Of a DNA stretch of 64,000 bases, positions 1 to 64,000 are shown in pieces. This DNA is from Dehalococcoidia bacterium (GTDB lineage Bacteria; Chloroflexota; Dehalococcoidia; SpSt-223). Position 1 is the stretch's first letter; the number at the start of each line of letters is the position of its first letter. A model generated the notes under the pieces. That model was not told the origin of the DNA. It saw nothing but the letters and a program-made list of their open reading frames with translations, and searched no databases. Location: assembly GCA_025054935.1 (NCBI GenBank), contig JANWZD010000001.1, positions 389,008 to 453,007 on the forward strand, in the 5' to 3' direction. Position numbers and translations under genes: made by a program.

Positions 1-1
1 C

Positions 2-961
2 AATGACGGCTACTACGACTTGATTGAAGTGCGCATTCCCGAAGGGTCGCTGCTGAAGCCGCGCTATCCCGCCGCACTCTCCGGCCGCACCCACGCGCTC
101 GGGCGGGTCTTCGATGTCTTCGGCGGCGCGCTCGGCAAGAGCGCCCCCGAGTTTATGACTGCAGCCGGGTTCAGCACGAGCCCGCACCTGATGTACAGCG
201 GGTATGACCAGAACGGCGAGTGGGTGCAGCTCTACCAGATCGGCTTCGGCGGCGTTCCCGGCCGCCCGATCGGCGACGGTCTCGACGGCCACAGCCTCTG
301 GCCGGAGTTCACCAACGTTCCGAACGAATACCTCGAGACGTACTTCCCGGTCGTCATCGAGAAGTACGAACTGGTCCAAGACTCGGGCGGCGCGGGCAAG
401 CATCGTGGCGGCAACGGGATCGACCAGGTGTACCGCTGGCTCGCCGCCGGCGAGATCTCGATCCACGACGACCGCTGGCTGACTTACCCATGGGGGGTCC
501 TCGGCGGCAAGCCCGGCGCGCGCGGCCGCAAAATCCTCGTCAAGCCCGACGGCCGGCAGATCCCCTTGCCGGCAAAAGCCGACCACATCGCCGTCGAACC
601 GGGTGATGAGCTGCATTTCATCACCTGGGGCGGCGGAGGCTGGGGCGACCCGCTCGAGCGCGACCCCGAAGCGGTTCGCCTCGATGTCATCCGCGGGCTC
701 GTCTCGGAGCAGAAAGCGCAGGAGGAGTACGGCGTCGTTCTGTACGACGAAGGGTGGAAGATCGACTACGACGCGACAGAACTGCTCCGCGCCGAGATGC
801 GGGCAACCCGCGGCCCGCTGCCGACCTTCGACTTCGGGCCGCCGCTCGAGGAGATCTTGGCGCGGTGCAAAGAAGAGACTGGGTTGGAGCCGCCATCTCC
901 GCCGGTATTCCACGCCCATGTCGCGGGAGCAGAATCGGTTCCAGTTATCGGCGCTCGCTAG
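2..961 (+). CDS. Hydantoinase B / N-methylhydantoinase B family subunit, 5'-truncated by window edge
   Basis: C-terminal 319 residues of a HyuB-type subunit (family normally about 510-580 aa); the reading frame is open at the left edge, so the start lies outside the window. HyuB works with a HyuA subunit in ATP-dependent opening of hydantoin or 5-oxoproline rings; acetone and acetophenone carboxylases are related. Visible family marks are the GAGKHRGGNG stretch (here SGGAGKHRGGNGIDQVYRW) and the C-terminal glycine-rich element WGGGGWGDPLERDP followed by a short helical tail. The next genes encode a microcompartment shell protein and a EutQ/EutT-like protein, so this enzyme may be cargo of a shell. 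The exact substrate cannot be decided from this half of the protein. Confidence 0.88.
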   Translation, partial: NDGYYDLIEVRIPEGSLLKPRYPAALSGRTHALGRVFDVFGGALGKSAPEFMTAAGFSTSPHLMYSGYDQNGEWVQLYQIGFGGVPGRPIGDGLDGHSLWPEFTNVPNEYLETYFPVVIEKYELVQDSGGAGKHRGGNGIDQVYRWLAAGEISIHDDRWLTYPWGVLGGKPGARGRKILVKPDGRQIPLPAKADHIAVEPGDELHFITWGGGGWGDPLERDPEAVRLDVIRGLVSEQKAQEEYGVVLYDEGWKIDYDATELLRAEMRATRGPLPTFDFGPPLEEILARCKEETGLEPPSPPVFHAHVAGAESVPVIGAR

Positions 962-1384
962 CCAGCGCGCAGCGAGCCGGCTCACGGTCGCCCGGCCCGC
1001 CGAAGCGCTGGAACGCCAGCCCGCAGGAGGAGAGGAAAGGAAGGCGACGTGGCAGAGGAGGAGCGGACACCACGCCGGCGCCGGAAAGCGGAGGAAGGCA
1101 GCTCGCCCCACGGGGAGCGGGAAGCCGTCCGCGCCGCCCAGCGCGCCGAGGAACCAGATTCGCTGACGGTTCCCCTGTCGGACACTCCGGCGGCGCCGGG
1201 AGAAGAAGCGCCCGAGGCTGCCCCGGAGCGTATGCCGGGGCAACGAACGCGGCATGGGGTCGCGTTCGCCGCTGTCGGCATCGTGACGCTGGAGGAAGAA
1301 CGCCCACAACAACAGCAACGAGAGCGGGAGCCGGACCGTGTTGAAGTGGTCCGGCCCGCTGTGCGGAGGGAGGAAGGCTACACA
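962..1384 (+). other. Spacer between hyuB-like gene and BMC shell gene, or N-terminal extension of the shell protein
   Basis: The frame of the shell gene stays open through this stretch. A GTG at 1049 with an upstream purine-rich stretch (aggaaaggaag) would add 112 hydrophilic, Arg/Glu/Pro/Gln-rich residues to the shell protein. The ATG at 1385 also has a good Shine-Dalgarno (ggagggagg), and the family starts at the equivalent position, so the short form is preferred. No other gene is apparent. Confidence 0.4.
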
Positions 1385-1747
1385 ATGACAACGTCGGCAA
1401 ACCGCGGTGGCGCTATCGGCATGATCGAAACGCGCGGGCTTGTCGCTGCGATTGAAGCAGCGGACGCCATGCTGAAAGCGGCAAACGTCGAGTTGATCGG
1501 CAAGCAACAGATTGGCAATGGATTAGTCACCGTCATCGTCGCCGGAGATGTGGGAGCGGTGAAGGCCGCGACTGATGCCGGCGCTGCCTCTGCAGCGCGC
1601 GTTGGCGAGGTCGTTTCCGTCCACGTCATCTCTCGCCCCGGCCGCGAGATCGGTCCAATCCTCACTGACGGCGGGATGTTCCCCTCCGGCGCGAGCGGCG
1701 AGCTCGGGAGCGGACGGTCGGCCGGTGAGTTGCAGGCCGGAAAATAA
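1385..1747 (+). CDS. Bacterial microcompartment hexameric shell protein (BMC-H, PduA/EutM/CcmK type)
   Basis: 120-aa single BMC domain with a short C-terminal tail. The domain begins [20 protein letters not shown] and continues with the typical [20 protein letters not shown] and [13 protein letters not shown] segments. The edge lysine of the AML-K-AANV segment, which makes hexamer-hexamer contacts in PduA, is present, as is the arginine before VGEV. The pore loop reads IGNG where PduA has IGSG, so Asn replaces the pore-lining Ser. Such proteins tile into facets of a protein shell, with the pore passing metabolites. The ATG at 1385 is preceded by a strong ribosome site. An in-frame upstream GTG (1049) could give a longer form. 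It lies between a hydantoinase B gene and a EutQ/EutT-like gene. Confidence 0.93.
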
Positions 1748-1771
1748 ACCGCGTCTGCGCGGAGAGGAACG

Positions 1772-2449
1772 ATGGCAAAGCTGATCAGCGCAAAAGACAT
1801 CGAGGCGGCAGCAGCAGCCGGGCAGCGAACCGTCACGTTCGGAAGCGGGCAGATCGTGACCCCTGCCGCGAAAGACCGGGCCCGCGAACTCGGCATCACG
1901 ATCGTCGGTGCGAACGGCGCAAGCGCGCCGGCGGCTCCTGCCCAGCCAAGCGGCCAGCCAACATCTGCGCCGGTCTCGCAGCCGGCAGCGTCGGCGGCGC
2001 CGACGCCCCCGCCGATGTTTGTGCCGGTGTCGCCGCCGAGTGCCCCCTCGGCGCCGGGCGAGCCGACTTTCATCCCCCCCTCGCAGGCGACCTACCCGCC
2101 GCCAACGCAGCCGGTGGTGCAGGGTCCGGTCACCGCGCCACCTCCACCGCCGACCGCAGGAGGGATTACCGACCTCAGGGTCGAAGTAGACGACCGCGAC
2201 AACCCCGTCTACTTCGAGTCGCCGGTGATCGACAATCTGTTCAACATAACGCTCGAGCTCGGCGCCGCCCTTTGGGTGGTCAAGGATCGGCTCCGCGTCA
2301 TTGAGGAGCTGCTCGACCAGAAAGGCATTCTGACCACCGAGCAGATCGAACGCTACCGGACACCGCCGGAGCGCGAGCGCGAGGTGCGCGCCAAGCGTGA
2401 CCAGTTCATCGAGCGGATCTACAAGTCGATCCGGGACAATCCCGGCTAA
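1772..2449 (+). CDS. Microcompartment-locus protein: EutQ/EutT-like N-terminus, proline-rich linker, helical C-terminus
   Basis: 225 aa in three parts. Residues 1-48 (LISAKDIEAA..., then IVTPAAKDRARELGI) resemble the N-terminal segment shared by EutQ and EutT proteins of ethanolamine microcompartments. Residues about 50-130 are a low-complexity Pro/Ala/Ser/Thr linker. Residues about 135-225 are charged and helical (NLFNITLELGAALWVVKD and following), a segment I cannot assign. Start ATG 1772 follows a purine-rich gagaggaac site 24 bases after the shell gene. The build, a small domain plus disordered linker plus helix, is like scaffold or cargo-recruiting shell-associated proteins. That role is inferred from layout and neighbours only. 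Confidence 0.65.
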   Translation: MAKLISAKDIEAAAAAGQRTVTFGSGQIVTPAAKDRARELGITIVGANGASAPAAPAQPSGQPTSAPVSQPAASAAPTPPPMFVPVSPPSAPSAPGEPTFIPPSQATYPPPTQPVVQGPVTAPPPPPTAGGITDLRVEVDDRDNPVYFESPVIDNLFNITLELGAALWVVKDRLRVIEELLDQKGILTTEQIERYRTPPEREREVRAKRDQFIERIYKSIRDNPG

Positions 2450-2518
2450 TCGGCCGCGCCTTTCTGCAATTCCTGCCTCCACCGTCGCCCGGTCGGCCGA
2501 CCGGAGCGACGGTCTCTT

Positions 2519-2548
2519 TTGCCCGCCTCGGCCGTCGGCCCCTATACT
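2519..2548 (+). promoter_or_regulatory. Promoter of tRNA-Pro
   Basis: TTGCCC (2519-2524), an 18-base spacer, then TATACT (2543-2548), ending 10 bases before the tRNA 5' end. It matches the TATACT box seen elsewhere in the window. Confidence 0.6.
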
Positions 2549-2558
2549 CCTTTCCAAA

Positions 2559-2633
2559 CGGGATGTAGCTCAGCCTGGTCAGAGCGCCGCGTTTGGGACG
2601 CGGAGGCCCTCGGTTCGAATCCGAGCATCCCGA
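2559..2633 (+). tRNA. tRNA-Pro (anticodon TGG)
   Basis: Cloverleaf with acceptor CGGGATG/CATCCCG, anticodon stem CCGCG/CGCGG, loop TTTGGGA (TGG), T-loop TTCGAAT and discriminator A. The C1-G72 pair is the usual identity feature of bacterial tRNA-Pro. CCA is not encoded. Confidence 0.95.
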
Positions 2634-2663
2634 CCCCTGTCTTGCGCAGGGATAAGGAGACCC

Positions 2664-3755
2664 ATGTCCGGCACGTCCCAGAACCCCCTCCGCGAAGCGG
2701 ACGTGCTCCGCGCGCTGAGCACTGTCCAAGAGCCGGAGCTGCACAAAGATCTCGTCACTCTCAATATGGTGCGGAACATCCGCATCGACGGCGGGGACGT
2801 TCGTTTTACTGTCGTCCTCACCACCCCCGCCTGCCCCCTCCGCGAGCGCATCGAACGCGAGGCGCGGGCGGCAGTGGCCGCCCTGCCCGGGGTGAACTCC
2901 GTCACGATCGACTTCTCTGCCGACGTCTCGCGCCGCTTCTCTCGCGCCGAAGAGCCGCTCCTCCCCGGCGTTCGAAACGTCATCGCGGTCGCGTCCGGCA
3001 AGGGGGGCGTCGGGAAGAGCACTGTCGCAGTCAACCTTGCTATCGCGCTGGCGCAGGCAGGAGCGCGCGTCGGGCTCCTCGATGCCGATATCCACGGCCC
3101 GAATGTCCCCCTGATGATGGGGATCGCCCGCCAGCCAGTGAAAGGGCCGAACGAGAAGATCCTGCCCCCGGTCCGCTACAACGTGCGGGTGATGTCGATC
3201 GCGTTCTTCATGACCCCCGACACTCCCGCAATCTGGCGCGGGCCGATGGTCCACTCCGCAATCCAGCAATTTCTGCGCGATGTTGAATGGGGCGAGTTGG
3301 ACTATCTCGTGATCGACCTGCCGCCCGGCACGGGCGATGCCGCCTTGACGGTTGCCCAGCTTCTCCCCTCCGCGCGCGCCGTGATCGTCACAACGCCCCA
3401 AGATGTCGCTCTGCTCGATGCCGGCCGCTCGCTCGCGATGTTTCGCCGGCTGAATGTCCCCGTTCTCGGCATCATCGAAAACATGAGCTATTTCCATTGC
3501 CCGCACTGCGGCGAGCGGACAGATATCTTCGGCCACGGCGGCGGCGCTGCGGCTGCTGCGGCGCAGGGCTTGAAATTCCTCGGCGCGATCGCCATCGACC
3601 CAGCGATCCGGATTGGCGGCGACCAGGGCAAGCCCGTCACCATCGCCGAGCCGGAGAGCGCAACGGCCGCAAGCTTCCGCGAAGTCGCCGGTCAGGTCGC
3701 GGCGGCGATCTCGGTCGCGAACGCGACCGAAGAAGCGCCCGTCATCATCAACTAG
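2664..3755 (+). CDS. Mrp/NBP35-family iron-sulfur cluster carrier ATPase
   Basis: 363 aa. An N-terminal MIP18/DUF59 domain (about residues 8-85) is followed by a P-loop ATPase. The deviant Walker A motif ASGKGGVGKSTVAVNLA is intact, followed by DADIHGPNVP. Near the C-terminus lies the CPHCGE CxxC pair that binds the bridging cluster in ApbC/Nbp35 proteins. The family assembles or transfers Fe-S clusters to apo-enzymes in the cytoplasm. Start ATG 2664 is preceded by aaggaga; the frame upstream runs through the tRNA and is not coding. The gene stands alone, 30 bases after tRNA-Pro. Confidence 0.95.
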   Translation: MSGTSQNPLREADVLRALSTVQEPELHKDLVTLNMVRNIRIDGGDVRFTVVLTTPACPLRERIEREARAAVAALPGVNSVTIDFSADVSRRFSRAEEPLLPGVRNVIAVASGKGGVGKSTVAVNLAIALAQAGARVGLLDADIHGPNVPLMMGIARQPVKGPNEKILPPVRYNVRVMSIAFFMTPDTPAIWRGPMVHSAIQQFLRDVEWGELDYLVIDLPPGTGDAALTVAQLLPSARAVIVTTPQDVALLDAGRSLAMFRRLNVPVLGIIENMSYFHCPHCGERTDIFGHGGGAAAAAAQGLKFLGAIAIDPAIRIGGDQGKPVTIAEPESATAASFREVAGQVAAAISVANATEEAPVIIN

Positions 3756-3819
3756 CGGCGCCTCTTGTCAGACAGGTCGCGCAAGAAGCGCGATCCCGAG
3801 GCACGCCCTCCCGCGCCCT

Positions 3820-4725
3820 TCAGCCCAGCGGGTTGTCTCGAAATTCCGCCTCGGCGAGCGCCTCGATCGCCGCCTCCTGCAGCGGCGAAGGCCGGTCCGC
3901 ATAGCGGCGCAGGATCGCTTTCGCCTCCTCGCCGCCGATCTTGCCGAGAGCGTCGATGGCCGCGAGCCGGACCTCTGTGTCTTCATCTTCAAGCAGCGGA
4001 GCGATGTTCGGCACCGCTGCTTCCGCCTCGAGTTCGCCGAGCGCCCCAAGCGCCTCAAACCGCACCTCCGGCTCGCTGCTCTCCAGCGCTTCGAGCAGGT
4101 CATCAAGCCATCGCTCATCACAGGTGCGGCCCATCGCATAGATCGCGCCAAGCCGCAGTTCAGGGATATCGCTGGAGCGCGCCTCAATAATGGCGAGCGG
4201 AACTTCGGGCAGCGAGCGCGTGCTGATCGCCTCCAAAGCGCGGCGGCGAACATGGGGGGCTTCGGTCGAGTTGGCAAGACATTCCAAGAGGGCACGGTCT
4301 ATCTCCGGGCCGAAGCGGCTCTTGCGTTCGTCCAGTTCGACCGCCAGTTCGTACTTTGCTAAAGCGCTCGCCGCAGCAGCGCGGACATCCGGATCGGGGT
4401 CGTGGCGGAGGAGGGCGATGAACCGCGGCACCAACGACCAGTCGTGGCTTTCCCACAGCCCATCAATTGCCCTCTGCCGCACCTCAGGGTCCGGATCATC
4501 GAGCAGCACGACGAAGATCGGCTCAAAGTTCAGCTCGACGTTCTCCTCTGCCAGCTCCTCGAGCCACGCCGCTATCGATCGCCGGCGCTCAACGGGAAGG
4601 GTCGGCCACGTCGCCGCAAACTCCCGCTGCTGCTCCTCAGGAAGATTCGAGAGCGCTTGCAGGCGCGTGTAGTTCGACAGTTTCGGATCCGCGACGATAT
4701 CGGTAAGTAGGCTCGCAATGCTCAT
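3820..4725 (-). CDS. HEAT-repeat protein
   Basis: 301 aa made almost wholly of HEAT/PBS-lyase-type helical repeats. Examples are DPDPEVRQRAIDGLWE, DPDPDVRAAAASALAKYE, APHVRRRALEAI, EPEVRFEALGALGELE and DTEVRLAAIDALGKIG, roughly every 30-40 residues from residue 75 onward. An N-terminal helical region of about 70 residues precedes them. Such solenoids mediate protein-protein contacts. No catalytic residues or signal peptide are visible. Convergent with the Mrp gene and divergent from the small membrane gene at 4804. Partner unknown. Confidence 0.85.
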   Translation of the reverse strand: MSIASLLTDIVADPKLSNYTRLQALSNLPEEQQREFAATWPTLPVERRRSIAAWLEELAEENVELNFEPIFVVLLDDPDPEVRQRAIDGLWESHDWSLVPRFIALLRHDPDPDVRAAAASALAKYELAVELDERKSRFGPEIDRALLECLANSTEAPHVRRRALEAISTRSLPEVPLAIIEARSSDIPELRLGAIYAMGRTCDERWLDDLLEALESSEPEVRFEALGALGELEAEAAVPNIAPLLEDEDTEVRLAAIDALGKIGGEEAKAILRRYADRPSPLQEAAIEALAEAEFRDNPLG

Positions 4726-4803
4726 CGTTTCCTCAGAATGCCGATGCGCGTGCGCTCGGTCTCGCCAAGCAATAGTGTATCCTCACCGGCATCTGCCCTG
4801 AGA

Positions 4804-5001
4804 ATGCACCTGCCGTCACTCTTCCTCGGGATCGCGCTCGCCTTTCTCGGAGCGGCAGCTGGCTGCTTCATCGCCGCCCTCAACACGCCCTCCGGCTCGG
4901 CGCAGTTCTGGCTCCTTAGCGGGGGAGTTGCTCTTCTTGCCTTCGCGATCGGCGCGGGAGTTGCGTCCGCGATCGGGTTCTTTGAGGACCGCTCGTCCTA
5001 G
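4804..5001 (+). CDS. Small two-helix membrane protein
   Basis: 65 aa, ATG at 4804. Two hydrophobic helices cover about residues 5-28 (LFLGIALAFLGAAAGCFIAA) and 37-58, with a short acidic tail (FFEDRSS). A TATCCT box at 4778-4783 would put the transcript start about 14 bases before this ATG, which favours it over the in-frame ATG at 4738. The 3' end overlaps the opposite-strand gene at 4998 by four bases. Function unknown. Confidence 0.6.
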   Translation: MHLPSLFLGIALAFLGAAAGCFIAALNTPSGSAQFWLLSGGVALLAFAIGAGVASAIGFFEDRSS

Positions 5002-5390
5002 AGGGAGGTCGGAGCGAGCAGCACCTGGACCACCGCGTCAAGGCCGAGGTCACCGGTGCCGGCAATGCGAACAGTCCAGAACGTGTCGCCATCGCGCACG
5101 GCGAGAATTCTGAAGGCGCCGAACCGATCGTCGGGAGGCCGTGCCGCAAGGGCAGCAAGGCGAGCGCGGCGGAGAGGATCGCGCCCGCGTATCGTGATGG
5201 TCCAACCGCAGCGGCACGCATAGTCGTCACATACCTCGAGCCCAGTCACGATGATGCCCGGCGCGAGCGGCGGGAGGAACAGCGGCCCCTCGCCCGACGC
5301 CGCTTGGCGGCGCTCCAGAGCGAGCTCAACCCACTCGAACGCGTTCTGCGCTAGCTGCCGGTCATTGAGGATGGTCTCGATTTCCATCAT
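4998..5390 (-). CDS. Hypothetical protein, last gene of a four-gene overlapping cassette
   Basis: 130 aa, not recognised. It is mostly mixed alpha/beta with two adjacent cysteines (DDYACRCGW) and a C-terminal hydrophobic strand. Its ATG overlaps the stop of the preceding gene in an ATGA (5387-5390), implying coupled translation. No signal peptide or membrane segment. The two ATG codons at 5390 and 5387 cannot be told apart. Confidence 0.6.
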   Translation of the reverse strand: MMEIETILNDRQLAQNAFEWVELALERRQAASGEGPLFLPPLAPGIIVTGLEVCDDYACRCGWTITIRGRDPLRRARLAALAARPPDDRFGAFRILAVRDGDTFWTVRIAGTGDLGLDAVVQVLLAPTSL

Positions 5391-5698
5391 GGAAGCCCCA
5401 GCCGGCGGCGCGCAGCGAGATACTCCGGGTCGTCCGCCAGCACGCCGAGTGACGCCATCGGCTCGAGCGGGCGGAGAAGATGGCGGCCAGCGCCGCTATC
5501 CCAGTCGAGCCAGAACCGATACACTGTCCCATCGGGCGCCAGCGCAAATCCTGAAAGCGCTTCAATGGGCGGGCCGCCTCCGATCCCCGGCAACAAGAGC
5601 CCTTCCTGCTGGGTGCCGAACCGCACTGCGCCGGCCAGCCCCCGCTCGGCGAACAGGCGGTCGAGCAGCGCCGCAACCTGGTCGCGCTCAGCAGTCAT
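5387..5698 (-). CDS. Hypothetical protein of the overlapping cassette
   Basis: 103 aa, unrecognised, soluble. Contains FALAPDGTVYRFWLDWDS, which reads like a beta-rich segment, and an Arg-rich C-terminus. Start and stop both overlap neighbours by four bases (ATGA at 5387-5390; ATGA at 5695-5698), so it is made with them. No catalytic motif seen. Confidence 0.55.
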   Translation of the reverse strand: MTAERDQVAALLDRLFAERGLAGAVRFGTQQEGLLLPGIGGGPPIEALSGFALAPDGTVYRFWLDWDSGAGRHLLRPLEPMASLGVLADDPEYLAARRRLGLP

Positions 5699-6081
5699 CG
5701 GTATGTTGACCCCGGAAGACCGCGAACATAGCGCTCTCCGCGGTCGGGACGAAAATGGGTGGTGATACGACGGCCATCGGCAGTGAGACCGGTAAACCGG
5801 TTTGTCTGCGGATCATAAAAGCCGAGCCGGGGAGCGCCGCTCTGAGTATCCCGATACTCAAACCGCTTGCCGACCCGGATCGTCTCCCGTGCTCCCCGAT
5901 CATACTCCTCGACAGAACGGTACCCATCCGGATGCTTCCGGTAATGCTCTTCCAGTTCACCCGGCGCCCAGACGGCGCGCGCAGCAATCTCCTCAGCCTC
6001 GAGGCGCGGCGCAGCGGCCGGCGCCGGCGCGCAGCCGACGAGGAGGAGAAGAGCGAGCAGCGCGAGCAGCGCGCGTCTCAC
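5695..6081 (-). CDS. Lipoprotein with possible barnase/EndoU/colicin/RelE-like (BECR) domain
   Basis: 128 aa from a GTG at 6081 that overlaps the preceding stop (GTGA). The N-terminus VRRALLALLALLLLVGCAPAP is a lipoprotein signal with lipobox LVGC. The mature part contains HYRKHPDGYRSVEEYDRGA and YDPQTNRFTGLTADGRRITT followed by FRPDRG. This succession (His-rich helix, then Y/F-DP-x-T-N-x-F strand, then T-x-F-x-P) resembles BECR-fold toxin or nuclease domains found in phage and contact-toxin proteins. The similarity is recalled by pattern, not by search. Upstream in-frame codons exist (to 6171) but would destroy the signal peptide. Confidence 0.55.
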   Translation of the reverse strand: MRRALLALLALLLLVGCAPAPAAAPRLEAEEIAARAVWAPGELEEHYRKHPDGYRSVEEYDRGARETIRVGKRFEYRDTQSGAPRLGFYDPQTNRFTGLTADGRRITTHFRPDRGERYVRGLPGSTYR

Positions 6082-6812
6082 GGCTCGCGGAGGCGCGCGC
6101 GCACCCGCCCGACCCCGCCCCGATCCGCAAGCTCGCGCACCGACTCGACAAAGGGGTGCGTCTTGAGCCACGCTGCAAGCGCCACCGGCTGGCGGAGATC
6201 GACCCCGATCGTCGTGCCGTGCAAGGAAGTGCCCCAGATAAGGCGGATGGAGGCGTCTGGAAGGGCGGTGAGCGCGCGCTCTAAGTCGCGAATGGCGTAG
6301 GGGCTCGCGGGCGACGGCACGATGATCTCAACATAGCCGCGATAGAGGCGTGAAGGACGCGCCGGATCGTCGCGACGAAAGATGGCGCTGAAGCCGTGGT
6401 CGGCAGTCTCCTTCTCGATCACGAGGTCGCGCTCGGCGGCAGGATCGCGCTGCTCAGCGCCGCTCCCCTGCGCTGCAAGCTGATGTTCGAGCTCCTCTGC
6501 CTCGGTGCGCAGGCGCTCGAGCTCGACCTCGATCTCGGCGATCAGCCGCCGCGTCGTCGCGAGCTGGGCCGCGAGAGAGGGCTGGGGCGCTGCTAGGGGA
6601 GCGACGACAGCGTTCCCCCCGGCCTCCCGCAGCGCCGCCTCCAGCGCAGCGGGCACGATGTCGCAGCCGAGGATCGGGGTCGCGATCACCGGCTGGCCCG
6701 TCACTGCCACAACAGCGGCGCCAAGCGAAGCGCGGGTAGGGTCGGCTTGAGGCGTGCCCGACTGCACGGCAGCGACGAGTTCATCGAACCGGTCAGCCCC
6801 TCCATCACTCAT
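6078..6812 (-). CDS. Hypothetical coiled-coil protein, first gene of the overlapping cassette
   Basis: 244 aa, not recognised. Residues about 1-75 form a small globular part (VVAVTGQPVIATPILGC). About 80-115 is a strongly predicted coiled coil (ATTRRLIAEIEVELERLR...). The C-terminal half is alpha/beta (RGYVEIIVPSPASPYAIRDL, then LHGTTIGVDLRQPVALAAWL), perhaps a ferredoxin-like fold. It is the promoter-proximal gene of four that overlap head-to-tail by four bases. No signal peptide. Confidence 0.65.
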   Translation of the reverse strand: MSDGGADRFDELVAAVQSGTPQADPTRASLGAAVVAVTGQPVIATPILGCDIVPAALEAALREAGGNAVVAPLAAPQPSLAAQLATTRRLIAEIEVELERLRTEAEELEHQLAAQGSGAEQRDPAAERDLVIEKETADHGFSAIFRRDDPARPSRLYRGYVEIIVPSPASPYAIRDLERALTALPDASIRLIWGTSLHGTTIGVDLRQPVALAAWLKTHPFVESVRELADRGGVGRVRARLREP

Positions 6813-6874
6813 ATTCGCATCGTACCATTCCTAAGCAAGCAAGATATCGACGCAACTCGGGCGATCGCCGCTCG

Positions 6875-6880
6875 TTATAC
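6875..6880 (+). promoter_or_regulatory. -10 box upstream of the sigma-factor gene
   Basis: TATACT in an intergenic gap; no convincing -35. It implies a leader of roughly 110 bases before the ATG at 6999. Confidence 0.35.
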
Positions 6881-6998
6881 TGGTGGGACGGCTCGCTGCG
6901 CCGTCCCAGAGGTCAGCAGACCTGCATGGCGACGCCCGGCGAGGAGCGGCTTCGGCGCCCCAGACCAAACGCCGGACTGCCGCCGCGCGAGGTCGACG

Positions 6999-7568
6999 AT
7001 GCCGGAGGAACCGGCGGCGCATATCGAGGAATCGTTCGAAGCGATCTTCGAACGGTTCCAGACGCCAATCTACAACTATATCTTGCGGATGATGGGCAAT
7101 CCGGAAGACGCGAGCGACCTCACCCAGGAAGCGTTCCTCAAGGCGTATCAGGCGCTTCCGAAACTGTCGGGCGAGGTCAATCTGAGTGCTTGGCTCTACC
7201 GGATTGCGACCAACACCTGCCTCGACGAGCTCCGGCGGCGCAGACTTCTCAAATGGCAGCCGCTGGAGACTTTCCTGGCCGCATTTCATCCGAAGCAGGT
7301 GGCGAGCGATGACCCGGAGCGGGAGACCCTGCGCAGCGAAGAGAGCGCGCTCGTGCAGCGGGCGCTCGATCGTCTTCCCCCGAAGTACCGGGCCTGTCTT
7401 CTGCTGCGCGAGTATCACGACCTGTCGTGTGAGGAGATCGGAGCCGTGATCGGCGTATCGCGGTCTGCGGTGAAGTCGCTGCTCTTTCGAGCGCGAGAGG
7501 AGTTCCGCCGTGTCTGGACCGCCCTCGAGCGGGAGGCGGTCGCGCCGCCCCGAGGGTCGGAGGTCTAG
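6999..7568 (+). CDS. ECF-type RNA polymerase sigma factor
   Basis: 189 aa. Region 2 (YNYILRMMGNPEDASDLTQE...) includes the core-binding segment; WLYRIATNTCLDELRRR closes region 2. Region 4 is RLPPKYRACLLLREYHDLSCEEI followed by the helix-turn-helix GVSRSAVKSLLFRAREEFRR. No region 1 or 3, as in ECF factors. ATG at 6999 chosen; the longer frame to 6747 has no supporting ribosome site. It is immediately followed, without gap, by a zinc-finger anti-sigma gene, the usual regulatory pair. The target regulon is not visible. Confidence 0.92.
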   Translation: MPEEPAAHIEESFEAIFERFQTPIYNYILRMMGNPEDASDLTQEAFLKAYQALPKLSGEVNLSAWLYRIATNTCLDELRRRRLLKWQPLETFLAAFHPKQVASDDPERETLRSEESALVQRALDRLPPKYRACLLLREYHDLSCEEIGAVIGVSRSAVKSLLFRAREEFRRVWTALEREAVAPPRGSEV

Positions 7569-8792
7569 ATGGCGTGCGACCGCGCGCGCGCCTCGGCCTA
7601 CCGCGACGGCATGCTCTCGATGGCCGACGCGCGCGCGTTTGAGCGCCATCTCGCCGAATGTGCCGACTGCTGTCGGACCCTTGCGCTCTACCAGCGGATC
7701 GGCTCTGCGGTCCGCTCGCTCCCGGAGGTACCGCCTCCGCCGCAGCTGCGGCGGCGCATACTGGCGAAAACGGTGGGGCGCAAGACAGCAGGGAGACCCG
7801 TCTGGGGGGCTGTCGCCCTTGGCTTTGTGGGGGCGCTTGCAGTCGTGCTCCTTGTCGTGGGGGCAGGGCGCGCTTGGCTCAGCGAGAGCCAGGCAGTCCC
7901 TGCAGCGGTCGCTCCGCCTAGCAGTTCACTTGAGCCTCTCCTGCCGGCGACACCGACCGATACGGCCGCCGGCGGGAGCGCGCAGCCGACCTCGCCGCCG
8001 TTGACCGCAACTCCCACTGCCTCGCCAGCCCCGATGGTGCCCTCGCCGTCCGCGCCTCCACCGCCGACGCGCACGCCGTCGCCGCCGGCAGAATCCCCGA
8101 GAGCAGCCGAGGGGCGAGCGGCGCCGAGCACTCCTCCTGTCATCCCCTCGCCGCCTCCTCCCACTCCGACCGCTGCTCTTCCGACCACGCCGCCAGCGAC
8201 GGCGACGGCCGTTGCCTCTCCCGCTGCCTCACCGACCGGTCGGGCTATCGTCAGCGGGGTCGTCACGCCAGGAGGAAGCCCGACAGCAACGGCGCAGCCC
8301 GCAGACGCTGCAAGCCGCAACGTGGTCCGCGCTCCCCTCGTCACCCCGACGCCGGGGTGTCCCCCCATCGAAAGCCAGCTTGAGCAGGCCGCTCCCCCCA
8401 CTGTCTCGCTTCGGGGAGCGCTCGGCTGTCCCACGGGAGCAGCTGCCACTGTTGCGGGCCATGAGGGCGCCTTCGAGAACGGCGTGATGCTCCGCCGCGC
8501 TGACACCCGCCGGGTCTTCATCCTCGCCCCAGAACGATGGGCCACCTTCGTCGAAGGAGAAGAAGGGCGGACAACAGCAGCGCTTCGTCCCGGCGAGCCG
8601 GCGCCTCCGCTTCTCCAAGCCTACCGCCAGAACGCCGCCGCCCGTGACCTGCTCGGCGGGGCGACAGCAGAGCCGCGCGCCGTCCAATTGACGCTTCAGC
8701 CTTTCGAGCGCGGCTCGGTCCTCCTCGTCGACCGCCGCAGCGTGTATGTGCTGTATCACGACGGCCGCTGGGAGCTGCTCTCCCAGCGGTGA
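7569..8792 (+). CDS. Membrane anti-sigma factor with zinc-finger domain and Pro/Thr-rich outer part
   Basis: 407 aa, starting directly after the sigma-factor stop. N-terminal zinc-binding anti-sigma signature HLAECADCC (HxxxCxxC) at about residues 29-37. One membrane helix spans about residues 78-103 (VALGFVGALAVVLLVVGAG). A long Pro/Ser/Thr-rich stretch (about 115-270) probably spans the wall. The C-terminal globular part, about 100 residues, has two isolated Cys and the segment RRSVYVLYHDGRWELLSQR. The N-terminal part would hold the sigma factor at the inner membrane face until a signal arrives. The outer domain is not recognised. Confidence 0.88.
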   Translation: MACDRARASAYRDGMLSMADARAFERHLAECADCCRTLALYQRIGSAVRSLPEVPPPPQLRRRILAKTVGRKTAGRPVWGAVALGFVGALAVVLLVVGAGRAWLSESQAVPAAVAPPSSSLEPLLPATPTDTAAGGSAQPTSPPLTATPTASPAPMVPSPSAPPPPTRTPSPPAESPRAAEGRAAPSTPPVIPSPPPPTPTAALPTTPPATATAVASPAASPTGRAIVSGVVTPGGSPTATAQPADAASRNVVRAPLVTPTPGCPPIESQLEQAAPPTVSLRGALGCPTGAAATVAGHEGAFENGVMLRRADTRRVFILAPERWATFVEGEEGRTTAALRPGEPAPPLLQAYRQNAAARDLLGGATAEPRAVQLTLQPFERGSVLLVDRRSVYVLYHDGRWELLSQR

Positions 8793-8897
8793 CCTCGGCG
8801 CACCTGTCTCCCGCAATCGGCGGAGTCCCGGCGGCAGGCCTCCGCCCTCCCGCACTTACTCCTTGCATCGCGCCCGCTTGGTTGCTAGGGTACCAGT

Positions 8898-11375
8898 ATG
8901 GCGCCTCGCTCTCTACGCGTTCCCGCACTCGCTCGGAGTGCTGCGGCATTCCTCGTGCTTCTTGGAAGCCTTCTCTTCGACCCCGGCTCTCCCCCTTCGG
9001 CACACGCGGCGGCGCGCTACAGCGCAACCCCCGACGGCCGACTTGTCGGCCCAGACGGCAAGCCGTTTTTCATGCTCGGCTTCAACTACGAAGGCCCGCT
9101 CGACCGCGCCTGGAAGATGTGGGAAGACCGCAATTGGGACCCTGCCCGGATCGACGCCGATCTCGGCCGCGCGGCGCGGATCGGGCTGAACACCGTCCGG
9201 ATGTTCATTCAGGCGCCGCTGCCGCGGGAAATCGAGGCAGGCAACTTCAAGAAGCTCGACACCTTTCTCGACCTCGCGGCAAAGCACCGGCTTGCCGTTA
9301 TCGTCACGCTGTATGACTACAACGAGGACGACCTGACCAAAGTGGCGAGCGTTGCCCAGAAGATCGCGGAACGGTATCGAAATCGACCGGAGATCCTCGC
9401 CTACGACCTGAAAAACGAGCCCAAGTACGCCAACCTTGTGCTCGCTCGCTACCCTGCCGGGGTCACGCCGCCGCTCCTGACCGGAGCATTAATTGCCCAC
9501 TACGGGGAGCGGATGCCACTGGCCGAGGCCGACTCGTGGCGCGAAGGAGCCGGCAAAGCGCTTTCGCCGGCGCGGTTCACGCGCGAGCAGGTCTACTGGC
9601 AGGCCAATAACTACAAGCTGTACCTCGAATTCCTCGCCGACGCCGCGACGTGGACGGCGAAAGGCGAAGAGCGCTCCACCGGCGACTACCTCGACTCTCC
9701 TGAGTCGGGGAAGTGGAAGCCGTTTCTCGCCGCCTATTCCGCCACCCTTGCCGCGTGGCTCGCGCCGCAGATCGCGGCGATCCGGTCAGCCGACCCGACC
9801 CGCCTCGTGACGGTCGGCTATAACGACCCGATCCTGGCCAAGCTTCCCGCAAACGAGCCCCTCACTCTCCTCTCGATGCACCGCTACCCCGCAACGACCC
9901 TGAAAAGCGTTCGGGCAAACCTCCTCGTCCTAGAGAGCATGCGGCGCTCCTTTCCAGGACGTCCCATCGCGCTGACCGAGTTTGGATGGAGCACCGCGGA
10001 GGTGGACCCGCACGACTCGGCGGTGCTGGAGACAGCGACTTGGCTCTCTCTCTGGCACGCCGGCCATGCTGGGGGACTGAAATGGATGCTGGATGACCTC
10101 CCGCCGGTCGGCAACCCGAGAGAGGACCACTTCGGCTTCTTCCGCACCGACGGCACGCCGAAGCCGATCGTCACCGCGACCATGGCGCTTGCCGCCTATC
10201 TCCTGCGCGGGGAGCGGAAGCCTGGCGACCTTCTCCTCGAGGCTGAGGGCGCGGGACTGCGCTACCGCTATACCTCGGCGAACCTCGCCTTCTACGGCGG
10301 CAGGCAAGTCGGCGATCAGCGGCTCACCGCCAAGTCAGCGTCGACGACCCAAGTCTTTCTCGCATGGAACGACCATCTCCGAGGGCGGGTTACCGCGCCG
10401 ACCGACCTCGAGATCGCGGTCTCCCGCTTCACCGGGGCCCCTCTCGACCCCGCAGCAGTCGTCCAGCGCAGCGGCGCGCCGGTGAGCGCGCGGCGGCAGG
10501 GCGAACGGCTGCTCTTCAGCGCCGACCCGGGCGCGGAATTCCGGGTCCTGCCGCCGTTCGCTGGCCTCGAAAGCCGCATCCAGATCGTTTGGCCCCACGG
10601 CAACGCGCCGGTCACCCAAGCGTCGCGAGCGAATGTCGGTGTCTATCTCTTTGAGAAGGGGAGCAAGCGCATTGCCTGCCCCGCTGATCCGAATGCGGTC
10701 GTGCGGCTGTGGCGCTCGGTCAATGCCGGGATCGAAGAGCCGATCGCGACCGGAGTGCGCCGAACGGAGCGGGTCGGGGAGATGCTCTTCCCCAGCTGGG
10801 CGTTCAATGACATCGACGTCAGCCCTGCGCGCGACCCCGCGACGAAGATCTTCTTCCGAGTTTCGGTCGATGGCACGGCAGCGTCGAGCAATGTCTGGAG
10901 CCATGGCGCAGACGCGCGGACGATTTTTCCCCAGCCCGACGTGCCGACCGGCGCCGAGGGGATACCGTCGGCGGTCGACGCCAAGATCCAGATCGTCTGG
11001 CCGCACGGCAACGCCCCCGTCGCCGCGGCGACGAAAGCGAACATTGCGGCCTATCTCTTCCATCGCGGCACTGGGATGTCGGTTGGGCTGGACTGGAGCC
11101 CGACCGTCCGGCTGTGGCGAGCAGTCGGCTCCGCGTCTTTCGAGGCAGTGGCGACCGGCATTCGCACGACGCAGCAGGCCGGCGGGGTGACGTTTCCGGT
11201 CTGGGTATTCAATGATATCGATGTCAGCCCAGCACGAAATCCGTCGATCCCGGTCTACTTCCGCGTGACAGTTGACGGCGTCGACAGTCGGAGCAACATC
11301 TGGTCCCACGCCGCCGACGCCCGAACGATCTTTCCGCAGCCAGATATTCCCACCGACGTTCTGAACTGCGAGTGA
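8898..11375 (+). CDS. Secreted GH5-like glycosidase with two tandem C-terminal repeat domains
   Basis: 825 aa with a signal peptide (about residues 1-37, ending SAHAAA). The TIM-barrel part starts LVGPDGKPFFMLGFNYEG. It carries the fourth-strand acid motif YDLKNEP (about residue 173) and a seventh-strand nucleophile in ALTEFGWS, both typical of clan GH-A. Residues about 561-825 hold two copies, 136 codons apart, of a domain beginning IQIVWPHGNAPV and ending WSH-ADARTIFPQPD-PT. These copies resemble each other far more than anything else here and may bind a surface or polysaccharide. Substrate unknown. Confidence 0.8.
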   Translation: MAPRSLRVPALARSAAAFLVLLGSLLFDPGSPPSAHAAARYSATPDGRLVGPDGKPFFMLGFNYEGPLDRAWKMWEDRNWDPARIDADLGRAARIGLNTVRMFIQAPLPREIEAGNFKKLDTFLDLAAKHRLAVIVTLYDYNEDDLTKVASVAQKIAERYRNRPEILAYDLKNEPKYANLVLARYPAGVTPPLLTGALIAHYGERMPLAEADSWREGAGKALSPARFTREQVYWQANNYKLYLEFLADAATWTAKGEERSTGDYLDSPESGKWKPFLAAYSATLAAWLAPQIAAIRSADPTRLVTVGYNDPILAKLPANEPLTLLSMHRYPATTLKSVRANLLVLESMRRSFPGRPIALTEFGWSTAEVDPHDSAVLETATWLSLWHAGHAGGLKWMLDDLPPVGNPREDHFGFFRTDGTPKPIVTATMALAAYLLRGERKPGDLLLEAEGAGLRYRYTSANLAFYGGRQVGDQRLTAKSASTTQVFLAWNDHLRGRVTAPTDLEIAVSRFTGAPLDPAAVVQRSGAPVSARRQGERLLFSADPGAEFRVLPPFAGLESRIQIVWPHGNAPVTQASRANVGVYLFEKGSKRIACPADPNAVVRLWRSVNAGIEEPIATGVRRTERVGEMLFPSWAFNDIDVSPARDPATKIFFRVSVDGTAASSNVWSHGADARTIFPQPDVPTGAEGIPSAVDAKIQIVWPHGNAPVAAATKANIAAYLFHRGTGMSVGLDWSPTVRLWRAVGSASFEAVATGIRTTQQAGGVTFPVWVFNDIDVSPARNPSIPVYFRVTVDGVDSRSNIWSHAADARTIFPQPDIPTDVLNCE
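10578..11360 (+). repeat. Intragenic tandem duplication (two about 408-bp units)
   Basis: Unit 1 begins at 10578 and unit 2 at 10986. Both encode IQIVWPHGNAPV..., share FNDIDVSPAR and end with ARTIFPQPD. The copies have diverged at many third positions, so the duplication is not very recent. Confidence 0.85.
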
Positions 11376-12091
11376 GGCGCCGCTGCGGGGCCTCGCCGAA
11401 GATCGTCATGTCAGCTCCTTGCCGGCCGGACGGAGCGCGTCACGCCGCACTGCGCAGAACTCGGGCGCTCCGGCAGGACGATGGCGGCGTTCCTCGTGGG
11501 CACAACACTAGGGCTCCACGCACGCCGCTCAAGCAGGGGGCCTGTCGGCGCGAGCAGAGGCGAGGCAGAAGTCGCTCGGTGCGCCACGCGCATCCGCCCT
11601 GCGGCTGATGACGTTCCGCCCTCACCCGCCTGCGGCATGCTCGGGTATGGGAGGCGCGGCTCCCTGCTGGCGGCAGCGGAGAGAGCGGTGCCTGCCTGAG
11701 CCGGGCGCTTCAGTGACCGCCTCGGGTACAGCCGCGCCGTCGCCGCGCTCACCGCCTGCGCGAGCGCGCGACTTGGTGACCTCCTTCCTCAACCAGCACC
11801 CCGCTTGCGCGCGGACGCTCTCGCCATGCTGCCGTACTTGACGGGCGGTACAGGCCCACGCCATCCTAGAGCGGCGATCTCCTTCCCGGAGCGGAGTTCA
11901 GTTCGCGCGCATCGTCCATCGTCCGAAGACCGATGAGCGAGGCTGGCTCTAGGAAACTCCTGCGCCGTGCCGGAGGAGGCCGCGGTCGATTGCCGCAGTT
12001 GCGGAGAGCGCGTCCCCGCCCGGTTCCCGAGCGACGGAAGGTGCCATCGGCGCGCTCCCCAGCGCTTCATCATCTGAGGCGGACGAAGAGG
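11376..12091. other. 716-base stretch with no supportable gene
   Basis: Several short frames are open on both strands, but their translations are Arg/Pro/Ala-rich, overlap one another and have no ribosome sites. The frame of the following hydrolase is open from 11933 but starts properly at 12092. No hairpin-plus-T-tract, RNA or repeat recognised. It may be decayed coding sequence. Confidence 0.5.
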
Positions 12092-12841
12092 ATGCAGCGA
12101 CGGGTCATCATCGTTCTGGGCACGGCGACCCTCCTCTGCGGCGGAGTGGGGCTCGCGCTTCGCTTCGTTCTGCCCCCCGGCCCGATGCCGGAGGCGACCG
12201 CAGCGACCCGCTCCGATGAGCGCGTGCTCGTTCTCCGGAAAAGCTGGTGGGAATTCCAGCCGGCGGCGGGGAACCCGCGGGCAGGTCTCATCTTCTATCC
12301 CGGCGCCTTCGTTGACCCCGTCGCCTATGCGCCGGCAGCCCGCGCCCTTGCCGAGCGGGGCTACTTCGTCGCGCTCGTGCCAATGCCGCTCGGTATCCCG
12401 CTCCTCGGCGTCGACCGCGCTGCCGCCGTCATCGCCGCCAACCCCGCCGTTCCGGCATGGGCTGTCGGCGGCCATTCCCTCGGCGGCGTCGCAGCGTCTG
12501 CCTTCACCTTGCGCAATCCCGACCGCGTGGCGGGACTGGTGCTGTGGGCATCGTATCCCAATCAATCCGATGATCTCTCCCGGCTTCCGCTCGAAGTGGT
12601 CTCGGTGTATGGAGAGCTCGACCCGCTCAGCGCTCCGGAGCGTGTCCGTGCCTCACAGGCGCAGCTGCCGCCGACAACGCAGTTCGTCGAAATTCGGGGA
12701 GGCAATCACGCCCAGTTTGGGTGGTATGGGGAACAGTTCCGCGACCGGCCCGCGCTCATCAGCAGGGACGAGCAGCAGCGCCAGGCGATCGCTGCCACCG
12801 AACAAATGCTCAGCGCGCTAGCGCGCAGTCGCGGCCCTTAG
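12092..12841 (+). CDS. Membrane-anchored alpha/beta hydrolase
   Basis: 249 aa. One N-terminal membrane helix (RVIIVLGTATLLCGGVGLAL), then an alpha/beta-hydrolase fold. The nucleophile elbow is GGHSLGGVAAS, the acid is probably in VYGELDPL, and the histidine is in IRGGNHAQFGWYG, so the triad looks complete. The family (Abhydrolase_5 type) includes esterases and dienelactone-hydrolase relatives. Start ATG 12092 gives the signal anchor at once. Its 3' end overlaps the opposite-strand gene by four bases. Confidence 0.85.
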   Translation: MQRRVIIVLGTATLLCGGVGLALRFVLPPGPMPEATAATRSDERVLVLRKSWWEFQPAAGNPRAGLIFYPGAFVDPVAYAPAARALAERGYFVALVPMPLGIPLLGVDRAAAVIAANPAVPAWAVGGHSLGGVAASAFTLRNPDRVAGLVLWASYPNQSDDLSRLPLEVVSVYGELDPLSAPERVRASQAQLPPTTQFVEIRGGNHAQFGWYGEQFRDRPALISRDEQQRQAIAATEQMLSALARSRGP

Positions 12842-13107
12842 CGAGCGGCGATTGTTGGGCTCTCCGATGGGATCTCTTCCGGGAGCGCGCCCGCCGCAGA
12901 TTCGCCCTTCATCTCCTCAGCGAGATGGGCGAGATCATCGGCCGCCTGAAGAGCAGCCGCGATCACCGGGCGGAGGTCCGGAGAGAGCGTCTCGCTTTCC
13001 GCGATCAACTCGAGCGCGCCGACGATCACCGTCAGCCGGTTATTGATTCGATGCGCCGCCTGTGCGCCTGGAGGAATAGCGTTGTTCTCGTGCACAGGCC
13101 CCCTCAC
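12838..13107 (-). CDS. Stand-alone histidine-kinase DHp-like protein
   Basis: 89 aa. The segment AAHRINNRLTVIVGALELI resembles the H-box helix of histidine kinases (H-x-x-N-N-x-L-T-V-I). A second helix follows (PVIAAALQAADDLAHLAEEM), as in a dimerisation/phosphotransfer hairpin. There is no catalytic ATPase domain. The GTG at 13107 or 13095 could start it; the choice is not firm. It could act as a phosphotransfer or dimerisation module, or be a remnant of a kinase. Confidence 0.5.
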   Translation of the reverse strand: MRGPVHENNAIPPGAQAAHRINNRLTVIVGALELIAESETLSPDLRPVIAAALQAADDLAHLAEEMKGESAAGALPEEIPSESPTIAAR

Positions 13108-13152
13108 TATCGCTCATCCAGCAGCTGATCCGGCCACAGCTACCAGTACGAT

Positions 13153-13185
13153 ATATTACGTATCACTTATCGAGCAAGAGGTCAA
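13153..13185 (-). promoter_or_regulatory. AT-rich possible promoter of the DHp-like gene
   Basis: An unusually AT-rich island in this GC-rich window. On the minus strand TTGACC (13185-13180) is followed after 17 bases by TACGTA, with TAATAT just beyond. The -10 match is poor, so this is only suggestive. Confidence 0.3.
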
Positions 13186-13227
13186 TTTAATGGGGGAGGA
13201 TCATCCACTCGGAGGAGGAAAAGGGGG

Positions 13228-13299
13228 TGAGCCGGGTGGGATTCGAACCCACGACCAACGGATTAAAAGTCCGCGACTCTACCACTGAGCTACCGGCCC
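13228..13299 (-). tRNA. tRNA-Lys (anticodon TTT)
   Basis: On the minus strand: acceptor GGGCCGG/CCGGCTC, anticodon stem GCGGA/TCCGT, loop CTTTTAA (TTT), T arm GTGGG-TTCGAAT-CCCAC, discriminator A. CCA not encoded. Confidence 0.94.
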
Positions 13300-13396
13300 G
13301 CGCAGAGAAGTATACCGCCTCGCGGGACTGACGGCCCCACCGTAGGCCGACTTCGCCTCTGGCCTGCGCTTCCCTCTTCAGCTCTTCGCGCTCACG

Positions 13397-14368
13397 CTAG
13401 GCAAAACTCGGCCGCAGCCGCGCGCGCAGCGCTTCCCAGCGTTGGCGAGCGCTTTCGACGAGAAAGCCGGCCACCGTCGCGGCAAAGCCTGCGATGATGG
13501 CGGCGGCTTTCGCCGGCCCCGCAAGTGAGCGCGTCCGCGCGCCGTCGGCCAGCCCGCGGAGGACGCCAGCCGGCAGCACGCGCAACGTGTAGCTCCGTTC
13601 CTCCGACAGCCCGGCAGCCGCGCCAACTTCGCTCATCATCGACGCCTTCGAGACTCCCTCGAAGTAGCAGCGCGCAAGAAAGTAGCGGAAGCGCGTGCGC
13701 TGCGGCGGCACCGTATGGAAGATGACCGCACGAGGCTCGTAGAGAAAGACGCGGTCCGGCCAGCGTTGGGTCGCGCGGATAGCGAATTCGGTCTCCTCAC
13801 AGCCCATCGGACGTTGGGAGTTGCGGCCGATCCCGGTCCGGAAGCCGCCCGTTTCGAAGACCGCCTCCTTGCGGATGCACATCGCTCCGCCGAAGGGATT
13901 GCGCACGACGGCAGTCTGTTCGGGCAGGCCGCGGTAGCTGCACCCAACGACCCAGAAGAACTCTTCCGGAAACCACTGCGGCGGCGCAGCACTCCACCGG
14001 GGCTCAACCCGGCTCCCGACCCCGAGCACGCGCGGGTCGGTGAGGTGGCGGCTCATCTGCTCCAGCCAATCGGGAGCTGCGGTGGCGTCATCATCCAAAA
14101 ATGCGACGAGGTCAGAGCGCGCCGCCCGAACGCCGGTATTGCGCGCACCGGAAAGCCCTGCCGCTTCTTCATTCTCAATCACTCGAACGTCAGAAACCGC
14201 CGCGCGGAGCCGTTCCGCAAGGGCAGGATTGTGGTCGACGATAACGACGATCTCCTGAGGCGCCAGCGTCTGTCGCCGCACGGAGTCGATGGCCGCGAGC
14301 ATGTCGTTCCAGCGGGCCTCGGTATAGACGCAAAGGAGAACGGAGACGGGAAGTGCAGGAGAGGTCAT
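13397..14368 (-). CDS. Family 2 glycosyltransferase
   Basis: 323 aa GT-A fold enzyme. N-terminal nucleotide-sugar site VSVLLCVYTEARWNDMLAAI, then AFLDDDATAAPDWLEQM with the metal-binding DDD/DXD. GGFRTGIGRN and the ETEFAIR acceptor-side acid follow (about residue 190). A hydrophobic segment near the C-terminus (AAAIIAGFAATVAGFLV) may anchor it to the membrane. Its ATG overlaps the stop of the upstream polysaccharide deacetylase (ATGA), so the two are co-translated. Likely role: building a surface glycan. Confidence 0.9.
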   Translation of the reverse strand: MTSPALPVSVLLCVYTEARWNDMLAAIDSVRRQTLAPQEIVVIVDHNPALAERLRAAVSDVRVIENEEAAGLSGARNTGVRAARSDLVAFLDDDATAAPDWLEQMSRHLTDPRVLGVGSRVEPRWSAAPPQWFPEEFFWVVGCSYRGLPEQTAVVRNPFGGAMCIRKEAVFETGGFRTGIGRNSQRPMGCEETEFAIRATQRWPDRVFLYEPRAVIFHTVPPQRTRFRYFLARCYFEGVSKASMMSEVGAAAGLSEERSYTLRVLPAGVLRGLADGARTRSLAGPAKAAAIIAGFAATVAGFLVESARQRWEALRARLRPSFA

Positions 14369-15231
14369 GCATGTCCTTTCTGCTTCGTCCGCCGCACTAC
14401 CGGCATGATAACGCGTCGGAAGTGACGATAGAGAAGCGACCGCCAGAAGTCGACACTGCGCCAGTGGGCGTGCTCAGAAGCCTCGAGCAGACGCGCAAGC
14501 GCTGCGCCGCCAGTGTCGGGTCCGACCTTCAGCCGGCGGAGGGCAAACAGGTCGTCGGCCAGTCCGCTGACGCCGTATCGGACCGCGCAGGCAGAGGTGA
14601 AGCCGGCGCGACGGACAAGCCTGCGCAGGCTCGGGTCATACAATCCATAGGGGTAGGCGAAGGTCGCGCATTCCTTCCCGAGTCGGTCTTCGATCGTCGC
14701 TTTGCTCCAGCGAATTTCGGCAGCCGCCTGCGTGCGCGGCAGCGCATCGAGCCTCGGATGAGTGACAGTGTGCGCGCCACATTCGATGCCGGCTTGGGCG
14801 ATCTCGCGCACCTCCGCCCAGCTGAGCATCCGGCGGTCAGCCTCGCCCTCCGGAGCAAGCCACCGCGCCTGACCGCCGATGGCACCGGTGACGAGATAGA
14901 GCGTCGCCGTCAGCCCGTAGCGAGAGAGGACCGGCAGCGCGTACCGAGAGAAGTCGGCAAAGCCATCGTCGAACGTAATGACTACTGGTTTGGGAGGCAG
15001 CGCGCGCCCTCCCCGCCGCGAGCGGACGAGGTCCGACACGGTGACCGCCTGATAGCCCTGCGACGAGATGACCGCCATCTGCTCATTGAACCGGTCCGGC
15101 GAGACGACGAACGACCGGAAGGCTGGCGAACTCGACCGGTCGATGCTGTGATACATCAAGATAGGCACGCTTCTCGTCACGCAGCGGTCGCGCGCACCGT
15201 CCGGCTTGGGCCGGTCGACAGCCAGTGCCAT
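14365..15231 (-). CDS. Polysaccharide deacetylase (NodB homology, CE4)
   Basis: 288 aa from ATG 15231; in-frame codons reach 15282. The NodB domain shows VPILMYHSID, then the metal/catalytic motif ITFDDGFADF (TFDD) and the HTVTHPRLD motif (HxxxH) at about residue 180. A distal FAYPYGLYD motif follows. These metal-dependent enzymes remove N- or O-acetyl groups from extracellular polysaccharides. There is no obvious signal peptide, though the N-terminus is short before the domain. Overlaps the following glycosyltransferase by four bases, supporting joint work on a surface glycan. Confidence 0.9.
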   Translation of the reverse strand: MALAVDRPKPDGARDRCVTRSVPILMYHSIDRSSSPAFRSFVVSPDRFNEQMAVISSQGYQAVTVSDLVRSRRGGRALPPKPVVITFDDGFADFSRYALPVLSRYGLTATLYLVTGAIGGQARWLAPEGEADRRMLSWAEVREIAQAGIECGAHTVTHPRLDALPRTQAAAEIRWSKATIEDRLGKECATFAYPYGLYDPSLRRLVRRAGFTSACAVRYGVSGLADDLFALRRLKVGPDTGGAALARLLEASEHAHWRSVDFWRSLLYRHFRRVIMPVVRRTKQKGHA

Positions 15232-15311
15232 CCTCTTGCTCCCTCGCTTCCAACGATAGCGCTTGCCGCCTTCGGCCACCACCGTCCCGCCGGGTCGCCG
15301 GCGGGACAGCG

Positions 15312-17729
15312 CTAGCGCAGCCAGCCGTTCAGATAGCCCGCCACAATCTCTTCTTCGTCGAGCCCCAGCAGTTCGCGTAGGAGGCGCTCGGTATCTTCCC
15401 CGAGGAGGGGAGCCGGGCGGGAGACCCGACCCGGCGTCGACGTCAACCGGACGGGCGGTCCATCGGCGAGATGGACACCCACTTCGTGGTGCTCAATGCG
15501 GACATAGTGGCCGATGGAGCGCATCTGCGGGTCTTCCTCGACAAGATCGCGATGACTCTGAACCGGCCCCGCCGGGATGCCGAGCTGCTGCAGGCGCGCG
15601 GCGGCGGCACGCGCTGGCTGGCGGCGCGTCCAGCGCGCGACGATCTGATCGAGCGCATCCTCATTCGCTTTGCGCGCGGCAAGAGAGGAAAAGCGCGGGT
15701 CGGTCGCGAGGTGGGGCTGCTCCATCGCCGCCGCGAGAGCGGCAAACTGCGCGTCGCTTTGGCACGCAATGGCAATCCAAGCATCATCGCCGAGCGCGGG
15801 GTAAGCGCCATGGGGCGCTGCATCGGGCGAGCGGTTGGCGCAGGGGCCAGCAACGACGCCGTTGACGGCGTAGTCCATCGCCTCGACGCCGACCCAGCAG
15901 ACCGTGCTCTCATGCTGCGCGAGATCTATCGTCTGCCCGACGCCGGTCCTCCGACGATAGTGCAAAGCGGCAAGGACGGCGACCGCGAGGTGGTACGGGT
16001 TGCAGGAGTAGTCTGGATGCGCGATGCCAGCCCCAGCCGGGGGGTCGTCGGGAAAGCCGGTAATGGCGTGATGGCCGGCAGCTGCGCCGATAGTGTAGCC
16101 AAGGCCGATGAAATGCTGGCGCGGTCCGGTGCGCCCCATCGTCGAGGCGCGGGCGATGATCAGGTCGGGACGAAGCGCGCGCAGCCGGGCGAGGGTCAAC
16201 CCCCATTTGGGATAGGGATCGACGCCGAAGTTATCGACGAGGACGTCGGCGGTCTGAATGAACCGCTCGAGCAGCCGGACTGCCTCCGGGTGCGTCAGGT
16301 CGAGGACGACCGACGCCTTCCCGGGATTGAGATTGTTCCACATGCCGGAGGCGTTCAGGCTATCGTTGCCGGGCGGCCGCGCCGTCGGCAGGCGGCGGGA
16401 GCTGTCTGGGCGCGTTGCGCTCTCGATCCGGAGCACCTCTGCTCCGAAGAGCGCCATGAGGCGGGTCGCTAAGGGCGCAGCCGCAACCCAAGAGAGATCG
16501 ATCACCCGAACTCCTTCAAGCGGCAGCCGGTCGCGGCGCGCCGGCGGCGCCGAACGGGGAGCACGCGGCCGCGGGAGCCAGCCCTCGCCGCTGTGCTCGC
16601 CCGCCAAAGGAGGGCGGCGGAAAATCCGCCACGGCGTGGCGCTAAGACGGAACGGCGGGCCGGGATAAGTGATGTCGCGCTCGATCTCAGGATGAGGGAC
16701 ACGCTGCCAAAAAGCGCGCGCCGCCAGCTGCGGGTCGGCGAACAGCTCATCGATGCGCTGAACCGGAGCGACGCCCACCCGCGCCTCTTGACCAAGCCGC
16801 CAAATTTCATCCCGGGTCATCGCAGCGCACAGCGCTTCGCATGCGCGTTCTATTGTCTGAGCATGAGCCGCCCGGTAGTCAGCGGAGTTCCAGGCCGGGT
16901 CGGCAAGCTCCTCCGAAAGAAGCCCGGCACGCTCGAGCAGGCGACGAAACGACTGCCAGCGGTTGCCGATCGAAACGACCACCCAGCCGTCCCGGCAACG
17001 GAAGAGCTGGCGCATGCGGAGGTAGTTCTCGACGCCGAGGCGAGGGCGCACCCACCGCTCGAAATCCCAGTAGGGGAGGGCATTCTCGGCGTCGATCGCG
17101 ACGGCAACTTGACCGATGACCTCAACAAGCTGGCCCCGCCCCGAGTGGTCGCGGGCAGCCAGCCCGAGCAGCGCGCCGCAGGCCGCAAGGACCCCCGTCT
17201 GATATTCGGCTTGATTGCCGCCCAATTGGCTCGGCGGCCTGGTCGGCAGGCCCGCCAGAAACATCAACCCGCCCAGGGCTTGGAGAATGAGGTCAGACGC
17301 CTGCCAGCGCTGGTAGGGGCCGGTCGTTCCAAAGGGGGTCGCCAGAACATACACCAGTCTCGGGTTGCGGCGGGCAAGCGCGGCATAGTCAATCCCGAGC
17401 AGCGCGCGCTCGGCGGGAAGAGCGGTATCGACGACAACGTCGGCATCGCGGGCGAGGGCGCGCAGGCGGCGGCAGCCCTCTTCCTGCGTGAGGTCGATGA
17501 GTTCCGACCGCTTTGAGGTATTGAAATACCAGAAGGCGAGACTTTCCCCCTGGGCCGGACCGGCCCGCACAAACGGCGGCCGCCGACGGGCAGGGTCGCC
17601 CCCCGGGGGCTCGAGACGGATGACATCCGCCCCAAGATCGGCAAGCAGTTTCGTGCCGTACCACGCGAGAGGACCGGCGAGGTCGAGCACCCGGACATCG
17701 CGAAGCGGCGCAGGAAGCAGATCACGCAC
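15312..17729 (-). CDS. Fused two-domain class III CoA-transferase (CaiB/BaiF type)
   Basis: 805 aa from GTG 17729, about twice the usual 400. Domain 1 (about 1-395): RVLDLAGPLAWYGTKLLADLG, with Asp146 in QASDLILQALGG at the catalytic Asp position of formyl-CoA transferase. Domain 2 (about 400-805): GVRVIDLSWVAAAPLATRLM, in which the matching position (FIGLGYTIGAAAG) holds Gly. One active and one inactive half resembles heterodimeric transferases such as BbsE/BbsF fused into one chain. The enzyme moves CoA between acids; the acid is not identifiable. A 39-bp direct repeat duplicates the start region, so an alternative GTG lies at 17804. Confidence 0.87.
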   Translation of the reverse strand: MRDLLPAPLRDVRVLDLAGPLAWYGTKLLADLGADVIRLEPPGGDPARRRPPFVRAGPAQGESLAFWYFNTSKRSELIDLTQEEGCRRLRALARDADVVVDTALPAERALLGIDYAALARRNPRLVYVLATPFGTTGPYQRWQASDLILQALGGLMFLAGLPTRPPSQLGGNQAEYQTGVLAACGALLGLAARDHSGRGQLVEVIGQVAVAIDAENALPYWDFERWVRPRLGVENYLRMRQLFRCRDGWVVVSIGNRWQSFRRLLERAGLLSEELADPAWNSADYRAAHAQTIERACEALCAAMTRDEIWRLGQEARVGVAPVQRIDELFADPQLAARAFWQRVPHPEIERDITYPGPPFRLSATPWRIFRRPPLAGEHSGEGWLPRPRAPRSAPPARRDRLPLEGVRVIDLSWVAAAPLATRLMALFGAEVLRIESATRPDSSRRLPTARPPGNDSLNASGMWNNLNPGKASVVLDLTHPEAVRLLERFIQTADVLVDNFGVDPYPKWGLTLARLRALRPDLIIARASTMGRTGPRQHFIGLGYTIGAAAGHHAITGFPDDPPAGAGIAHPDYSCNPYHLAVAVLAALHYRRRTGVGQTIDLAQHESTVCWVGVEAMDYAVNGVVAGPCANRSPDAAPHGAYPALGDDAWIAIACQSDAQFAALAAAMEQPHLATDPRFSSLAARKANEDALDQIVARWTRRQPARAAAARLQQLGIPAGPVQSHRDLVEEDPQMRSIGHYVRIEHHEVGVHLADGPPVRLTSTPGRVSRPAPLLGEDTERLLRELLGLDEEEIVAGYLNGWLR

Positions 17730-17805
17730 ATATGCGGGCGAAGCTCGCGATCTTTGAGGTCGCGAGCGGACATCGCGAAGCGGCGCAGGAAGCAGATCAC
17801 GCACA
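17692..17805. repeat. 39-bp direct repeat duplicating a start codon region, with hairpin between
   Basis: Positions 17692-17730 and 17767-17805 are identical over 39 bases, 75 bp (25 codons) apart. Between them an 8-bp inverted repeat, GCTCGCGA (17743-17750) and TCGCGAGC (17760-17767), can form a hairpin. On the minus strand each copy encodes the CoA-transferase N-terminus (RDLLPAPLRDVR) with its own GTG (17804 and 17729). Confidence 0.9.
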
Positions 17806-17877
17806 GGTGCCAGCCGGGGCAGTCAGCCTCCTCGTCTCGGATAAAGCATGGAGTATCCAATCGGCAGGAGGATACTC

Positions 17878-19011
17878 TCAGCGCCGGCTGTTGTCGAGTG
17901 GTTCGCGCTCGGCGGTGAGCGGCTGCGCCCTCGCCCCATCGGGCGGCGGCGGGGCTGCCGGCAGCACCGGCGGCGCCGGCATCGTTGCGCGCTGGTAGAC
18001 ACGCTCGAGTTGGACGACGCCGTAGAGCGCCGCAAGGACGACGGTCGCCGCGATAGCGAACGCTTCGATCTGGCCGGCGCTGCTGAGAAAGACTGCAGCG
18101 AGACCGAGGATCCCGCTCAGCATCGCGATCACCATCACGGCCTCTCGCTGCGTCAGCCCGAGCATCGTCAGGCGATGAGAGAGATGGTCACGGCCAGCGG
18201 CGGTGAGCGGATTGCGGCCGCGACGCAGCCGCGAGATGGTGACAAGCGCGGTGTCGAAAATCGGCACGCCGAGGACGAGGATGGGAATGAGCAGCGTTAC
18301 GGTCGGGTCGTTGTCGAACCGGAGCTTGATCCCGATCGCGGCCAGTAAAAAGCCGAGCAAGAGGCTTCCCGCATCTCCCATGAAGATCTTCGCCGGAGCC
18401 AAGAAGTTGAAGCGGAGGAAGCCGAGGCTGGCGCCAGCGACGGCGGCGGATAAGCTGGCAACGAGGAACTGTCCACTTCCCGCCGCAAGGACGAGGAAAA
18501 ACCCGCTCGCGATCGCCGCCACGCTCGCCGCGAGACCATCCATGTTGTCGAGCAGATTGAAGGCGTTCGTCACGCCGACAACCCAGAGCACGGTCAGGAT
18601 CAGGTTCACTTCCTGCCACGGGGTCGCCGACTCGACGCGAACGCCTGCGGCGAGAAGCGGCCAAGTCGCCAGAAACTGCACGCCAAGCTTGAGGTAGGGC
18701 GACAGCCCCACTCGGTCGTCAATAAGGCCGGCGATGGCGACGATAGTCGCTCCGAGCAGGATCGCTCCGAGCTGGGGGAGGTTGAAGCGGTCGGTGAACA
18801 GCATCAGGGCGACAATCAGCCCCAGCCAAATCGCGACCCCCCCCATCAAGGGCACCGGAACGCGATGGATCTTGCGCGCCGCCGGCTGGTCGACAAGCCC
18901 CAGCTGGATCGCGAGGTGACGAGCGAGCGGCGTGCCGAGAAGGGTGAGGAGCAGCGAGACGACAAAAATCGCCATGTAGGTGATCGTCGCAGGAAGGGGG
19001 GAAGCGAACAT
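17878..19011 (-). CDS. Undecaprenyl-phosphate sugar-1-phosphate transferase (WecA/TagO/MraY superfamily)
   Basis: 377 aa polytopic membrane protein with about ten to eleven helices. Superfamily motifs: KIHRVPVPLMGGVAIWLG, GLIDDRVGL (the DD magnesium site), NAFNLLDNMDGLAA (N-x-x-D-x-x-DG) and FMGDAGSLLLGF. The cytoplasmic loop LRRGRNPLTAAGRDHLSHRL matches the HxH-like loop of WecA/TagO. It loads a sugar-1-phosphate onto the lipid carrier to start teichoic-acid-like or O-antigen-like polymers. Divergent from the 19365 operon, and upstream of the CoA-transferase, deacetylase and glycosyltransferase genes on the same strand. Confidence 0.93.
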   Translation of the reverse strand: MFASPLPATITYMAIFVVSLLLTLLGTPLARHLAIQLGLVDQPAARKIHRVPVPLMGGVAIWLGLIVALMLFTDRFNLPQLGAILLGATIVAIAGLIDDRVGLSPYLKLGVQFLATWPLLAAGVRVESATPWQEVNLILTVLWVVGVTNAFNLLDNMDGLAASVAAIASGFFLVLAAGSGQFLVASLSAAVAGASLGFLRFNFLAPAKIFMGDAGSLLLGFLLAAIGIKLRFDNDPTVTLLIPILVLGVPIFDTALVTISRLRRGRNPLTAAGRDHLSHRLTMLGLTQREAVMVIAMLSGILGLAAVFLSSAGQIEAFAIAATVVLAALYGVVQLERVYQRATMPAPPVLPAAPPPPDGARAQPLTAEREPLDNSRR

Positions 19012-19364
19012 CAGTCAGCACCGCCCGCGCTTTTCGTCTTCTTCGCACGCAGCTCCGACCTTCGCTGGTTCGGCCAGCGCTGTCGGCGGCAGAGCCGCGC
19101 GGCCGCCGCGCCTCCAGCCGACTGCCGCGCGAAAGGCCGGCCATCGTTCCGGGCACTCCTCGGCGCGCCGACCGCGCCGCGAGGGCGGCGCGCTCGGCGA
19201 AAGAGCAGAGTAAGGCAAACCCGCACGCGAAGGCGCGCTCCTCTCGGCGTCACCACTCGCCTCACTTCACGGCCGCAAACCGTGAGGATTTTCTGCCCTC
19301 TTCTTCTCGCTGAAAAGAGGGAGGGAGCGGCTGGCCGTGCAGGAGACAATTTTCGCCGGCCTGC
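19012..19364. other. Divergent intergenic region
   Basis: 353 bases between the start of the WecA-like gene and the first open codon of the antiporter-like gene. Arg/Ala-rich frames are open, but none has support. A TATACT box for the plus-strand operon lies just beyond, at 19427-19432, so the gap is probably even longer. Confidence 0.4.
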
Positions 19365-21203
19365 GTGATCGTACACCCTCAACGCGGTGGAGCGCCGCAA
19401 CGAGCGCGAGCGCAGCCGGCGGTCGCTATACTTCCCGCTGCGTCTCCGAGGTGGTGGCGCGACCGCCGTTGCTCGCGAGCGGTCCAGCTGATCGAGGGTT
19501 CTATCGCTATCGCAGTCGTCGGCGCTCCGCTTGCGCTCTTCATCGGAGCCGCTCTGGTGCTGCTGCTGCGCCGCTTCCCGCCGGCGGTCAAGGCAGTCTG
19601 GCTTCTCTCGGCGCTGACAGCGCTTGCGCTCGTCCTGCCGCTGTGGCCGGGCGCTGACCTTCGGCTCCCTTGGATTTCGGGAACCCCCGATGTCGCCCTG
19701 GCGCTTACCCTCCATGTCGACGCCCTGACCCGCACCTTCGCGCTTGCCGTCGCCATCATCGCGCTTGGGGTCGCTCTCTCCGACACGATAACCTCCCCTC
19801 CATGGCGGTTCGTCGTCGGCCGGCACCTCGCCTTCGGGATCGCCCTGCTGATCATTGCGGCAGCGGACATCGCTGTTGCGGCCAGCGCCGTTCTGCTCTT
19901 GCCCCTCGCCGAAGGCGTGACCCGCCGCTTCGACGACGATGCCCGCTTTGCTCTCCTCGGCGGCATGTTCGGCGCGGGGATGGGCATTCTCGCTGCTGCC
20001 AGCTTCGGGCCCGCCAGCTTCTTCGGCTTCGTGGCGCTGCTCGCAGCGACACTGTTCCTCCTCTTTCAGCTTCCCTTCACGAGCCTTGCCGAGCGCGCGC
20101 TCGGCGGGCTTCCGGGAGCGTTCTCCGCCAATCTCGCGACCGTGCTTCTGCCGGGCTTGGCGATCGTCATTCGGTTCGGCTGCGACGGCGCCGCCGCGTG
20201 GCAGCTTCAGTTGCTCTCCGTGTTCGGCAGTTCGACGATGGCCTGGGCGGGGCTCGCCGCCGCCCAGGCAGCGACCATCCCGCAGCTTCTCGCCGCGCTC
20301 GCTCCCCTCTACGCCGGATCGAGCTTGCTGGCGCTTGGGCAGGGTATTTCCCCCACCCAGCCGGCCGCGATCTTGATCGGCATCGCGAGCGTGCTTGCTC
20401 TCGCGGGGACGGCGCTCACCGCCGACCGGCTCGCCGTGAGCGCCGGCACGACCGCGTTCGAGGGAGCCCGAGGCATTGCCTTCACTCGGCCGGCGTCAGC
20501 GCTTCTCCTGCTCGGCGGCGCGCTCACCCTCTTTCCGCTTCCACTCCTCGGCGGCGCGCCGCTCGGCAGTGCGCTCGCGCTCGCCGGCGCTTGGAGCGAT
20601 GGAAGGGTCGTCCTTGTCATCCTCGCGCTTGCAGGGCTGAGCGGCGCTTCAGTCGGCCTCGGCCGGCTGGCGATGATGCTTTTTGCCCGCCCAGCGGAAC
20701 GGCGACCCCTGCCTGAGCAGCCAGTCGGGCTCGTCGCCGCTGCGCTCCCGCTGGCGAGCGCGGCCGCGACCGGTGTGCTCGCCTTCACGGCGTGGGACCC
20801 CGCAGCCCACGCCGCGATCGCGGTCTTCGGCCTCCGTCCTCGTCCGACCGGCGGCGAACTCCTCGCTCTCCCGTGGTACGGGACGGCGGCGGCAATCGTC
20901 AGCCTCTCCGCCGCGACGGCGCTTGGACTGGCGCTCGCTGCGCGTCGCCACCGCCTTGCGCCGCCGCCCCGGCCCCGTCCCAGCATGGAGGTGCCTGCTC
21001 CCCCCCCAGCGAGCGGAACGCGCGAAGTGACGGAAGGAACAGAGCAGCGGCCCAACGCGCGCCCGCTGCTCGACCGCGCTGCGCAGTTCGTGCAGTTTTC
21101 GCTCTGGCTGTTTGCGCAGGGGCTTGCCGTCCTCGAGGGACGGTACTACATGGCGGCAGTGCTCGTCATCAGCCTTTGGGCGCTGATCATCTTCCTTGGG
21201 TAG
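19365..21203 (+). CDS. Polytopic membrane protein, divergent NuoL/HyfB-like antiporter subunit
   Basis: Up to 612 aa; hydrophobic throughout, with about fourteen or more helices and a single lateral helix at the C-terminus. It resembles proton-translocating antiporter subunits of complex I and group 4 hydrogenases, but I see almost no lysine in the membrane part. The conserved channel residues of NuoL/M are therefore not evident. The first 40 codons are Arg-rich; a TATACT box at 19427-19432 argues that translation starts downstream, perhaps at a non-ATG codon near 19488. It ends three bases before the next gene, in an operon of three. Confidence 0.6.
   Translation: MIVHPQRGGAPQRARAQPAVAILPAASPRWWRDRRCSRAVQLIEGSIAIAVVGAPLALFIGAALVLLLRRFPPAVKAVWLLSALTALALVLPLWPGADLRLPWISGTPDVALALTLHVDALTRTFALAVAIIALGVALSDTITSPPWRFVVGRHLAFGIALLIIAAADIAVAASAVLLLPLAEGVTRRFDDDARFALLGGMFGAGMGILAAASFGPASFFGFVALLAATLFLLFQLPFTSLAERALGGLPGAFSANLATVLLPGLAIVIRFGCDGAAAWQLQLLSVFGSSTMAWAGLAAAQAATIPQLLAALAPLYAGSSLLALGQGISPTQPAAILIGIASVLALAGTALTADRLAVSAGTTAFEGARGIAFTRPASALLLLGGALTLFPLPLLGGAPLGSALALAGAWSDGRVVLVILALAGLSGASVGLGRLAMMLFARPAERRPLPEQPVGLVAAALPLASAAATGVLAFTAWDPAAHAAIAVFGLRPRPTGGELLALPWYGTAAAIVSLSAATALGLALAARRHRLAPPPRPRPSMEVPAPPPASGTREVTEGTEQRPNARPLLDRAAQFVQFSLWLFAQGLAVLEGRYYMAAVLVISLWALIIFLG
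19427..19432 (+). promoter_or_regulatory. -10 box of the antiporter-like operon
   Basis: TATACT in the same context (gctatact) as other promoters in this window; no clear -35. It lies inside the Arg-rich 5' part of the open frame, arguing for a later start codon. Confidence 0.4.
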
Positions 21204-21206
21204 CTC

Positions 21207-21791
21207 GTGACCGAGACCACGCTCCTTCTCGGGATGTTGGTGGGAGCTGTCTCGCTGCTCATTCTCACCGAGTCGTGGCGGGTTTCGCTCCCCTCGCTTC
21301 TGCTGACCTACGGCGTGATGGCCGTGCTCGTCGGCATTGAGACCAATCCGGCCATCGGCGCGGTGCAGCTTCTCGTCGGCATGTTCACCGGCGGGGTACT
21401 TTTTTCGGCGCTCCGGATCTTGCCGCAAAGCGCCCCCGCCACTGTCCAGTACGCCTTCGGACTGCCGTACCGAATTGCGACCGGCGTCTTCGCCGTATCC
21501 GTCGCTTACAGCCTTGCCTCGACATACCCCGTGGCGGAGGCGTCGCCGGCGCTGAACTTCGGCGTCTACTGGCTCGCGGCCGTCGGCTTGATCACGCTCG
21601 TCCTCGCGCGACGGGTGCTGACCACCGCCTACGCGATTTTTCTCCTCGAAGAGGTCGCTTCGGTCTTTCTCTCGCTGTTCAGCGAAGGCCCGGGCTTGGC
21701 CCGGCTGCTGTTGGCAGGGATTGTCCAGCTCGCGATCGCGGTCGCCGTTGCCTACCTGCTCTACATCGAGCGCGAAGGGGAGCTCGCCTAA
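21207..21791 (+). CDS. Membrane protein, HyfE-like small subunit of antiporter module
   Basis: 194 aa with about six helices and few charged residues between them, starting at GTG 21207. Size, position between a NuoL/HyfB-like and a NuoN/HyfF-like gene, and helix pattern fit HyfE, the NuoK-like membrane component of group 4 hydrogenase complexes. An acidic pair lies in a late helix (FLLEEVASVF). Its stop at 21789-21791 abuts the next ATG. Assignment is by context and topology, not by a sharp motif. Confidence 0.5.
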   Translation: MTETTLLLGMLVGAVSLLILTESWRVSLPSLLLTYGVMAVLVGIETNPAIGAVQLLVGMFTGGVLFSALRILPQSAPATVQYAFGLPYRIATGVFAVSVAYSLASTYPVAEASPALNFGVYWLAAVGLITLVLARRVLTTAYAIFLLEEVASVFLSLFSEGPGLARLLLAGIVQLAIAVAVAYLLYIEREGELA

Positions 21792-23159
21792 ATGGCATGG
21801 CATCTCCTCAGCCTCGTGCTTCTCCCGTGGGCAGCCGCGCCGGTAGCGCTCGTGCTCGGCCGGCGGCCTGGGCTGGGGATCGCCATCGTCACCGCGTTGG
21901 CGCAACTGCTCCTGACGAGCCTGTCGAGCGACGATGACCTCTTCCAAGCGGGCGGAGTGGTGCTGGTCCTTCAGCCGCTCGACCGCGTCATCGTGCCCGT
22001 GATCGTGGCCGCCTTCGTCGTCGTCTGCCTACTCGGCGAGCGGGACTCCCGGGCCGTTGCCCCCGTCGGGCTGCTGGTGAATGGGGCGGCGGTGGGGGTG
22101 GCGCTGGTTTCGAGCCCGTTTCTCGCCAGCCTGTTCCTCGAACTGGCCGCCGTCGGCGTGCTCTTTCTGCTGCCGGCGCGAACGCCGCTCCCGATCTTCC
22201 TCTCCCGCGAGGCAGTTGCCGGCGCGAAATATCTCGCTCTCACGGTGGTCTCCGCGCTTGCGCTCCTCTCGGGCTTCGCGCTTCTTGAGACGACCCGCAT
22301 TGCGGGGGAGACGCGCACGGTCGGCCAAGTCGTGCTGGCCCTCCTCGTCGTCGGCATCTGGCTGCGCCTCGCCGCCTTTCCCTTCCATCTCTGGCTGCCG
22401 GACTTCGCAGGGATCGCCCCGCCGCCCGCCGTGACCTTGGCGGCAAGTGTTGTCAATGTCGCGACCATCGTGCTCCTCCTCTCGACACTCTCGGAGGCGC
22501 CGTGGTTAGTGCTTCCCGAGCGGAACCGGCAGGTGATCGCCGCGTTGGCTGCGCTGGGCGCGCTCGGAGGCGCGCTCCTTGCGCTCAACGCCCGGGACGG
22601 ACGACGGCTGGTCGCGTACGGGGCGTCGGCAGAGCTTGGGTTCGTCCTGTTCGGCATCAGCCTCGGTTCGCCAACAAGCGTCGCCGCGGCGACCTCGCTG
22701 CTTGTCGCCAATGTGATCGCCGTCCTCCTTTTCTGGGGTCTGATCGCTCAGATTGAGCGGCACGTGGGCAGCACAGAATTCGGCGCAATGCGCGGGCTGA
22801 TCACCCAGCTGCCGGGCACCGCGCTTGCGTTCTTGGGAGCAGCCCTCACAGCAGGAGGGGTCCCGCTCTTCGCTTCCTTTCCCGGACGCTGGATCGTATT
22901 TCGGGTCGGCGCCGACGCTGCCGCCGGCCTGACGCTGCTTCTGCTGCTCGCCAACCTGATGCTGCTCCTTGCCTATTGGCGGGCCTTTCGCGCCCTCTTC
23001 CTCGGCCGACCGTCAGCCGAGGTAGTTCCGCGCGGCTCGGAGCGCGCCACGCTCTGGCTGTCTCTTCTTATCGCCGCCTCGGCAGTGCTGGGGGCAGCGC
23101 CGTGGCTCCTGCTGGAACCGATCCGCGCCGCAGTCGCCGGCCTCGCCTTCCTTCAGTGA
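21792..23159 (+). CDS. Proton-conducting antiporter family membrane protein (NuoN/HyfF-like)
   Basis: 455 aa, about fourteen helices, Proton_antipo_M type. Recognisable motifs: AGAKYLALTVVSALALLSG (the broken-helix lysine of TM7 is kept), RLAAFPFHLWLPDFAGIAPPPA and RDGRRLVAYGASAELGFVL. The last corresponds to the D-x-K-R-L-L-A-Y-S-S-I-x-H-x-G motif of NuoM/N, with Glu in place of His. The TM8 lysine position reads SVVNVA. No NADH or hydrogenase catalytic subunit is encoded nearby, so this trio would have to be an independent ion-translocating unit or serve a complex encoded elsewhere. Confidence 0.75.
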   Translation: MAWHLLSLVLLPWAAAPVALVLGRRPGLGIAIVTALAQLLLTSLSSDDDLFQAGGVVLVLQPLDRVIVPVIVAAFVVVCLLGERDSRAVAPVGLLVNGAAVGVALVSSPFLASLFLELAAVGVLFLLPARTPLPIFLSREAVAGAKYLALTVVSALALLSGFALLETTRIAGETRTVGQVVLALLVVGIWLRLAAFPFHLWLPDFAGIAPPPAVTLAASVVNVATIVLLLSTLSEAPWLVLPERNRQVIAALAALGALGGALLALNARDGRRLVAYGASAELGFVLFGISLGSPTSVAAATSLLVANVIAVLLFWGLIAQIERHVGSTEFGAMRGLITQLPGTALAFLGAALTAGGVPLFASFPGRWIVFRVGADAAAGLTLLLLLANLMLLLAYWRAFRALFLGRPSAEVVPRGSERATLWLSLLIAASAVLGAAPWLLLEPIRAAVAGLAFLQ

Positions 23160-23163
23160 GACC

Positions 23164-23952
23164 CTAGACGGCAGGCGACGCGCCCCCATCGAAATTGATC
23201 GCGGTTCCTGTCAGGTAGCCGGCACGCGCCGAGACGAGGAAGGCGATCAGATCGGCAGCTTCGTCGGCGGTGGGGATGTAGCCGACGGGAACACTTTTCG
23301 CCCGCTCGGCGTAGGCGGCCTCGAGACTAAGGTGGGGATACATCGCCTGCGTCGCGCGATCGATCTGGGCGCTGCGCACGAGCCCAATGCAGACGGTGTT
23401 CACTGTAATCCCGTCCCCGGCAACCTCCTTCGAGAGCGCCTTCGTGAGGGCGATGCCGGCGGCTCGGCTGACCGATGTTGGCAGTGTGCTCGGCCCAGGG
23501 GTCTTCCCGCTAATCGCCGTCAGGTTGACGATCCGCCCCCAGCGGGCGGCACGCATATCCGGGAGCGCGCAGCGAATGCACCGGATTGCGCCGAACAGCT
23601 TCAGATCGAGGTCCTCCTGCCACGTCGCGTCATCAACGCCGTCAAACGGATTTGCGTTCGCCGTGCCCGCATTGTTGACGAGGATCGCGACGGGCCCGAG
23701 CTGAGCGCGGACCGTGGCGAACAGCCGGTCAACATCCTCGGGCCGACGGACATCGGCTGGAACCCCAAGCACCGGCACCCCCGTCTCTTCGGCGAGAGCG
23801 CGCGCTGCTTCCGCGAGGCGGTGGGGGTCGCGCGCACAGATGGCGACGCGGGCCCCTTCACGTGCCAGACGGCGGGCGGTGGCGCGGCCAATCCCGGCGC
23901 TGCCGCCGGTGACGACGGCGACTTTCGCGGTAAGACCAAGGTCGAGGGGCAT
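23164..23952 (-). CDS. SDR-family oxidoreductase lacking the YxxxK motif
   Basis: 262 aa from ATG 23952. Rossmann motifs are typical: VAVVTGGSAGIGRA (TGxxxGIG), VNNAGTANANP (NNAG), a catalytic-type Ser in VNLTAISGK, and a C-terminal LTGTAINFDGG. But the stretch that should read YxxxK is LPTSVSRAAGIALTKAL: Thr in place of Tyr and Arg in place of Lys. It may be a non-canonical reductase or hydratase, or inactive. It follows the LLM monooxygenase by 16 bases on the same strand, suggesting a shared degradative pathway. Confidence 0.88.
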   Translation of the reverse strand: MPLDLGLTAKVAVVTGGSAGIGRATARRLAREGARVAICARDPHRLAEAARALAEETGVPVLGVPADVRRPEDVDRLFATVRAQLGPVAILVNNAGTANANPFDGVDDATWQEDLDLKLFGAIRCIRCALPDMRAARWGRIVNLTAISGKTPGPSTLPTSVSRAAGIALTKALSKEVAGDGITVNTVCIGLVRSAQIDRATQAMYPHLSLEAAYAERAKSVPVGYIPTADEAADLIAFLVSARAGYLTGTAINFDGGASPAV

Positions 23953-23968
23953 GCTGTTCGCTCCGCAT

Positions 23969-24991
23969 TCAGGTGAGAAGTGGGGCAAAGGTATCGATCA
24001 GAAGACGCGTGCTGCGGTAGCGCTCCTCGGCGCTCGAGAAGCGCCCGCTCGGGATCAGCACGGGGATGTCACAACTGTCCCAGTGCGCGAGTAGCTGCTC
24101 GCGCGCTTGCGCCGGCGTTCCTGCAATCCCCATCTCCTGGAGGATGTCGTCGGTGACGGCACGCGCAACAGCGGTCATATCCCGCTGCTGGAAGAAGGCG
24201 TGCTGGATCGCTTCTTTCTGAGCGGTCCACCCATGAAAATCGAGGAGCGACCCATAGCTGCGCGTAGCAAGATAGTTGCCGAGCCCCATCTTGCAGGCAA
24301 AGCGGGCCCGCTCGGGGTCGTCGTCGACCACGGTGCAGATCCAGCGGGCGAGGTCGAAGGAGGCGCGGCTGCGCCCCGCCCGGGCAAGGCCGAGCGCGAC
24401 GTTCGGCTCGATAACTCCCTCAATATAGCGCCGCGTGTAGCAAGGATGGCCCGCCATTCCCTCGCACAGTTCGCCCGCCAGCTGCGCCATCCGCCGGTTG
24501 ACCGCCCCAAGGTAGATTGGGATCTGATCGCGCGGCTGCCACGGGTCGTGATAGCGGAGCTGCGGGATCGTGTAAAACCGCCCGCTGAACGAGAACGGCG
24601 CCTCGGTGCGGTGCCGCCACACCCCGCGCATGATCTGGATCACTTCGCGCAGCTGAGCGGCAGGCCGGTCGACGGTGATCCCGTACTGATACAGGTTTTG
24701 ACGCTTCGTCCCGGTAGCAAGCCCGAGGATCAGGCGGCCATTGGACAGTTCGTCGACATCAGCTGCGGCCGACGCCGTGACGACAGGATGGCGGATGAAC
24801 GAACGGCAGATCCCCGCGCCGATCGTGATGGTCGAGGTATTGCAGGCGATAGCGGCGAGAGCAACGAAAGTATCTTGGCCGGGATCGTCGCTCGTGAACA
24901 CCATCGCAAACCCCGCCGCCTCGGCACGCTTGGCGAGATCGATCTTGTCGCGCGCGCTATTGCCGACGACGGAGATGCCGAGACGCCGCAC
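23969..24991 (-). CDS. LLM class flavin/F420-dependent oxidoreductase
   Basis: 340 aa luciferase-like TIM barrel. Typical segments: LAKRAEAAGFAMVFTSDDPG, TITIGAGICRSFIRHPVVTA, ELSNGRLILGLATGTKRQN and QIPIYLGAVNRRMAQLAGE. Family members use F420 or reduced FMN to oxidise or reduce alcohols, imines or monoterpene-like substrates. The sequence does not fix the cofactor. ATG at 24991. It is the first gene of a pair with the SDR and lies three bases after the stop of a small unknown gene. Confidence 0.9.
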   Translation of the reverse strand: MRRLGISVVGNSARDKIDLAKRAEAAGFAMVFTSDDPGQDTFVALAAIACNTSTITIGAGICRSFIRHPVVTASAAADVDELSNGRLILGLATGTKRQNLYQYGITVDRPAAQLREVIQIMRGVWRHRTEAPFSFSGRFYTIPQLRYHDPWQPRDQIPIYLGAVNRRMAQLAGELCEGMAGHPCYTRRYIEGVIEPNVALGLARAGRSRASFDLARWICTVVDDDPERARFACKMGLGNYLATRSYGSLLDFHGWTAQKEAIQHAFFQQRDMTAVARAVTDDILQEMGIAGTPAQAREQLLAHWDSCDIPVLIPSGRFSSAEERYRSTRLLIDTFAPLLT

Positions 24992-24994
24992 GGG

Positions 24995-25324
24995 CTAGTC
25001 AGTATCCGCGGGAGGTTCTTTTTGCGCGCTTGCTGAACGGCGCCGCTGGCGGGGCCGTGACCGGGAAGGGGAAGGAGCCGGCGCAGTGTCGTTCTGGGCA
25101 GGGCGCTCGCTCTCGGCAACAGCGCGCTCCGACAGCCGCATCAGCAGCTCTCCATCCGGAGCGAGGCCGACAGTCTCAAAGATCCCTCGGTCGAGAAGCC
25201 AGCTGATCGCATTCTCCGCCGCCGGCAGGCGCGGGTCATCGGCCGGAAGGCGCCAGTCGTTCTCCCGCCAGTCCCGGCCGCTCTCCCGGCCTCCGAAGCG
25301 CGATGGTCGATAGCTGTAGCTCAC
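24995..25324 (-). CDS. Small hypothetical protein
   Basis: 109 aa, not recognised. An Arg/Gly-rich N-terminus (YRPSRFGGRESGRDWREND), a short helical middle (AAENAISWLLDRGIFETVGL) that could be a winged or effector-like hairpin, and a basic Pro/Ser-rich tail. No signal peptide. It is followed at once by the LLM gene. Function unknown. Confidence 0.5.
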   Translation of the reverse strand: MSYSYRPSRFGGRESGRDWRENDWRLPADDPRLPAAENAISWLLDRGIFETVGLAPDGELLMRLSERAVAESERPAQNDTAPAPSPSRSRPRQRRRSASAQKEPPADTD

Positions 25325-25382
25325 AGGCTAACGGTATCTCCTCTCCATCGAGAGATCAAGCAAAAGCGCATCGCCGGCGGTC

Positions 25383-25412
25383 TTGATCGCGGCCCCAAAG
25401 GAGGCCTATAGT
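25383..25412 (+). promoter_or_regulatory. Promoter of the tRNA-Thr/tRNA-Tyr pair
   Basis: TTGATC (25383-25388), an 18-base spacer and TATAGT (25407-25412), about 40 bases before tRNA-Thr. The two tRNAs are only 19 bases apart and probably share this transcript. Confidence 0.65.
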
Positions 25413-25452
25413 TTAACTGCTCCGTCGCTCGAGGGAAAACGTTCTCCCTGCT

Positions 25453-25524
25453 GCCGACGTAGCTCAACGGTAGAGCAGCGGTTTTGTAAACCGCGGGTTG
25501 CGGGTTCGAATCCCATCGTCGGCT
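25453..25524 (+). tRNA. tRNA-Thr (anticodon TGT)
   Basis: Acceptor GCCGACG/CGTCGGC, anticodon stem GCGGT/ACCGC, loop TTTGTAA (TGT), T-loop TTCGAAT, discriminator T. The T stem has one C-A mismatch. Confidence 0.93.
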
Positions 25525-25543
25525 CCGAGCGGCGGAGTGCTTT

Positions 25544-25628
25544 GGTAGGGTGGCCGAGTGGTTAATGGCAACGGTCTGTAAAACCGTCGGGCGAAAGCTC
25601 TACACTGGTTCGAATCCAGTCCCTACCA
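25544..25628 (+). tRNA. tRNA-Tyr (anticodon GTA)
   Basis: Class II tRNA of 85 bases with a long variable arm (cgggcgaaagctc). Acceptor GGTAGGG/CCCTACC, anticodon loop CTGTAAA (GTA), T-loop TTCGAAT, discriminator A. Its last six bases overlap the stop-codon end of the opposite-strand glycosyltransferase. Confidence 0.93.
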
Positions 25629-26825
25629 CCCCTTCTCCACGCTGACCGGCCGCTGCCCCGAGGCAGCGGCCGTTGCAATGTAGGCTTCCTCCAGCCGCGC
25701 CGCCACGCGCTCCCACCGAAACTCTGTCTCCGCAAGCGCCCGAGCGCGCCGGCCGAGCTCCTGCCGCAGGCGCTCATCCTCAAGACAGCGAGCAACTCCT
25801 TCGGCAAGCCCGGCTGCGGTCTCCTCCACGAGCAGCGCCGCTGAGTGGCGGGCAAGGAGCGCGCCCATGTCGCCAGTCGGATTGGTGACAATTGCCCGTC
25901 CGCTCGCGAGATACTCACCGATTTTGTGGGGATAGCGCGCGAGGTTATAGCGGCGCCCCGGGTACGGAAGGAGAAGCACGTCCGCACAGCCGAGAAAGTT
26001 GCGGTACCGTTCCCCGGAAAGAGAGGGGAACCGGATCAGCCGATCGCGCCAGCGCGGGTCAAGCTGCCGCTGGAGAAACGCTCCCGACGGCCCCGCAACC
26101 GCAAGGCGCAGGGCCGGATAGCGGGGGGAAAGCCGCGCGAGAACAGCAGCAAGGAGATCAACATCCAACCGATGGAAGCCCGCAAACCCGACGAGAAGGC
26201 ACCCTTGCGGTATCCCGAGGGCGCGGCGCGCCGCCCGCTGGTCGACGGGGAAGATCGCCTCACTGTCCGCGCCGGGAGGGAGCAGCCACACCCCTCCGCG
26301 CGGGGCTCGCAGGCGAAGAGCGCGTCTGGCTAAGAACGTCGAGATCGCGGTGACGCTGTCGGCAGAGGTGACAATGGCCTCCTCAAGGCGCGTGTCGATC
26401 AAGCCGATCACGTAGCCAATCACTCCTCGCCGCTGGCTGGCGAAGCCGCCGAACCCGAGGAGGTCAGCCCAGTCATAAACGAGCGGAACTCCGCTCCGGC
26501 GCAGCCGCGCCGCATGCCAAGCGGCGGTTGGGCGAGGCGAGAAAGCGTGGACAACGTCAAACGCGCGGTCGGACACGAGCAGACGGGTGGCGATCTCCGT
26601 CGGGTCAACGCCGGTTTGGCGCAGCTTGCGCGGCCCAAGACCGCCGGCTTCCCAGCAAGAAACCCCCTCGCGCAGAACGTGACGCCCCCCAACGTGCCGC
26701 GTCGTGCTCGCGGCGACGACTGTTACCTCATGGCCGCGCCGGCCGAGATGCTTGGCCAGAGCAGCAGCGCGCGCAAACTCCCCTGTTTCTCCCGCGATCT
26801 GCGAACACAGCATCGCGATGCGCAT
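25623..26825 (-). CDS. Family 4 glycosyltransferase
   Basis: 400 aa GT-B fold from ATG 26825. N-terminal half: MRIAMLCSQIAGETGEFARA, FDVVHAFSPRPTAAWHAARL. C-terminal donor domain: VGFAGFHRLDVDLLAAVLA, ADVLLLPYPGRRYNLARYPH and KIGEYLASGRAIV, where GT4 enzymes carry the E-x7-E region (the first Glu appears here as Asn-Leu-Ala rather than a clean E-x7-E). The start overlaps the upstream gene by one base (TGATG). Part of a three-glycosyltransferase operon, probably for a surface glycan. Confidence 0.88.
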   Translation of the reverse strand: MRIAMLCSQIAGETGEFARAAALAKHLGRRGHEVTVVAASTTRHVGGRHVLREGVSCWEAGGLGPRKLRQTGVDPTEIATRLLVSDRAFDVVHAFSPRPTAAWHAARLRRSGVPLVYDWADLLGFGGFASQRRGVIGYVIGLIDTRLEEAIVTSADSVTAISTFLARRALRLRAPRGGVWLLPPGADSEAIFPVDQRAARRALGIPQGCLLVGFAGFHRLDVDLLAAVLARLSPRYPALRLAVAGPSGAFLQRQLDPRWRDRLIRFPSLSGERYRNFLGCADVLLLPYPGRRYNLARYPHKIGEYLASGRAIVTNPTGDMGALLARHSAALLVEETAAGLAEGVARCLEDERLRQELGRRARALAETEFRWERVAARLEEAYIATAAASGQRPVSVEKGW

Positions 26826-27742
26826 CACAGCCGGACCGCGTGCCGAAAGTAGCTGCATGCCTCGCCCACGAGCGTGGCATACGTTCCTGCAAGATAGACG
26901 GGAAGCGTGACAAGATAGCGACGCAAGAGCCGTGCCTCCGCAGCCCGCCGCGCGTCGCGCAGAACGCTCCACATCAGGCGAACGGGAAAGAACGAGAGCA
27001 GTGCCCAGAGAAGACTTCGTCCTCGGCTCCACCTAAAGTGCGCCGTTCGCGCTCGCGCAAGGTCGTTCCCCCAGCGGAGGCGGTTCTGGACGATTGCGCG
27101 AAGATGGTCAAGATGGTGGTGATATACCACGGCGTCGGGAGCGAACGTGATCGACAGACCGGCCTGCGCTGCCCGCCAGCTGAAGAGCGCATCTGCCGGC
27201 GCAACCTCCTCCGAGAACGGGCCGAGCGCCTCAAAGACCCAGCGCGGCAGGAGGCAGTTCACCGTCCCTGCAACGGCGGCGCGCCGCGACCGACGCGGAA
27301 GCAGGGCCGCAAATTTCACGAAATGGATCCCGTGATCGAGCCAGCGGTCCCCGAAGCAGCGGCAGGCACCCGCAACGATCCCTCCAGTTCGTTCGTGCTC
27401 GGCAACGAGACGCGACAGCCACGTTGGCTCAGGGTAAGCGTCGGGGTCGGTGCAGACGATGAGGTCGCCGCGAGCGAGCGCGATGCCGCGATTGCGCGCC
27501 GAGCACGGGGTCAGCCGCGTCGGGGATGCGACCACCTTCACCCCGGGATAGGCGGCGGCAATCCGGCGCGTTCGGTCGTCCGGGCTGCTGTCGACGACGA
27601 TCGTCTCGAAATCGCAAAACGTTTGCGCCCGCAGCGCCGAGAGGGTGCTTCCGATCGTTGCGTGCGAAAGATAGGCAGAGATGACGATCGATACTCGCGG
27701 TCTCGATTCCTCCCCGCTGGAATTACTCCAGACGCTCAGCAT
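26825..27742 (-). CDS. Family 2 glycosyltransferase
   Basis: 305 aa. GT-A motifs: VSIVISAYLSHATIGSTLSAL, ETIVVDSSPDDRTRRI, ARNRGIALARGDLIVCTDPD (metal-binding TDPD as DxD) and DALFSWRAAQAGLSI. A C-terminal amphipathic to hydrophobic region (SRGRSLLWALLSFFPVRLMW) suggests membrane contact. Overlaps the preceding gene by 20 bases and the next by one. Confidence 0.9.
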   Translation of the reverse strand: MLSVWSNSSGEESRPRVSIVISAYLSHATIGSTLSALRAQTFCDFETIVVDSSPDDRTRRIAAAYPGVKVVASPTRLTPCSARNRGIALARGDLIVCTDPDAYPEPTWLSRLVAEHERTGGIVAGACRCFGDRWLDHGIHFVKFAALLPRRSRRAAVAGTVNCLLPRWVFEALGPFSEEVAPADALFSWRAAQAGLSITFAPDAVVYHHHLDHLRAIVQNRLRWGNDLARARTAHFRWSRGRSLLWALLSFFPVRLMWSVLRDARRAAEARLLRRYLVTLPVYLAGTYATLVGEACSYFRHAVRL

Positions 27743-28724
27743 TCATCTCGAAATCGGCGAATCGCTGCCCCGCGGTCCCCGCTCCGAAACAGTAGCCAAT
27801 GAACTGCGCCATTGCGTTCAGGCAGTTGGAACAGAGAACGATCGGGAGCCGCCTCAGGACAATCATCCGCTGACGGGAGCTGGGCCACACCGCGATGAGC
27901 AGACGCACTGTCCGCACGAAGGGCTGCAGCGGCAGTCGGCCGAGCCACAACGCGCGCCGGAGCGGCGAAAGCGGAAACGACTTGCGAAATGCGTCGCCTG
28001 CCGAGCGATTGAGGCACCATAGAGCCCGAATGCGGGCAGCATACCGGTTATCAGACAGATGGCTCCATCGAAACGATGGCTCGGCGAAGAGACCTCCGCC
28101 ACGGTCACGAAGCGCTCGGTGCAGCAGAGCTTCATCGGCGAGCAAGTGAGGCAACCTCGGCTCGAGCGCCACGAGCGCCTCTCGCCGGAAGGCAGTGTTA
28201 TGCCCGGGAAGAAGCGGGACGAGGCTAGGCGCAGAGGGAAGCCGAAGACTGGCAAACGACGTAAGGTGCATGAACTCGCTCTTCTCGGTCGGCGGGCTCG
28301 CGCAGTCGGGGAACGAGCCGAGCGCGACGGCGAACGGAGGAAATTTGTGCTGCAAGGCGTCGAGCCATCCCTCCCCGGCCCGGGCGTGTTCCTCCAGGAA
28401 GGCAACAATGGGAGCAGCGGCAAGCGAGACGGCATAGGCGCGGAAAGCGCCAAGTGGCCAGCCGCGCCGCAGCGGGACGGCAACGACGGCCGGATGGTCG
28501 CTCCCCGGCAGCGGAGGATGACGATCCCGACCGAAGTCGAAGAGGAGCACTTCACATTCGTCTATCCGCGGCTGAGCAAGGACGCTGGCAAGCGCTCGTG
28601 CGCCGCGCTCGCGCTGCCGATCGACGGCGAGAATGACACTGACCAGCGGGGTCTTTTGTCGCGTCCGCATCCGCTCTCTTTCTGGAAGCTCCAGCATCTC
28701 GGCGCGCCGCACGGGAGTATGCAT
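27723..28724 (-). CDS. Glycosyltransferase family 2-like protein
   Basis: About 333 aa. The N-terminal fold is a degenerate GT-A: LVSVILAVDRQRERGARALASV, IVAFLEEHARAGEGWLDAL and LPGHNTAFRREALVAL, the last typical of GT2 acceptor regions. LLADEALLHRALRDRGGGLF matches the E/D-D-x-x-L segment. The usual DxD appears as LEEHA, an odd metal site. Start uncertain between ATG 28724, ATG 28697 and a GTG at 28769 that overlaps the upstream gene. No strong ribosome site helps. Confidence 0.75.
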   Translation of the reverse strand: MHTPVRRAEMLELPERERMRTRQKTPLVSVILAVDRQRERGARALASVLAQPRIDECEVLLFDFGRDRHPPLPGSDHPAVVAVPLRRGWPLGAFRAYAVSLAAAPIVAFLEEHARAGEGWLDALQHKFPPFAVALGSFPDCASPPTEKSEFMHLTSFASLRLPSAPSLVPLLPGHNTAFRREALVALEPRLPHLLADEALLHRALRDRGGGLFAEPSFRWSHLSDNRYAARIRALWCLNRSAGDAFRKSFPLSPLRRALWLGRLPLQPFVRTVRLLIAVWPSSRQRMIVLRRLPIVLCSNCLNAMAQFIGYCFGAGTAGQRFADFEMNAERLE

Positions 28725-28732
28725 CCGGGGGG

Positions 28733-29191
28733 TCAGCGCGACAAGAGCGCGGCGGCGGGCGCGAGACACTCGCGGAGCGCGCGCAGCGCCCTCTCCATCG
28801 TCGCCGCGATTTCGCGTTCGAAGAAGGGACGCCCGATGAGGCGAACGAGCGGCAGGGAGGGGAGGACCAGCGTCGTTTCCAGCGTGACGAGCGCGCCTTC
28901 CGGACAGGGCGCGAACGTCCAGCGGCAGGCGCTTTCAGGGCCATCGATGGTGCGTGCTGCCATGGTGCGCGGGGGGTCGAATTCGGTGACCTCGAAGCTG
29001 GCGCACAGCGGAAAACCGCGGACGTTCGCTTCCCACGTGAAGCGGCTGCCGAGACCATACGGCCGGCGCGACTGAGGCCGAAAGTCGGTCAGATAAGGCA
29101 TGAAGCGGAGAACATTCCGATAGTCGGCAACGTACTGGAAGACTTCCTCGGGAGGAGTGGCAATGCGAATGGAACGCGCCAGTTCGATCAT
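28733..29191 (-). CDS. SRPBCC (START-like) family protein
   Basis: 152 aa. Starts IELARSIRIATPPEEVFQYVADYRNV, the usual opening of polyketide cyclase/dehydrase-type SRPBCC proteins. GSRFTWEANVRGFPLCASFEVTEFDPP and a long C-terminal helix complete the helix-grip fold. These proteins bind hydrophobic ligands or lipids in a deep pocket. It precedes the glycosyltransferase trio on the same strand, so a lipid-linked role is possible but unproven. Confidence 0.85.
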   Translation of the reverse strand: MIELARSIRIATPPEEVFQYVADYRNVLRFMPYLTDFRPQSRRPYGLGSRFTWEANVRGFPLCASFEVTEFDPPRTMAARTIDGPESACRWTFAPCPEGALVTLETTLVLPSLPLVRLIGRPFFEREIAATMERALRALRECLAPAAALLSR

Positions 29192-29305
29192 TGAGCGACT
29201 CGGTCTCGGATTTCGGGCGCAAGCTGCCGCGCCCGGCGGGAATGCATGATGGAGGAATGGCGGCCAGAACGCTAGCAGAATGCCGCGGCGGCGTCCACAG
29301 AACCC

Positions 29306-29476
29306 CTACCGTCTCTTGACATTCCTCCCGCCAATCCGGTCGAGGAACTTCGAGAGGAGGTAGGCGAACCCGAGCGCGGCCGCAGTCCCGACGGCATAGC
29401 TGAGCAGTTCATCCGGCCCAATCTGCCCATCGTGGAGCGGGACGATAGCGAGGCCGGCCGCAAGGAAGAAGAACAT
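29306..29476 (-). CDS. Small two-helix membrane protein
   Basis: 56 aa, ATG 29476, stop TAG at 29306. It begins MFFFLAAGLAIVPL, has a short polar loop (HDGQIGPDELL), a second helix (SYAVGTAAALGFAYLL) and a basic tail ending GRNVKRR. The inside-positive tail fits a membrane protein. It lies in a gap between the SRPBCC gene and smpB. Function unknown. Confidence 0.5.
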   Translation of the reverse strand: MFFFLAAGLAIVPLHDGQIGPDELLSYAVGTAAALGFAYLLSKFLDRIGGRNVKRR

Positions 29477-29526
29477 AGCGTTTCAAGTGTACCGCAGCGG
29501 CGGCAGCGGAGGCTGCTTGGCCATGG

Positions 29527-29532
29527 TATACT
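29527..29532 (+). promoter_or_regulatory. -10 box at the smpB start
   Basis: TATACT placed six bases before the GTG at 29538; transcription would begin near that codon, giving a leaderless or nearly leaderless mRNA. No clear -35. Confidence 0.4.
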
Positions 29533-29537
29533 GTACT

Positions 29538-29996
29538 GTGTCAAAGGAACCGACAGAGCCGCTCGCTGTTAACCGCAAGGCGTTTCATGACTATTTTATC
29601 GATGAGACGTTCGAAGCGGGAATAGCGCTCAGCGGCACCGAAATCAAGTCCGTCCGCAAGGGGAACATCAACCTCCGCGATGGGTATGTTCGGCCTGAGG
29701 GCGGCGAGATGTGGCTGCTCGGGGTGCACATTGCGCCCTATGAGCAGGGGAACATTTACAACCATGACCCGCGGCGACCGCGCAAGCTGCTCCTTCACCG
29801 GCGCGAGATCGACTACTTGACCTCCAAGGTGAAGGAGAAGGGGTTGACGATCGTTCCGCTGCGGGTCTATATCAAAAACGATGTTGCCAAGGTCGCCATC
29901 GGCTTGGCGCGCGGCAAAAAGCAGCACGACAAGCGGGAAGCGATCGCGGAGCGAGAAGCCCGGCGCGAAATCGAGCGGGCACTCAAAGCGCGGTAA
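29538..29996 (+). CDS. smpB: SsrA-binding protein SmpB
   Basis: 152 aa. Classic motifs: VNRKAFHDYFIDETFEAGIA, LSGTEIKSVRKGNINLRDGY, LLGVHIAPYEQGNIYNHDP, RPRKLLLHRREIDYL and a basic tail after IGLARGKKQHDKRE. SmpB binds tmRNA and brings it to stalled ribosomes. The tmRNA gene lies 42 bases downstream on the same strand, a common pairing. The GTG at 29538 gives the usual N-terminal length; an ATG at 29523 is an alternative with a ggagg site. Confidence 0.97.
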   Translation: MSKEPTEPLAVNRKAFHDYFIDETFEAGIALSGTEIKSVRKGNINLRDGYVRPEGGEMWLLGVHIAPYEQGNIYNHDPRRPRKLLLHRREIDYLTSKVKEKGLTIVPLRVYIKNDVAKVAIGLARGKKQHDKREAIAEREARREIERALKAR

Positions 29997-30038
29997 CCGC
30001 GGCAACAGCGGCGAGACCTTCCTCGCCTCAACACCTTT

Positions 30039-30393
30039 GGGGACGCAAGGGTTCGACAGGGGGGGAGGTGACGCGATTGCGGGCCGAGGATGCCGATCCA
30101 CTCGTAAACGATTCGGCACGCCATAACTGGCAACACTGCTTACGCTCTCGCTGCCTAAGTAGCAGCGACGTCTACCCTCGCCTCGTCCCGGCGGGAGGGG
30201 AGTAGGCGCCATGCAGCCGGGATGCTCGCCGTCTCAGGTCGAGGGGGACGGCGCTAAGCCTACTCGACTAGCCCAAAGGAATCCCGTCGGTGGGAGTCCG
30301 CTGGGTGAAGCGCCAATACGCCGACTACGCCCGTAGCATATCGCGCGCTGAACTGCTCTGGACGGGGAGTTCGATTCTCCCCCGTCTCCACCA
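30039..30393 (+). ncRNA. ssrA: Transfer-messenger RNA (tmRNA)
   Basis: 355 bases. Ends pair as an acceptor stem, GGGGACG with CGTCTCC, followed by A and an encoded CCA. The 3' part has a T arm (GGGAG-TTCGATT-CTCCC). The 5' part has the conserved GCAAGGGTTCGACAGG. The peptide-tag frame at 30120-30158 reads A-I-T-G-N-T-A-Y-A-L-A-A then TAA, ending in the standard YALAA degradation signal. The exact resume codon is inferred. Confidence 0.96.
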
Positions 30394-30397
30394 CGCC

Positions 30398-30431
30398 GAC
30401 GCCTCCCTTCTCGGGAGGCGTCGGGCTTTTT
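30398..30431 (+). terminator. Rho-independent terminator of tmRNA
   Basis: Ten-base perfect stem GACGCCTCCC (30398-30407) / GGGAGGCGTC (30413-30422) with loop TTCTC, followed by gggc and five T residues (30427-30431). Confidence 0.92.
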
Positions 30432-30537
30432 GCGCCCGAGCGGCAAGCTCGCGCTGACAGCACAGACGGCGCCCGCCGCTCGACCGGCCAGCCGCAGCAG
30501 CCAGCGGAGCAGCGACAGGAGCAGCGCGCCGCAGCGA

Positions 30538-31440
30538 TCAGGCGGTCTGGACCACCATCCAGCCGTCCCCCTTAACGGCATTCTTGCCGACATGGACCGC
30601 TTCTCCCCAGCGCAGCCACGGCACAAGCGGCGTGAGTTCGCCCTGCCAGACGGCCGCTCCGACTATCCCTCCCGTTGGGGTGCGCGTGCCGGTCCGCCGC
30701 GAGCCGCTCCACGCCTCAACCCAGCGGGTGCGCTCCTCAACGAGCTGAGCGGCCCGCGCGACTGCTGCGATTTCAGCGCGCCGCTCGCGCCAAACCGATG
30801 CTAGCGGCGGTGCGACACTGTAGCAGGCGCTCAACGCTTCCAAGCGCTCGAGGAGCCGGTGGGTCAACACTACGAGGTCCGGCCGTTTCACCAGCGCTCC
30901 GCGATGGACGAGGCGGAGCGGTGTTCGGAATGTGACCGTCAGCCTCGCCGCGGGCGCGCACGAGGCACTGACTGCATCGTCATCAAGAACGCCGACTGCT
31001 GCCCCGCTGATTGGCGGTATTCGGCGCGAGGCGAGCAGCGTTGATCGCCCCCGTCCCCGTCCGAAGCCGCGCCCGGCAGCCCACGCGATCGCGTCGACCA
31101 CCGCTTCCCCCAGTTCGATCGCGGGGCCGATCAGCGTGAGGCTGAACGACCAGAGCGCGCCTGCTTCAACCCGCGCCGGCCCCGGCTCAAGAGCGTACGG
31201 CCGGGGCACCGCTTGGCCGCGATGCCGATGGGGGTCCGCTGCCAGCAGCAAAAAACAGGCTGGGCAGTGTCGCCAGTGGCAGGGCGCGCTGCTCGGTCCA
31301 CCATGGCACCAGCGGGCGAAAAGCCCAGCGGCGAGCGCACCCCGCAGCGTTGAGCCCGGGTTCCGGCCGAGATCGACGTCGTCTCTTGCCTGCAGCTGGA
31401 TCTGAAGCCGCTGCACCCGCAGGCCGGTCCGCGCGTTCAC
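30538..31440 (-). CDS. cas6: CRISPR repeat endoribonuclease Cas6 (RAMP family)
   Basis: 300 aa. The N-terminal part STLRGALAAGLFARWCHG, with nearby CHWRHCPAC (two Cys pairs), fits the LRGAL-x-C-x-x-C pattern of CRISPR_Cas6 C-terminal-family proteins. FSFSLTLIGPAIELGEAVVDAI follows, then the GRGFGRGRGRSTL glycine-rich segment. The C-terminus has the RAMP G-rich loop (HVGKNAVKGDGWMV). It cleaves CRISPR transcripts into crRNAs. Its start overlaps the stop of the pyruvate dehydrogenase E1 gene by four bases, so it is translated with that gene. The rest of the Csm operon lies upstream on the same strand. Confidence 0.87.
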   Translation of the reverse strand: MNARTGLRVQRLQIQLQARDDVDLGRNPGSTLRGALAAGLFARWCHGGPSSAPCHWRHCPACFLLLAADPHRHRGQAVPRPYALEPGPARVEAGALWSFSLTLIGPAIELGEAVVDAIAWAAGRGFGRGRGRSTLLASRRIPPISGAAVGVLDDDAVSASCAPAARLTVTFRTPLRLVHRGALVKRPDLVVLTHRLLERLEALSACYSVAPPLASVWRERRAEIAAVARAAQLVEERTRWVEAWSGSRRTGTRTPTGGIVGAAVWQGELTPLVPWLRWGEAVHVGKNAVKGDGWMVVQTA

Positions 31441-33830
31441 TCCACGAGGTCAAGCGCCGCGAACGCGGCGGCGACGATCGCGTCGGCGTCGATCCCGTAG
31501 TAGCGGTAGAGATCGGCCCGCGAGCCCGACTGTCCAAACGCATCGACACCGAGCGGGACCACCGGCGCACCGAACACCCCCCCGAGGAAGGTCAGCGCGT
31601 GGGAAGCGCCGTCGACAACGGTCACGATCGGGGCGCGCCGCTCGGCAGGAGGAAAGAGCGCTGCAAGCTGACCAAAGCGAGCACGCTCGCCGGCGCGTTG
31701 CCGCCGGCGCTGATCGGTCAACTCGGCGGAGAGGCGGTCGGCGCTGGTGATGACCACGAGATTGGCAGCCACCCCTTCCCGATGGAGCCGGCGCGCCGCC
31801 TCAACCGCTTCGGGCACCATCGCCCCCGCGACCGCAATTTGGACCACTGTCTTCGGGTCGACCTCGCCGAGTTCTTCCCGCGCCTCGAGCAGCCGATAGC
31901 CGCCCGCCAACACCTGCTGCCGCAGCGTCTCTGCGCCAAGCCGCTGGAGGGCCGGCTCAAGCAGCCGCTGGTCCACCGGCTTGGTCGACAATCGGAGATA
32001 CATTGCGCGGCCGTTCCGGCGGTCGGTGCACTGGCGGAGCCCCTCGAGCAAAATCCATTCGACCTCGCGGGCAAACGCCGGCTCGTAGCTGATCAGGTTC
32101 GGCAGTTCGATCCCCAGCGACGGGGTGACCGTCGACTGATGCGCCCCGCCCTCTGGGCTGAGCGAGATGCCGGATGGAGTGCCGACGACGATGAACTTCG
32201 ACTCAGAGTAGAGACCGTAGATGAACGCATCCAGCCCGCGAAGAACGAAGGGGTCATAGACGGTGCCGATCGGCAGCAGCAGTTCCCCTTGCATCTCCTG
32301 CGAGAGGCCGAGCTGCCCCAGCAGGAGAAAGAGATTCATCTCGGAGATCCCGAGTTCGATATGCTGCCCTTGAGGCCCAGGTTGCCAACGGACGGGCTGG
32401 GGAGCAGGCTCAAACCGGTCGGCGGCAGTAGCGCTGAACACCCCAACCCGGTTAATCCAGCCGCCGAGGTTCGTCGAGACGGCGACATCCGGGGCGACCG
32501 TCACGATCCGCTGGCTGATGGCGGGCACGCGCGACAGTTCAACGAGCAGCCGGCCGAGTGTCTCTTGGGTCGACGTGGTCGCAAGCGGCTGATGGCCGAT
32601 GCTTGGCGGGATATCCGTCGGCGCAAGCGCAGGCGGACGGCTGGGCAGCGCCGGCCCACGGAGACGCTCGGCCGCCAAGCGGCAGATCTCGGCCTCGGGG
32701 CTGCCAGGAGGAAAGCGGGCCCATTCGTCCTCCGGCGGGATGCCGAGACGCGCCGCCAACTCTTGCATCTGTTTGGCGGTGAGAAGGGCCGAGTGGTTGA
32801 GGGGATGGCCGGCGATCGGGAGGCCCCACCCCTTGATGGTGTAGGCGAACACCACGCTCGGCCGGTCGCGCACTGCCGCCGCTTCCTGAAAAGCGCGCAG
32901 CAGTTCGGCAATGTCGTGGCCGCCAAGATCGCTCACGAGAGCAGGGATCTCCTCGTCAGGAAAAGGCGAGAGCGCGCGCTCAACGCCCGCTGGGTCATCC
33001 GCGCCGACAATGAAACGCTCACGGCAGATCGCTCCCGGCAGCCGGATCGCCGCCTGATACTCTTCGTTGCTCATGTCGTCGATCCGCTGGCGGAGCGCGG
33101 CGCCCCCTGGACCAGCAAACACTGCTTGAAGCCGCCGCCCATACTTCGCCTCAACGACATGCCATTCGCTGTCGCGGAAGATCGCCTTGAGCTGGCGCGC
33201 GCGGATCCCCGGCACCACGCGATCGAGGCTCTGGCGATTCAGGTCGACAATCCACAGGATCGTGCCGACATCGCGAAGATGCTCCTCCGTCACCGCTTCC
33301 CACACGTTCCCCTCGTCCAGTTCGGCGTCGCCGACGAGCGCGATGTACCGCCGATCAGCAGGGCCGCCGAAATGCAGCTGGACATAGCGGTCGGTGAGCG
33401 CCGCGAAGGCCGGCGCCGCCGCTCCGAGGCCGACCGACCCAGTCGAGAAGTCGACCGGGTCGGGGTCCTTCGTTCGGCTCGGATAGGCCTGCAGTCCGCC
33501 GAAACTCCGCAGCGTCGTCAGGTAGCGGCGGTCAAGGTTGCCAAGAAGATATTGGACCGCGTGAAATGCTGGCGAGGCATGAGGCTTGACGGAGACGCGA
33601 TCGCCGGCGCGAAGAAACGCGAAGTAGAGCGCAGTGAGGATCGACACCATCGAGGCGGAAGACGCCTGATGCCCCCCGACTTTGGTGCCGTCCGAGGAGG
33701 GACGGACGGCATTGGCGTGATGGACGATATTGGTCGCGAGCCAGAGCACTCGGCGCTGGATCGATTCGAGCGCCGCCAGCTGCTCAGGGGAGAGCGGGAC
33801 CTCGAGCGTCGGTGCTTCGCGCATGGCCAC
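31437..33830 (-). CDS. Pyruvate dehydrogenase E1 component, homodimeric (AceE-like)
   Basis: 797 aa (E. coli AceE 887). Thiamine-diphosphate site ALVGDAELDEGNVWEAV...ILWIVDLNRQSLD, where the usual GDGE reads GDAE. Other family segments: VGGHQASSASMVSILTALYF, AYTIKGWGLPIAGHPLNHSAL, ELGISEMNLFLLLGQLGLS and VVDGASHALTFLG near the C-terminus. It decarboxylates pyruvate (or a related 2-oxoacid) for an E2/E3 complex; no E2 or E3 gene is in the window. GTG 33830 or ATG 33824. A perfect TTGACA at 33861-33856 on this strand, in the 57-base gap after csm5, hints at its own promoter, but the -10 is poor. Confidence 0.9.
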   Translation of the reverse strand: MAMREAPTLEVPLSPEQLAALESIQRRVLWLATNIVHHANAVRPSSDGTKVGGHQASSASMVSILTALYFAFLRAGDRVSVKPHASPAFHAVQYLLGNLDRRYLTTLRSFGGLQAYPSRTKDPDPVDFSTGSVGLGAAAPAFAALTDRYVQLHFGGPADRRYIALVGDAELDEGNVWEAVTEEHLRDVGTILWIVDLNRQSLDRVVPGIRARQLKAIFRDSEWHVVEAKYGRRLQAVFAGPGGAALRQRIDDMSNEEYQAAIRLPGAICRERFIVGADDPAGVERALSPFPDEEIPALVSDLGGHDIAELLRAFQEAAAVRDRPSVVFAYTIKGWGLPIAGHPLNHSALLTAKQMQELAARLGIPPEDEWARFPPGSPEAEICRLAAERLRGPALPSRPPALAPTDIPPSIGHQPLATTSTQETLGRLLVELSRVPAISQRIVTVAPDVAVSTNLGGWINRVGVFSATAADRFEPAPQPVRWQPGPQGQHIELGISEMNLFLLLGQLGLSQEMQGELLLPIGTVYDPFVLRGLDAFIYGLYSESKFIVVGTPSGISLSPEGGAHQSTVTPSLGIELPNLISYEPAFAREVEWILLEGLRQCTDRRNGRAMYLRLSTKPVDQRLLEPALQRLGAETLRQQVLAGGYRLLEAREELGEVDPKTVVQIAVAGAMVPEAVEAARRLHREGVAANLVVITSADRLSAELTDQRRRQRAGERARFGQLAALFPPAERRAPIVTVVDGASHALTFLGGVFGAPVVPLGVDAFGQSGSRADLYRYYGIDADAIVAAAFAALDLVE

Positions 33831-33887
33831 TCCAGAACACTGTCGTGATCGCGTGTGTCAAGCGTACCACGATGCGCGGCGCGGTGA

Positions 33888-35411
33888 TCAGGCAAGGCGG
33901 ATGCGGAAGAAGGGCGGCAGCGTCAGCACCCGGACGCGGAGGCGCTGGCCGACGGTAAAGCGGACCGCGAGGTTGCCGCCGCCGACTGTAGCGGCGTCGA
34001 GCACTGCCGGCTCGCTCCGGCCGACATCCACCACTAAGCGCGTCGGCTCGATCGCGATGATCTCCGCGTCGAGGATCATCCCTACTTTGATGGCGCGGTC
34101 GGCCAGCCGCGGGATCGGCGGAGGAGGCGCAGCAGCCTGCTCCGGCGCGGCAGCAGAGGGGGGACGGAGCAATGCCTGCAGCGCGGCAAAGGGCGTTGCC
34201 GGCTCCGGGCGGGCCGGTTCCCGCGGGGGCGCCGCGGCCGCCACCGGTGGACGCTCGACGACGGCAAAGGCGTCATCCTCCCAGTCGACCGCAATCGCCC
34301 TCGAGGTCGGGAGCGGCGCTTCCAGCGGGCTGAGGGTGACGAGCGTCCACCCCAGCGGCAGCGCCGGACCGCCCCGCCGCTCGACCAGCTTGCGCGTCGC
34401 CGGAAAGACGCTCTGCTGGGTGCGTCCCCGCCCTTGCCCCCGCTGGTCAGGGCGGGAGCGCTCGGTTGGCCGCCGGCGATCGTCGCGCTCTCCGAAATAG
34501 TCGGCTCGGATTTGCGCCCAATCGGGGCTAGCGGTCAAGGCGAGACCAAGCGACTTCGAGTTCCAGCCTGCTCCCCAGCCGAGGTGGAGGAGAATCACGA
34601 GGTCGGAAGCATTCTCGGCAGCGGCGAGGAGGGCGTCGTAGAAGGCGACCAGCGCGCCTGCGCCCGCCGCGGCGGCATACTCCCGCTCCGCGCGAGCGCG
34701 CCGCACCCCTTCTTCGCGCGCTAACGCGATTGCCTCGACGATCGCCTCGCGGTTTGGGGGAGACTCGAGCCGCGGATGCTCAAGAGCGAGCCAAGCCTCG
34801 TCGATGACGAGGGAGCCGACGAAGCGGCCCCCGGGGGCGACCGCTTCGACAGCAAGCCGGTCCGAGAGCGGCACCAGCGCTCGCGCCTCGAGCCCATAGG
34901 TCCGAACGGCTGCGAGCGTCAGGCGGGTTTCGTCGCTCGGCCGCGCGTCAGCAACGCGGAGAGCGCGGAACCCGCTCGCGCGCGGCTGTGCCCCAAACAG
35001 GCGCCGCTCAAGCGGCTGGGCAGCAAATCGGGCGGCCGGCGCAAGCTCGTCCTTTTTGATCAGCCGCCCCGCCACCCGCTCCCGCTCGAGCAGGGCGGCG
35101 GCAATCAGCGTATGGAAGGCTCCCTTCAGCGCGCTGCCCGGCAGCAGCGGCTGTCCGAAGGCATCCTTGGCGACGGGGCGCACCGGGCCGGGCGGGGTTG
35201 TTCCGCCGAACGGGAGGCGATAGAGCGGCTCCGGCATGCCGAGCAGCCGCCCAGCGCCATCGCGCGGTCCGCTCTCGGGGCCATAGACGAGCAGCGCGCC
35301 GTCATGAACGACATAATCCAACTCCGGCAGCAGCGGAAGGCTCCCGCTGCCGACAGCAAGCGGGGCGACGACGTCAACAACAACCCGAAAGGAGCGCGCC
35401 TGACCGGTCAC
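33888..35411 (-). CDS. csm5: Csm5 (type III-A RAMP) fused to a C-terminal S1/OB-like domain
   Basis: 507 aa; ordinary Csm5 is about 350-400. Csm5 part (1 to about 390): LPELDYVVHDGALLVY near the N-terminus, then PLLPGSALKGAFHTLIAAALL and LLHLGWGAGWNSKSLGLALT, ending FPATRKLVERRGGPALPLGW. Csm5 caps the crRNA 3' part of the complex. A Pro/Ala-rich linker (about 392-435) leads to residues 441-507: IKVGMILDAEIIAIEPTRLV, then DVGRSEPAVL and VGQRLRVRVL. These have the strand pattern and G-x-V-x-G spacing of an S1 RNA-binding domain. Start overlaps csm4 by four bases. Confidence 0.85.
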   Translation of the reverse strand: MTGQARSFRVVVDVVAPLAVGSGSLPLLPELDYVVHDGALLVYGPESGPRDGAGRLLGMPEPLYRLPFGGTTPPGPVRPVAKDAFGQPLLPGSALKGAFHTLIAAALLERERVAGRLIKKDELAPAARFAAQPLERRLFGAQPRASGFRALRVADARPSDETRLTLAAVRTYGLEARALVPLSDRLAVEAVAPGGRFVGSLVIDEAWLALEHPRLESPPNREAIVEAIALAREEGVRRARAEREYAAAAGAGALVAFYDALLAAAENASDLVILLHLGWGAGWNSKSLGLALTASPDWAQIRADYFGERDDRRRPTERSRPDQRGQGRGRTQQSVFPATRKLVERRGGPALPLGWTLVTLSPLEAPLPTSRAIAVDWEDDAFAVVERPPVAAAAPPREPARPEPATPFAALQALLRPPSAAAPEQAAAPPPPIPRLADRAIKVGMILDAEIIAIEPTRLVVDVGRSEPAVLDAATVGGGNLAVRFTVGQRLRVRVLTLPPFFRIRLA

Positions 35412-36337
35412 GCTGCCCCCGCCATGCCGATCGGAAGCGCCCAGCCAGCGCGGAGAACTTCATGCTCCCGGAAGCCCGCGGGGGTCACATCAGCCATGCG
35501 CCCCACGGGAGGACGGCCGTCTACCGGGGCGAGGACACTTCCCGCTGCTATCATGCGGACTGTGCGATGACGAACCGTTCCCGCCGCGCTCGCCGTCCAG
35601 CCGCTTCGATCCTCAAGCTGATACTGGGCCGGCGGATTAAGGACGCCGCCCTCCAGCTCGCGGACCGAGGGAAGATAGAGCGAAAGAGTGCAGTAGCGCG
35701 CCGGCTGGGATGGCTCACGAATTTCGATTGAGCGGACGTCGAGGTCAAACTGGCCTGCTCCCCAGCTGCGCCGGCCGCCGAGACCAGTATCGCCGAGAGA
35801 GCGCAGCGCCGCGATGACATCATCGCGCCAGCCCGCATCGATCTGCGCGATCACCGCCAAACCGCAGCCAGGGGCAAAGCGGACGAGACGGTCGGCGAAG
35901 GGCTCGACCCCTCCCGCGCCGAGGCGGGCGCGGCGGACCTCTTCAACCGCCCAGACCGGCCCCTCCGGCAGCGGCTCGGTCTTGCTGGCGCGCAAGCGTC
36001 CCTCTTGAAGCTCGCGGATTTCGCCCCCCTCTTCTCCCGCCGCCATGGCCTCGAACAGCCGCTGCGACACCCAGCCCGTTCCCCCCGGCGCGGGGAAAAA
36101 GAGAGTATCGCCGACAAAGGGCAGCGCGCTCGAGAAGCGGAGCGGCGGAGCGTCGCCCGCGCTCCGGATGATGCGGAGGAAGCTCGCAAGCCGCGCCGGC
36201 CCGAACAATTCGCGCAGGGAGAGACAGAGCGCGCTGAAGAGGGTGTCCGAGGCGACGACAGGAGACGGCTCGCCGCTGGCATCGGGGCCGAAGTGGAACG
36301 GGCCGCGCGGAATGAGACGAAACAGCGTTGCGTTCAC
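35408..36337 (-). CDS. csm4: Csm4 (type III-A Cas5-like RAMP)
   Basis: 309 aa. N-terminal RAMP ferredoxin fold: LFRLIPRGPFHFGPDASGE, then SDTLFSALCLSLRELFG, the standard SDTLFSAL element of Csm4. The glycine-rich RAMP loop is DTGLGGRRSWGAGQFDLD (about residue 188). Csm4 binds the crRNA 5' handle and Cas10 at the base of the complex. Its start overlaps the csm3 end by four bases and its end overlaps csm5 likewise, so the genes are translationally coupled. Confidence 0.9.
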   Translation of the reverse strand: MNATLFRLIPRGPFHFGPDASGEPSPVVASDTLFSALCLSLRELFGPARLASFLRIIRSAGDAPPLRFSSALPFVGDTLFFPAPGGTGWVSQRLFEAMAAGEEGGEIRELQEGRLRASKTEPLPEGPVWAVEEVRRARLGAGGVEPFADRLVRFAPGCGLAVIAQIDAGWRDDVIAALRSLGDTGLGGRRSWGAGQFDLDVRSIEIREPSQPARYCTLSLYLPSVRELEGGVLNPPAQYQLEDRSGWTASAAGTVRHRTVRMIAAGSVLAPVDGRPPVGRMADVTPAGFREHEVLRAGWALPIGMAGAA

Positions 36338-37143
36338 GCCGGGAGCGCCAAGGCTGACCGGATGGCGTCGGTCAGTTCTTCGAGGTTGTCGAGGAGCGCA
36401 GCAACATCAGGATAGCGGCGGGGCGAGAAGCCCGCGCCTACCTCTCCGCGGTAACTGGCCCGCGAGCGAACCGTGATGTCGAAGTCGACGAACCGCACCT
36501 TGCCGCTGCCGCGCGAGCCGTGCCCGCCGAGATAGCTGTCTTCGACGAGCTGCAGACCGCGGACCACCCAGCCGAAGTCGGCGAGGTCACGCGCAGAGTA
36601 GACGCTGTACACCAGCTCAAGCGGCGCAAGGCGGGCGCCGGCGGGCAGCCGCTCGATCTGGCGCGGGGCCGGCTCTGCTGTCACGCGGTCGACCGATGCC
36701 TCGGACTTCACTTCAGTGTACGGGAGGTCGGTGCGAGCTCGTTTCAGCGCTGCGGCGCTTTCTGGGGCAAGAAAGACATCGCGCACGATCAGGCGAGCAG
36801 CGCCGTCAACTGCGAAGGCGCGCGTCCCGGGCACGCCATAAAGCCGACCGATGGGGTTGGCGTCATACTCTTCGCGGCTCATCGGCACATAGACCTGCAC
36901 GCCGCCCCGGCCGGAAGTGTTGGGCAGCAGACCGAGCAGCCGCTCCGTTTCGGCGCGCATCTTCCCGCGCAGGGATGAGCCAGGGAGATAGGGCTGGCCT
37001 GAGAGCGGGTCACGCACCACCGTGAACTCGAGGCCAGGGATCGCCCCATTCGTGCCTGCGCCGATATGGAGCCCGCTCTCGAGCTGAACGGCCGCGCGAA
37101 CGAGGATGCGCCCGTAGAGCGTCGTTACCGCTCCGTCGGCCAT
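36334..37143 (-). CDS. csm3: Csm3 (type III-A Cas7 backbone RAMP) with catalytic Asp replaced by Glu
   Basis: 269 aa. Motifs: LESGLHIGAGTNGAIPG, VVRDPLSGQPYLPGSSLRGK, MRAETERLL, and the glycine-rich SYLGGHGSRGSGKVRF. Several Csm3 copies form the backbone along the crRNA and cut the bound target RNA every six bases. The active residue of characterised Csm3 proteins is the Asp of I-G-(G/A)-I-D-x-P-V-x-R-D (D32 in Staphylococcus epidermidis). Here the same stretch is IPGLEFTVVRD, with Glu39. Target cutting may therefore be weak or lost. Confidence 0.93.
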   Translation of the reverse strand: MADGAVTTLYGRILVRAAVQLESGLHIGAGTNGAIPGLEFTVVRDPLSGQPYLPGSSLRGKMRAETERLLGLLPNTSGRGGVQVYVPMSREEYDANPIGRLYGVPGTRAFAVDGAARLIVRDVFLAPESAAALKRARTDLPYTEVKSEASVDRVTAEPAPRQIERLPAGARLAPLELVYSVYSARDLADFGWVVRGLQLVEDSYLGGHGSRGSGKVRFVDFDITVRSRASYRGEVGAGFSPRRYPDVAALLDNLEELTDAIRSALALPA

Positions 37144-37158
37144 GACCTTCCTCCTAGG

Positions 37159-37659
37159 CTAGCGCCCGCTGAATTGCGGGCCAGCATAGAAATATGCCAT
37201 CAACGCTTCCACGAAGTGGACCAGATGGTCGAAGCGGTCGCGGTCGTTGCCGACAAGGTCGACCGCCGGCGCCAGCGTTTGGTAGAGGTCGGTGACGCCG
37301 CGCCCGACACCCGCCGCCCGCCCGGCGAGATAGGCGAGCCGCGGCTTCACCAAAGGGAGCGCGCGTCCTTCGTCTGTCGGCCAGTCAAGCTCGATCCGCC
37401 GCAGCTCGCCCCAAAGAACGCGCAGCGCGCCGCTTGTGGCCTGGCGCGCCTCCAGCCGCTCACCGGCAAGAACGCGCGCGACCCGCTGCGCCTCCTGAAC
37501 AATGACCCCAGCATTGCCGTCAACAATGATGGCGCGGAGGTCGGCCGGGTCGATCGGGCGCAGCGGCTCGGCAGGACGGCGTCCTTCGCCGCGCGGAGCT
37601 GCGCTTGGCCGCGGCCCGCCGCGGGGGGGACCGCTCCGTCGTTCGGGCGCTTCAGTCAT
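37159..37659 (-). CDS. csm2: Csm2 (type III-A small subunit) with basic N-terminal tail
   Basis: 166 aa from ATG 37659. The core has the helical Csm2 pattern: LRVLWGELRRIELD, PLVKPRLAYLAGRAAG and the C-terminal DRFDHLVHFVEALMAYFYAG. The first 38 residues are an extra Arg/Pro/Gly-rich tail, unusual for Csm2 and likely nucleic-acid-binding. Csm2 lines the inner belly of the complex. The start overlaps the cas10 stop by eight bases. Confidence 0.88.
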   Translation of the reverse strand: MTEAPERRSGPPRGGPRPSAAPRGEGRRPAEPLRPIDPADLRAIIVDGNAGVIVQEAQRVARVLAGERLEARQATSGALRVLWGELRRIELDWPTDEGRALPLVKPRLAYLAGRAAGVGRGVTDLYQTLAPAVDLVGNDRDRFDHLVHFVEALMAYFYAGPQFSGR

Positions 37660-39883
37660 GGCGTGCCTCCGCCTGCGTCCTGCGCAGCGCCTCTTCCGCC
37701 CAGCGGGCGGCGAGCGCGAGCCGCGCGGCGCTCTCCGGCCGCGCGACATCATTGGTGAGATTCACGAAATCGACCTCCGGAAGCTGCCCCTGATCGGCAA
37801 ATTGACGTAACGCAGCAGTGGCGCGCCACGTCCAGCGGCCGCGGCCGGGTGCGCCTTCTCCTGCGCGCACCACGCGGAGGAGGCGTGGGGAGACCCCGCG
37901 CTTCACGATAAGGTCCGTCAAGCGGTTAAACCGCTCCCACACCGGACGAAACTCGTCCCAGCCGAGCGTTGCGCCGAAGAAGGTGAGCGCGTTCTTATCC
38001 CGACCGACCCGCGCAGGGCCCCCGCCGCGTTGGCGGCGCTTTGCGCCGCGCGCCAGCGCCGCGGCAACGGCACGGTGCTGGGTGTCGGCGCTCCCGAGAC
38101 CGTCGCCGACCGCTGCCGACAGGCGGATGGCCGGGTGATCGCCCGTCAGCGCACTTAACCCTTGGGCGAGCGCAAAGCCGATGCGCGGCAGTTCATCCGG
38201 CCGCCCGAGACAGGTGATCCCGTCGGCCGACCAGTGAACGATCGTGACCGAGCTCGCGGCGTAGCGACCGGCAGCTTCCACGCCGACCGCATCGAGAAAA
38301 TAGCGGAGGAGCCGGCCGCCATCAACGAGGCGAGCGAGCGGCGCTGCAGCGTGACCCGTCGTCCGCAGCTGGCGCGAAAAATCGAGATCGATCTCCAGCA
38401 GGGCGACGTCGGCCGTGCCGTTGCTCGGGCGGAGAGGAGGACGAGAGACGATCGCGATCGGCGCCCGCTGGCGGACTGCCCACGCGCGGACGGCTGGGTC
38501 ATGCGGACCAACGACGCCGAGCCGCTCGAGCCGCGCCCACCGGACATGCTCCGCGAGGTCTTCGCTCGGCGGCTCGGCAAGAAGCGTGAGCCGCCGGCCG
38601 AATGCGGCCAGCGCCCGCTGGGCGGGAGAAGCCGGCACGCCATCGGGATCGGGAAGCGCTTCAATAAGGAGAAAGGCAGCATTCTCGAGCTGATCGCCGA
38701 GGTGGGCGAGACTGGCGGCCTCCTCGTCCTCATCGGGGTCGCGCGCCGAGAACAATCGGTTCAGTTCGACAGCGCCGAGAGCGCCGTAGGGGCGCGCTGC
38801 CGCTTGCTGGAGCAGGCCTTCCAAGCGCTCCATCGCGACACCGATAGCGCCGCCAACTTCGCGTCCCGTGATGGGGGTCGCGGCGATGCTGGCGATGAAC
38901 GCGGCGCCGCCGTCGAGCAAGCGGCGGTCGAGCTCCCGCGCGACCGCCGGCAGGCGTTCCTGTGCCGAGAGCGGAAGGAGGAGGAGCAGACGCCCGGGGT
39001 CGACCGTAAGCCGCGCGACTGGAGAGGCATGAAACGACTCGATCAGCCAATCGGCGAGAACATCGGTCAAAACCGCCTCAAGCAGCGAGCGGGCCTGAAG
39101 GGCACGGAACGTCAGTCCCGCATTCGGATGGCTGAGGCAGCGGCGAAGCCGCACCCCGAGTGCGAGCGCGACCGGGGCGTCGAGCGCTGCGCTCGAGCCG
39201 GATGCCAGTGCTTCAAGGCGCTCATCGGCAGCCTCATCCGCAGCGAGGCAGGCGGCGAGGGCGGCAGTGACGTGAAGGTGCGCGGCGAGCGAGATATCGT
39301 TTGCCGGTTCTCGCGCAGGCGCCGGCACGAGGATGCAGGTGCGCCAGATCAGGTCGAGCAATCCGCTGAGATAGGCAGCGAAGTCGGGACTGGAAGCGAC
39401 GGTATGCTCGGTGGCGACCATCTCCGCAAGGGCAAGGAGACGGCGGCGTACCTCGTCCCGCTCCATAGGAGCAGGGCGGGGGGTCAGCCCCTCGAGGTCG
39501 TGCGGAAGCGGCCCGACGGGGAAGAAGGTCGGCGGGCGAGCGGGAGCGTTCTCCGGAAGGCCGAGGGGAAGAAGGGGGAAAGGAGAACGGCGCTGCAGGA
39601 GAGGCCGCCCGCTCTCCTCATCGTCAGGCCCGCCGGCCGCGAGGCGGTCCGCAGCGGCGACAAGGCGGCTTAAGCGATCGTCCGGCCGGTGATGGGCGAG
39701 GATCGCGGTCGAAGCGGCGCGAAACGGAGCGGGAGCGCGCTCCGCAACGAAAGCGGCCGCTAACGGCGCATGGCCCGTCGTCGGCCCTGATGCATCAGCG
39801 GCGCGCTGAGCGAGCACGCCGATATCGTGCAGGAGGGCGGCGACCACCGCCGTTTGGAGCAGTGAGCCCGGGTGACCTTGCAC
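37652..39883 (-). CDS. cas10: Cas10/Csm1 with HD motif but degenerate GGDD cyclase motif
   Basis: 743 aa from GTG 39883. The N-terminal HD nuclease domain starts VVAALLHDIGVLAQRA and has a later LAHHRPDD. The first palm domain lies around TVDPGRLLLLLPLSAQERLP. The second palm, where Cas10 carries GGDD for cyclic oligoadenylate synthesis, reads IVHWSADGITCLGRPDELP: residues 552-555 are S-A-D-G. No zinc-finger Cys cluster is visible. The C-terminal helical domain (WERFNRLTDLIVKRGVS...) is as in Csm1. It heads the operon, downstream of an extended -10 box. ssDNA cleavage by HD is possible; cyclase activity is doubtful. Confidence 0.9.
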   Translation of the reverse strand: MQGHPGSLLQTAVVAALLHDIGVLAQRAADASGPTTGHAPLAAAFVAERAPAPFRAASTAILAHHRPDDRLSRLVAAADRLAAGGPDDEESGRPLLQRRSPFPLLPLGLPENAPARPPTFFPVGPLPHDLEGLTPRPAPMERDEVRRRLLALAEMVATEHTVASSPDFAAYLSGLLDLIWRTCILVPAPAREPANDISLAAHLHVTAALAACLAADEAADERLEALASGSSAALDAPVALALGVRLRRCLSHPNAGLTFRALQARSLLEAVLTDVLADWLIESFHASPVARLTVDPGRLLLLLPLSAQERLPAVARELDRRLLDGGAAFIASIAATPITGREVGGAIGVAMERLEGLLQQAAARPYGALGAVELNRLFSARDPDEDEEAASLAHLGDQLENAAFLLIEALPDPDGVPASPAQRALAAFGRRLTLLAEPPSEDLAEHVRWARLERLGVVGPHDPAVRAWAVRQRAPIAIVSRPPLRPSNGTADVALLEIDLDFSRQLRTTGHAAAPLARLVDGGRLLRYFLDAVGVEAAGRYAASSVTIVHWSADGITCLGRPDELPRIGFALAQGLSALTGDHPAIRLSAAVGDGLGSADTQHRAVAAALARGAKRRQRGGGPARVGRDKNALTFFGATLGWDEFRPVWERFNRLTDLIVKRGVSPRLLRVVRAGEGAPGRGRWTWRATAALRQFADQGQLPEVDFVNLTNDVARPESAARLALAARWAEEALRRTQAEARHD

Positions 39884-39932
39884 GCAGTCCCTTGAAAGCG
39901 ATCGTGGGAGGGGACGCCGAACTGTCGTCCGC

Positions 39933-39941
39933 AGTATATCA
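39933..39941 (-). promoter_or_regulatory. Extended -10 promoter of the csm operon
   Basis: TGATATACT on the minus strand (TGnTATACT), about 50 bases upstream of the cas10 GTG. No good -35 at 17 bases, as expected for an extended -10 type. Confidence 0.5.
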
Positions 39942-39976
39942 TGAGGCGAAGCGGCTGGCTCGGCGGGCCGACTCGG

Positions 39977-40005
39977 TTGATCGCCTCATTTAATCGGCGT
40001 ACAAT
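39977..40005 (+). promoter_or_regulatory. Promoter of the bifunctional nuclease gene
   Basis: TTGATC (39977-39982), 17-base spacer, TACAAT (40000-40005); the leader to ATG 40084 would be about 72 bases. It is divergent from the csm promoter 36 bases away. Confidence 0.65.
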
Positions 40006-40083
40006 GACCTAGAAGTTGCACGGCATTCAGCGAGCGGGCTGCCGAGCAGCCGCCGAGGGATGCCGACGCGGGAGGCCGGAGCG

Positions 40084-40626
40084 ATGATCGAAATGGTGAT
40101 CGAGAGCATCCGGGTGAGCCTGCTCAACTACCAACGAGTGGTGATCCTGAAGGAAAAAGAGTCGGACCGCTACCTGCCTATCTGGATCGGGCCGGCGGAG
40201 GCCGACGCCATTGCCATCAAGCTGCAGGACGTCTCGGTCGCTCGACCGCTCACGCACGACCTGCTGCTTGCGACGATCGGCGAACTGGGCGGGCGCGTCC
40301 TCTCTATCGTCGTGAGCGACCTGAACAACGACACCTTCTATGCGCGCATCCTCCTCGATGTCGACGGCCGCCAAGTTGAGCTCGACTCTCGACCGAGCGA
40401 CGCCTTGGCGCTCGCAGTCCGGGCGAAGGCGCCGATCTACGCGGAGGAGACTGTCCTCGAAAAAGCGGGGATCTATCTCGAAGAGGAAGGCCAGCAGACG
40501 AAGCCCAGCGAACGCTCAGAGACGATCGATCAGCAAGAGCTCGAGAAGCTGCGGCCCTTCGCAGAGTTCATCAACAGCCTCGACCTTGGCGACTTCGACC
40601 AGCGACGGGGCAGCAGTTCGCGATAG
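40084..40626 (+). CDS. Bifunctional nuclease family protein (DUF151)
   Basis: 180 aa. Domain from MIEMVIESIRVSLLNYQRVV through LPIWIGPAEADAIAIKLQ and TLD-type SRPSDALALAVRAKAPIYAEE, the signature of the BFN/DUF151 family, for which DNase and RNase activity has been reported in plants. A C-terminal UVR-like helix (QQELEKLRPFAEFINSLDL) follows. ATG 40084 has gggaggccggag before it. Divergent from cas10 but not a known CRISPR component. Confidence 0.9.
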   Translation: MIEMVIESIRVSLLNYQRVVILKEKESDRYLPIWIGPAEADAIAIKLQDVSVARPLTHDLLLATIGELGGRVLSIVVSDLNNDTFYARILLDVDGRQVELDSRPSDALALAVRAKAPIYAEETVLEKAGIYLEEEGQQTKPSERSETIDQQELEKLRPFAEFINSLDLGDFDQRRGSSSR

Positions 40627-40814
40627 CGCCCTGACCAAAAGCCGACCCCGCCCGTGCGTCAGCCGCGGCGTCCGTCGCACCGCTTCTCAGCAGCATTCTC
40701 GCTCCACGCGCAGGGCAGGGCACTGCTCCTCTCGGCCGTCTCCGATCGGCCCAGAGCGCGCGCTGTGCCGAGCCGCTTGTTGCCCTGAAGAGAAGCAGGG
40801 CAGGTATTGCGCGG

Positions 40815-40850
40815 GAAAAACGACGAGGGCGCGTCTAGGCCGCGCCCTCG
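40815..40850 (-). terminator. Terminator of the KGG-protein gene
   Basis: On the minus strand a ten-base stem CGAGGGCGCG / CGCGCCCTCG (40850-40841 and 40833-40824) with a seven-base loop, followed by TCG and a T-tract (40820-40816). It lies between two convergent genes and may serve both. Confidence 0.8.
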
Positions 40851-40870
40851 TTCCTCTCCGCGGCGTGGCG

Positions 40871-41197
40871 TTATGACTCTGCCGGCTTCGTCGCTCGGCT
40901 GCGCTTGAGGGTCTCGCCGCCCTTCTTGCCGATGGTCGAGTAGTAGTCGGGACCGTGGCGCTCCTTGACGGCATAGCCGCCCTTTCGCCCGATGCGCGCG
41001 TAATAGTCGGTCCCGTGCTTCTCCTTCACCGCCTCGCCGCCCTTTTTACCAATCTCAGCGTAGAACTCCGGGCCGCGCTCGGTCGCCACGACGCGTCCGC
41101 CCTTCTTCCCAATGCTGGAGAAGAACGCCGGTCCGTAGCGCTCCTTGACGGTCTTGCCCCCCTTCTTGCCGGCTTCCTTTACGGTCATGTCCGTCAT
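40871..41197 (-). CDS. KGG-repeat stress protein (con-10 / GsiB-like)
   Basis: 108 aa, hydrophilic, with five copies of an I-G-x-K-G-G-x-x-V/x-K-E-R/K-x-G unit of about 20 residues, e.g. KKGGKTVKERYGPAFFSSIG. The motif is found in general-stress and conidiation proteins that are unfolded and desiccation- or starvation-induced. Start ATG 41197 follows a strong aaaggagt site. It has a near-consensus promoter with an inverted repeat over the -35 and a clear terminator, so it is a separate, probably strongly expressed unit. Confidence 0.88.
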   Translation of the reverse strand: MTDMTVKEAGKKGGKTVKERYGPAFFSSIGKKGGRVVATERGPEFYAEIGKKGGEAVKEKHGTDYYARIGRKGGYAVKERHGPDYYSTIGKKGGETLKRSRATKPAES

Positions 41198-41277
41198 CGG
41201 ACGACTCCTTTCTCCCCAATCGACAGCCACGTGTCCGGACTCGCCGCCCTGCCAGTAGCCACCGCACTCTGCAACCA

Positions 41278-41307
41278 ACTATACGAGCAGCTCCGAGAAA
41301 CTGTCAA
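41278..41307 (-). promoter_or_regulatory. Near-consensus promoter of the KGG-protein gene
   Basis: On the minus strand TTGACA (41307-41302), 18-base spacer, TATAGT (41283-41278); leader about 70 bases. One of the best -35/-10 pairs in the window. Confidence 0.75.
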
Positions 41308-41320
41308 ATATTTATGACAA
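41301..41320. promoter_or_regulatory. Inverted repeat overlapping the KGG promoter -35
   Basis: TGTCA (41302-41306), eight bases, TGACA (41315-41319), centred just upstream of and overlapping TTGACA. Placement suits an operator for a repressor or activator. The binding protein is unknown. Confidence 0.4.
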
Positions 41321-41562
41321 GTTTTCTCTCGTGCTGAGAGTGCCCTCAGATCGCAGTGCGCCGCCGGGGTTCGTCCGCGGCAGCTCGATCCGCGGACTGC
41401 CTGCAGGCCGCGGACTGGTCCGTAGGGCGCATTCCGGGTTGGCGGCTCCCTTCGCCCAGTGGACGAGGCGACGACGCACTTCCCCAGCGCAGCAGAGGCG
41501 CTCGCCTCGGGTGCCGCTTGAGGAGCACATCAGCTCGGGCCGTCTTTTCGGCGGCGCCGTGG

Positions 41563-41568
41563 TATGCT
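41563..41568 (+). promoter_or_regulatory. Extended -10 box of the GMC oxidoreductase gene
   Basis: TGGTATGCT (41560-41568), matching TGnTATnCT, 29 bases before the GTG at 41598. Confidence 0.4.
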
Positions 41569-41597
41569 CATCGCGCCTGCTGGCAGGGGAGGGTACT

Positions 41598-43148
41598 GTG
41601 GAGAACGTCGACACGATCGTGATTGGCGCCGGCTCGGCAGGCTGTGTTATCGCAAGCCGGCTGAGCGAGGATCGTCACCATCGCGTTGTCCTCGTCGAGG
41701 CGGGACCAGATTACGGTCCGGTCGGAGCCGGTCGCTGGCCGGAACCGCTTCTCTCGGCGCGCTATCAGCCGGGGTCGCACGACTGGGGCTACCAGATGGT
41801 GGCGCGCGGCCGCACCTATCGCCAATGGCGCGGAAAGGTGGTCGGCGGCTCGTCCACGATCAATGCGGCAGGGATCACGTGGCCAACGCGAGCGGACCTC
41901 GAGCGGTGGGAAGCGCTCGGCAATCCCGGCTGGGGGTGGGCGGGGCTTCTTCCTTATTTGCAGCGCGTTGAACGCGACCGCGATGGGGCATGGCCCGGCC
42001 ATGGGCGCGATGGACTGCTGCCCGTCACGACCGGCACCTCTTCCTCCGCGCTGATCGCCGATTTAGCCGGCGCCTACGAGCGGCACGGGGTTCCCCGGCT
42101 CGCCGACTTCAACGACCCGGAAGCGCGAGAAGGGTTTGGCCGAGAGACGCGAAACGTCCTCGGCGCGAGGCGAGTCCATCTCGCCGAGGCGTATCTCGAC
42201 CCAGCGCGCGACCGCCCCAACCTGACCATTCTCTCCGAAACCATCGCGGACCGGATTGTCTGGCGCGGCGACCGCGCCGACGCCGTTGAGGTCATCCGCG
42301 ACGGACAGCGGAGCCGGCTCGCCGGCGAGCGGATCGTGCTCTGCGCAGGCAGCTTCGGCACGCCGGCGATCCTGCAGCGCTCCGGCATCGGGCCTGCCGA
42401 CCGACTCCGTCCTCTCCTTGAGGAAGGAGCCCCCCTTCATCATCTCCCCGGAGTGGGCCGCAATCTCTGGGAGCAGCCTGGTATTTTCCTCCGCTGGGAG
42501 CCTGCGCCCGGCGCGAGAGAGCGGCTGATGGCAGACGGAACGCCCTTTGCCGCTCTCGTCGTCAAGCTGAAAAGCGACCCCGCGCTTGACTGGTTTGACC
42601 TCCATGTCTTCCACAGCCACCTTGCCATCCCGGGTGAAGGGCGCTTCTTCGGCGCTCAGCTCTGGATGCTTGTGCCGGCGGAAAGCGGCGAGGTGCTGAT
42701 CGCCTCGAGCGACCCCCTTGCGCCGCCGCGCATCCGCGGCGGGATCGGCCATCCTGAAGATATCGCCCGAATCGCGCAGGGGGTCAGGCGGCTGCGCGCG
42801 ATCATCGGGGAGGAGTCTCTTCGCTCTTGGATCGGAGAGGAAGCCGAGCCCGGCGCCCGCCTCGACGAGAGCGCCCTCCGGGCGTGGGTGGCCGACCACC
42901 TCGACCTGTACCATCACGCCTGCGGAACCGCCAAACTCGGGCCGGCAAGCGATCCTCTCGCCGTTGCGGAGGCTGACGGCCGCGTCCGCGGGTTCCGCAA
43001 TCTCTATCTCGCCGACGCCTCCTTAATTCCGGTCATTCCTCGGGCCGCTGTCCACCTGCCGGTGCTCGCTCTTGCTGAGAAGATCGCGGACGAGCTGGCA
43101 GGACGGGGGACTGCCCCGCCTGGGTACGAAACGGCGGCGAGCAGCTGA
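41598..43148 (+). CDS. GMC-family FAD oxidoreductase
   Basis: 516 aa from GTG 41598, preceded by ggggaggg. The FAD dinucleotide motif is VIGAGSAGCVIASRLSED, with VLVEAGPDYG closing the Rossmann fold. WRGKVVGGSSTINAAGITW is GMC signature 1 and AGSFGTPAILQRSGIG is signature 2. The C-terminal active site is DLYHHACGTAKLG, with a second His in RAAVHLPVLALAEKIAD. Members oxidise alcohols (choline, glucose, aryl alcohols); substrate not identifiable. No signal peptide. Monocistronic. Confidence 0.93.
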   Translation: MENVDTIVIGAGSAGCVIASRLSEDRHHRVVLVEAGPDYGPVGAGRWPEPLLSARYQPGSHDWGYQMVARGRTYRQWRGKVVGGSSTINAAGITWPTRADLERWEALGNPGWGWAGLLPYLQRVERDRDGAWPGHGRDGLLPVTTGTSSSALIADLAGAYERHGVPRLADFNDPEAREGFGRETRNVLGARRVHLAEAYLDPARDRPNLTILSETIADRIVWRGDRADAVEVIRDGQRSRLAGERIVLCAGSFGTPAILQRSGIGPADRLRPLLEEGAPLHHLPGVGRNLWEQPGIFLRWEPAPGARERLMADGTPFAALVVKLKSDPALDWFDLHVFHSHLAIPGEGRFFGAQLWMLVPAESGEVLIASSDPLAPPRIRGGIGHPEDIARIAQGVRRLRAIIGEESLRSWIGEEAEPGARLDESALRAWVADHLDLYHHACGTAKLGPASDPLAVAEADGRVRGFRNLYLADASLIPVIPRAAVHLPVLALAEKIADELAGRGTAPPGYETAASS

Positions 43149-43231
43149 GCGCTCCAGGGGCACGCTCCGGCGTGGCTGCCCAACGACGCCGGTGCGCCTC
43201 CTTCTTACTGGGCTTCAGCCGCGGACAGGCG

Positions 43232-43834
43232 CTAATCGCCCCAGAAGCGCTGCTCCTGCCACGGGTCGGCGTCGTTGTGGTATCCCAGCTGCTCCCAGAA
43301 GCCGAGGCGGTCTTCTTTCAGCACTTCGACACCGCGCACCCACTTCGCGCTCTTCCAGAAGTACCGCTTCGGGACAACCAGCCGGAGCGGGTAGCCGTGT
43401 TCTGGGGTGAGCGGCTTGCCGTCATGCTCGAATGCGAAGAGCACGTCATCGTCGTAGAGCGCCTCGAGCGGCAGGTTCGCCGTGTAGCCGTATTCGGCAT
43501 GAATGAGGACAAATCGCGCGTCGGGCAGGGGCTGCGCGAGCGCCAGCACTTCCTTCGCCGCCACCCCTTTCCAGCGGTTGTTCAGCCGGCTCCAGCGCGT
43601 CACGCAGTGGATATCGGACGTCGACTCGATCTGGGGCAGCTGCATGAACTGCTCCCAGTTCAGTTCAACGGGACGCGCTACCCGGCCCCAAATGCGGAAC
43701 GTCCACGTCGCGAGGTCGATGTTCGGCACCGGCCCGTAATGGAGCACCGGCCATTTCTCGGTCAGCACCTGACCTGGCGGGATCCGCTGCTTGATCGAGT
43801 CGTCGAGCGGTTGGCGGCGGAATGGATTGATCAC
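43232..43834 (-). CDS. Sulfite-oxidase-like molybdopterin oxidoreductase
   Basis: 200 aa, about the length of a single oxidoreductase molybdopterin domain without a dimerisation domain or signal peptide. The molybdenum ligand Cys lies in TSDIHCVTRWS. The substrate and cofactor region includes EYGYTANLPLEALYDDDVLF and HGYPLRLVVPKRYFWKSAKW. Related to YedY/MsrP and to small cytoplasmic sulfite-oxidase-like proteins. The physiological substrate is unknown. Convergent with the GMC gene and divergent from hisS. Confidence 0.9.
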   Translation of the reverse strand: MINPFRRQPLDDSIKQRIPPGQVLTEKWPVLHYGPVPNIDLATWTFRIWGRVARPVELNWEQFMQLPQIESTSDIHCVTRWSRLNNRWKGVAAKEVLALAQPLPDARFVLIHAEYGYTANLPLEALYDDDVLFAFEHDGKPLTPEHGYPLRLVVPKRYFWKSAKWVRGVEVLKEDRLGFWEQLGYHNDADPWQEQRFWGD

Positions 43835-43961
43835 GTTGGCCCCTTCTCATTCCTGGCGGGCATCGCAATCATTCTATGACCCATCCACTGCTGCGGCAAG
43901 TGAGGCGGTTGCGGGGCGATTTCACCATCAGCTATCCTGGCAAAGAAAGCGAGGTCGAGCC

Positions 43962-45218
43962 GTGTACCGCGCGCCGCGGGGCATGCAAGACATCCTCCCC
44001 GATGACCAGCCCTATTGGCAACAGCTGATTGAACGATGCGTCGACATTGCACAACGATACGGCTATCGACGGATCGATACGCCGATCGTCGAGTCGACCG
44101 AGGTGTTCCTGCGCGGTGTCGGCGAGACGACAGATGTTGTCGAGAAGGAGATGTACACCTTTCTCGACAAAGGGGCAAACTCCCTGACGCTTCGTCCCGA
44201 GTTTACTGCCGCCATCTGCCGTGCTTACCTTGAGCATGGAATGGCCTCCTGGCCCCAGCCAGTCCGGCTGTACAGCATCGGGCCCCTCTTCCGCTATGAC
44301 CGCCCGCAAGCAGGCCGCTACCGCCAGTTCCATCAATTCAACGTCGAGGCGATTGGCGAGGGAGACCCGACGCTCGACGCGGAAGTGATCGATATGGCCG
44401 GCCTGCTGTATGAGGAAGTGGGGCTGTCAGGCCTGCATCTCCTCGTCAACAGCATTGGCGATGACGCCTGCCGGCCGCGGTATATCGTGGCGCTGCGCGA
44501 CTTCTTCGGCCAGCATCTCGACGAACTGTGCTCCGACTGCCGCGGCCGATTGGGGCGGAACCCGCTGCGGGTGCTGGATTGCAAACATCCCGCCTGCCGC
44601 CAGATCGGCGATGACGCTCCCCGCAGCGTCGACTGGCTGTGCGATGCTTGCGCCGTCCATTTCGCGACGCTGACACGCTACCTCGATCGGCTCGGGCGGC
44701 GATGGCAGATCGACCATCGGCTCGTTCGCGGCCTCGACTACTACACGCGCACGGTCTTTGAGTACCAGCCGGCCGATGCCGGCGCCCAGAGCGCGATTGG
44801 CGGAGGAGGCCGCTACGATGGGCTGATCGCGCAGCTTGGTGGCCGGCCGACCCCGGGGGTCGGTTTTGCGACGGGGCTCGAGCGGATCGTGCTCAACCAG
44901 AAGAAGGCCGGCATGGAGGCGCCGCCGCCCGAGCCCCCGCGCGCCTATCTCGTCGCGGTCAATGAGGAGGCCCTCACAGAAGCGGTCGCTCTTGCGGCGG
45001 CGCTGCGGCGGCGCGGGATTGCGACGGCAGGCCCGGTGGGGGGGCGCGGCCTCAAAGGGCAGATGCGGCACGCCAACGCCTCTGGGGCGCGATACGCCAT
45101 CATTCTCGGTCCCGATGAACTGGCAGCGGGCGAGGCTCAAGTCAAGCCGCTGCACGGGGGCGAGCCCCGCCTTCTCCGGCTGGAGGACGTCGCCGACGCT
45201 CTCCTCGCTGACACCTAG
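43962..45218 (+). CDS. hisS: Histidyl-tRNA synthetase
   Basis: 418 aa from GTG 43962 (ATG 43983 is possible). Class II motifs: [53 protein letters not shown] (motif 2), [13 protein letters not shown] (histidine A loop) and [13 protein letters not shown] (motif 3). A C-terminal anticodon-binding domain follows. It charges tRNA-His. A TATCCT box at 43933-43938 lies just upstream. Followed by prfA, prmC and sigA on the same strand. Confidence 0.97.
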
Positions 45219-45255
45219 CGCCATCCACTGCCCATCGCCCACGAGGTGCCCGAAT

Positions 45256-46329
45256 ATGTACCACCGCCTCGACGCCGTCGTGCGTCGTTACGAAGCCCTG
45301 ACAAGCGAGCTCGCCGACCCGGCGACCCTACGCGACTACGAGCGGCTGATCCAGCTGAACCGCGAACGCGCTGAGATCGAGCCTGTCGTCGAGCTCTACC
45401 GTGAATATCGCAAGACAGAAGATCAGATCCGCGAGGCGCGGCAGATCCTCGAGGAAGAGAGCGACCCGGAGCTGGTCGCGATGGCGAAAGACGAACTGGC
45501 CCGCCTCGAGCCGAGCCTGCGCGAACTCGAGGAACAGCTGAAGCTGGCGCTCCTGCCGCGCGACCCGAACGACGACAAGAACGTCTTTATGGAGATCCGC
45601 GCCGGGGTCGGCGGGGAAGAGGCCGCCCTGTTTGCTGCCGATCTCTTCCGGATGTACGCCCGCTACGCCGAGCGGCACCGCTGGAAGGTCGAGGTCGTCG
45701 ATGTGAGCGAAGCAGAGGCCGGGGGGTTCAAGGAGATTGTCTTCCAGGTTCAGGGCAAGGGCGCCTACAGCCGCCTGAAATGGGAGAGCGGCGTTCACCG
45801 CGTTCAGCGGGTGCCTGCCACGGAAGCCCAGGGGCGGATCCACACCTCAACCGCAACGGTCGCCGTCCTTCCCGAAGTCGAAGAGGTCGACTTCGACATC
45901 CGCGAAGAGGATATCGAGATGGAGTTCTACCGCTCTGGAGGAGCGGGCGGCCAGAATGTCAACAAAGTGTCGACCGCGGTCCGCCTCCTTCACAAACCGA
46001 CCGGGATTGTGGTCACCTGTCAGGATGAACGGTCACAATTGAAAAACCGGCTGAAGGCGATGGCCGTTCTCCGCGCCCGGCTGTACGAACGGGAACAGCG
46101 AAAGCGGGAAGAGGCGATCGCCGCCGACCGGCGCGCGCAAGTCGGAGGCGGTGAGCGGTCTGAGAAAATTCGGACCTACAACTTCCCGCAAGATCGCCTG
46201 ACTGACCATCGCATCGGCCTCACCATTCACGGTCTGGCCGAGATCCTCGACGGCGGGCTTGACCCCGTTATCGACGCGCTTGCTCTCGCGGACCGGACCC
46301 GGAAGCTGGAGGCCCACGTCGTCGCCTGA
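45256..46329 (+). CDS. prfA: Peptide chain release factor 1
   Basis: 357 aa. The catalytic loop [11 protein letters not shown] carries the GGQ. The stop-codon-reading motif PAT occurs in [16 protein letters not shown], which marks RF1 (UAG/UAA) rather than RF2 (SPF). The N-terminal coiled region and [11 protein letters not shown] are typical. The following prmC frame overlaps its end; PrmC methylates the GGQ glutamine of this protein. Confidence 0.97.
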
Positions 46330-47170
46330 CCGCTGCCTCACCGTCTGGGAAGCGCTGCGCGACGGGGCGGCGACCCTCGCCGCAGCCCACGACCCAGAAG
46401 CGGCGCCCGCCGCGGAGCGATTGCTGATGCATGTCCTCGGCCTCTCCCGAGCGGGACTTCTCACCGCGGCGCGGACGCACGTCTCCCCAGAGCAGCATCA
46501 TGCCTATCGTGCTCTCCTCGCTCGCCGGGCAGCAGGCGAGCCAGTCGCCTACCTCACCGGCAGGCAGCCGTTCCGTCGTCTTGACCTTGTCGTCACCCCG
46601 GATGTCCTGATCCCGCGGCCTGAGACTGAACTGATCGTCGATCTCGCGCTCGAGACGCGGCCAGAACCGCCGCTCGTCATCGACGTCGGCACCGGCGCAG
46701 GGGCGATCGCCCTCGCGCTCGCCGACGAAGCGCCGGGCTGGCGGATTGCCGCCACCGACTGCTCGCTGCCTGCGCTTCGCGTTGCTCGTCATAATCGAGA
46801 GCGCCTTGGGCTCGCGGTCGACCTCGTGCTTGCTGACCTGCTGCGCGGTGTCCGCGGCCCCATCGGCCTGATTGTCGCCAATCTTCCCTACATCGACACC
46901 TCCCAGTGGGCCGCGCTGCCGCCGTCAGTGCGCGACTGGGAGCCGCGCCTTGCGCTCGACGGGGGCCCGGGCGGGCTGCGCCTCATCGCCCGGCTCGTCA
47001 GTCAGGCTGTCTCGCGGCTTGCCCCAAGCGGAACGCTGCTCTGCGAGATCGCGCACGACCAAGGGGAGCGCGCTGCCGCGCTCGCGCAGCGGGCGTTCCC
47101 GACAGCGTCGGTCGATATCGTTCGTGATCTTGCCGGGCACGACCGCGTCTTGCGCGTGCGGCGCCGCTGA
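46280..47170 (+). CDS. prmC: Release-factor glutamine methyltransferase PrmC
   Basis: About 296 aa. SAM-binding motif [20 protein letters not shown], then the NPPY-type active-site motif as VANLPYIDT; the usual N-P-P-Y reads N-L-P-Y. An N-terminal helical domain ([18 protein letters not shown]...) binds the release factor. No ATG or GTG is available; TTG 46280 (or 46259), inside the prfA end, is the likely start. The overlap suggests coupling with prfA. Confidence 0.88.
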
Positions 47171-47245
47171 AACGGCGCTCTTTGCGCCTGCGTATGTATG
47201 CCTGAGCGGACATCCTGCCGCACTTCGCGCAAGGTGAGAGACGAT

Positions 47246-48331
47246 ATGGGCCGAGGCATCTCCCACTACGATGATGTCGTTCCACTCAGTTTCGGCGTCC
47301 CTGCCGATGACCTTCCCCTCGATGAGGAGACGATCCTTCTGCCAGAGCCGGCGGAATACCTCGTCGACGAGGAGGATGAGGCCGAGGAATCCGACCTGTA
47401 TCCTCCCGCCAGCGAGGAGGAAGAAGTCACAAACACGATCGGGATCTATCTGCGCGATATTCGGCCAGTAAAGCTGCTAACGAAAGAGGAAGAACAGTCG
47501 CTTGCGAAAGCGATCGAAGAGGGCGAGCTCGCCAAAGCGGAGCTGCAGAAAGGCGACCTCGATCCAATCGAGATCGCGGAGGCCGAGGCGCTCATTGCTG
47601 TGGGGGAGGAAGCTCGACGGCGCCTGACCGAAGCGAATCTGCGCTTGGTCGTCAACGAAGCGAAGAAATTTCTGAATCGCGGACTGTCCCTCGATGACCT
47701 TATCCAAGAGGGGAACCTTGGGCTGATGCGCGCGGTCGAAAAGTTCGACTACAAGCGCGGCTTCAAGTTTTCGACCTACGCCACGTGGTGGATTCGACAG
47801 TCGATCCTGCGCGCAATCGCCGACCAAGCGCGCACAATCCGGATACCCGTGCACATGATCGAGGCGATCAACAAGATGATGCGCGTCGCGCGGCGAATCC
47901 AGCAGGAGACCGGCCGCGAGGCGCTGCCGGAAGAGCTGGCGCGCGAACTTGGGATCTCGGTCGCCAAGGTGCACCAAATCATCAAAGCGTCCCAGCGTCC
48001 TCTCTCGCTCGAGGCGCGGATCGGCGACGAAGACGACGGCCGCTTGTTTGAGCTCGTCGAGGATAAGAGCGCGGTCTCGCCGGCGGAAGCTGCTTCTCAT
48101 CACATCCTCCGAGCTGAAGTGAGCGCGATGCTGGCGCAGCTGACAGAGCGTGAGCAGCGCATCCTTCGCCTCCGCTTCGGGCTTGACGATGATCGCTCGC
48201 GCACCCTCGAAGAAGTGGCGCGGGAAGTCGGCCTGACGCGCGAGCGGATCCGCCAGATCGAAGGGCAAGCGCTCGCCAAACTGCGCCAGCAGCGGCAGCT
48301 TCCGGGCTTGCGCGACTACCTGAGTGCGTAA
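47246..48331 (+). CDS. Primary-type RNA polymerase sigma factor (SigA/RpoD family)
   Basis: 361 aa. Region 1.2 is [20 protein letters not shown]. Region 2 runs [59 protein letters not shown]. Region 3 is [12 protein letters not shown] and region 4 ends [20 protein letters not shown] and [11 protein letters not shown]. The acidic N-terminus is short, without region 1.1. Region 2.3 deviates from the common SIAKKYTNRG wording ([10 protein letters not shown]), so it may be a primary or a close group 2 factor. ATG 47246 has an aaggtgagag site. Confidence 0.93.
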
Positions 48332-48393
48332 ATGGCGGACATGCCGCCTCGACAGCGATCATTGAAGGTGACACTCCGTGGAGTTGCGCCATC

Positions 48394-48975
48394 ATGCACG
48401 CTGTCTGCGTTTTTTGCGGCTCGAATGTCGGAAACGCCATGGCGTATCGGGCTGCCGCCGAAGAGGTGGGCAGCACTCTCGCCGACCTCGGCATCACGCT
48501 CGTCTACGGGGGCGGCCAGATTGGGCTGATGGGCGTCGTTGCCGACGCCGCCCTCGCGCGCGGCGGCCGAGTGATCGGCGTGATCCCCGAACCGCTGGCG
48601 ATCAAGGAAGTGGCTCACGCCGGATTGACCGAACTGCATCTCGTCAGTTCGATGCACGAGCGCAAAGCGCTCATGATGGAACTGTCCGATGGGTTTATCG
48701 CTCTCCCCGGCGGCTTCGGGACGCTCGAAGAGTTCTTCGAAGTGGTAACCTGGGGGCAGCTCGGCATCCACCGCAAGCCCTGCGGGCTGTTGAACGTGGC
48801 CGGCTACTACGACCCGTTGATCCGGTTCCTCGACGCTGCGGTCGAGCACGGGTTCATCGCGCCGGAGCACCGGCAGCTTGTCCTCGAGGACTCTTCGATA
48901 GCTGGCCTGCTGCGCCAAATGCAGGCCTACCGCCCTCCGACGACCACAAAATGGGTCACCATCACGGAGAGCTGA
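48394..48975 (+). CDS. LOG family protein (cytokinin-type phosphoribohydrolase / lysine decarboxylase-like)
   Basis: 193 aa Rossmann-like protein. Signature PGGFGTLEEFFEVVTW (PGGxGTxxE) and the upstream GGGQIGLMGVVADAAL; VSSMHERKALMMELSDGFIA supplies the conserved R and E. LOG enzymes release nucleobases from nucleoside monophosphates; many bacterial members are of unknown role. It stands alone 62 bases after the sigma factor. An inverted repeat (49004-49024) follows, but lacks a T-tract. Confidence 0.92.
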   Translation: MHAVCVFCGSNVGNAMAYRAAAEEVGSTLADLGITLVYGGGQIGLMGVVADAALARGGRVIGVIPEPLAIKEVAHAGLTELHLVSSMHERKALMMELSDGFIALPGGFGTLEEFFEVVTWGQLGIHRKPCGLLNVAGYYDPLIRFLDAAVEHGFIAPEHRQLVLEDSSIAGLLRQMQAYRPPTTTKWVTITES

Positions 48976-49056
48976 CGCCTCAATCTTGCGCTTTCACAGC
49001 CGCGCCTGCCGCTCTTCGGCAGGCACGCGGCTCGCCTTCCCCCGCCACATTCCCGC

Positions 49057-49467
49057 TCACGTCTCTGTCCCGGGGATCGGCTGGCGGCCGGCATACCCCT
49101 CCTCGACGGTATGCCAGTATTGCACGGAAGGTTCGCCGAGCTTCCAGCACAGGTAGATACGCCGGTTGTGCCGCAGACTGGGAAAGTCGACTAAGCCCAT
49201 CTCAATATCCTTCAGTTCCACCCCAAGCGCGTTGAGGCGAGCAATCCGGTCATTCGTCTCATTGATGAGCCGCTCGAGCTGTCCCCCCACATCGGCAATT
49301 TCGGCCGCGCGGTTATACCCGTTGGTGCGCGCCTTCTCTTGCAGGCGAAGGTGCTCACCCCCCACGCGATCAAGCTGGCGCTTGAGAGCGCGCAATTCTT
49401 CGAGCAGCGGCACCAACTGGGGGAGCAGCCGGTTCGCCTGCTCGACCGTAAAGTAGCGAGAAGGCAT
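49057..49467 (-). CDS. DUF2203 family protein
   Basis: 136 aa. Starts YFTVEQANRLLPQLVPLLEE and contains the long coiled helix typical of DUF2203, ending GLVDFPSLRHNRRIYLCWKL and VQYWHTVEEGYAGRQ. Function unknown. ATG 49467 is six bases after an aagggag site; a TACAAT box lies at 49495-49490 on the same strand. Divergent from yvcK. Confidence 0.88.
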   Translation of the reverse strand: MPSRYFTVEQANRLLPQLVPLLEELRALKRQLDRVGGEHLRLQEKARTNGYNRAAEIADVGGQLERLINETNDRIARLNALGVELKDIEMGLVDFPSLRHNRRIYLCWKLGEPSVQYWHTVEEGYAGRQPIPGTET

Positions 49468-49518
49468 CTGCATCTCCCTTGGCAACGCTATTGTAGGGCT
49501 CCAGCAGCGGGCAGTGTC

Positions 49519-49527
49519 TGATATCCT
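49519..49527 (+). promoter_or_regulatory. Extended -10 box at the yvcK-like gene
   Basis: TGATATCCT (TGnTATnCT), with the ATG at 49536; transcription would start at or within about two bases of it, so the mRNA may be leaderless. Confidence 0.4.
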
Positions 49528-49535
49528 TGCGCCCG

Positions 49536-50543
49536 ATGGCCTCCTCGACCCTTCCGTTTCACGCCGTCTGCCTCGGCGGAGGCACCGGCGTTGCCCTCAT
49601 CGCGCGCGCGCTGTTTGATGCAGGAATGCGCGTGACAACAGTGATTGCCACGACCGACAACGGCCGCAGCACCGGGCGCGTCCGCCGTTGGTTCAACATG
49701 CCGGCGCCCGGCGACCTCCGCAATGTCCTCGCCAGCTTCGCCTCGGAGCCCGCCCTCCGCGAGCTGTTCGACTACCGCCTCGACCTGCCGGAACTGGCCG
49801 AACTGCGCGGGGTCGCTTTCGGCAATCTTGTCCTCGCGGTGCTCACCAAAACGACCGGCTCGCTCGAAACGGCCGTTGCCGTCGCGGGACGGCTGGGCGG
49901 TGTGCCCATCCGCGTGATCCCGGTCACCACCGCCAACGCCGAGCTCTGCGCTGAACTGGAGGATGGCGCTCTCGTGCAGGGAGAAGTTGAAGTGCGCCGG
50001 CCGGGCAAGGCGCCCATCCGGCGCCTGTTCGTTATGCCGCCAGCGCCCGCAACGGAAGCGGCGCTCCAAGCGATACGCGAGGCCGATCTGATCACCATCG
50101 GACCAGGCAGCCTGTTCACCTCGGTCCTTGCCTGTCTAGCAGTCGACGGCATCGTTGAGGCGCTGGTCGCCAGTCGGGCCCGCCGCATGTACATCGCGAA
50201 CACCACCACTCAGCCGGGACAAAGCGACGGCATGCCCTTGGTCGCCCAGATTGAGCGGGTCATCGCGGCCGCCCGCGGCGCGATTGACGCGGTGCTCGTG
50301 AACGAGGGGCGTCCCGCTGCCCCGCTCATCGCCCGGCACGCGGCGGCTGGTCGGCATCTCCTTTCGCTCTCGCCGGCGGAGCGCGAGGAGCTTGAGCGGC
50401 GGGGCGTGCGCGTCATCGCCGCCGATCTCGTTGAACACGACGCTCCGCCCCGAGCGCTTTGGCAGAAGGAAGACACGATCCGCCACGACGCTGCAAAAGT
50501 TGGGGCGATCTTCACCCGCCTCGCAGCGGAAGCGCGCGCATGA
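49536..50543 (+). CDS. YvcK/CofD-like protein (gluconeogenesis factor family)
   Basis: 335 aa. N-terminal Rossmann motif AVCLGGGTGVALIARALF, then TTDNGRSTGRVRR (the T-x-D-x-G-x-S-G element) and APGDLRNVLASFA. The UDP-GlcNAc-binding region ADLITIGPGSLFTSVLACL and NTTTQPGQSDGMPL follow. YvcK proteins bind UDP-GlcNAc and tune cell-wall precursor and carbon flow. Its stop overlaps the ATG of a GlmU-like gene (ATGA), which fits a shared amino-sugar theme. Confidence 0.92.
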   Translation: MASSTLPFHAVCLGGGTGVALIARALFDAGMRVTTVIATTDNGRSTGRVRRWFNMPAPGDLRNVLASFASEPALRELFDYRLDLPELAELRGVAFGNLVLAVLTKTTGSLETAVAVAGRLGGVPIRVIPVTTANAELCAELEDGALVQGEVEVRRPGKAPIRRLFVMPPAPATEAALQAIREADLITIGPGSLFTSVLACLAVDGIVEALVASRARRMYIANTTTQPGQSDGMPLVAQIERVIAAARGAIDAVLVNEGRPAAPLIARHAAAGRHLLSLSPAEREELERRGVRVIAADLVEHDAPPRALWQKEDTIRHDAAKVGAIFTRLAAEARA

Positions 50544-51790
50544 TGTCGCCGAGCCGGCTGCGGGTTTTCGACGACAGCCAATCGATCTACCCCTTCACCC
50601 TCACCCGCCCTGCCATCGACCTGCGGCTGGGAGCGCTCCGCCTCTGGGAAAAGATCGCCGTCATCGCGCCTGGCCGGATCGGTCTTCTTGTCAGCGACGC
50701 CCTCGCGCCGGTCGTCGCAGAACGAGGCGACACCCCTCCCGTCAACGAGCCGCTCGCCGAAGGCCCAACCTGGTTTCTCAATGGCCGCACGCTCTACGCA
50801 GCGCGATTTTGGCGGAGCGTCGTCGAAAACCTTGTCGAGCTGCCAGCGCACGACGAATACGCCGTGCGCGACGGCGACCGCGTGATGGTCGCCCTGTTGG
50901 GGGAAGAGCGCGCTCGCCGCTTCGGCAGCCTGATCCGGGCAGGCCGCTCTCCGCTCGAGGCGATCGAGGGGATCCCCGTCGGCGAAGAAGAGGGGACGTG
51001 GGTCGAGCAGCCGTGGGATCTCGTCCAACTGAATGCGGCCGAAATCGCCGCCGATTGGGAGCGGCTGGGGGGACAGAAGCGAGCGGGCGTGATCTCCTCG
51101 GCTGCCTCGTTCTACCGCCCAGAGAACATCCGGATTGAGGCAGGGGCGAAGGTGGAAGCCGGCGCAGTGCTGGACGCGCGCGAGGGCCCGGTTCTCGTCG
51201 GCGAAGGGGCCGTTATCCATCCGCTCGCTTATGTCCAAGGGCCAGCGGCGATCGGGCCGTCAGCCGAAGTGATGCCCGGCGCCCGCGTGCGCGCGGGGAC
51301 CAGCCTCGGGCCCGGCTGCCGCGTCGGCGGCGAGGTCGAACACTCGCTCTTTCACAGTTGGACCAACAAATACCACGACGGCTTCATCGGACACTCGGCC
51401 ATCGGCGCTTGGTGCAATCTGGGGGCGCTGACGACAACGAGCGACCTGAAGAATACGTACGGCACCGTTCGGGTTGCGCTCCCTGACGGCGAACGCGACA
51501 CGGGTGAACGCAAGATCGGCTGCTTCCTCGGCGACCACGTCCGGCTCGGGATCGGGTCGCTCCTAACCTCGGGAGCGGTGGTCGGGCCGGCGGTCAATCT
51601 TTTCGGCGGGGGGCTCTTGCCAAAGGCGGTTCCGCCGTTTTCATGGGGAGGAGCAACCGGGATGGAGGAGTATGAGGTTGAGCGCTTCCTCCAGACGGCA
51701 GAGATCGCCATGAGCCGACGCGGTGTCCGCCTTGGCCCGGCCGAGCGAGCGCTCTACCGGCGCATTGCCGCGCTGAGACGGCTCCAGTAA
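50540..51790 (+). CDS. GlmU-like putative sugar nucleotidyltransferase with left-handed beta-helix
   Basis: 416 aa. N-terminus LRVFDDSQSIYPFTLTRPAI fits the GlmU-related family whose N-domain has an abbreviated nucleotidyltransferase site. The C-terminal part is a hexapeptide beta-helix (ASFYRPENIRIEAGAKVEAG..., IGPSAEVMPGARVRAGTSLG, IGHSAIGAWCNLGALTTTSD), as in GlmU acetyltransferases. It may act on an amino-sugar phosphate or bind its nucleotide. Coupled by ATGA with the YvcK-like gene. Confidence 0.82.
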   Translation: MMSPSRLRVFDDSQSIYPFTLTRPAIDLRLGALRLWEKIAVIAPGRIGLLVSDALAPVVAERGDTPPVNEPLAEGPTWFLNGRTLYAARFWRSVVENLVELPAHDEYAVRDGDRVMVALLGEERARRFGSLIRAGRSPLEAIEGIPVGEEEGTWVEQPWDLVQLNAAEIAADWERLGGQKRAGVISSAASFYRPENIRIEAGAKVEAGAVLDAREGPVLVGEGAVIHPLAYVQGPAAIGPSAEVMPGARVRAGTSLGPGCRVGGEVEHSLFHSWTNKYHDGFIGHSAIGAWCNLGALTTTSDLKNTYGTVRVALPDGERDTGERKIGCFLGDHVRLGIGSLLTSGAVVGPAVNLFGGGLLPKAVPPFSWGGATGMEEYEVERFLQTAEIAMSRRGVRLGPAERALYRRIAALRRLQ

Positions 51791-52452
51791 CAGGCAGCCT
51801 CCCGCGGACAGCTGCTGCCCCGCCCGCCTGCCGCCAGAGCGCCAACGCAGCCCCAAGAAGCGGAGCGGCTGCATGAGGCGTGAGCGTCGCGGTGAGCGCC
51901 GATGCGACCGCTAAGTTTCTTGCGGGGAAGCGGGCGCGCGGCTTGCGGGGGTCGACGAGTATCCCGCCATCGTCTTGAGGCGGTACTCCTCGGATGGCCG
52001 CCTCTTCTTCACGGCCGGTCGACGCTGGCGAGCAGAGCGCCCTCTCCGCCCCCGCTTCGTCAGCGCCGACAGGGACGAGCGACCGGCGCAGGAATCCACA
52101 GCAACCTCGCAACGGCGATGCGGTCATCTTCGCCTGTCCGGAGATGGGGCGATAGAAGTGGAGGCCGGTTTAAAAGCGGCCCGGTTCACCGTCTGGCCTC
52201 GTTCGCCGACGCCTTTCCGAGCGCGGTGAGGTGCTCGGGCACCTCGAGGACCCTGCGCCGTCGGCGGAGGATGCGATCGCGCAGGCGAACCAGCAGGCGG
52301 AGCGCACCGCCGGCCGCAAGAGCATCCTGCGCTCGCCTCGAGCGTGAGAGCGTGCCAAAGCCCCCCGGCTGGCGCGCAGTGACCTCGCCGCTTCCGTAGC
52401 GCATTCCCGCGAGAGGCCCCGGGCACCGGCGCCCGGGTGCCGCCGCTGCTCC
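51791..52452. other. 662-base stretch with little or no coding support
   Basis: Between the GlmU-like gene (+) and nadD (-). Plus-strand frames are Arg/Ser-rich noise. A minus-strand frame at 52186-52404 is the only mildly protein-like one and is listed separately. No RNA, repeat or terminator recognised. Confidence 0.4.
52186..52404 (-). CDS. Possible small basic protein downstream of nadD
   Basis: 72 aa. A plausible helical stretch (AQDALAAGGALRLLVRLRDR and onward to ALGKASANEARR), basic, no known motif. Same strand as nadD and 48 bases after it. Amino-acid mix is close to what random GC-rich sequence gives, so this is tentative. Confidence 0.25.
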   Translation of the reverse strand: MRYGSGEVTARQPGGFGTLSRSRRAQDALAAGGALRLLVRLRDRILRRRRRVLEVPEHLTALGKASANEARR

Positions 52453-53061
52453 TCACGACTGGCCCCGACGGTAGAGGCGCCGCTGGGCGATGTATGCGAC
52501 CACGGGGTCTGGAGTGAGATAGCGGATGGAATGTCCGGCCTGCACGCGCGCCCGGATCATCGTCGCGCTGATCCCGATCTGCGGCGAATCGAGGAAGCGG
52601 ACGCGGAGAGGAGCATCGGGAATAGCCGGATGGAGAGCGGCAAGGTCGATCGGCGGAGCGCCCGGCCGCGCGAATGCCACGATCTCCCCGAGCTGCGCAA
52701 TCCGGGCGGGCTCACGCCAGCTAGCGAACTGCGCGAGGGCATCTTGGCCGAGCAGTAGGATGAGCGCGGCGTCCGGATACTGCCGGCGCAGCGCCTCGAG
52801 GGTGTCGACAGTGTAGGTTGGCCCCGGGCGGTCGATATCGACGCGGGAGACAGCAAAGGCGGGATTGCCCGCGATCGCGCGCTCGACCATCGCCAGCCGG
52901 TCGGCAGCACTGGCGTGGGGCCGCTCTCCCCGGTGCCACGGCTGCCCCGCGGGGACGAACAGCACCCGGTCAAGCTGCGCAGCCTCGCGCGCGCTCTCCG
53001 CCACAATCAGGTGGCCAAGATGGACAGGATCAAATGTCCCGCCAAGCACCCCGAGCCGCAT
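52453..53061 (-). CDS. nadD: Nicotinate-nucleotide adenylyltransferase
   Basis: 202 aa from ATG 53061. Nucleotidyltransferase motif MRLGVLGGTFDPVHLGHLIV (GxFxPxHxGH). KPWHR-like segment LFVPAGQPWHRGERPHASA, and the C-terminal SPQIGISATMIRARVQAGHS (ISST-x-IR type). Adenylylates nicotinate mononucleotide in NAD synthesis. Preceded on the other strand by the UMF1 transporter promoter. Confidence 0.95.
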   Translation of the reverse strand: MRLGVLGGTFDPVHLGHLIVAESAREAAQLDRVLFVPAGQPWHRGERPHASAADRLAMVERAIAGNPAFAVSRVDIDRPGPTYTVDTLEALRRQYPDAALILLLGQDALAQFASWREPARIAQLGEIVAFARPGAPPIDLAALHPAIPDAPLRVRFLDSPQIGISATMIRARVQAGHSIRYLTPDPVVAYIAQRRLYRRGQS

Positions 53062-53116
53062 GAGAGTAGCGTACGGGAAAACCGGCACCGGCGGCCGGCG
53101 GCTCGCCGCGGACGCC

Positions 53117-53125
53117 TGCTACACT
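53117..53125 (+). promoter_or_regulatory. Extended -10 box of the UMF1 transporter gene
   Basis: TGCTACACT (TGnTAnnCT), 29 bases before the ATG at 53154. Confidence 0.35.
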
Positions 53126-53153
53126 GGCCTCCGGCGAAAGAAGGGGCGCGGCG

Positions 53154-54488
53154 ATGGTCCAACAAGAAGCGGCTGTCCAGCGGCGGGAGCAGGTCGGCTG
53201 GTATTTCTACGACTGGGCGAACTCCGCCTTTTCAACCACCGTCACGACCGTCTTTCTCGGCCCCTATCTGACCACGGTGACGCGAGCGGCCGCAGATAGC
53301 GGCGGCTTTGTCTACCCCTTCGGCATCCCTGTCTTCGCCGGCTCCTTCTTCGCCTACCTTACTTCGGCCTCAGTGCTTCTCCAAGTTCTTGTGCTGCCGA
53401 TGCTGGGAGCAATCGCCGACTACTCGCGGCGCAAGAAGCTGATGCTGGGGGTCTTCGCCTACCTCGGGGCGCTCGCAACGGCCGGTCTCTACTTCGTCCA
53501 AGGAACGAACTACCTGCTCGGCGGAGCGCTCTTTCTCGTGGCCAACCTCGCTTTCGGCGCTTCCATTGTCTTCTACAATGCCTTCCTCCCCGAGATCGCC
53601 ACCCCGGATGAGCGCGACCGCGTTTCCTCCCAAGGCTGGGCGTTCGGCTACCTCGGCGGCGGCACCCTGCTCGCGCTCAATCTCCTGCTGTTTTCCCAAG
53701 CCAGTGCCCTTGGGCTCAGCCAAGGCGACGCAGCGCGCATCAGTCTCGGGTCGGCGGGCATTTGGTGGGCGATCTTCTCCGTCATCCCCTTGCTCGCGCT
53801 CCGCCAGCGGCAGCCGATCAAGCACCTCCCGCCCGGGGAGAACCCGGTGAGCGTCGGCCTGAAGCAGCTGTGGCAGACCGCCTCCAAATTGCCGCGCTAT
53901 CCGCAGACGGTCGTTTTTCTTATCGGCTATCTGCTCTACAACGACGGGATTCAGACGGTGATCGCCCTCTCTTCCCAGTTCGGCCAAGAAGAGCTCGGGA
54001 TCCCGCTCTCCACTTTGACAACTGTTATCCTCGTGCTCCAGTTCATCGCCTTCTTCGGGGCGATGGGCATGGGCTGGATCGCAAGCCGTCTCGGCGCGAA
54101 GCGGACCGTGATGGGGTCGCTCGTTCTCTGGACGTTTGTCGTCGTCTATGCCTACGCGGTTCTCCGGACCACACTTGAGTTCTGGCTGATGGCCGTGCTG
54201 ATCGGTCTCATCCTCGGGGGGAGCCAAGCGCTCAGCCGATCGATGTTCTCCCAGATGATCCCGCGCGGACAGGAGGCAGAGTACTACAGCATCTATGAAG
54301 TGAGCGAGCGCGGCACCAGCTGGATCGGCCCTCTCCTCTTCGGTCTGACCCTGCAGTTCACGGGGAGCTACCGCCAAGCGATCCTCTCGCTGATCATCTT
54401 CTTTGTGCTCGGTCTTCTCATCCTCTCGCGCGTCGATGTCCGGCGCGCTGCCCGCGAGGCGGGCAATCAGCCGCCGGCGATCGCCTGA
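53154..54488 (+). CDS. UMF1/Atg22-type MFS transporter
   Basis: 444 aa, about twelve helices. The N-terminus VGWYFYDWANSAFSTTVTTV is the hallmark of the UMF1 (vacuole effluxer Atg22-like) family, and PMLGAIADYSRRKKLMLGVF is the loop 2-3 MFS motif. FYNAFLPEIATPDERDRVSS and GGSQALSRSMFSQMIPRGQE are also typical. Probable efflux of small metabolites; substrate unknown. A gggcgcggcg leader gives a weak ribosome site. Confidence 0.93.
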   Translation: MVQQEAAVQRREQVGWYFYDWANSAFSTTVTTVFLGPYLTTVTRAAADSGGFVYPFGIPVFAGSFFAYLTSASVLLQVLVLPMLGAIADYSRRKKLMLGVFAYLGALATAGLYFVQGTNYLLGGALFLVANLAFGASIVFYNAFLPEIATPDERDRVSSQGWAFGYLGGGTLLALNLLLFSQASALGLSQGDAARISLGSAGIWWAIFSVIPLLALRQRQPIKHLPPGENPVSVGLKQLWQTASKLPRYPQTVVFLIGYLLYNDGIQTVIALSSQFGQEELGIPLSTLTTVILVLQFIAFFGAMGMGWIASRLGAKRTVMGSLVLWTFVVVYAYAVLRTTLEFWLMAVLIGLILGGSQALSRSMFSQMIPRGQEAEYYSIYEVSERGTSWIGPLLFGLTLQFTGSYRQAILSLIIFFVLGLLILSRVDVRRAAREAGNQPPAIA

Positions 54489-54547
54489 CCCGCCGGCGTG
54501 CTGCTCTGGCGCGGCGCCGTGCCCGTCGTCTGCCTAGCTGCGCTCGC

Positions 54548-55375
54548 TCAGTTCGGCGTCGCCGCCGCTCCTCGCGGCTGAGAGGATCCCGGCGGCTCGT
54601 TCCGCCCAAGGAGCCGAGCCAGCGCCGCCGGATCGTTCGTCAGCAGCGCGTCGACCTCGAGACGGCGATACCAGCCGAGCCGGCGCTGCGGCGCCAGATC
54701 GAGCGGGCAGACCCATTTTCCCAGCGCGTGCGCTCGCCGCACGTAGAACGGATTGATCACGAGCAGCGGCCAAAACGGCCCGAGAACGTCGACCGGCTGA
54801 GCGGGCCGCGGGTCGCGCAGGGTGATCAGCCCGGTGGGCGTCCGCTCGTCGACGGACCGCACGGTCAGGACGCGTTCCAAGGAGAACGAGATGACGATAA
54901 CACTCGCCGCGGCGAGACGGTCGTCGAGCTGACGCGTGAGGAGGCGGGCCCACTCGGGGTCGGCGAACCGGGGGTCCTTCAATTCGAGAACGAGGATGAC
55001 CGTGGGGGGAACAAGGGCGAGCAGCTCGGCAAGGGAGACGATACGCTCGTCCGGAAAGCGGTCGTCGAAGCGCGAGCGGATCGGCCGGCGCTGGATCTCG
55101 GCCAGCGTCAGCTGGTCAATTCGCCCGGCGGTTCCTGTCATCCGGTCGAGCGTGGCGTCGTGATGGCAGACGAGCTGACGGTCCGCCGTGAACCAGAGAT
55201 CGGTTTCGATCAGTTCGACCCCGGCATCGAGAGCGAGCCGGAAGGCAGCAAGCGAGTTTTCTGGAGCGTGGTCAGAGGCGCCGCGGTGCGCCATCAGATA
55301 CGGCTTCGGCCGCGCCGCAAGGAACGCCGGCAGCCGCCGGGCACGATCATCCACGCGCCGATTCTCGGCCCTCAT
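54548..55375 (-). CDS. Glycerophosphodiester phosphodiesterase
   Basis: 275 aa TIM barrel. LMAHRGASDHAPENSLAAFR carries the HRG and E-N-T/S motif; ELIETDLWFTADRQLVCHHD gives the E-x-D metal ligands and the HD catalytic His. ILVLELKDPRFADPEWA gives the later Glu. Hydrolyses glycerophosphodiesters to glycerol-3-phosphate and alcohol. Cytoplasmic as annotated (no signal). The first 25 residues are Arg-rich, so the true start may be further in. Confidence 0.92.
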   Translation of the reverse strand: MRAENRRVDDRARRLPAFLAARPKPYLMAHRGASDHAPENSLAAFRLALDAGVELIETDLWFTADRQLVCHHDATLDRMTGTAGRIDQLTLAEIQRRPIRSRFDDRFPDERIVSLAELLALVPPTVILVLELKDPRFADPEWARLLTRQLDDRLAAASVIVISFSLERVLTVRSVDERTPTGLITLRDPRPAQPVDVLGPFWPLLVINPFYVRRAHALGKWVCPLDLAPQRRLGWYRRLEVDALLTNDPAALARLLGRNEPPGSSQPRGAAATPN

Positions 55376-55423
55376 CGCGCGGGAATCAACCCTGCTCGCG
55401 AGACGATCGGCGACAATAGCGAG

Positions 55424-56131
55424 GTGTCGATCCGCGCGATCTTTTTCGACCTAGACGATACGCTCTGCGATACCGTCGGCAGCCAGCCGGCCCGCGCCCG
55501 CTTCGCGCTCGCCCGCCTTGCCAGCGCCGACCCGCGGTTCGACCTTGATGCGCTCGTCGCCGACGCCGTCGCCGCAATGGACGGGCAGCACTCGCGCCGC
55601 GGCATCGACCACGTGCTCGCTCGGCTCGGACTTGCCGGCACCGCGCTCGCCGCCGAAATCGTCGAGACCTTTCGCTCCTGCTACGCGCCGATCGTTCCCA
55701 CCCCTGGCGCGCGCGACACCGTTCGCCGGCTGGCGCGACGATACCGTCTCGGCATCATCTCAAACGATGAGGAGCGCTTCCAGCGAGGCAAGCTGCGGCA
55801 TCTTGGTCTCGACTGCTTCATGGAGATCGTCATGTGCAGCGACCAAGCCGGCGCTCGGAAACCTGACCCGCGGATCTTTACCGCTGCGCTCGCTGCCGCT
55901 GACCTCTCTCCGCTCGAGGCGGTGTATGTCGGAGACCATCCTCTCCTCGATATCGCCGCTGCGCGGGGCGTGGGGCTCTGGACGGTCTGGTTCAACCCCC
56001 AGGGGGCGCCATTTCCCGACGACCTGCCGCCCCCGCACGCCGAGGTGCGGGCGCTGACCGACCTCCCCGCAGCGCTTGCTGCGCTCTCCGCAGAGAGCGA
56101 GGGAAGCGATGCGCCCGACGCCGAGGCGTGA
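55424..56131 (+). CDS. HAD-superfamily hydrolase
   Basis: 235 aa from GTG 55424. Motif I IFFDLDDTLCD, motif II GIISNDEE, motif III Lys in GARKPDPRIF, motif IV VYVGDHPLLDIAAARGVG. A helical cap lies between motifs I and II. Resembles pyrimidine 5'-nucleotidase/phosphoglycolate-type phosphatases; the substrate cannot be fixed. Confidence 0.9.
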   Translation: MSIRAIFFDLDDTLCDTVGSQPARARFALARLASADPRFDLDALVADAVAAMDGQHSRRGIDHVLARLGLAGTALAAEIVETFRSCYAPIVPTPGARDTVRRLARRYRLGIISNDEERFQRGKLRHLGLDCFMEIVMCSDQAGARKPDPRIFTAALAAADLSPLEAVYVGDHPLLDIAAARGVGLWTVWFNPQGAPFPDDLPPPHAEVRALTDLPAALAALSAESEGSDAPDAEA

Positions 56132-56233
56132 AGCGAACGGCCGCCCGCGACAGTCAGGCCGGCGCGCCAGCAGCGAGCGCAGCCGACGGGGCGCACGCGC
56201 TCATTCTTCAGCTTCCTCGCGCTCGCGGCCGGC

Positions 56234-56761
56234 TCAAAACCGCTGCCACCCTCTCCCTTCGAGAAGGCCGCGCACATACGCTGCTTGACCGACGTGCTGA
56301 GTGCAGTCGTTGATCGTGCTGACGATGCGCACGCCGACCGTCGGCATGGGGTTCCACCGCGGCTCGTTCAGCACCCGGTCGAGCGCTTCATCGGTGCAGG
56401 ATTCGAGATAGGCGCGAGTGCGTGCCCACACCGCCCGGTAGTAGGCGAGCAAAGTGTCGCCATCGACCGGGTTGAATGCAGCAACCTGTTCCGGCGTATC
56501 GCCGAACCCAAGGTCGCGCGGAGCGGGCGGGCGCCCGAAGCGCTCTGCCCAGCCCTCCGCGATCCACGCTTGCTCTTGGCCGGCAAGGTGAGAGATCTGG
56601 GCGTCCTGCACCCGCGTCAGGTGCCAGACCAGCCAGCCGATGGGATTTGCGTCCGGACGGGGCTGCCAGCGCAGCTGCTCAACCGTCAGGCCGGCGACAA
56701 TCCGCGTCAGATCTTCCTCAATGCGGCTGAAGGCATCGATGGCAAGGTCGGTCGCGCGCAC
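56234..56761 (-). CDS. DinB-like (DUF664) metal-dependent protein
   Basis: 175 aa four-helix bundle. First metal His in GWLVWHLTRVQDAQISH, second set in NDCTQHVGQAAYVRGLL, the HxxxQ pattern of the DinB/YfiT superfamily. Some relatives are thiol-dependent transferases (mycothiol, bacillithiol). Alone on its strand between HAD and the solute-binding protein gene. Confidence 0.88.
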   Translation of the reverse strand: MRATDLAIDAFSRIEEDLTRIVAGLTVEQLRWQPRPDANPIGWLVWHLTRVQDAQISHLAGQEQAWIAEGWAERFGRPPAPRDLGFGDTPEQVAAFNPVDGDTLLAYYRAVWARTRAYLESCTDEALDRVLNEPRWNPMPTVGVRIVSTINDCTQHVGQAAYVRGLLEGRGWQRF

Positions 56762-56785
56762 GTTCCTCCTGCGCTCGTCCGAGGA

Positions 56786-58357
56786 TTATTTGACGAGATA
56801 CACCTCGTCGAATCGGAACGAGAGCGGCATCGGCACCTGCCAGCCACGCACTTTCGGGCTGTGGCTCAGCAGCGAGTCGGCAGTATAGAGAAAGATCATC
56901 GGCACATCGTCGCGCATGATCCGATTTGCTTCGAGAAAGAGCTGGCGACGCTTGGCATCGTCGCGCTCAGCATAGGCGGCGTCCATCAAGCGGTCCCACT
57001 CGGGATTGCAGTAGAAATACTGCTGAGGCGAAGGCCGGCCGCAGCCGATGAAGACGCGAGTGCCCGAGTTGAATCCGTTCGTATCGCCGTTGCCGCCCGG
57101 GCTCATCTCGCTGATCGTCTGCCCAGCGCGGGCATACACCTTATCGACAAACACCCCCTGCTCAAAGGGATTGGCGTTCACCTCGACGCCGATCTCGCGG
57201 AGATAGCCTTGAATGGCTTGGATCAAAGTGGGGCTGCTCATCGACACCGAATAGTCCATCTCGACCTTAAAACCGTTCGGGTAGCCCGCTTCGGCGAGCA
57301 GCTGCTTCGCTTTCGCAACGTCGTACGGCCAGATCGGGACGCTCGGGTCGTAATACTGGCTTCCTGGCAGTGAGAACTGGCTGTCGGGCCGGCCATAGCT
57401 CCCAAAGAGCACGCGGGTCAGCGTAACCCGGTCGACGGCGTAGTTGAGCGCCTGCCGAACGCGCTTATCCTTCAGGGGGGAGTTCTTCGCTTCGTAGACA
57501 CTCTGCGCGAACCGGATCGCGCTGATCCCAGTCGGCTTGTTGATGATGGTGAAGCCCTCGCGCCTCAAGATCTCTGCTGCGTCGGCTTGGTAGGTCGGGC
57601 CCGCAACAATGTGCGCCTCGCCGGTCCGCAGACCGTTGACCTGCTGGCTGCCATCGACTACGGCGCGGATGAGAATCTCGTCGGGGATCGGCTTGCGGAA
57701 GGCGTGAGGGGTCGAACGCTTCCGGTAGTGAATGCGGTCGGCAACACGGAAATCGACGAGTTCATAGGGGCCAGAGCCGACCGGCTTCTGAACGAACGCC
57801 TCAAATCCGACCCGCTCCATGTACTCTTTCGGCACAATCCAGAGATAGGTCGTGCCGGACGGCAGGGTGACGTCGATCTGGCGCGTGACGAGATCGACCG
57901 TCGTGGGGCTGGTCGCGCGGGCTTCCGTGACGGTGGAAATAAAGGTCAGCTGGGGCCAGCGCTTGGTCAAGACTTGCTGGATGGTGTAGGCCACATCCTC
58001 GGCGGTGAGCTTATCGCCGTTCGAGAACGTCATGTCGTTGCGGATGGTGAATGTCCACGTCAAACCGTCGGGCGAGGACTCCCACTTCGTCGCCACCCAC
58101 GGCAGCACCTTGGCGTCTTCGCCGAAGACGGTGAGGCTGTCGTAGAGCGGGAAATACTGGTAGGCGTTGGAGTTCGACGCCTGAGGCGTCGGGTTGCCGA
58201 TCAAGGAACCCGCAATCACCCGCAGCGACTGGTTCTCTTCGCGGACTTCCACCGGCGCGGTCGTGCCGCCCGTGGCAGGTGAAACCGGCGCCGCCGGGGC
58301 GCACGCAGTGAGAAGGAGCAGGGGAAGAGCGAGAAGACGACCACAAGAACCGCGCAT
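56786..58357 (-). CDS. Family 5 ABC transporter solute-binding lipoprotein (peptide/nickel type)
   Basis: 523 aa from ATG 58357 with a strong gggagggagg site. Lipoprotein signal LLALPLLLLTACAPAAP (lipobox LTAC). SBP family 5 marks: YFPLYDSLTVFGEDAKVLPW, TFTIRNDMTFSNGDKLTAED, LKDKRVRQALNYAVDRVTLT and KAKQLLAEAGYPNGFKVEMD. Binds di/oligopeptides or related solutes outside the membrane. No permease or ATPase genes are adjacent, so its partners are elsewhere. Confidence 0.93.
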   Translation of the reverse strand: MRGSCGRLLALPLLLLTACAPAAPVSPATGGTTAPVEVREENQSLRVIAGSLIGNPTPQASNSNAYQYFPLYDSLTVFGEDAKVLPWVATKWESSPDGLTWTFTIRNDMTFSNGDKLTAEDVAYTIQQVLTKRWPQLTFISTVTEARATSPTTVDLVTRQIDVTLPSGTTYLWIVPKEYMERVGFEAFVQKPVGSGPYELVDFRVADRIHYRKRSTPHAFRKPIPDEILIRAVVDGSQQVNGLRTGEAHIVAGPTYQADAAEILRREGFTIINKPTGISAIRFAQSVYEAKNSPLKDKRVRQALNYAVDRVTLTRVLFGSYGRPDSQFSLPGSQYYDPSVPIWPYDVAKAKQLLAEAGYPNGFKVEMDYSVSMSSPTLIQAIQGYLREIGVEVNANPFEQGVFVDKVYARAGQTISEMSPGGNGDTNGFNSGTRVFIGCGRPSPQQYFYCNPEWDRLMDAAYAERDDAKRRQLFLEANRIMRDDVPMIFLYTADSLLSHSPKVRGWQVPMPLSFRFDEVYLVK

Positions 58358-58566
58358 CAGCCTCCCTCCCGAGGATGTCGGCGCATCCCTAAAACGCAGT
58401 ATCCCCGCCGGCGATGGCCAATCGTGCCGGTGATAGCGGCAGAATGGCGGCACATCACTTGGAAACGCATTGTGCCGCGCACCATGCCGGTATGCAACAT
58501 TTCTTCTGCCGCGGGAGGAGGCGGCGCCCCGGCTCCTGCCGTGCGACCAGAAGAGCGCTTGCTCGT

Positions 58567-58572
58567 TATACT
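58567..58572 (+). promoter_or_regulatory. -10 box upstream of the secreted WSDGS-repeat gene
   Basis: TATACT (in gttatact), 57 bases before ATG 58629; same form as the box before the sigma-factor gene. Confidence 0.4.
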
Positions 58573-58628
58573 GCTTGAGCGGAGACGCTCTTGCGGCCGG
58601 CGACGACTCGCCGGTCAACTGTTCTGCC

Positions 58629-59450
58629 ATGAGGTGTTCGCTGATGCGATGGCCAATCCTCTTCAGCATGCTGGCGGCGCTCCTCTTCCCCGCGGCGCCG
58701 CCGAGCGCGGCGGCGCAGAGTGAAGCCGTCTGGGTGCGCGGGTTTCCTCAGCGGCTGACGCCGCAGTGCGAGTGGTATGTCGCGCTCTGGTCCGACGGCA
58801 GCTACTCGGCAACGCCCTTCCGCTGTGAGCCGGGGATCGTGATCGTCGAGCGCGTCGTTCGCGATGGGATTACGGTTGAACTCAGCCGAAGCAGCCGGAG
58901 CTACCCGCAGCTGACCGTCAACGGGTGCGTGGAGTATGTCACGCTGTGGAGCGACGGGAGCGCGAGCTGGGTTCCCGTCAGCTGCCCGCCGGGGGTCACC
59001 TACTTCAAGTCGCAGGCAGGGCTGCTCGACCCCGCCATTGAGCGCGTTGAACTGGCGCTTGAGCCGGCGCAGCCGCTCGAGCCGGGACAACGCTACCGCA
59101 GCAGCAGCATCGCCTTTGCGCCGCAGTGCGGCTTCACGCTCGTTCGCCTCGCGGTCGTCGACGCCGGCGGCCAGCCGATCAACGGCGAACGCATTCAGAT
59201 CGATTGGGACGGGCGCCTGCCCGACCAGCCGATGATCATCACCAACCCGACGGGAGCTGCCGGCTACGAGCCGGGATGGACCGATGCCAGCCTGAGCGGG
59301 CGCGGGATGGTCATCGGCCGATGGCGCGCCTGGATGATCGACGGCAGCGGCGTCCGGGTCTCCGATATCGTCACTTTCGAGACGAATAACGACTGCGAGT
59401 CGCCGCAAGCGAAGCAGATCGTGACGATCACCTTCCGCCGCATCAGTTGA
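58629..59450 (+). CDS. Secreted protein with two cysteine-containing WSDGS repeats
   Basis: 273 aa. Signal peptide to about residue 28 (LFSMLAALLFPAAPPSAAAQ). Two repeats follow: CEWYVALWSDGSYSATPFRC and CVEYVTLWSDGSASWVPVSC, each bounded by a Cys pair, about 48 residues apart. The C-terminal half is a beta-sandwich-like domain (RLAVVDAGGQPINGERIQID). No enzyme motif. Probably an exported surface protein; function unknown. Confidence 0.7.
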   Translation: MRCSLMRWPILFSMLAALLFPAAPPSAAAQSEAVWVRGFPQRLTPQCEWYVALWSDGSYSATPFRCEPGIVIVERVVRDGITVELSRSSRSYPQLTVNGCVEYVTLWSDGSASWVPVSCPPGVTYFKSQAGLLDPAIERVELALEPAQPLEPGQRYRSSSIAFAPQCGFTLVRLAVVDAGGQPINGERIQIDWDGRLPDQPMIITNPTGAAGYEPGWTDASLSGRGMVIGRWRAWMIDGSGVRVSDIVTFETNNDCESPQAKQIVTITFRRIS

Positions 59451-59462
59451 GCGGCCGCGGGG

Positions 59463-60155
59463 CTACTCGACTCTGCCCGCGCCGCGGTCAATAAGCGCGA
59501 GCGTTTTCGAGACAACGTGCGGCAGATAGCTCGCAATTTGTGCCGCAAGCCGGTCGCCAGTCGCCGCCAGCTCCTCATCGGGAACGACAAGGCTGACCAG
59601 CCCCAGTTCGTATGCCTCGCGCCCAGAGATCGGCTCGGCGAGGAGGACATACCGTTTTGCGCGGACAGGCCCTAGGACTCGCCCGAGGCGCATCGCCCAG
59701 CTGTCGTCGTTGAAGCCGGTCATCCGCATCTCAGGCTCGACGAGCTTGGCGCCTTCGGCGGCAATGATGAGGTCGGCCGCGGTCGCAAGCTGGACGCCGG
59801 CGGCGATGCAGTGCCCATGGATGAGCGACAGGACCGGCTTCGGAAAGGCGTCGACCCGTTTTGCTGTCGGATAGATCCCGGCAGGTCCGACGAAGAGATC
59901 CATCCGACGCCCCGCTTCGGCAAGGCGCGCCAGTTCGGCACGGTCAAGGCCGGAACAGAACCCTTTCGGTCCCGCACCGCGCAGGACGACGACGCGGACA
60001 GCGTCATCGTGCTCTGCCTCGTCGAGCGCCGCATGGATCCCCTGCAGCATGCGCTCGGTCAAGGCATTGACGCGCTCCGGGCGGTTGAGCGTGATGATCA
60101 TCGTTTCGCCGCCAGCTTCGACTGCTCTCCGCTCTACCAAAAGGTCGTCTGCCAT
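59463..60155 (-). CDS. Enoyl-CoA hydratase/isomerase family protein
   Basis: 230 aa crotonase fold from ATG 60155 (ggaaggagg just upstream). MIITLNRPERVNALTERMLQ, VVVLRGAGPKGFCSGLDRAE (first oxyanion-hole segment), LSLIHGHCIAAGVQLATAAD (second segment). The catalytic acids common in hydratases are not clear (VEPEMRMTGFNDDSWAMRL). Length is shorter than the usual 260. Substrate not identifiable. Confidence 0.87.
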   Translation of the reverse strand: MADDLLVERRAVEAGGETMIITLNRPERVNALTERMLQGIHAALDEAEHDDAVRVVVLRGAGPKGFCSGLDRAELARLAEAGRRMDLFVGPAGIYPTAKRVDAFPKPVLSLIHGHCIAAGVQLATAADLIIAAEGAKLVEPEMRMTGFNDDSWAMRLGRVLGPVRAKRYVLLAEPISGREAYELGLVSLVVPDEELAATGDRLAAQIASYLPHVVSKTLALIDRGAGRVE

Positions 60156-60249
60156 CATTCCTCCCTTCCGCAGCAAAGCGCGCGTCCGCAGCCGACCATG
60201 CCCAATACCCCCGCGCGTTTTCCGCAGAACGCCCCGGGCGATGAGGGTG

Positions 60250-60597
60250 CTAGTCGGGAAGCTCAATCAGGAGGTCGTCGCCGCTTACGGTCACGGGGAA
60301 GACGGGAACGCCTTTCCGGGTCGGCCCGCCGGTCGCTTTGCCGGTTCGGAGATCAAAGGTCGCCCAATGCACAGGGCAGCGCACCTCACAGCCGCGGATA
60401 ATCTGCGGCTCGATCATCTCGGGCCAGTGGGTGCAGAGGGCGGAAATGGCGTAAAACTGTCCCCCCACCTTGGCGACGATCAGCAGCCGGCCGCCCAGAT
60501 AGACACGGCGCGCCTCTCCCTCGGCGAGCTGGGCGCCGCCGGCGAACGTCACTTTGCGGCGCGTAGGGGGGCGGGGTTTGAGCAGGCCAAAGGGCAT
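60250..60597 (-). CDS. Rieske [2Fe-2S] ferredoxin-like protein
   Basis: 115 aa. Cluster motifs CTHWPE and CPVHWATFD (CxH...CxxH) are both present; the FDLRTGKATGGPTRKGVPVF segment is standard for Rieske ferredoxins of aromatic dioxygenase or nitrite-reductase-small-subunit type. Soluble electron carrier. ATG 60597, 14 bases after the MFS stop on the same strand. Confidence 0.92.
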   Translation of the reverse strand: MPFGLLKPRPPTRRKVTFAGGAQLAEGEARRVYLGGRLLIVAKVGGQFYAISALCTHWPEMIEPQIIRGCEVRCPVHWATFDLRTGKATGGPTRKGVPVFPVTVSGDDLLIELPD

Positions 60598-60611
60598 GGC
60601 ATCCTTCCCGG

Positions 60612-61895
60612 TCAGCGGCGGAGCTCCGCCGGCCGTGGCGTTCGTTCGGTCGATGATAGCGCCCCGCGCTCGTGGCGGCGCAAGTCCGGATGGATCGCGC
60701 TGACCGCAAGGAGAAAGAGCAGGACGACCATCCCGCTGCCGGCGACGGTCTGGCGCATTCCGATCACGTCCATCAGCCAGCCGTAAGGCAGGACAGCGAT
60801 CGGCCCGACCGCCGAGAAGAGACTGGAGACAGAGAGGACGCGGCCGAAGTAGTCGGGAGCGGTATGTTCCGCAATCAGGGTTTGGTTGAGCGACATATAG
60901 GCATTGGCAGCCCCGCCGGTGATGAAGAGCAGCGCAAACGAGACCCAAAACCAGGGTGACAGCCCAAAAAGGAGCAGGGCGACCCCAAACAGCAGCCCCG
61001 CGCCCAGTTGGATGCGGCTCTTATTGGCAGAGGTCGCGACAGTGGCCACGACGAGAGAGCCGACGAGGGCGCCGACGCCGGTGGCCCCCATCAGCAATCC
61101 GAGCCCCTCCGAACCGGTTTCCAACGCTCCTGCCGCGAACGCCGGCAACACTTGCTGATACGGCTGCGCCGCCACCCACGGCACATAGCCCATGACGAGC
61201 AGAAGCGGGAGCCGGCTCGAGCGCGCGACATACCGGAATCCCGAGAGGAGGTCTCCCACGATCGAACTGCGGAAGCGGCTTGTCGGCCAGTGTGCCGGGA
61301 GATGGCTGTACATCAGGAGCACGACGAGATACAGGGCAGCGCTCAGGTAGAGCGACCCCGCCACCCCGAGCGCGGGAATGGCGATGATCACGCCGGCAAG
61401 CGGAGCGCCCGCGATGCTGGCAAGGCTTGAGGCAGCATTGACGAGGGCGACCGCATTGGCGAGCCGCTCTTTCGGGACCACTTCCGGGACGATCGCCTGC
61501 CGCGTCGGCACGTTGAAGCCGAAGGCGACGCCCTGCACAACGCCGATAAGGACAAGATGCCAGAACTGGATCGCTCCGCCGTGGACGAGCAGCGCAGTCA
61601 GCAGGGCACTCAGCCCGAGGGTGGACTGCGTGGCAAGGAGGACGTTCCGCTTCGGAACGCGGTCTGCGACGACACCAGCGACGAGGCCGAGGCCGAGCAT
61701 GGGGATCCCCCACGCCACGAGCACCAGCCCGATCGCCGCACTCGACCCGGTCAGCTGGTAGGCGAGATAGCCCCGCGTTAGGTTCTGCATCGTCAGCGAG
61801 AGGAAGGAGCAGACGAGGCCGACGAGCAGCCAGCGGAACCGGAGGTCGCGGAGCGCCGCGAAGGTGCGCCACCGGCCGGGCGAACTAGCGCTCAT
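60612..61895 (-). CDS. MFS transporter (EntS/antibiotic-efflux-like)
   Basis: 427 aa, about twelve helices, from ATG 61895. WLLVGLVCSFLSLTMQNLTR begins TM1; GVVADRVPKRNVLLATQSTL is the loop 2-3 motif, and GFNVPTRQAIVPEVVPKERL marks the EntS-like subfamily, with LIAEHTAPDYFGRVLSVSSL in the second half. Likely exporter. A TATACT box on this strand lies at 61939-61934. Confidence 0.9.
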   Translation of the reverse strand: MSASSPGRWRTFAALRDLRFRWLLVGLVCSFLSLTMQNLTRGYLAYQLTGSSAAIGLVLVAWGIPMLGLGLVAGVVADRVPKRNVLLATQSTLGLSALLTALLVHGGAIQFWHLVLIGVVQGVAFGFNVPTRQAIVPEVVPKERLANAVALVNAASSLASIAGAPLAGVIIAIPALGVAGSLYLSAALYLVVLLMYSHLPAHWPTSRFRSSIVGDLLSGFRYVARSSRLPLLLVMGYVPWVAAQPYQQVLPAFAAGALETGSEGLGLLMGATGVGALVGSLVVATVATSANKSRIQLGAGLLFGVALLLFGLSPWFWVSFALLFITGGAANAYMSLNQTLIAEHTAPDYFGRVLSVSSLFSAVGPIAVLPYGWLMDVIGMRQTVAGSGMVVLLFLLAVSAIHPDLRRHERGALSSTERTPRPAELRR

Positions 61896-61933
61896 CGCGG
61901 CAGCAGGCCCGAACAAGAAGATGCCATGTGGAC

Positions 61934-61939
61934 AGTATA
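61934..61939 (-). promoter_or_regulatory. -10 box of the MFS gene
   Basis: TATACT on the minus strand, about 40 bases upstream of ATG 61895. Confidence 0.4.
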
Positions 61940-61973
61940 CAGTGGCAGCGCGCGGCGGTGCGCGAGCAGGCGG

Positions 61974-63038
61974 CTACTTGCGCGCCTTATTGATGCGCGG
62001 GCCGAGGGCCCCTGGGGCGTCGTTGCCCGTTCGGGGGTCCCAGACAAACGAGAACCCAGCTTCCCGCAGCAGCCGCGGATAGTCCCGCCGGCTCGCCTGC
62101 CGCCAGAACGGCTCGACGTTGTGCTCCGTGTTCCAATCGCTCAGATACGCCGCGAATGGGTCGAGGCGGTCGTAGGTGGGGGTGTCATCCATCACAAACC
62201 AGCCGCCCGGTTTGAGCAGCCGATACGCTTCGCGAATGACATTGACCGCCGCCTCGTCGGGGAGTTCGTGGAACAGGATCGTCGAGTAGACGACATCGAA
62301 GAAGGCGTCGGGGAAGGTGGTCTGCTCGGCGTTCTGCTGGGAAAAATGGATCGCCAGCCCTTTCTTCGCGGCAAGCTTGTGCGCAAACTTCAGCAGCGGC
62401 GCCGACAGGTCGATCCCATGCACCTCCGCCGCCGGCCAGCGCTCCTTCAGCGCGAACGTGCTCTTGAAGCCGCAGCCGAGATCGAGGATCCGCTCGTACT
62501 CGCCCTCGGGGATGGCGAGCGCAGCGTTCGCCTGAAACTCGTAGTTGACGTTGCGTCCACCCGAGAAGATGTCGTTGCTGATGACAGTGACAAAGGGAAC
62601 CAACGCGTCCTTCCACATCCCGCCCGGCTGGACATGGAAATCGGCAGCGAAGTACCACGGCATTTCGAGCGAGGGGTCGAGGCGAAGCGTGCCCGGCGCG
62701 TCAGGCGTGGGCGAGTCGAGAAACGCCGCAAGCTCCGCCTGCCTTTCGACTAGGTTCTCGCGGATGCGGTTGTACATGTATTCCTGGGTAAATCTCCAGA
62801 GAGCGCGGTCAAACTTCCAGACGACTGACCCCGCGATCACCTCGCCTGCTTCCTCGAGCGTCGCCGGCCTCCGGCCCCGCTCTGCTGCCCAGAGCGCTTC
62901 GCGCGCGGCATACTCCTCCAAGACCAGCGCTCCCCGGTGACTGCTTTCGGTTCGCTTGATCTCTTGGATGAAATCGAGCACAGCGCGCTCGTTCTGGGGC
63001 ATCTCGACCGCTGGGCCGACCCAATTCGGTGTGCGCAT
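61974..63038 (-). CDS. SAM-dependent methyltransferase (class I)
   Basis: 354 aa from ATG 63038 with ggaggagg before it. The Rossmann core starts ILDLGCGFKSTFALKERWPA (motif I GxGxx-like, DLGCG), then EVHGIDLSAPLLKFAHKLAA, QQNAEQTTFPDAFFDVVYST and LKPGGWFVMDDTPTYDRLDP. A helical N-terminal part of about 150 residues is not recognised. Acceptor substrate unknown; resembles small-molecule methylases of the UbiE/COQ5 type in the core. Confidence 0.85.
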   Translation of the reverse strand: MRTPNWVGPAVEMPQNERAVLDFIQEIKRTESSHRGALVLEEYAAREALWAAERGRRPATLEEAGEVIAGSVVWKFDRALWRFTQEYMYNRIRENLVERQAELAAFLDSPTPDAPGTLRLDPSLEMPWYFAADFHVQPGGMWKDALVPFVTVISNDIFSGGRNVNYEFQANAALAIPEGEYERILDLGCGFKSTFALKERWPAAEVHGIDLSAPLLKFAHKLAAKKGLAIHFSQQNAEQTTFPDAFFDVVYSTILFHELPDEAAVNVIREAYRLLKPGGWFVMDDTPTYDRLDPFAAYLSDWNTEHNVEPFWRQASRRDYPRLLREAGFSFVWDPRTGNDAPGALGPRINKARK

Positions 63039-63238
63039 TGCGTCTCCTCCTCCCCGCAGTGCGGCAATACTCGCACGCCCGCGAGAATACCTCATGCAGT
63101 CTGCGCAGGGGAGCGGTCATCCTCCTCATGCCCTCCGCTCCGCCTCCGTGCCTCGCCGCCCCTCTCCTCTCGCTGCGGGCAGCCGTTTCGGTCAGCGCCC
63201 CGCGCGCTCTGGAGAACATGGTTCCCCGTTCTCTCGGC

Positions 63239-63247
63239 TGCTATACT
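63239..63247 (+). promoter_or_regulatory. Extended -10 box of the glycosidase gene at the right edge
   Basis: TGCTATACT, 58 bases before the GTG at 63305. Confidence 0.45.
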
Positions 63248-63304
63248 GCCTCGAAGCTGCAGGTAATGCACCCGCCAACCCTCACGCCTCTGTAGGAACA
63301 ACGC

Positions 63305-64000
63305 GTGCGCATTTCGCGCCGAGCGCTTTTCCGTCTCAGCTGCCTTGGGCTGACCGCTGCTGCCGTCGTCGGCATCATGCTGGCGCCAAGCCCGTGGACG
63401 GCTGCTCCTGTCACTTCTGCCCCCTTGCGGACTATTCCGGGCACCGATGTCAACCCTTTGGGTGCGACATTCTTCCTCGAGCGCGAGGTCGAGGCGTGGA
63501 AACGCGAACTGACGGTGAAGATGGCGCGGGAAGCGGGGCTGGGCTGGGCCAAGGTGATGTTCCCGTGGCAGGAGATCGAACCGCGCAAAGGACGCTACTA
63601 CGACGACCGGTACCGCAAAAGTTCGTGGGAGAAGTACGACGAGATCCTCGCGCTGCTCGAGCGGTACAACCTTCGGCTGATCGCCCGCCTTGATAAGCCG
63701 CCGGAGTGGGCGCTGATGCCGCCCGGCCAAGTCGGCGATCGCGGCACGCCCCTTGTCTCCATCGCCGACTACGCCAACTTTGTCGGTGAGGTCGCCAGAC
63801 GGTATCGCGGGCGCGTGCAGCATTACCAAATCTGGAACGAGCCGAATCTCGCCGCGGAGTGGGGCGGGCTCCGTCCTAACGCGGCGGCCTACACCGAGCT
63901 GCTGAAGGCCGCCGCCGCCGCAATCCGCGCTGCCGACCCCGATGCCCTAATCCTGACCGCGCCCCTCGCCCAAACGACCGAACGCTCCGAGCGCGCAATC
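63305..64000 (+). CDS. Tat-exported glycoside hydrolase-like protein, cut by window edge
   Basis: First 232 codons; no stop before the edge. GTG start with a twin-arginine signal (RISRRALFRLSCLGLTAAAV), so it is probably exported folded. The barrel part has LGWAKVMFPWQEIEPRKGRY and IARLDKPPEWALMPP, then IWNEPNLAAEWGG with the clan GH-A acid/base motif NEP. Resembles GH39/GH5-type enzymes. The nucleophile strand and C-terminus are outside the window. Confidence 0.8.
   Translation, partial: MRISRRALFRLSCLGLTAAAVVGIMLAPSPWTAAPVTSAPLRTIPGTDVNPLGATFFLEREVEAWKRELTVKMAREAGLGWAKVMFPWQEIEPRKGRYYDDRYRKSSWEKYDEILALLERYNLRLIARLDKPPEWALMPPGQVGDRGTPLVSIADYANFVGEVARRYRGRVQHYQIWNEPNLAAEWGGLRPNAAAYTELLKAAAAAIRAADPDALILTAPLAQTTERSERAI

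Follow-up and report, generated by a model that had tools for sequence, protein, structure and literature searches.

A rare glutamate at the catalytic aspartate position of Csm3 in a type III-A CRISPR locus from a genus with an altered Cas10 palm

The Csm complex of Lactobacillus delbrueckii subsp. bulgaricus (LdCsm) is a type III-A effector that works through the HD nuclease only and makes no cyclic oligoadenylate (cOA) (PMC7214462). Its Csm3 variant D34A is greatly impaired in RNA cutting and raised in ssDNase activity, H20A and D106A impair the DNase, and the linker residue E415 contributes to control of the DNase (PMC7214462). In the Csm complex of S. thermophilus, RNA cutting ends the DNase state, and a D33A exchange in Csm3 served to block ssRNA cleavage (PMC6461802). 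In type III systems, the catalytic Asp acts by coordinating the Mg2+ on which cleavage depends (PMC11026444). RNase-dead Cmr4 kills S. islandicus as long as either HD or palm is active, and this lethality required genomic CRISPR arrays as well as matching cell RNAs (PMC9368842).

The locus compared here with these systems lies in a window of 64,000 nucleotides (i.e., the whole stretch of DNA that was analyzed) from a Chloroflexota genome of 3.57 Mb in 93 contigs (G000, the query genome). A type III-A csm operon of five genes occupies positions 33888-39883 on the minus strand, in the order cas10-csm2-csm3-csm4-csm5. Two other genomes of the same genus (G001 and G002) were used for comparison; judged by this locus, the nearest named relative of the query genome is the Dehalococcoidia MAG KatS3mg060 (Chloroflexota), whose sequence is identical to that of G002 over the stretch tested. 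The first gene, cas10/csm1 (37652..39883, minus strand, 743 aa; TIGR02578, Pfam HD), encodes an HD nuclease and a degenerate palm. It is followed on the same strand by csm2 (37159..37752, 197 aa; TIGR01870, 38 bits with a cut-off of 30.6), csm3 (36334..37143, 269 aa; TIGR02582, 173.4 bits with a cut-off of 90), csm4 (35408..36337, 309 aa; TIGR01903, 171.3 bits with a cut-off of 55) and csm5 (33888..35411, 507 aa; TIGR01899, 59.9 bits with a cut-off of 38.3). With csm2, csm3, csm4 and csm5 all above their NCBIfam cut-offs beside cas10, the gene content assigns the locus to subtype III-A. The subtypes with an inactive palm (III-C, III-F, III-G and III-H), whose gene sets we take to differ from that of the query locus, were considered as well, but the gene content is that of III-A. 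Cas10 scores 143 bits with TIGR02578, which is under the cut-off of 170. However, its predicted structure (pLDDT 85) superimposes on 6ifn_A, the Csm1 chain of a solved type III-A complex, with a Z of 32.4 and an rmsd of 2.8 over 651 residues, and the modeled fold thus identifies it as the Cas10/Csm1 large subunit. For the Csm3 model (pLDDT 82.6), all of the 50 Foldseek matches listed are Csm complexes.

Several peculiarities of the neighboring genes were observed. The 3' end of cas10 overlaps csm2 by about 100 bases (37652-37752), with a similar overlap in G002, and Csm2 carries an N-terminal extension of about 90 residues ahead of the Csm2 domain. The Csm5 profile match stops at aa 344 of 507, leaving a C-terminal extension (window 33888-34400), and the last 170 aa gave zero matches in Pfam. 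By eye, the extension may resemble an S1/OB-type domain. It is present in G001 and also in G002, there in another frame; csm5 of G002 is seemingly split by a frame break (L070:11315-11331) whose two halves align in different frames, which could be a MAG error.

A sequence-only reading of the locus had noted an altered Cas10 palm and suggested HD-dependent DNA cutting as what is left; in the alignments, the palm is indeed altered and the HD residues are intact. Palm 2 of the query Cas10 has no GGDD-like motif of the kind found in cOA-signaling systems: residues 552-555 at this position (38219..38230, minus strand) read SADG, and in the model they sit on a strand-turn-strand hairpin (E547-551/E555-560), as expected of the palm motif. 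The corresponding residues are TTDG in G002 and STDS in G001; all three genomes have retained the first Asp and lost the second. Thus, GGDD is missing in 3/3 genus members, whereas it is present in 42/42 other Cas10 rows (a Cas10 match was found at 47 of the 68 loci and none at 21; in place of L001, L002, L059 and L060, more complete copies of these genes were used, and L011, a protein of 503 aa with GGDD, was left out). In nine named GGDD variants of likely active cyclases, the fourth residue is always acidic (PMC11229360), unlike the fourth residue of SADG. The DxD pair (D499, D501) is retained in the query and in G002, and its first Asp is gone in G001.

The HD nuclease residues H19 and D20 (39824..39829, minus strand), H38, H64, H65 and D79 are all retained in the query Cas10. 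Among 20 Cas10 rows, H19, D20, H38 and H64 are invariant, and H65 and D79 are conserved in at least 90%; G001, whose contig ends inside cas10, lies outside this HD comparison. Neither the query nor G002 has the CxxC pair of the linker, and the part of G001 that can be seen lacks it as well; it is present in 37 of the 42 other Cas10 rows. Considering the role of the linker residue E415 in LdCsm, HD activation could be impaired too, and the missing pair speaks against simply taking the DNase to be under normal regulation.

Codon 39 of csm3 is GAG (Glu) at positions 37029-37027 (37027..37029, minus strand), and bases 37032-37024 encode L38-E39-F40. This Glu takes the place of the catalytic Asp in the I-x-G-[IVL]-D loop, as the sequence-only reading had it. 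A phmmer comparison with solved structures placed E39 opposite Asp in T. onnurineus Csm3 (6muu) and opposite Ala at the equivalent position in the 6o7h and 6mur chains of the same protein. Judging from the motif, we assume that it also corresponds to D33 of S. thermophilus Csm3. The catalytic column of the Csm3 alignment holds Asp in 63 of 67 rows, Glu in two (the query and L052) and a gap in two truncated rows, the alignment being made from the 68 loci without L001 (the query itself) and L068, with one Asp locus counted twice (L002 and L059). Furthermore, of 400 Chloroflexota genomes scanned for the motif, 39 carry it with Asp and two with Glu (the query genome and G396), none of them having both. 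Taken as given, the sequence therefore contains a real and rare Asp-to-Glu change that is no artefact of alignment. The other conserved residues checked, H26, D122, E144, K146, E148, R161 and R165, are all retained in the query Csm3, H26 and D122 presumably being the counterparts of LdCsm H20 and D106. Compared with most other Csm3 proteins, the query and G002 have a catalytic loop shortened by one residue, and G001 by two, so that loop geometry differs in this genus.

As only a single C/G difference separates this codon from the GAC of the sister genomes, and as the query species is known from one sequence in an assembly of 93 contigs, the GAG may be a base-call or assembly error for a true GAC. 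We regard such an error as very improbable: Glu occurs independently in two other genomes, hence the allele exists in nature, and the remaining frames of the operon are intact.

These two genomes also bear on the question of whether the Glu and the altered palm belong together. The sequence-only reading had linked them, a coupling for which the comparison gives no support. G001 and G002 share the altered palm with the query, yet their Csm3 codon is GAC (Asp); in the Thermoflexus-type loci L052 (Thermoflexus sp. 629H.11) and L092 (G396), Csm3 Glu occurs with intact HD and GGDD. In a tree of 65 Csm3 proteins, L052 is joined with L092 (support 100/79), and the query is grouped with G002 and G001 (100/100). 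These well-supported branches force at least two separate Asp-to-Glu changes. A common origin of Glu39 and palm loss in one event was rejected, since the sisters in the genus keep Asp and the tree needs separate changes. With the palm lost in 3/3 genus genomes and Asp kept in two of them, palm loss is the older change, and Glu is private to the query species. On sequence grounds, the query Glu is thus a rare, species-private variant of the catalytic site in a genus whose III-A system appears to have lost its cyclase earlier. In the Thermoflexus-type pair, the Glu codon is GAA in L052 and GAG in L092 at a nucleotide identity of 93.7%, which suggests that Glu probably persisted through some divergence. 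G335, which bears the genus label of G396, matches the rest of the motif but has Asp. In Thermoflexus-type Csm3 proteins (L092, L052, L050, L048, L047), Arg replaces the His that most others have in the G-L-H-I-G motif.

Between the query and G002, dN/dS is 0.126 for csm3, 0.116 for csm4, 0.16 for cas10, 0.206 for csm2 and 0.269 for csm5, values that are rough because dS of 0.8 to 1.8 brings the synonymous sites near saturation. These ratios point to purifying selection on the csm genes. In csm3, the query branch carries 21 polarized amino-acid changes and the G002 branch 22. Decay of the whole operon was considered and rejected on dN/dS and on these branch counts. At the 46 Csm3 columns conserved at >=95%, the query departs at seven and the two sister genomes at four and five, a small surplus that may point to relaxed constraint.

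Our favored, although tentative, reading is that the query locus encodes an LdCsm-like, HD-only type III-A effector in which Csm3 with Glu39 probably cuts target RNA more slowly, its activity not being lost. Target RNA bound on the Csm3/Csm2 filament would switch on the single-strand DNase of the Cas10 HD domain, the dead cyclase would make no cOA signal, and target-RNA cutting by Csm3 would serve as the off-switch. The Glu39 carboxylate is one methylene longer than that of Asp and would most likely still hold the metal, though less well placed, and the poorer placement would slow target-RNA cleavage rather than abolish it and so extend the DNase window. Since Glu keeps a carboxylate able to bind Mg2+ in a shifted geometry, slowed cutting is the likeliest effect. 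This bears on the earlier proposal that two of three type III activities are lost or changed: the altered palm (SADG) accords with it, but a loss of RNA cleavage does not follow, as the carboxylate and the other conserved Csm3 residues checked are kept. HD-dependent DNA cutting, which the same proposal left as the remaining output, is plausible by analogy, given the intact HD residues and the precedent of LdCsm, in which this HD-only mode without cOA was already described.

Alternatively, Glu39 may abolish target-RNA cleavage altogether, making the complex an HD-only effector with neither RNase nor cyclase activity, which would remain on until the target RNA dissociates of its own accord. Asp-to-Ala exchanges do abolish or greatly impair cleavage in type III systems (PMC11026444, PMC7214462), and Asp is kept in 39 of the 41 motif-positive Chloroflexota genomes. 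However, these assays replaced Asp by Ala, not by Glu; a search, which was not exhaustive, found no published assay of Asp-to-Glu at the Csm3 catalytic site or its Cas7 equivalent. Moreover, two related Thermoflexus-type genomes keep Glu together with HD and GGDD, a setting in which an inactive RNase would be expected to carry a cost (PMC9368842). Indeed, the lethality of RNase-dead Cmr4 implies that selection should oppose a full loss of Csm3 cutting while HD is active, although the arrays and the matching cell RNAs behind that lethality may be absent here. We therefore consider complete loss possible but rather unlikely.

Conversely, Glu39 could be neutral, binding the metal as well as Asp does and cutting target RNA at the normal rate. 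The change is conservative, Glu arose separately at least twice, and the query branch shows no faster change (21 versus 22 polarized changes). Nevertheless, Asp fills 63 of the 65 rows that have a residue in this column, a preference that speaks for selection usually acting against Glu, and the shorter catalytic loop, by one or two residues in the genus, alters the geometry around it; neutrality thus seems distinctly unlikely. A bolder extension of slowed cutting is that Asp-to-Glu is a recurrent natural tuning allele that lengthens the DNase-on time and that it compensates in the query for the older loss of cOA through a longer-lived HD output. We consider this extension unlikely.

No CRISPR array was found within the window or in 18 kb around the csm operon of G002, and no cas1 match was found on the contig of the window. 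The cas1 loci of the query genome lie elsewhere, on contigs C19, C31 and C25, and their ORFs read as one I-C and two I-E systems. With no array in the window and cas1 loci elsewhere, the crRNA is probably supplied in trans. The Cas6 model TIGR01877 gave no match in the query genome or G001. The Csx1-HEPN and Csm6 models (PF09455, TIGR02672) each matched in 0/3 genus genomes, which, as far as these two effector families go, fits a dead cyclase. On contig C5 of G002 (L087, L068), another csm3-like gene lies close to cas1, to a weak Cas6 match and to two CRISPR arrays, in what may be a further type III locus. Elsewhere in the window, 40871-41278 encodes a small protein with 60-base repeats rich in G-K-K-G-G units, and 17692-17810 holds two 44-base copies, 95% alike and 75 bases apart, which, being two only, form no array.

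Type III immunity shuts itself off through Csm3 cutting, and natural Glu alleles in maintained operons would permit a direct test of whether the cleavage rate is tuned in nature or simply on/off. The genus provides a matched set for this purpose: the dead palm is common to all, while two species carry Asp and the third Glu. Given a predicted active palm in about 97% of Cas10 proteins (PMC12669027), the III-A system with its palm dead throughout the genus is arguably of greater use than the Glu allele.

With LdCsm, the query shares the III-A gene set, an altered palm motif and the palm 2 DxD (D499 and D501 in the query), and an HD DNase as output without cOA is predicted for it. The palm motif is QGDD in LdCsm and SADG in the query, the Csm3 catalytic residue D34 in LdCsm and Glu39 in the query, and LdCsm has its own array of 16 spacers, whereas none was found in the query window (PMC7214462). 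The S. thermophilus III-A Csm complex, where RNA cutting switches off the DNase, is alike in Csm3 fold and residue position but has Asp in Csm3 and needs its palm residues for Csm6 activation (PMC6461802). Subtypes III-C, III-F, III-G and III-H have likewise lost the palm motif, HD often being kept (PMC11229360, PMC12669027). The Thermoflexus-type loci L052 and L092 have Glu at the same Csm3 position and an HD as the query does, but differ in keeping the Cas10 GGDD and in having Arg for His at Csm3 position 26. The locus is thus a modest variant of a known defense system, whose HD-only mode without cOA has already been characterized in LdCsm.

Follow-up and report, generated by a model that had tools for sequence, protein, structure and literature searches.

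A type III-A CRISPR operon of hot-spring Dehalococcoidia with a degenerate Cas10 cyclase motif and a retained HD domain

The csm operon and its neighbors

The stretch of DNA analyzed here (the window, 64,000 nucleotides) comes from a genus of hot-spring bacteria and carries a csm operon on its minus strand. The first gene, cas10/csm1 (37652..39883, minus strand), encodes a protein of 743 amino acids with an HD domain (about residues 1-110), Palm1, Palm2 and a helical C-terminal domain; its cyclase motif is lost and the zinc-finger CxxC is missing. It is followed on the same strand by csm2 (37159..37665; small subunit, Cas11; 168 amino acids as analyzed, identified by family matches), csm3 (36334..37143; Cas7 backbone, 269 amino acids; TIGR02582, 173 bits), csm4 (35408..36337; Cas5, 309 amino acids; TIGR01903, 171 bits) and csm5 (33888..35411; 507 amino acids; TIGR01899, 60 bits), all four of which score above their own NCBIfam cut-offs. 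Comparisons within the genus used draft assemblies, namely Dehalococcoidia KatS3mg060 (genome G002, locus L011) and genome G001 (loci L010 and L073). At its C terminus Csm5 extends into a region that by eye resembles an S1 domain; this extension has no Pfam match and is also present in the G001 Csm5.

Based on the NCBIfam Csm1 model TIGR02578, the window Cas10 scores 143 bits (E 1e-41), which is below the 170-bit cut-off. An AlphaFold2 model built with 38 sequences has a mean pLDDT of 87.4 and a pTM of 0.91, and solved Csm1 chains align with it nearly end to end, the best being 6ifn_A (Z 32.5, 653 residues, 2.9 A). The predicted structure is that of a full-length Csm1 fold, and we assign the protein to the III-A kind of large subunit (Cas10/Csm1-type) from the family E value, though under the cut-off, and the match to Csm1 structures.

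The catalytic column of the Csm3 alignment holds Asp in 56 of the 58 rows with a residue there, those of L011 and L010 included. In the window this usual, though not formally required, aspartate is absent and the codon GAG (37027..37029, minus strand) encodes Glu39 instead. The alignment also included a Streptococcus thermophilus Csm3 fragment; the Glu39 conclusion rests on the database rows. A literature search for Csm3 D33E found no paper. A Thermoflexus Csm3 (L061:2990-3802) also has Glu in this column, and the Cas10 of that locus keeps GGDD.

A transketolase/pyruvate-dehydrogenase-E1-like gene (31437..33830, minus strand) lies between csm5 and cas6, overlaps the start of cas6, and adjoins csm5 in all three congeners (the window, L011 and L073). 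The cas6-like gene itself (30538..31440, minus strand as for csm) encodes an endoribonuclease of 300 amino acids and occupies the same place in G002; its match to PF10040 led us to reject the idea of a csm locus without Cas6. In KatS3mg060 (L011:9511-14677) there is one break in csm5 and there are many in the adjoining transketolase gene, which points to indel errors in that assembly, so the csm5 break is likely a sequence error. Upstream of cas10 is a gene for a KGG-repeat protein with a stress-protein-like repeat (40871-41278, minus strand; four 60-bp units in tandem), and a bifunctional-nuclease-domain gene (PF02577; 40060-40626, plus strand), probably ordinary, is divergent from cas10.

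The cyclase and HD sites of Cas10

A Csm3-based scan of GTDB contigs returned 57 related loci, mostly from Chloroflexota. From these we made a MAFFT alignment of the window Cas10, those of the two congeners and 36 other Cas10s, again mostly from Chloroflexota. The sequence-only reading had placed S-A-D-G (residues 552-555) at the GGDD position, and this is confirmed by the alignment and the codon positions: TCG-GCC-GAC-GGG (38219..38230, minus strand) sits precisely in the Palm2 column that holds GGDD. One aspartate of the motif is left; the other aspartate and the two glycines are gone. A true GGDD elsewhere in the protein, the check proposed against that reading, was rejected, as no second GGDD-like motif occurs anywhere in the window Cas10.

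The motif at this column is TTDG in L011 and STDS in L010/L073. It is thus degenerate in 3/3 congeners, and GGDD is present in 36/36 Cas10s outside the genus in the same alignment. Among 393 genomes of the class, a Cas10 match was found in 16, with GGDD in every full-length Cas10 outside the genus; three of the matches are fragments. Because the three species have three different degenerate motifs, sequencing error was rejected as the origin of SADG and is very unlikely as the cause of the motif change in general. The same diversity suggests that the cyclase motif was lost before the species of the genus split. Judged from these alignments, GGDD degeneration is a trait of the clade and not an error.

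With the two glycines and an aspartate of GGDD missing from Palm2, the III-A Cas10 would produce no cyclic oligoadenylate (cOA) and hence no second messenger. We considered whether the site might still yield some nucleotide product by a non-canonical motif. One GGDD aspartate remains, as does the Palm2 DxD motif (EIDLDF, 38378..38395, minus strand; D499 and D501, from the alignment and codon positions), although in the G001 Cas10 the first DxD aspartate is also lost. Palm2 is still constrained, and active non-GGDD motifs exist (PMC11229360). However, the likely-active variants of Hoikkala and colleagues are all acidic at both of the last positions, which SADG, TTDG and STDS are not, the glycine positions vary freely among the congeners, and structural demands alone would keep Palm2 constrained. 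We regard residual product formation as highly improbable. The almost full-length alignment of the model with solved Csm1 chains argues that the cyclase domain is retained as a scaffold.

The HD motif LHDIG (39818..39832, minus strand) contains H19 and D20, and with H38, H64 and D79 all of the metal ligands are present; the domain matches PF01966 with 26.9 bits. The description of the HD domain as intact in the sequence-only reading holds for these ligands but not for the lysine of HDxGK, which is invariant in 25/25 HD-containing relatives, and which is Val23 in both the window and L011. The conserved ER downstream of the domain is altered in the window Cas10 as well. In G001 the HD region is truncated by the end of the contig. 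Zinc-finger CxxC motifs were found in none of the three congeners' Cas10s, and nearly all relatives have two. HD domains are present in the Cas10s of 65% of III-A loci.

The cyclase site, absent here, is near-ubiquitous in III-A without being a formal requirement: surveys report cyclase domains in nearly all III-A and III-B systems but in none of types III-C and III-F (PMC11229360), and about 97% of Cas10s have predicted active cyclases (PMC12669027). III-C and III-F resemble the window system in that the cyclase site is lost, HD is often kept, and their loci have no known effectors (PMC11229360). They differ in that the window operon consists of the III-A families csm2-csm3-csm4-csm5 with a Csm1-type Cas10; III-C combines an inactive cyclase with Cmr-type, III-B-like subunits, whereas the window subunits match Csm and not Cmr families. 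The earlier comparison with III-C therefore survives as convergence but not as identity of type. III-G and III-H likewise share an inactivated Palm domain, the lack of an adaptation module and reductive evolution (PMC12669027), but III-G may have Csx26 as its small subunit and in III-H a highly diverged small subunit replaces the Cas10 C-terminal domain (PMC12669027), whereas the window has Csm2 and a complete operon. With regard to the III-F, III-G and III-H subunit sets, the best PADLOC matches of the window genes are Csm models, with only one weak Cas7_IIIh match, in a comparison based on family matches.

Another type III system elsewhere in the genome

That the window encodes no Csm6/CARF effector fits the genes checked there. 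As an implication for the whole genome it failed when the remaining sequence was searched for CARF and SAVED effectors. A Cas02710 family search led to a III-B Cmr operon on the same contig (G000:C1:2189-10224), about 420 kb from the csm operon, with a TIGR02710 CARF protein that has a Csm6 HEPN domain (PF09670) and is thus a CARF-HEPN, Csm6-like effector. An effector-free genome was rejected on this basis. The operon comprises cmr1-cmr6, with Cmr1, 2, 4, 5 and 6 above their cut-offs and Cmr3 below (46 of 100 bits). Its Cas10, Cmr2 (TIGR02577), has 594 residues, Palm2 (PF22335) and IYSGGDD but no HD domain, the reverse of the window Cas10, and its Cmr4 keeps the DLPI aspartate. The idea of a single Cas10 in the genome was also rejected: a weak Csm1 match at C1:4567 is the III-B Cas10.

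The same III-B operon is present in G002, with GSDD in its Cmr2; a CARF family search of G001 gave no match. Searches of the window genome for SAVED, Csx1 HEPN and Csx1 CARF domains returned nothing, the SAVED negative being weak because its control was silent; genome-wide statements of absence rest on such family searches. Given the III-B operon with a GGDD Cmr2 and a CARF-HEPN protein, the genome by its gene content holds the parts for cOA signaling, in a complex other than III-A.

We found no CRISPR array near the csm operon (window positions 25-55 kb); arrays lie elsewhere in the genome. Other CRISPR loci are of type I-C (on contig C19) and type I-E (on C25, C31 and C33). The I-C-adjacent array is split over contigs C18 and C19 and has the repeat GTTGCACCTATCTTCGTGATAGGTGAGGATTGAAAC; type I-C array repeats end ATTGAAAC. 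Cas1 genes lie on contigs other than that of the csm operon. A Cas3-HD match on contig C3 contains an internal stop.

Constraint and proposed function

Based on whole-gene comparison of the window with L011, dN/dS is 0.17 for cas10, 0.15 for csm2, 0.14 for csm3, 0.12 for csm4 and 0.22 for csm5, and 0.05 for the HD region of Cas10; synonymous sites are near saturation in this comparison, so pN is the safer measure. In the Cas10 pair, pN is 0.094 for HD, 0.343 for Palm1 and 0.261 for Palm2, making HD the slowest part. In the III-B Cas10 (Cmr2) of the same two genomes it is 0.128 for Palm1 and 0.149 for Palm2. The difference in identity between HD and Palm2 is +0.23 for the window-L011 pair, compared with a mean of -0.13 and a maximum of +0.01 in 299 control pairs that have both HD and GGDD, which share sequences and so are not independent. 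On these measures purifying selection acts on the cas10-csm operon and is strongest on HD. In III-A, constraint has passed from cyclase to nuclease; in III-B it still rests on the cyclase.

This pattern bears on whether the operon is simply decaying and non-functional, with motif loss as an early step of degeneration. Such decay would account for the loss of GGDD, the zinc finger and the HDxGK lysine, for the loss of part of DxD in G001 and the change of the Csm3 aspartate to Glu, and it would fit the lack of an adjoining array and the location of Cas1 on other contigs. On the other side, in the window cas10, cas6 and all of the csm genes have unbroken reading frames, the dN/dS values against L011 are 0.12-0.22 (and 0.05 for HD) with synonymous sites near saturation, and the break in L011 csm5 has the more likely explanation given above. 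Purifying selection with constraint moved onto HD argues against decay, which we consider improbable.

Type III systems are commonly regarded as signaling systems, and one Cas10 often combines both activities, DNase and cyclase. We propose, with a probability of about 0.6 (0.62), that the window complex is an HD-only, non-signaling III-A system. When a crRNA pairs with a foreign transcript, the Csm complex would open and then allow the HD site of Cas10 to cleave nearby single-stranded DNA. We infer HD activity and the lack of cOA synthesis from motif loss in three species together with the kept HD ligands and DxD, all of which are seen directly. Support for the non-signaling, HD-retaining Cas10 in a Csm-type operon put forward in the sequence-only reading thus comes from the alignment, the motif loss across the clade, constraint that has shifted from Palm to HD, and purifying selection. 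Against the HD-only reading stand Val23 in place of an invariant lysine, the change at ER, the missing zinc-finger cysteines and, in G001, the lost first aspartate of DxD and the truncated HD region.

There is a precedent in LdCsm, the III-A system of Lactobacillus delbrueckii, which makes no detectable cOA and yet clears plasmids (PMC7214462). Like the window system it has a III-A operon, an HD DNase and DxD, with no Csm6 gene in its locus. When both of its GGDD aspartates are mutated the DNase is unimpaired, whereas HD, DxD and zinc-finger mutants are strongly impaired (PMC7214462). Since the LdCsm DNase needs HD and DxD and not the GGDD aspartates, the kept HD and DxD and the lost GGDD of the window Cas10 fit this precedent; the missing zinc finger does not, as LdCsm cysteine mutants lost DNase activity. 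LdCsm also differs in having QGDD, with both aspartates kept, as well as a zinc finger, and restored GGDD gave no cOA (PMC7214462). Its genome has no detectable Csm6 homolog, whereas the window genome has a second, signaling type III system. A cOA-negative III-A system is therefore already published, but a GGDD-dead III-A clade and its reciprocal pairing with III-B look new. We found no reports of reciprocal HD/cyclase splitting in the literature covered, most subscription papers being outside that coverage.

How the HD-only III-A relates to the III-B complex is less certain. It may be a stand-alone non-signaling system, as originally proposed, with III-B an unrelated neighbor that has its own targets and no labor divided between them. 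The cyclase of Cas10 is lost and no CARF gene was recognized in the window; the L. delbrueckii III-A works by its DNase alone (PMC7214462), and as a recognizable HD is present in just 39% of Cas10s overall (PMC11229360), an HD-less III-B alongside may be chance. Yet cyclase loss is rare in III-A, and here each of the two genomes examined pairs it with a complementary cyclase system; we think an independent III-A rather unlikely.

We tentatively infer crRNA sharing and functional cooperation of the HD-only III-A with the signaling III-B from the co-occurrence of the reciprocal operons in two species. Cooperation is the weakest step of the proposal, plausible but short of an even chance. The separate Cmr complex, with a GGDD Cas10 lacking HD and the Cmr4 aspartate kept, would make the messenger for the CARF-HEPN RNase, and DNase and cyclase activities would probably be divided between the two complexes. 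Their crRNAs would likely be supplied in trans, with the type I-C array as one possible source. In Pyrococcus furiosus either HD DNase or signaling alone is enough for plasmid immunity (PMC7192623). The fullest version, somewhat unlikely in all its parts, is that within the genus DNase and cyclase are split over III-A (HD-only) and III-B (cyclase-only, with the CARF-HEPN RNase) drawing on a common crRNA pool, and that the slicing residue of the window III-A has changed so that its DNase stays on longer.

A natural III-A clade with the cyclase gone and the DNase kept, beside a complex with the opposite set, offers a clean natural test of the HD DNase alone, and the paired complexes in one genome a natural test of the idea that a single immune program may be served by two CRISPR complexes. 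The mirror image of the window Cas10 occurs in Herpetosiphon, where three III-A Cas10s (L024:5267-7489, L026:5261-7477 and L033:5284-7488) have GGDD and no HD motif.
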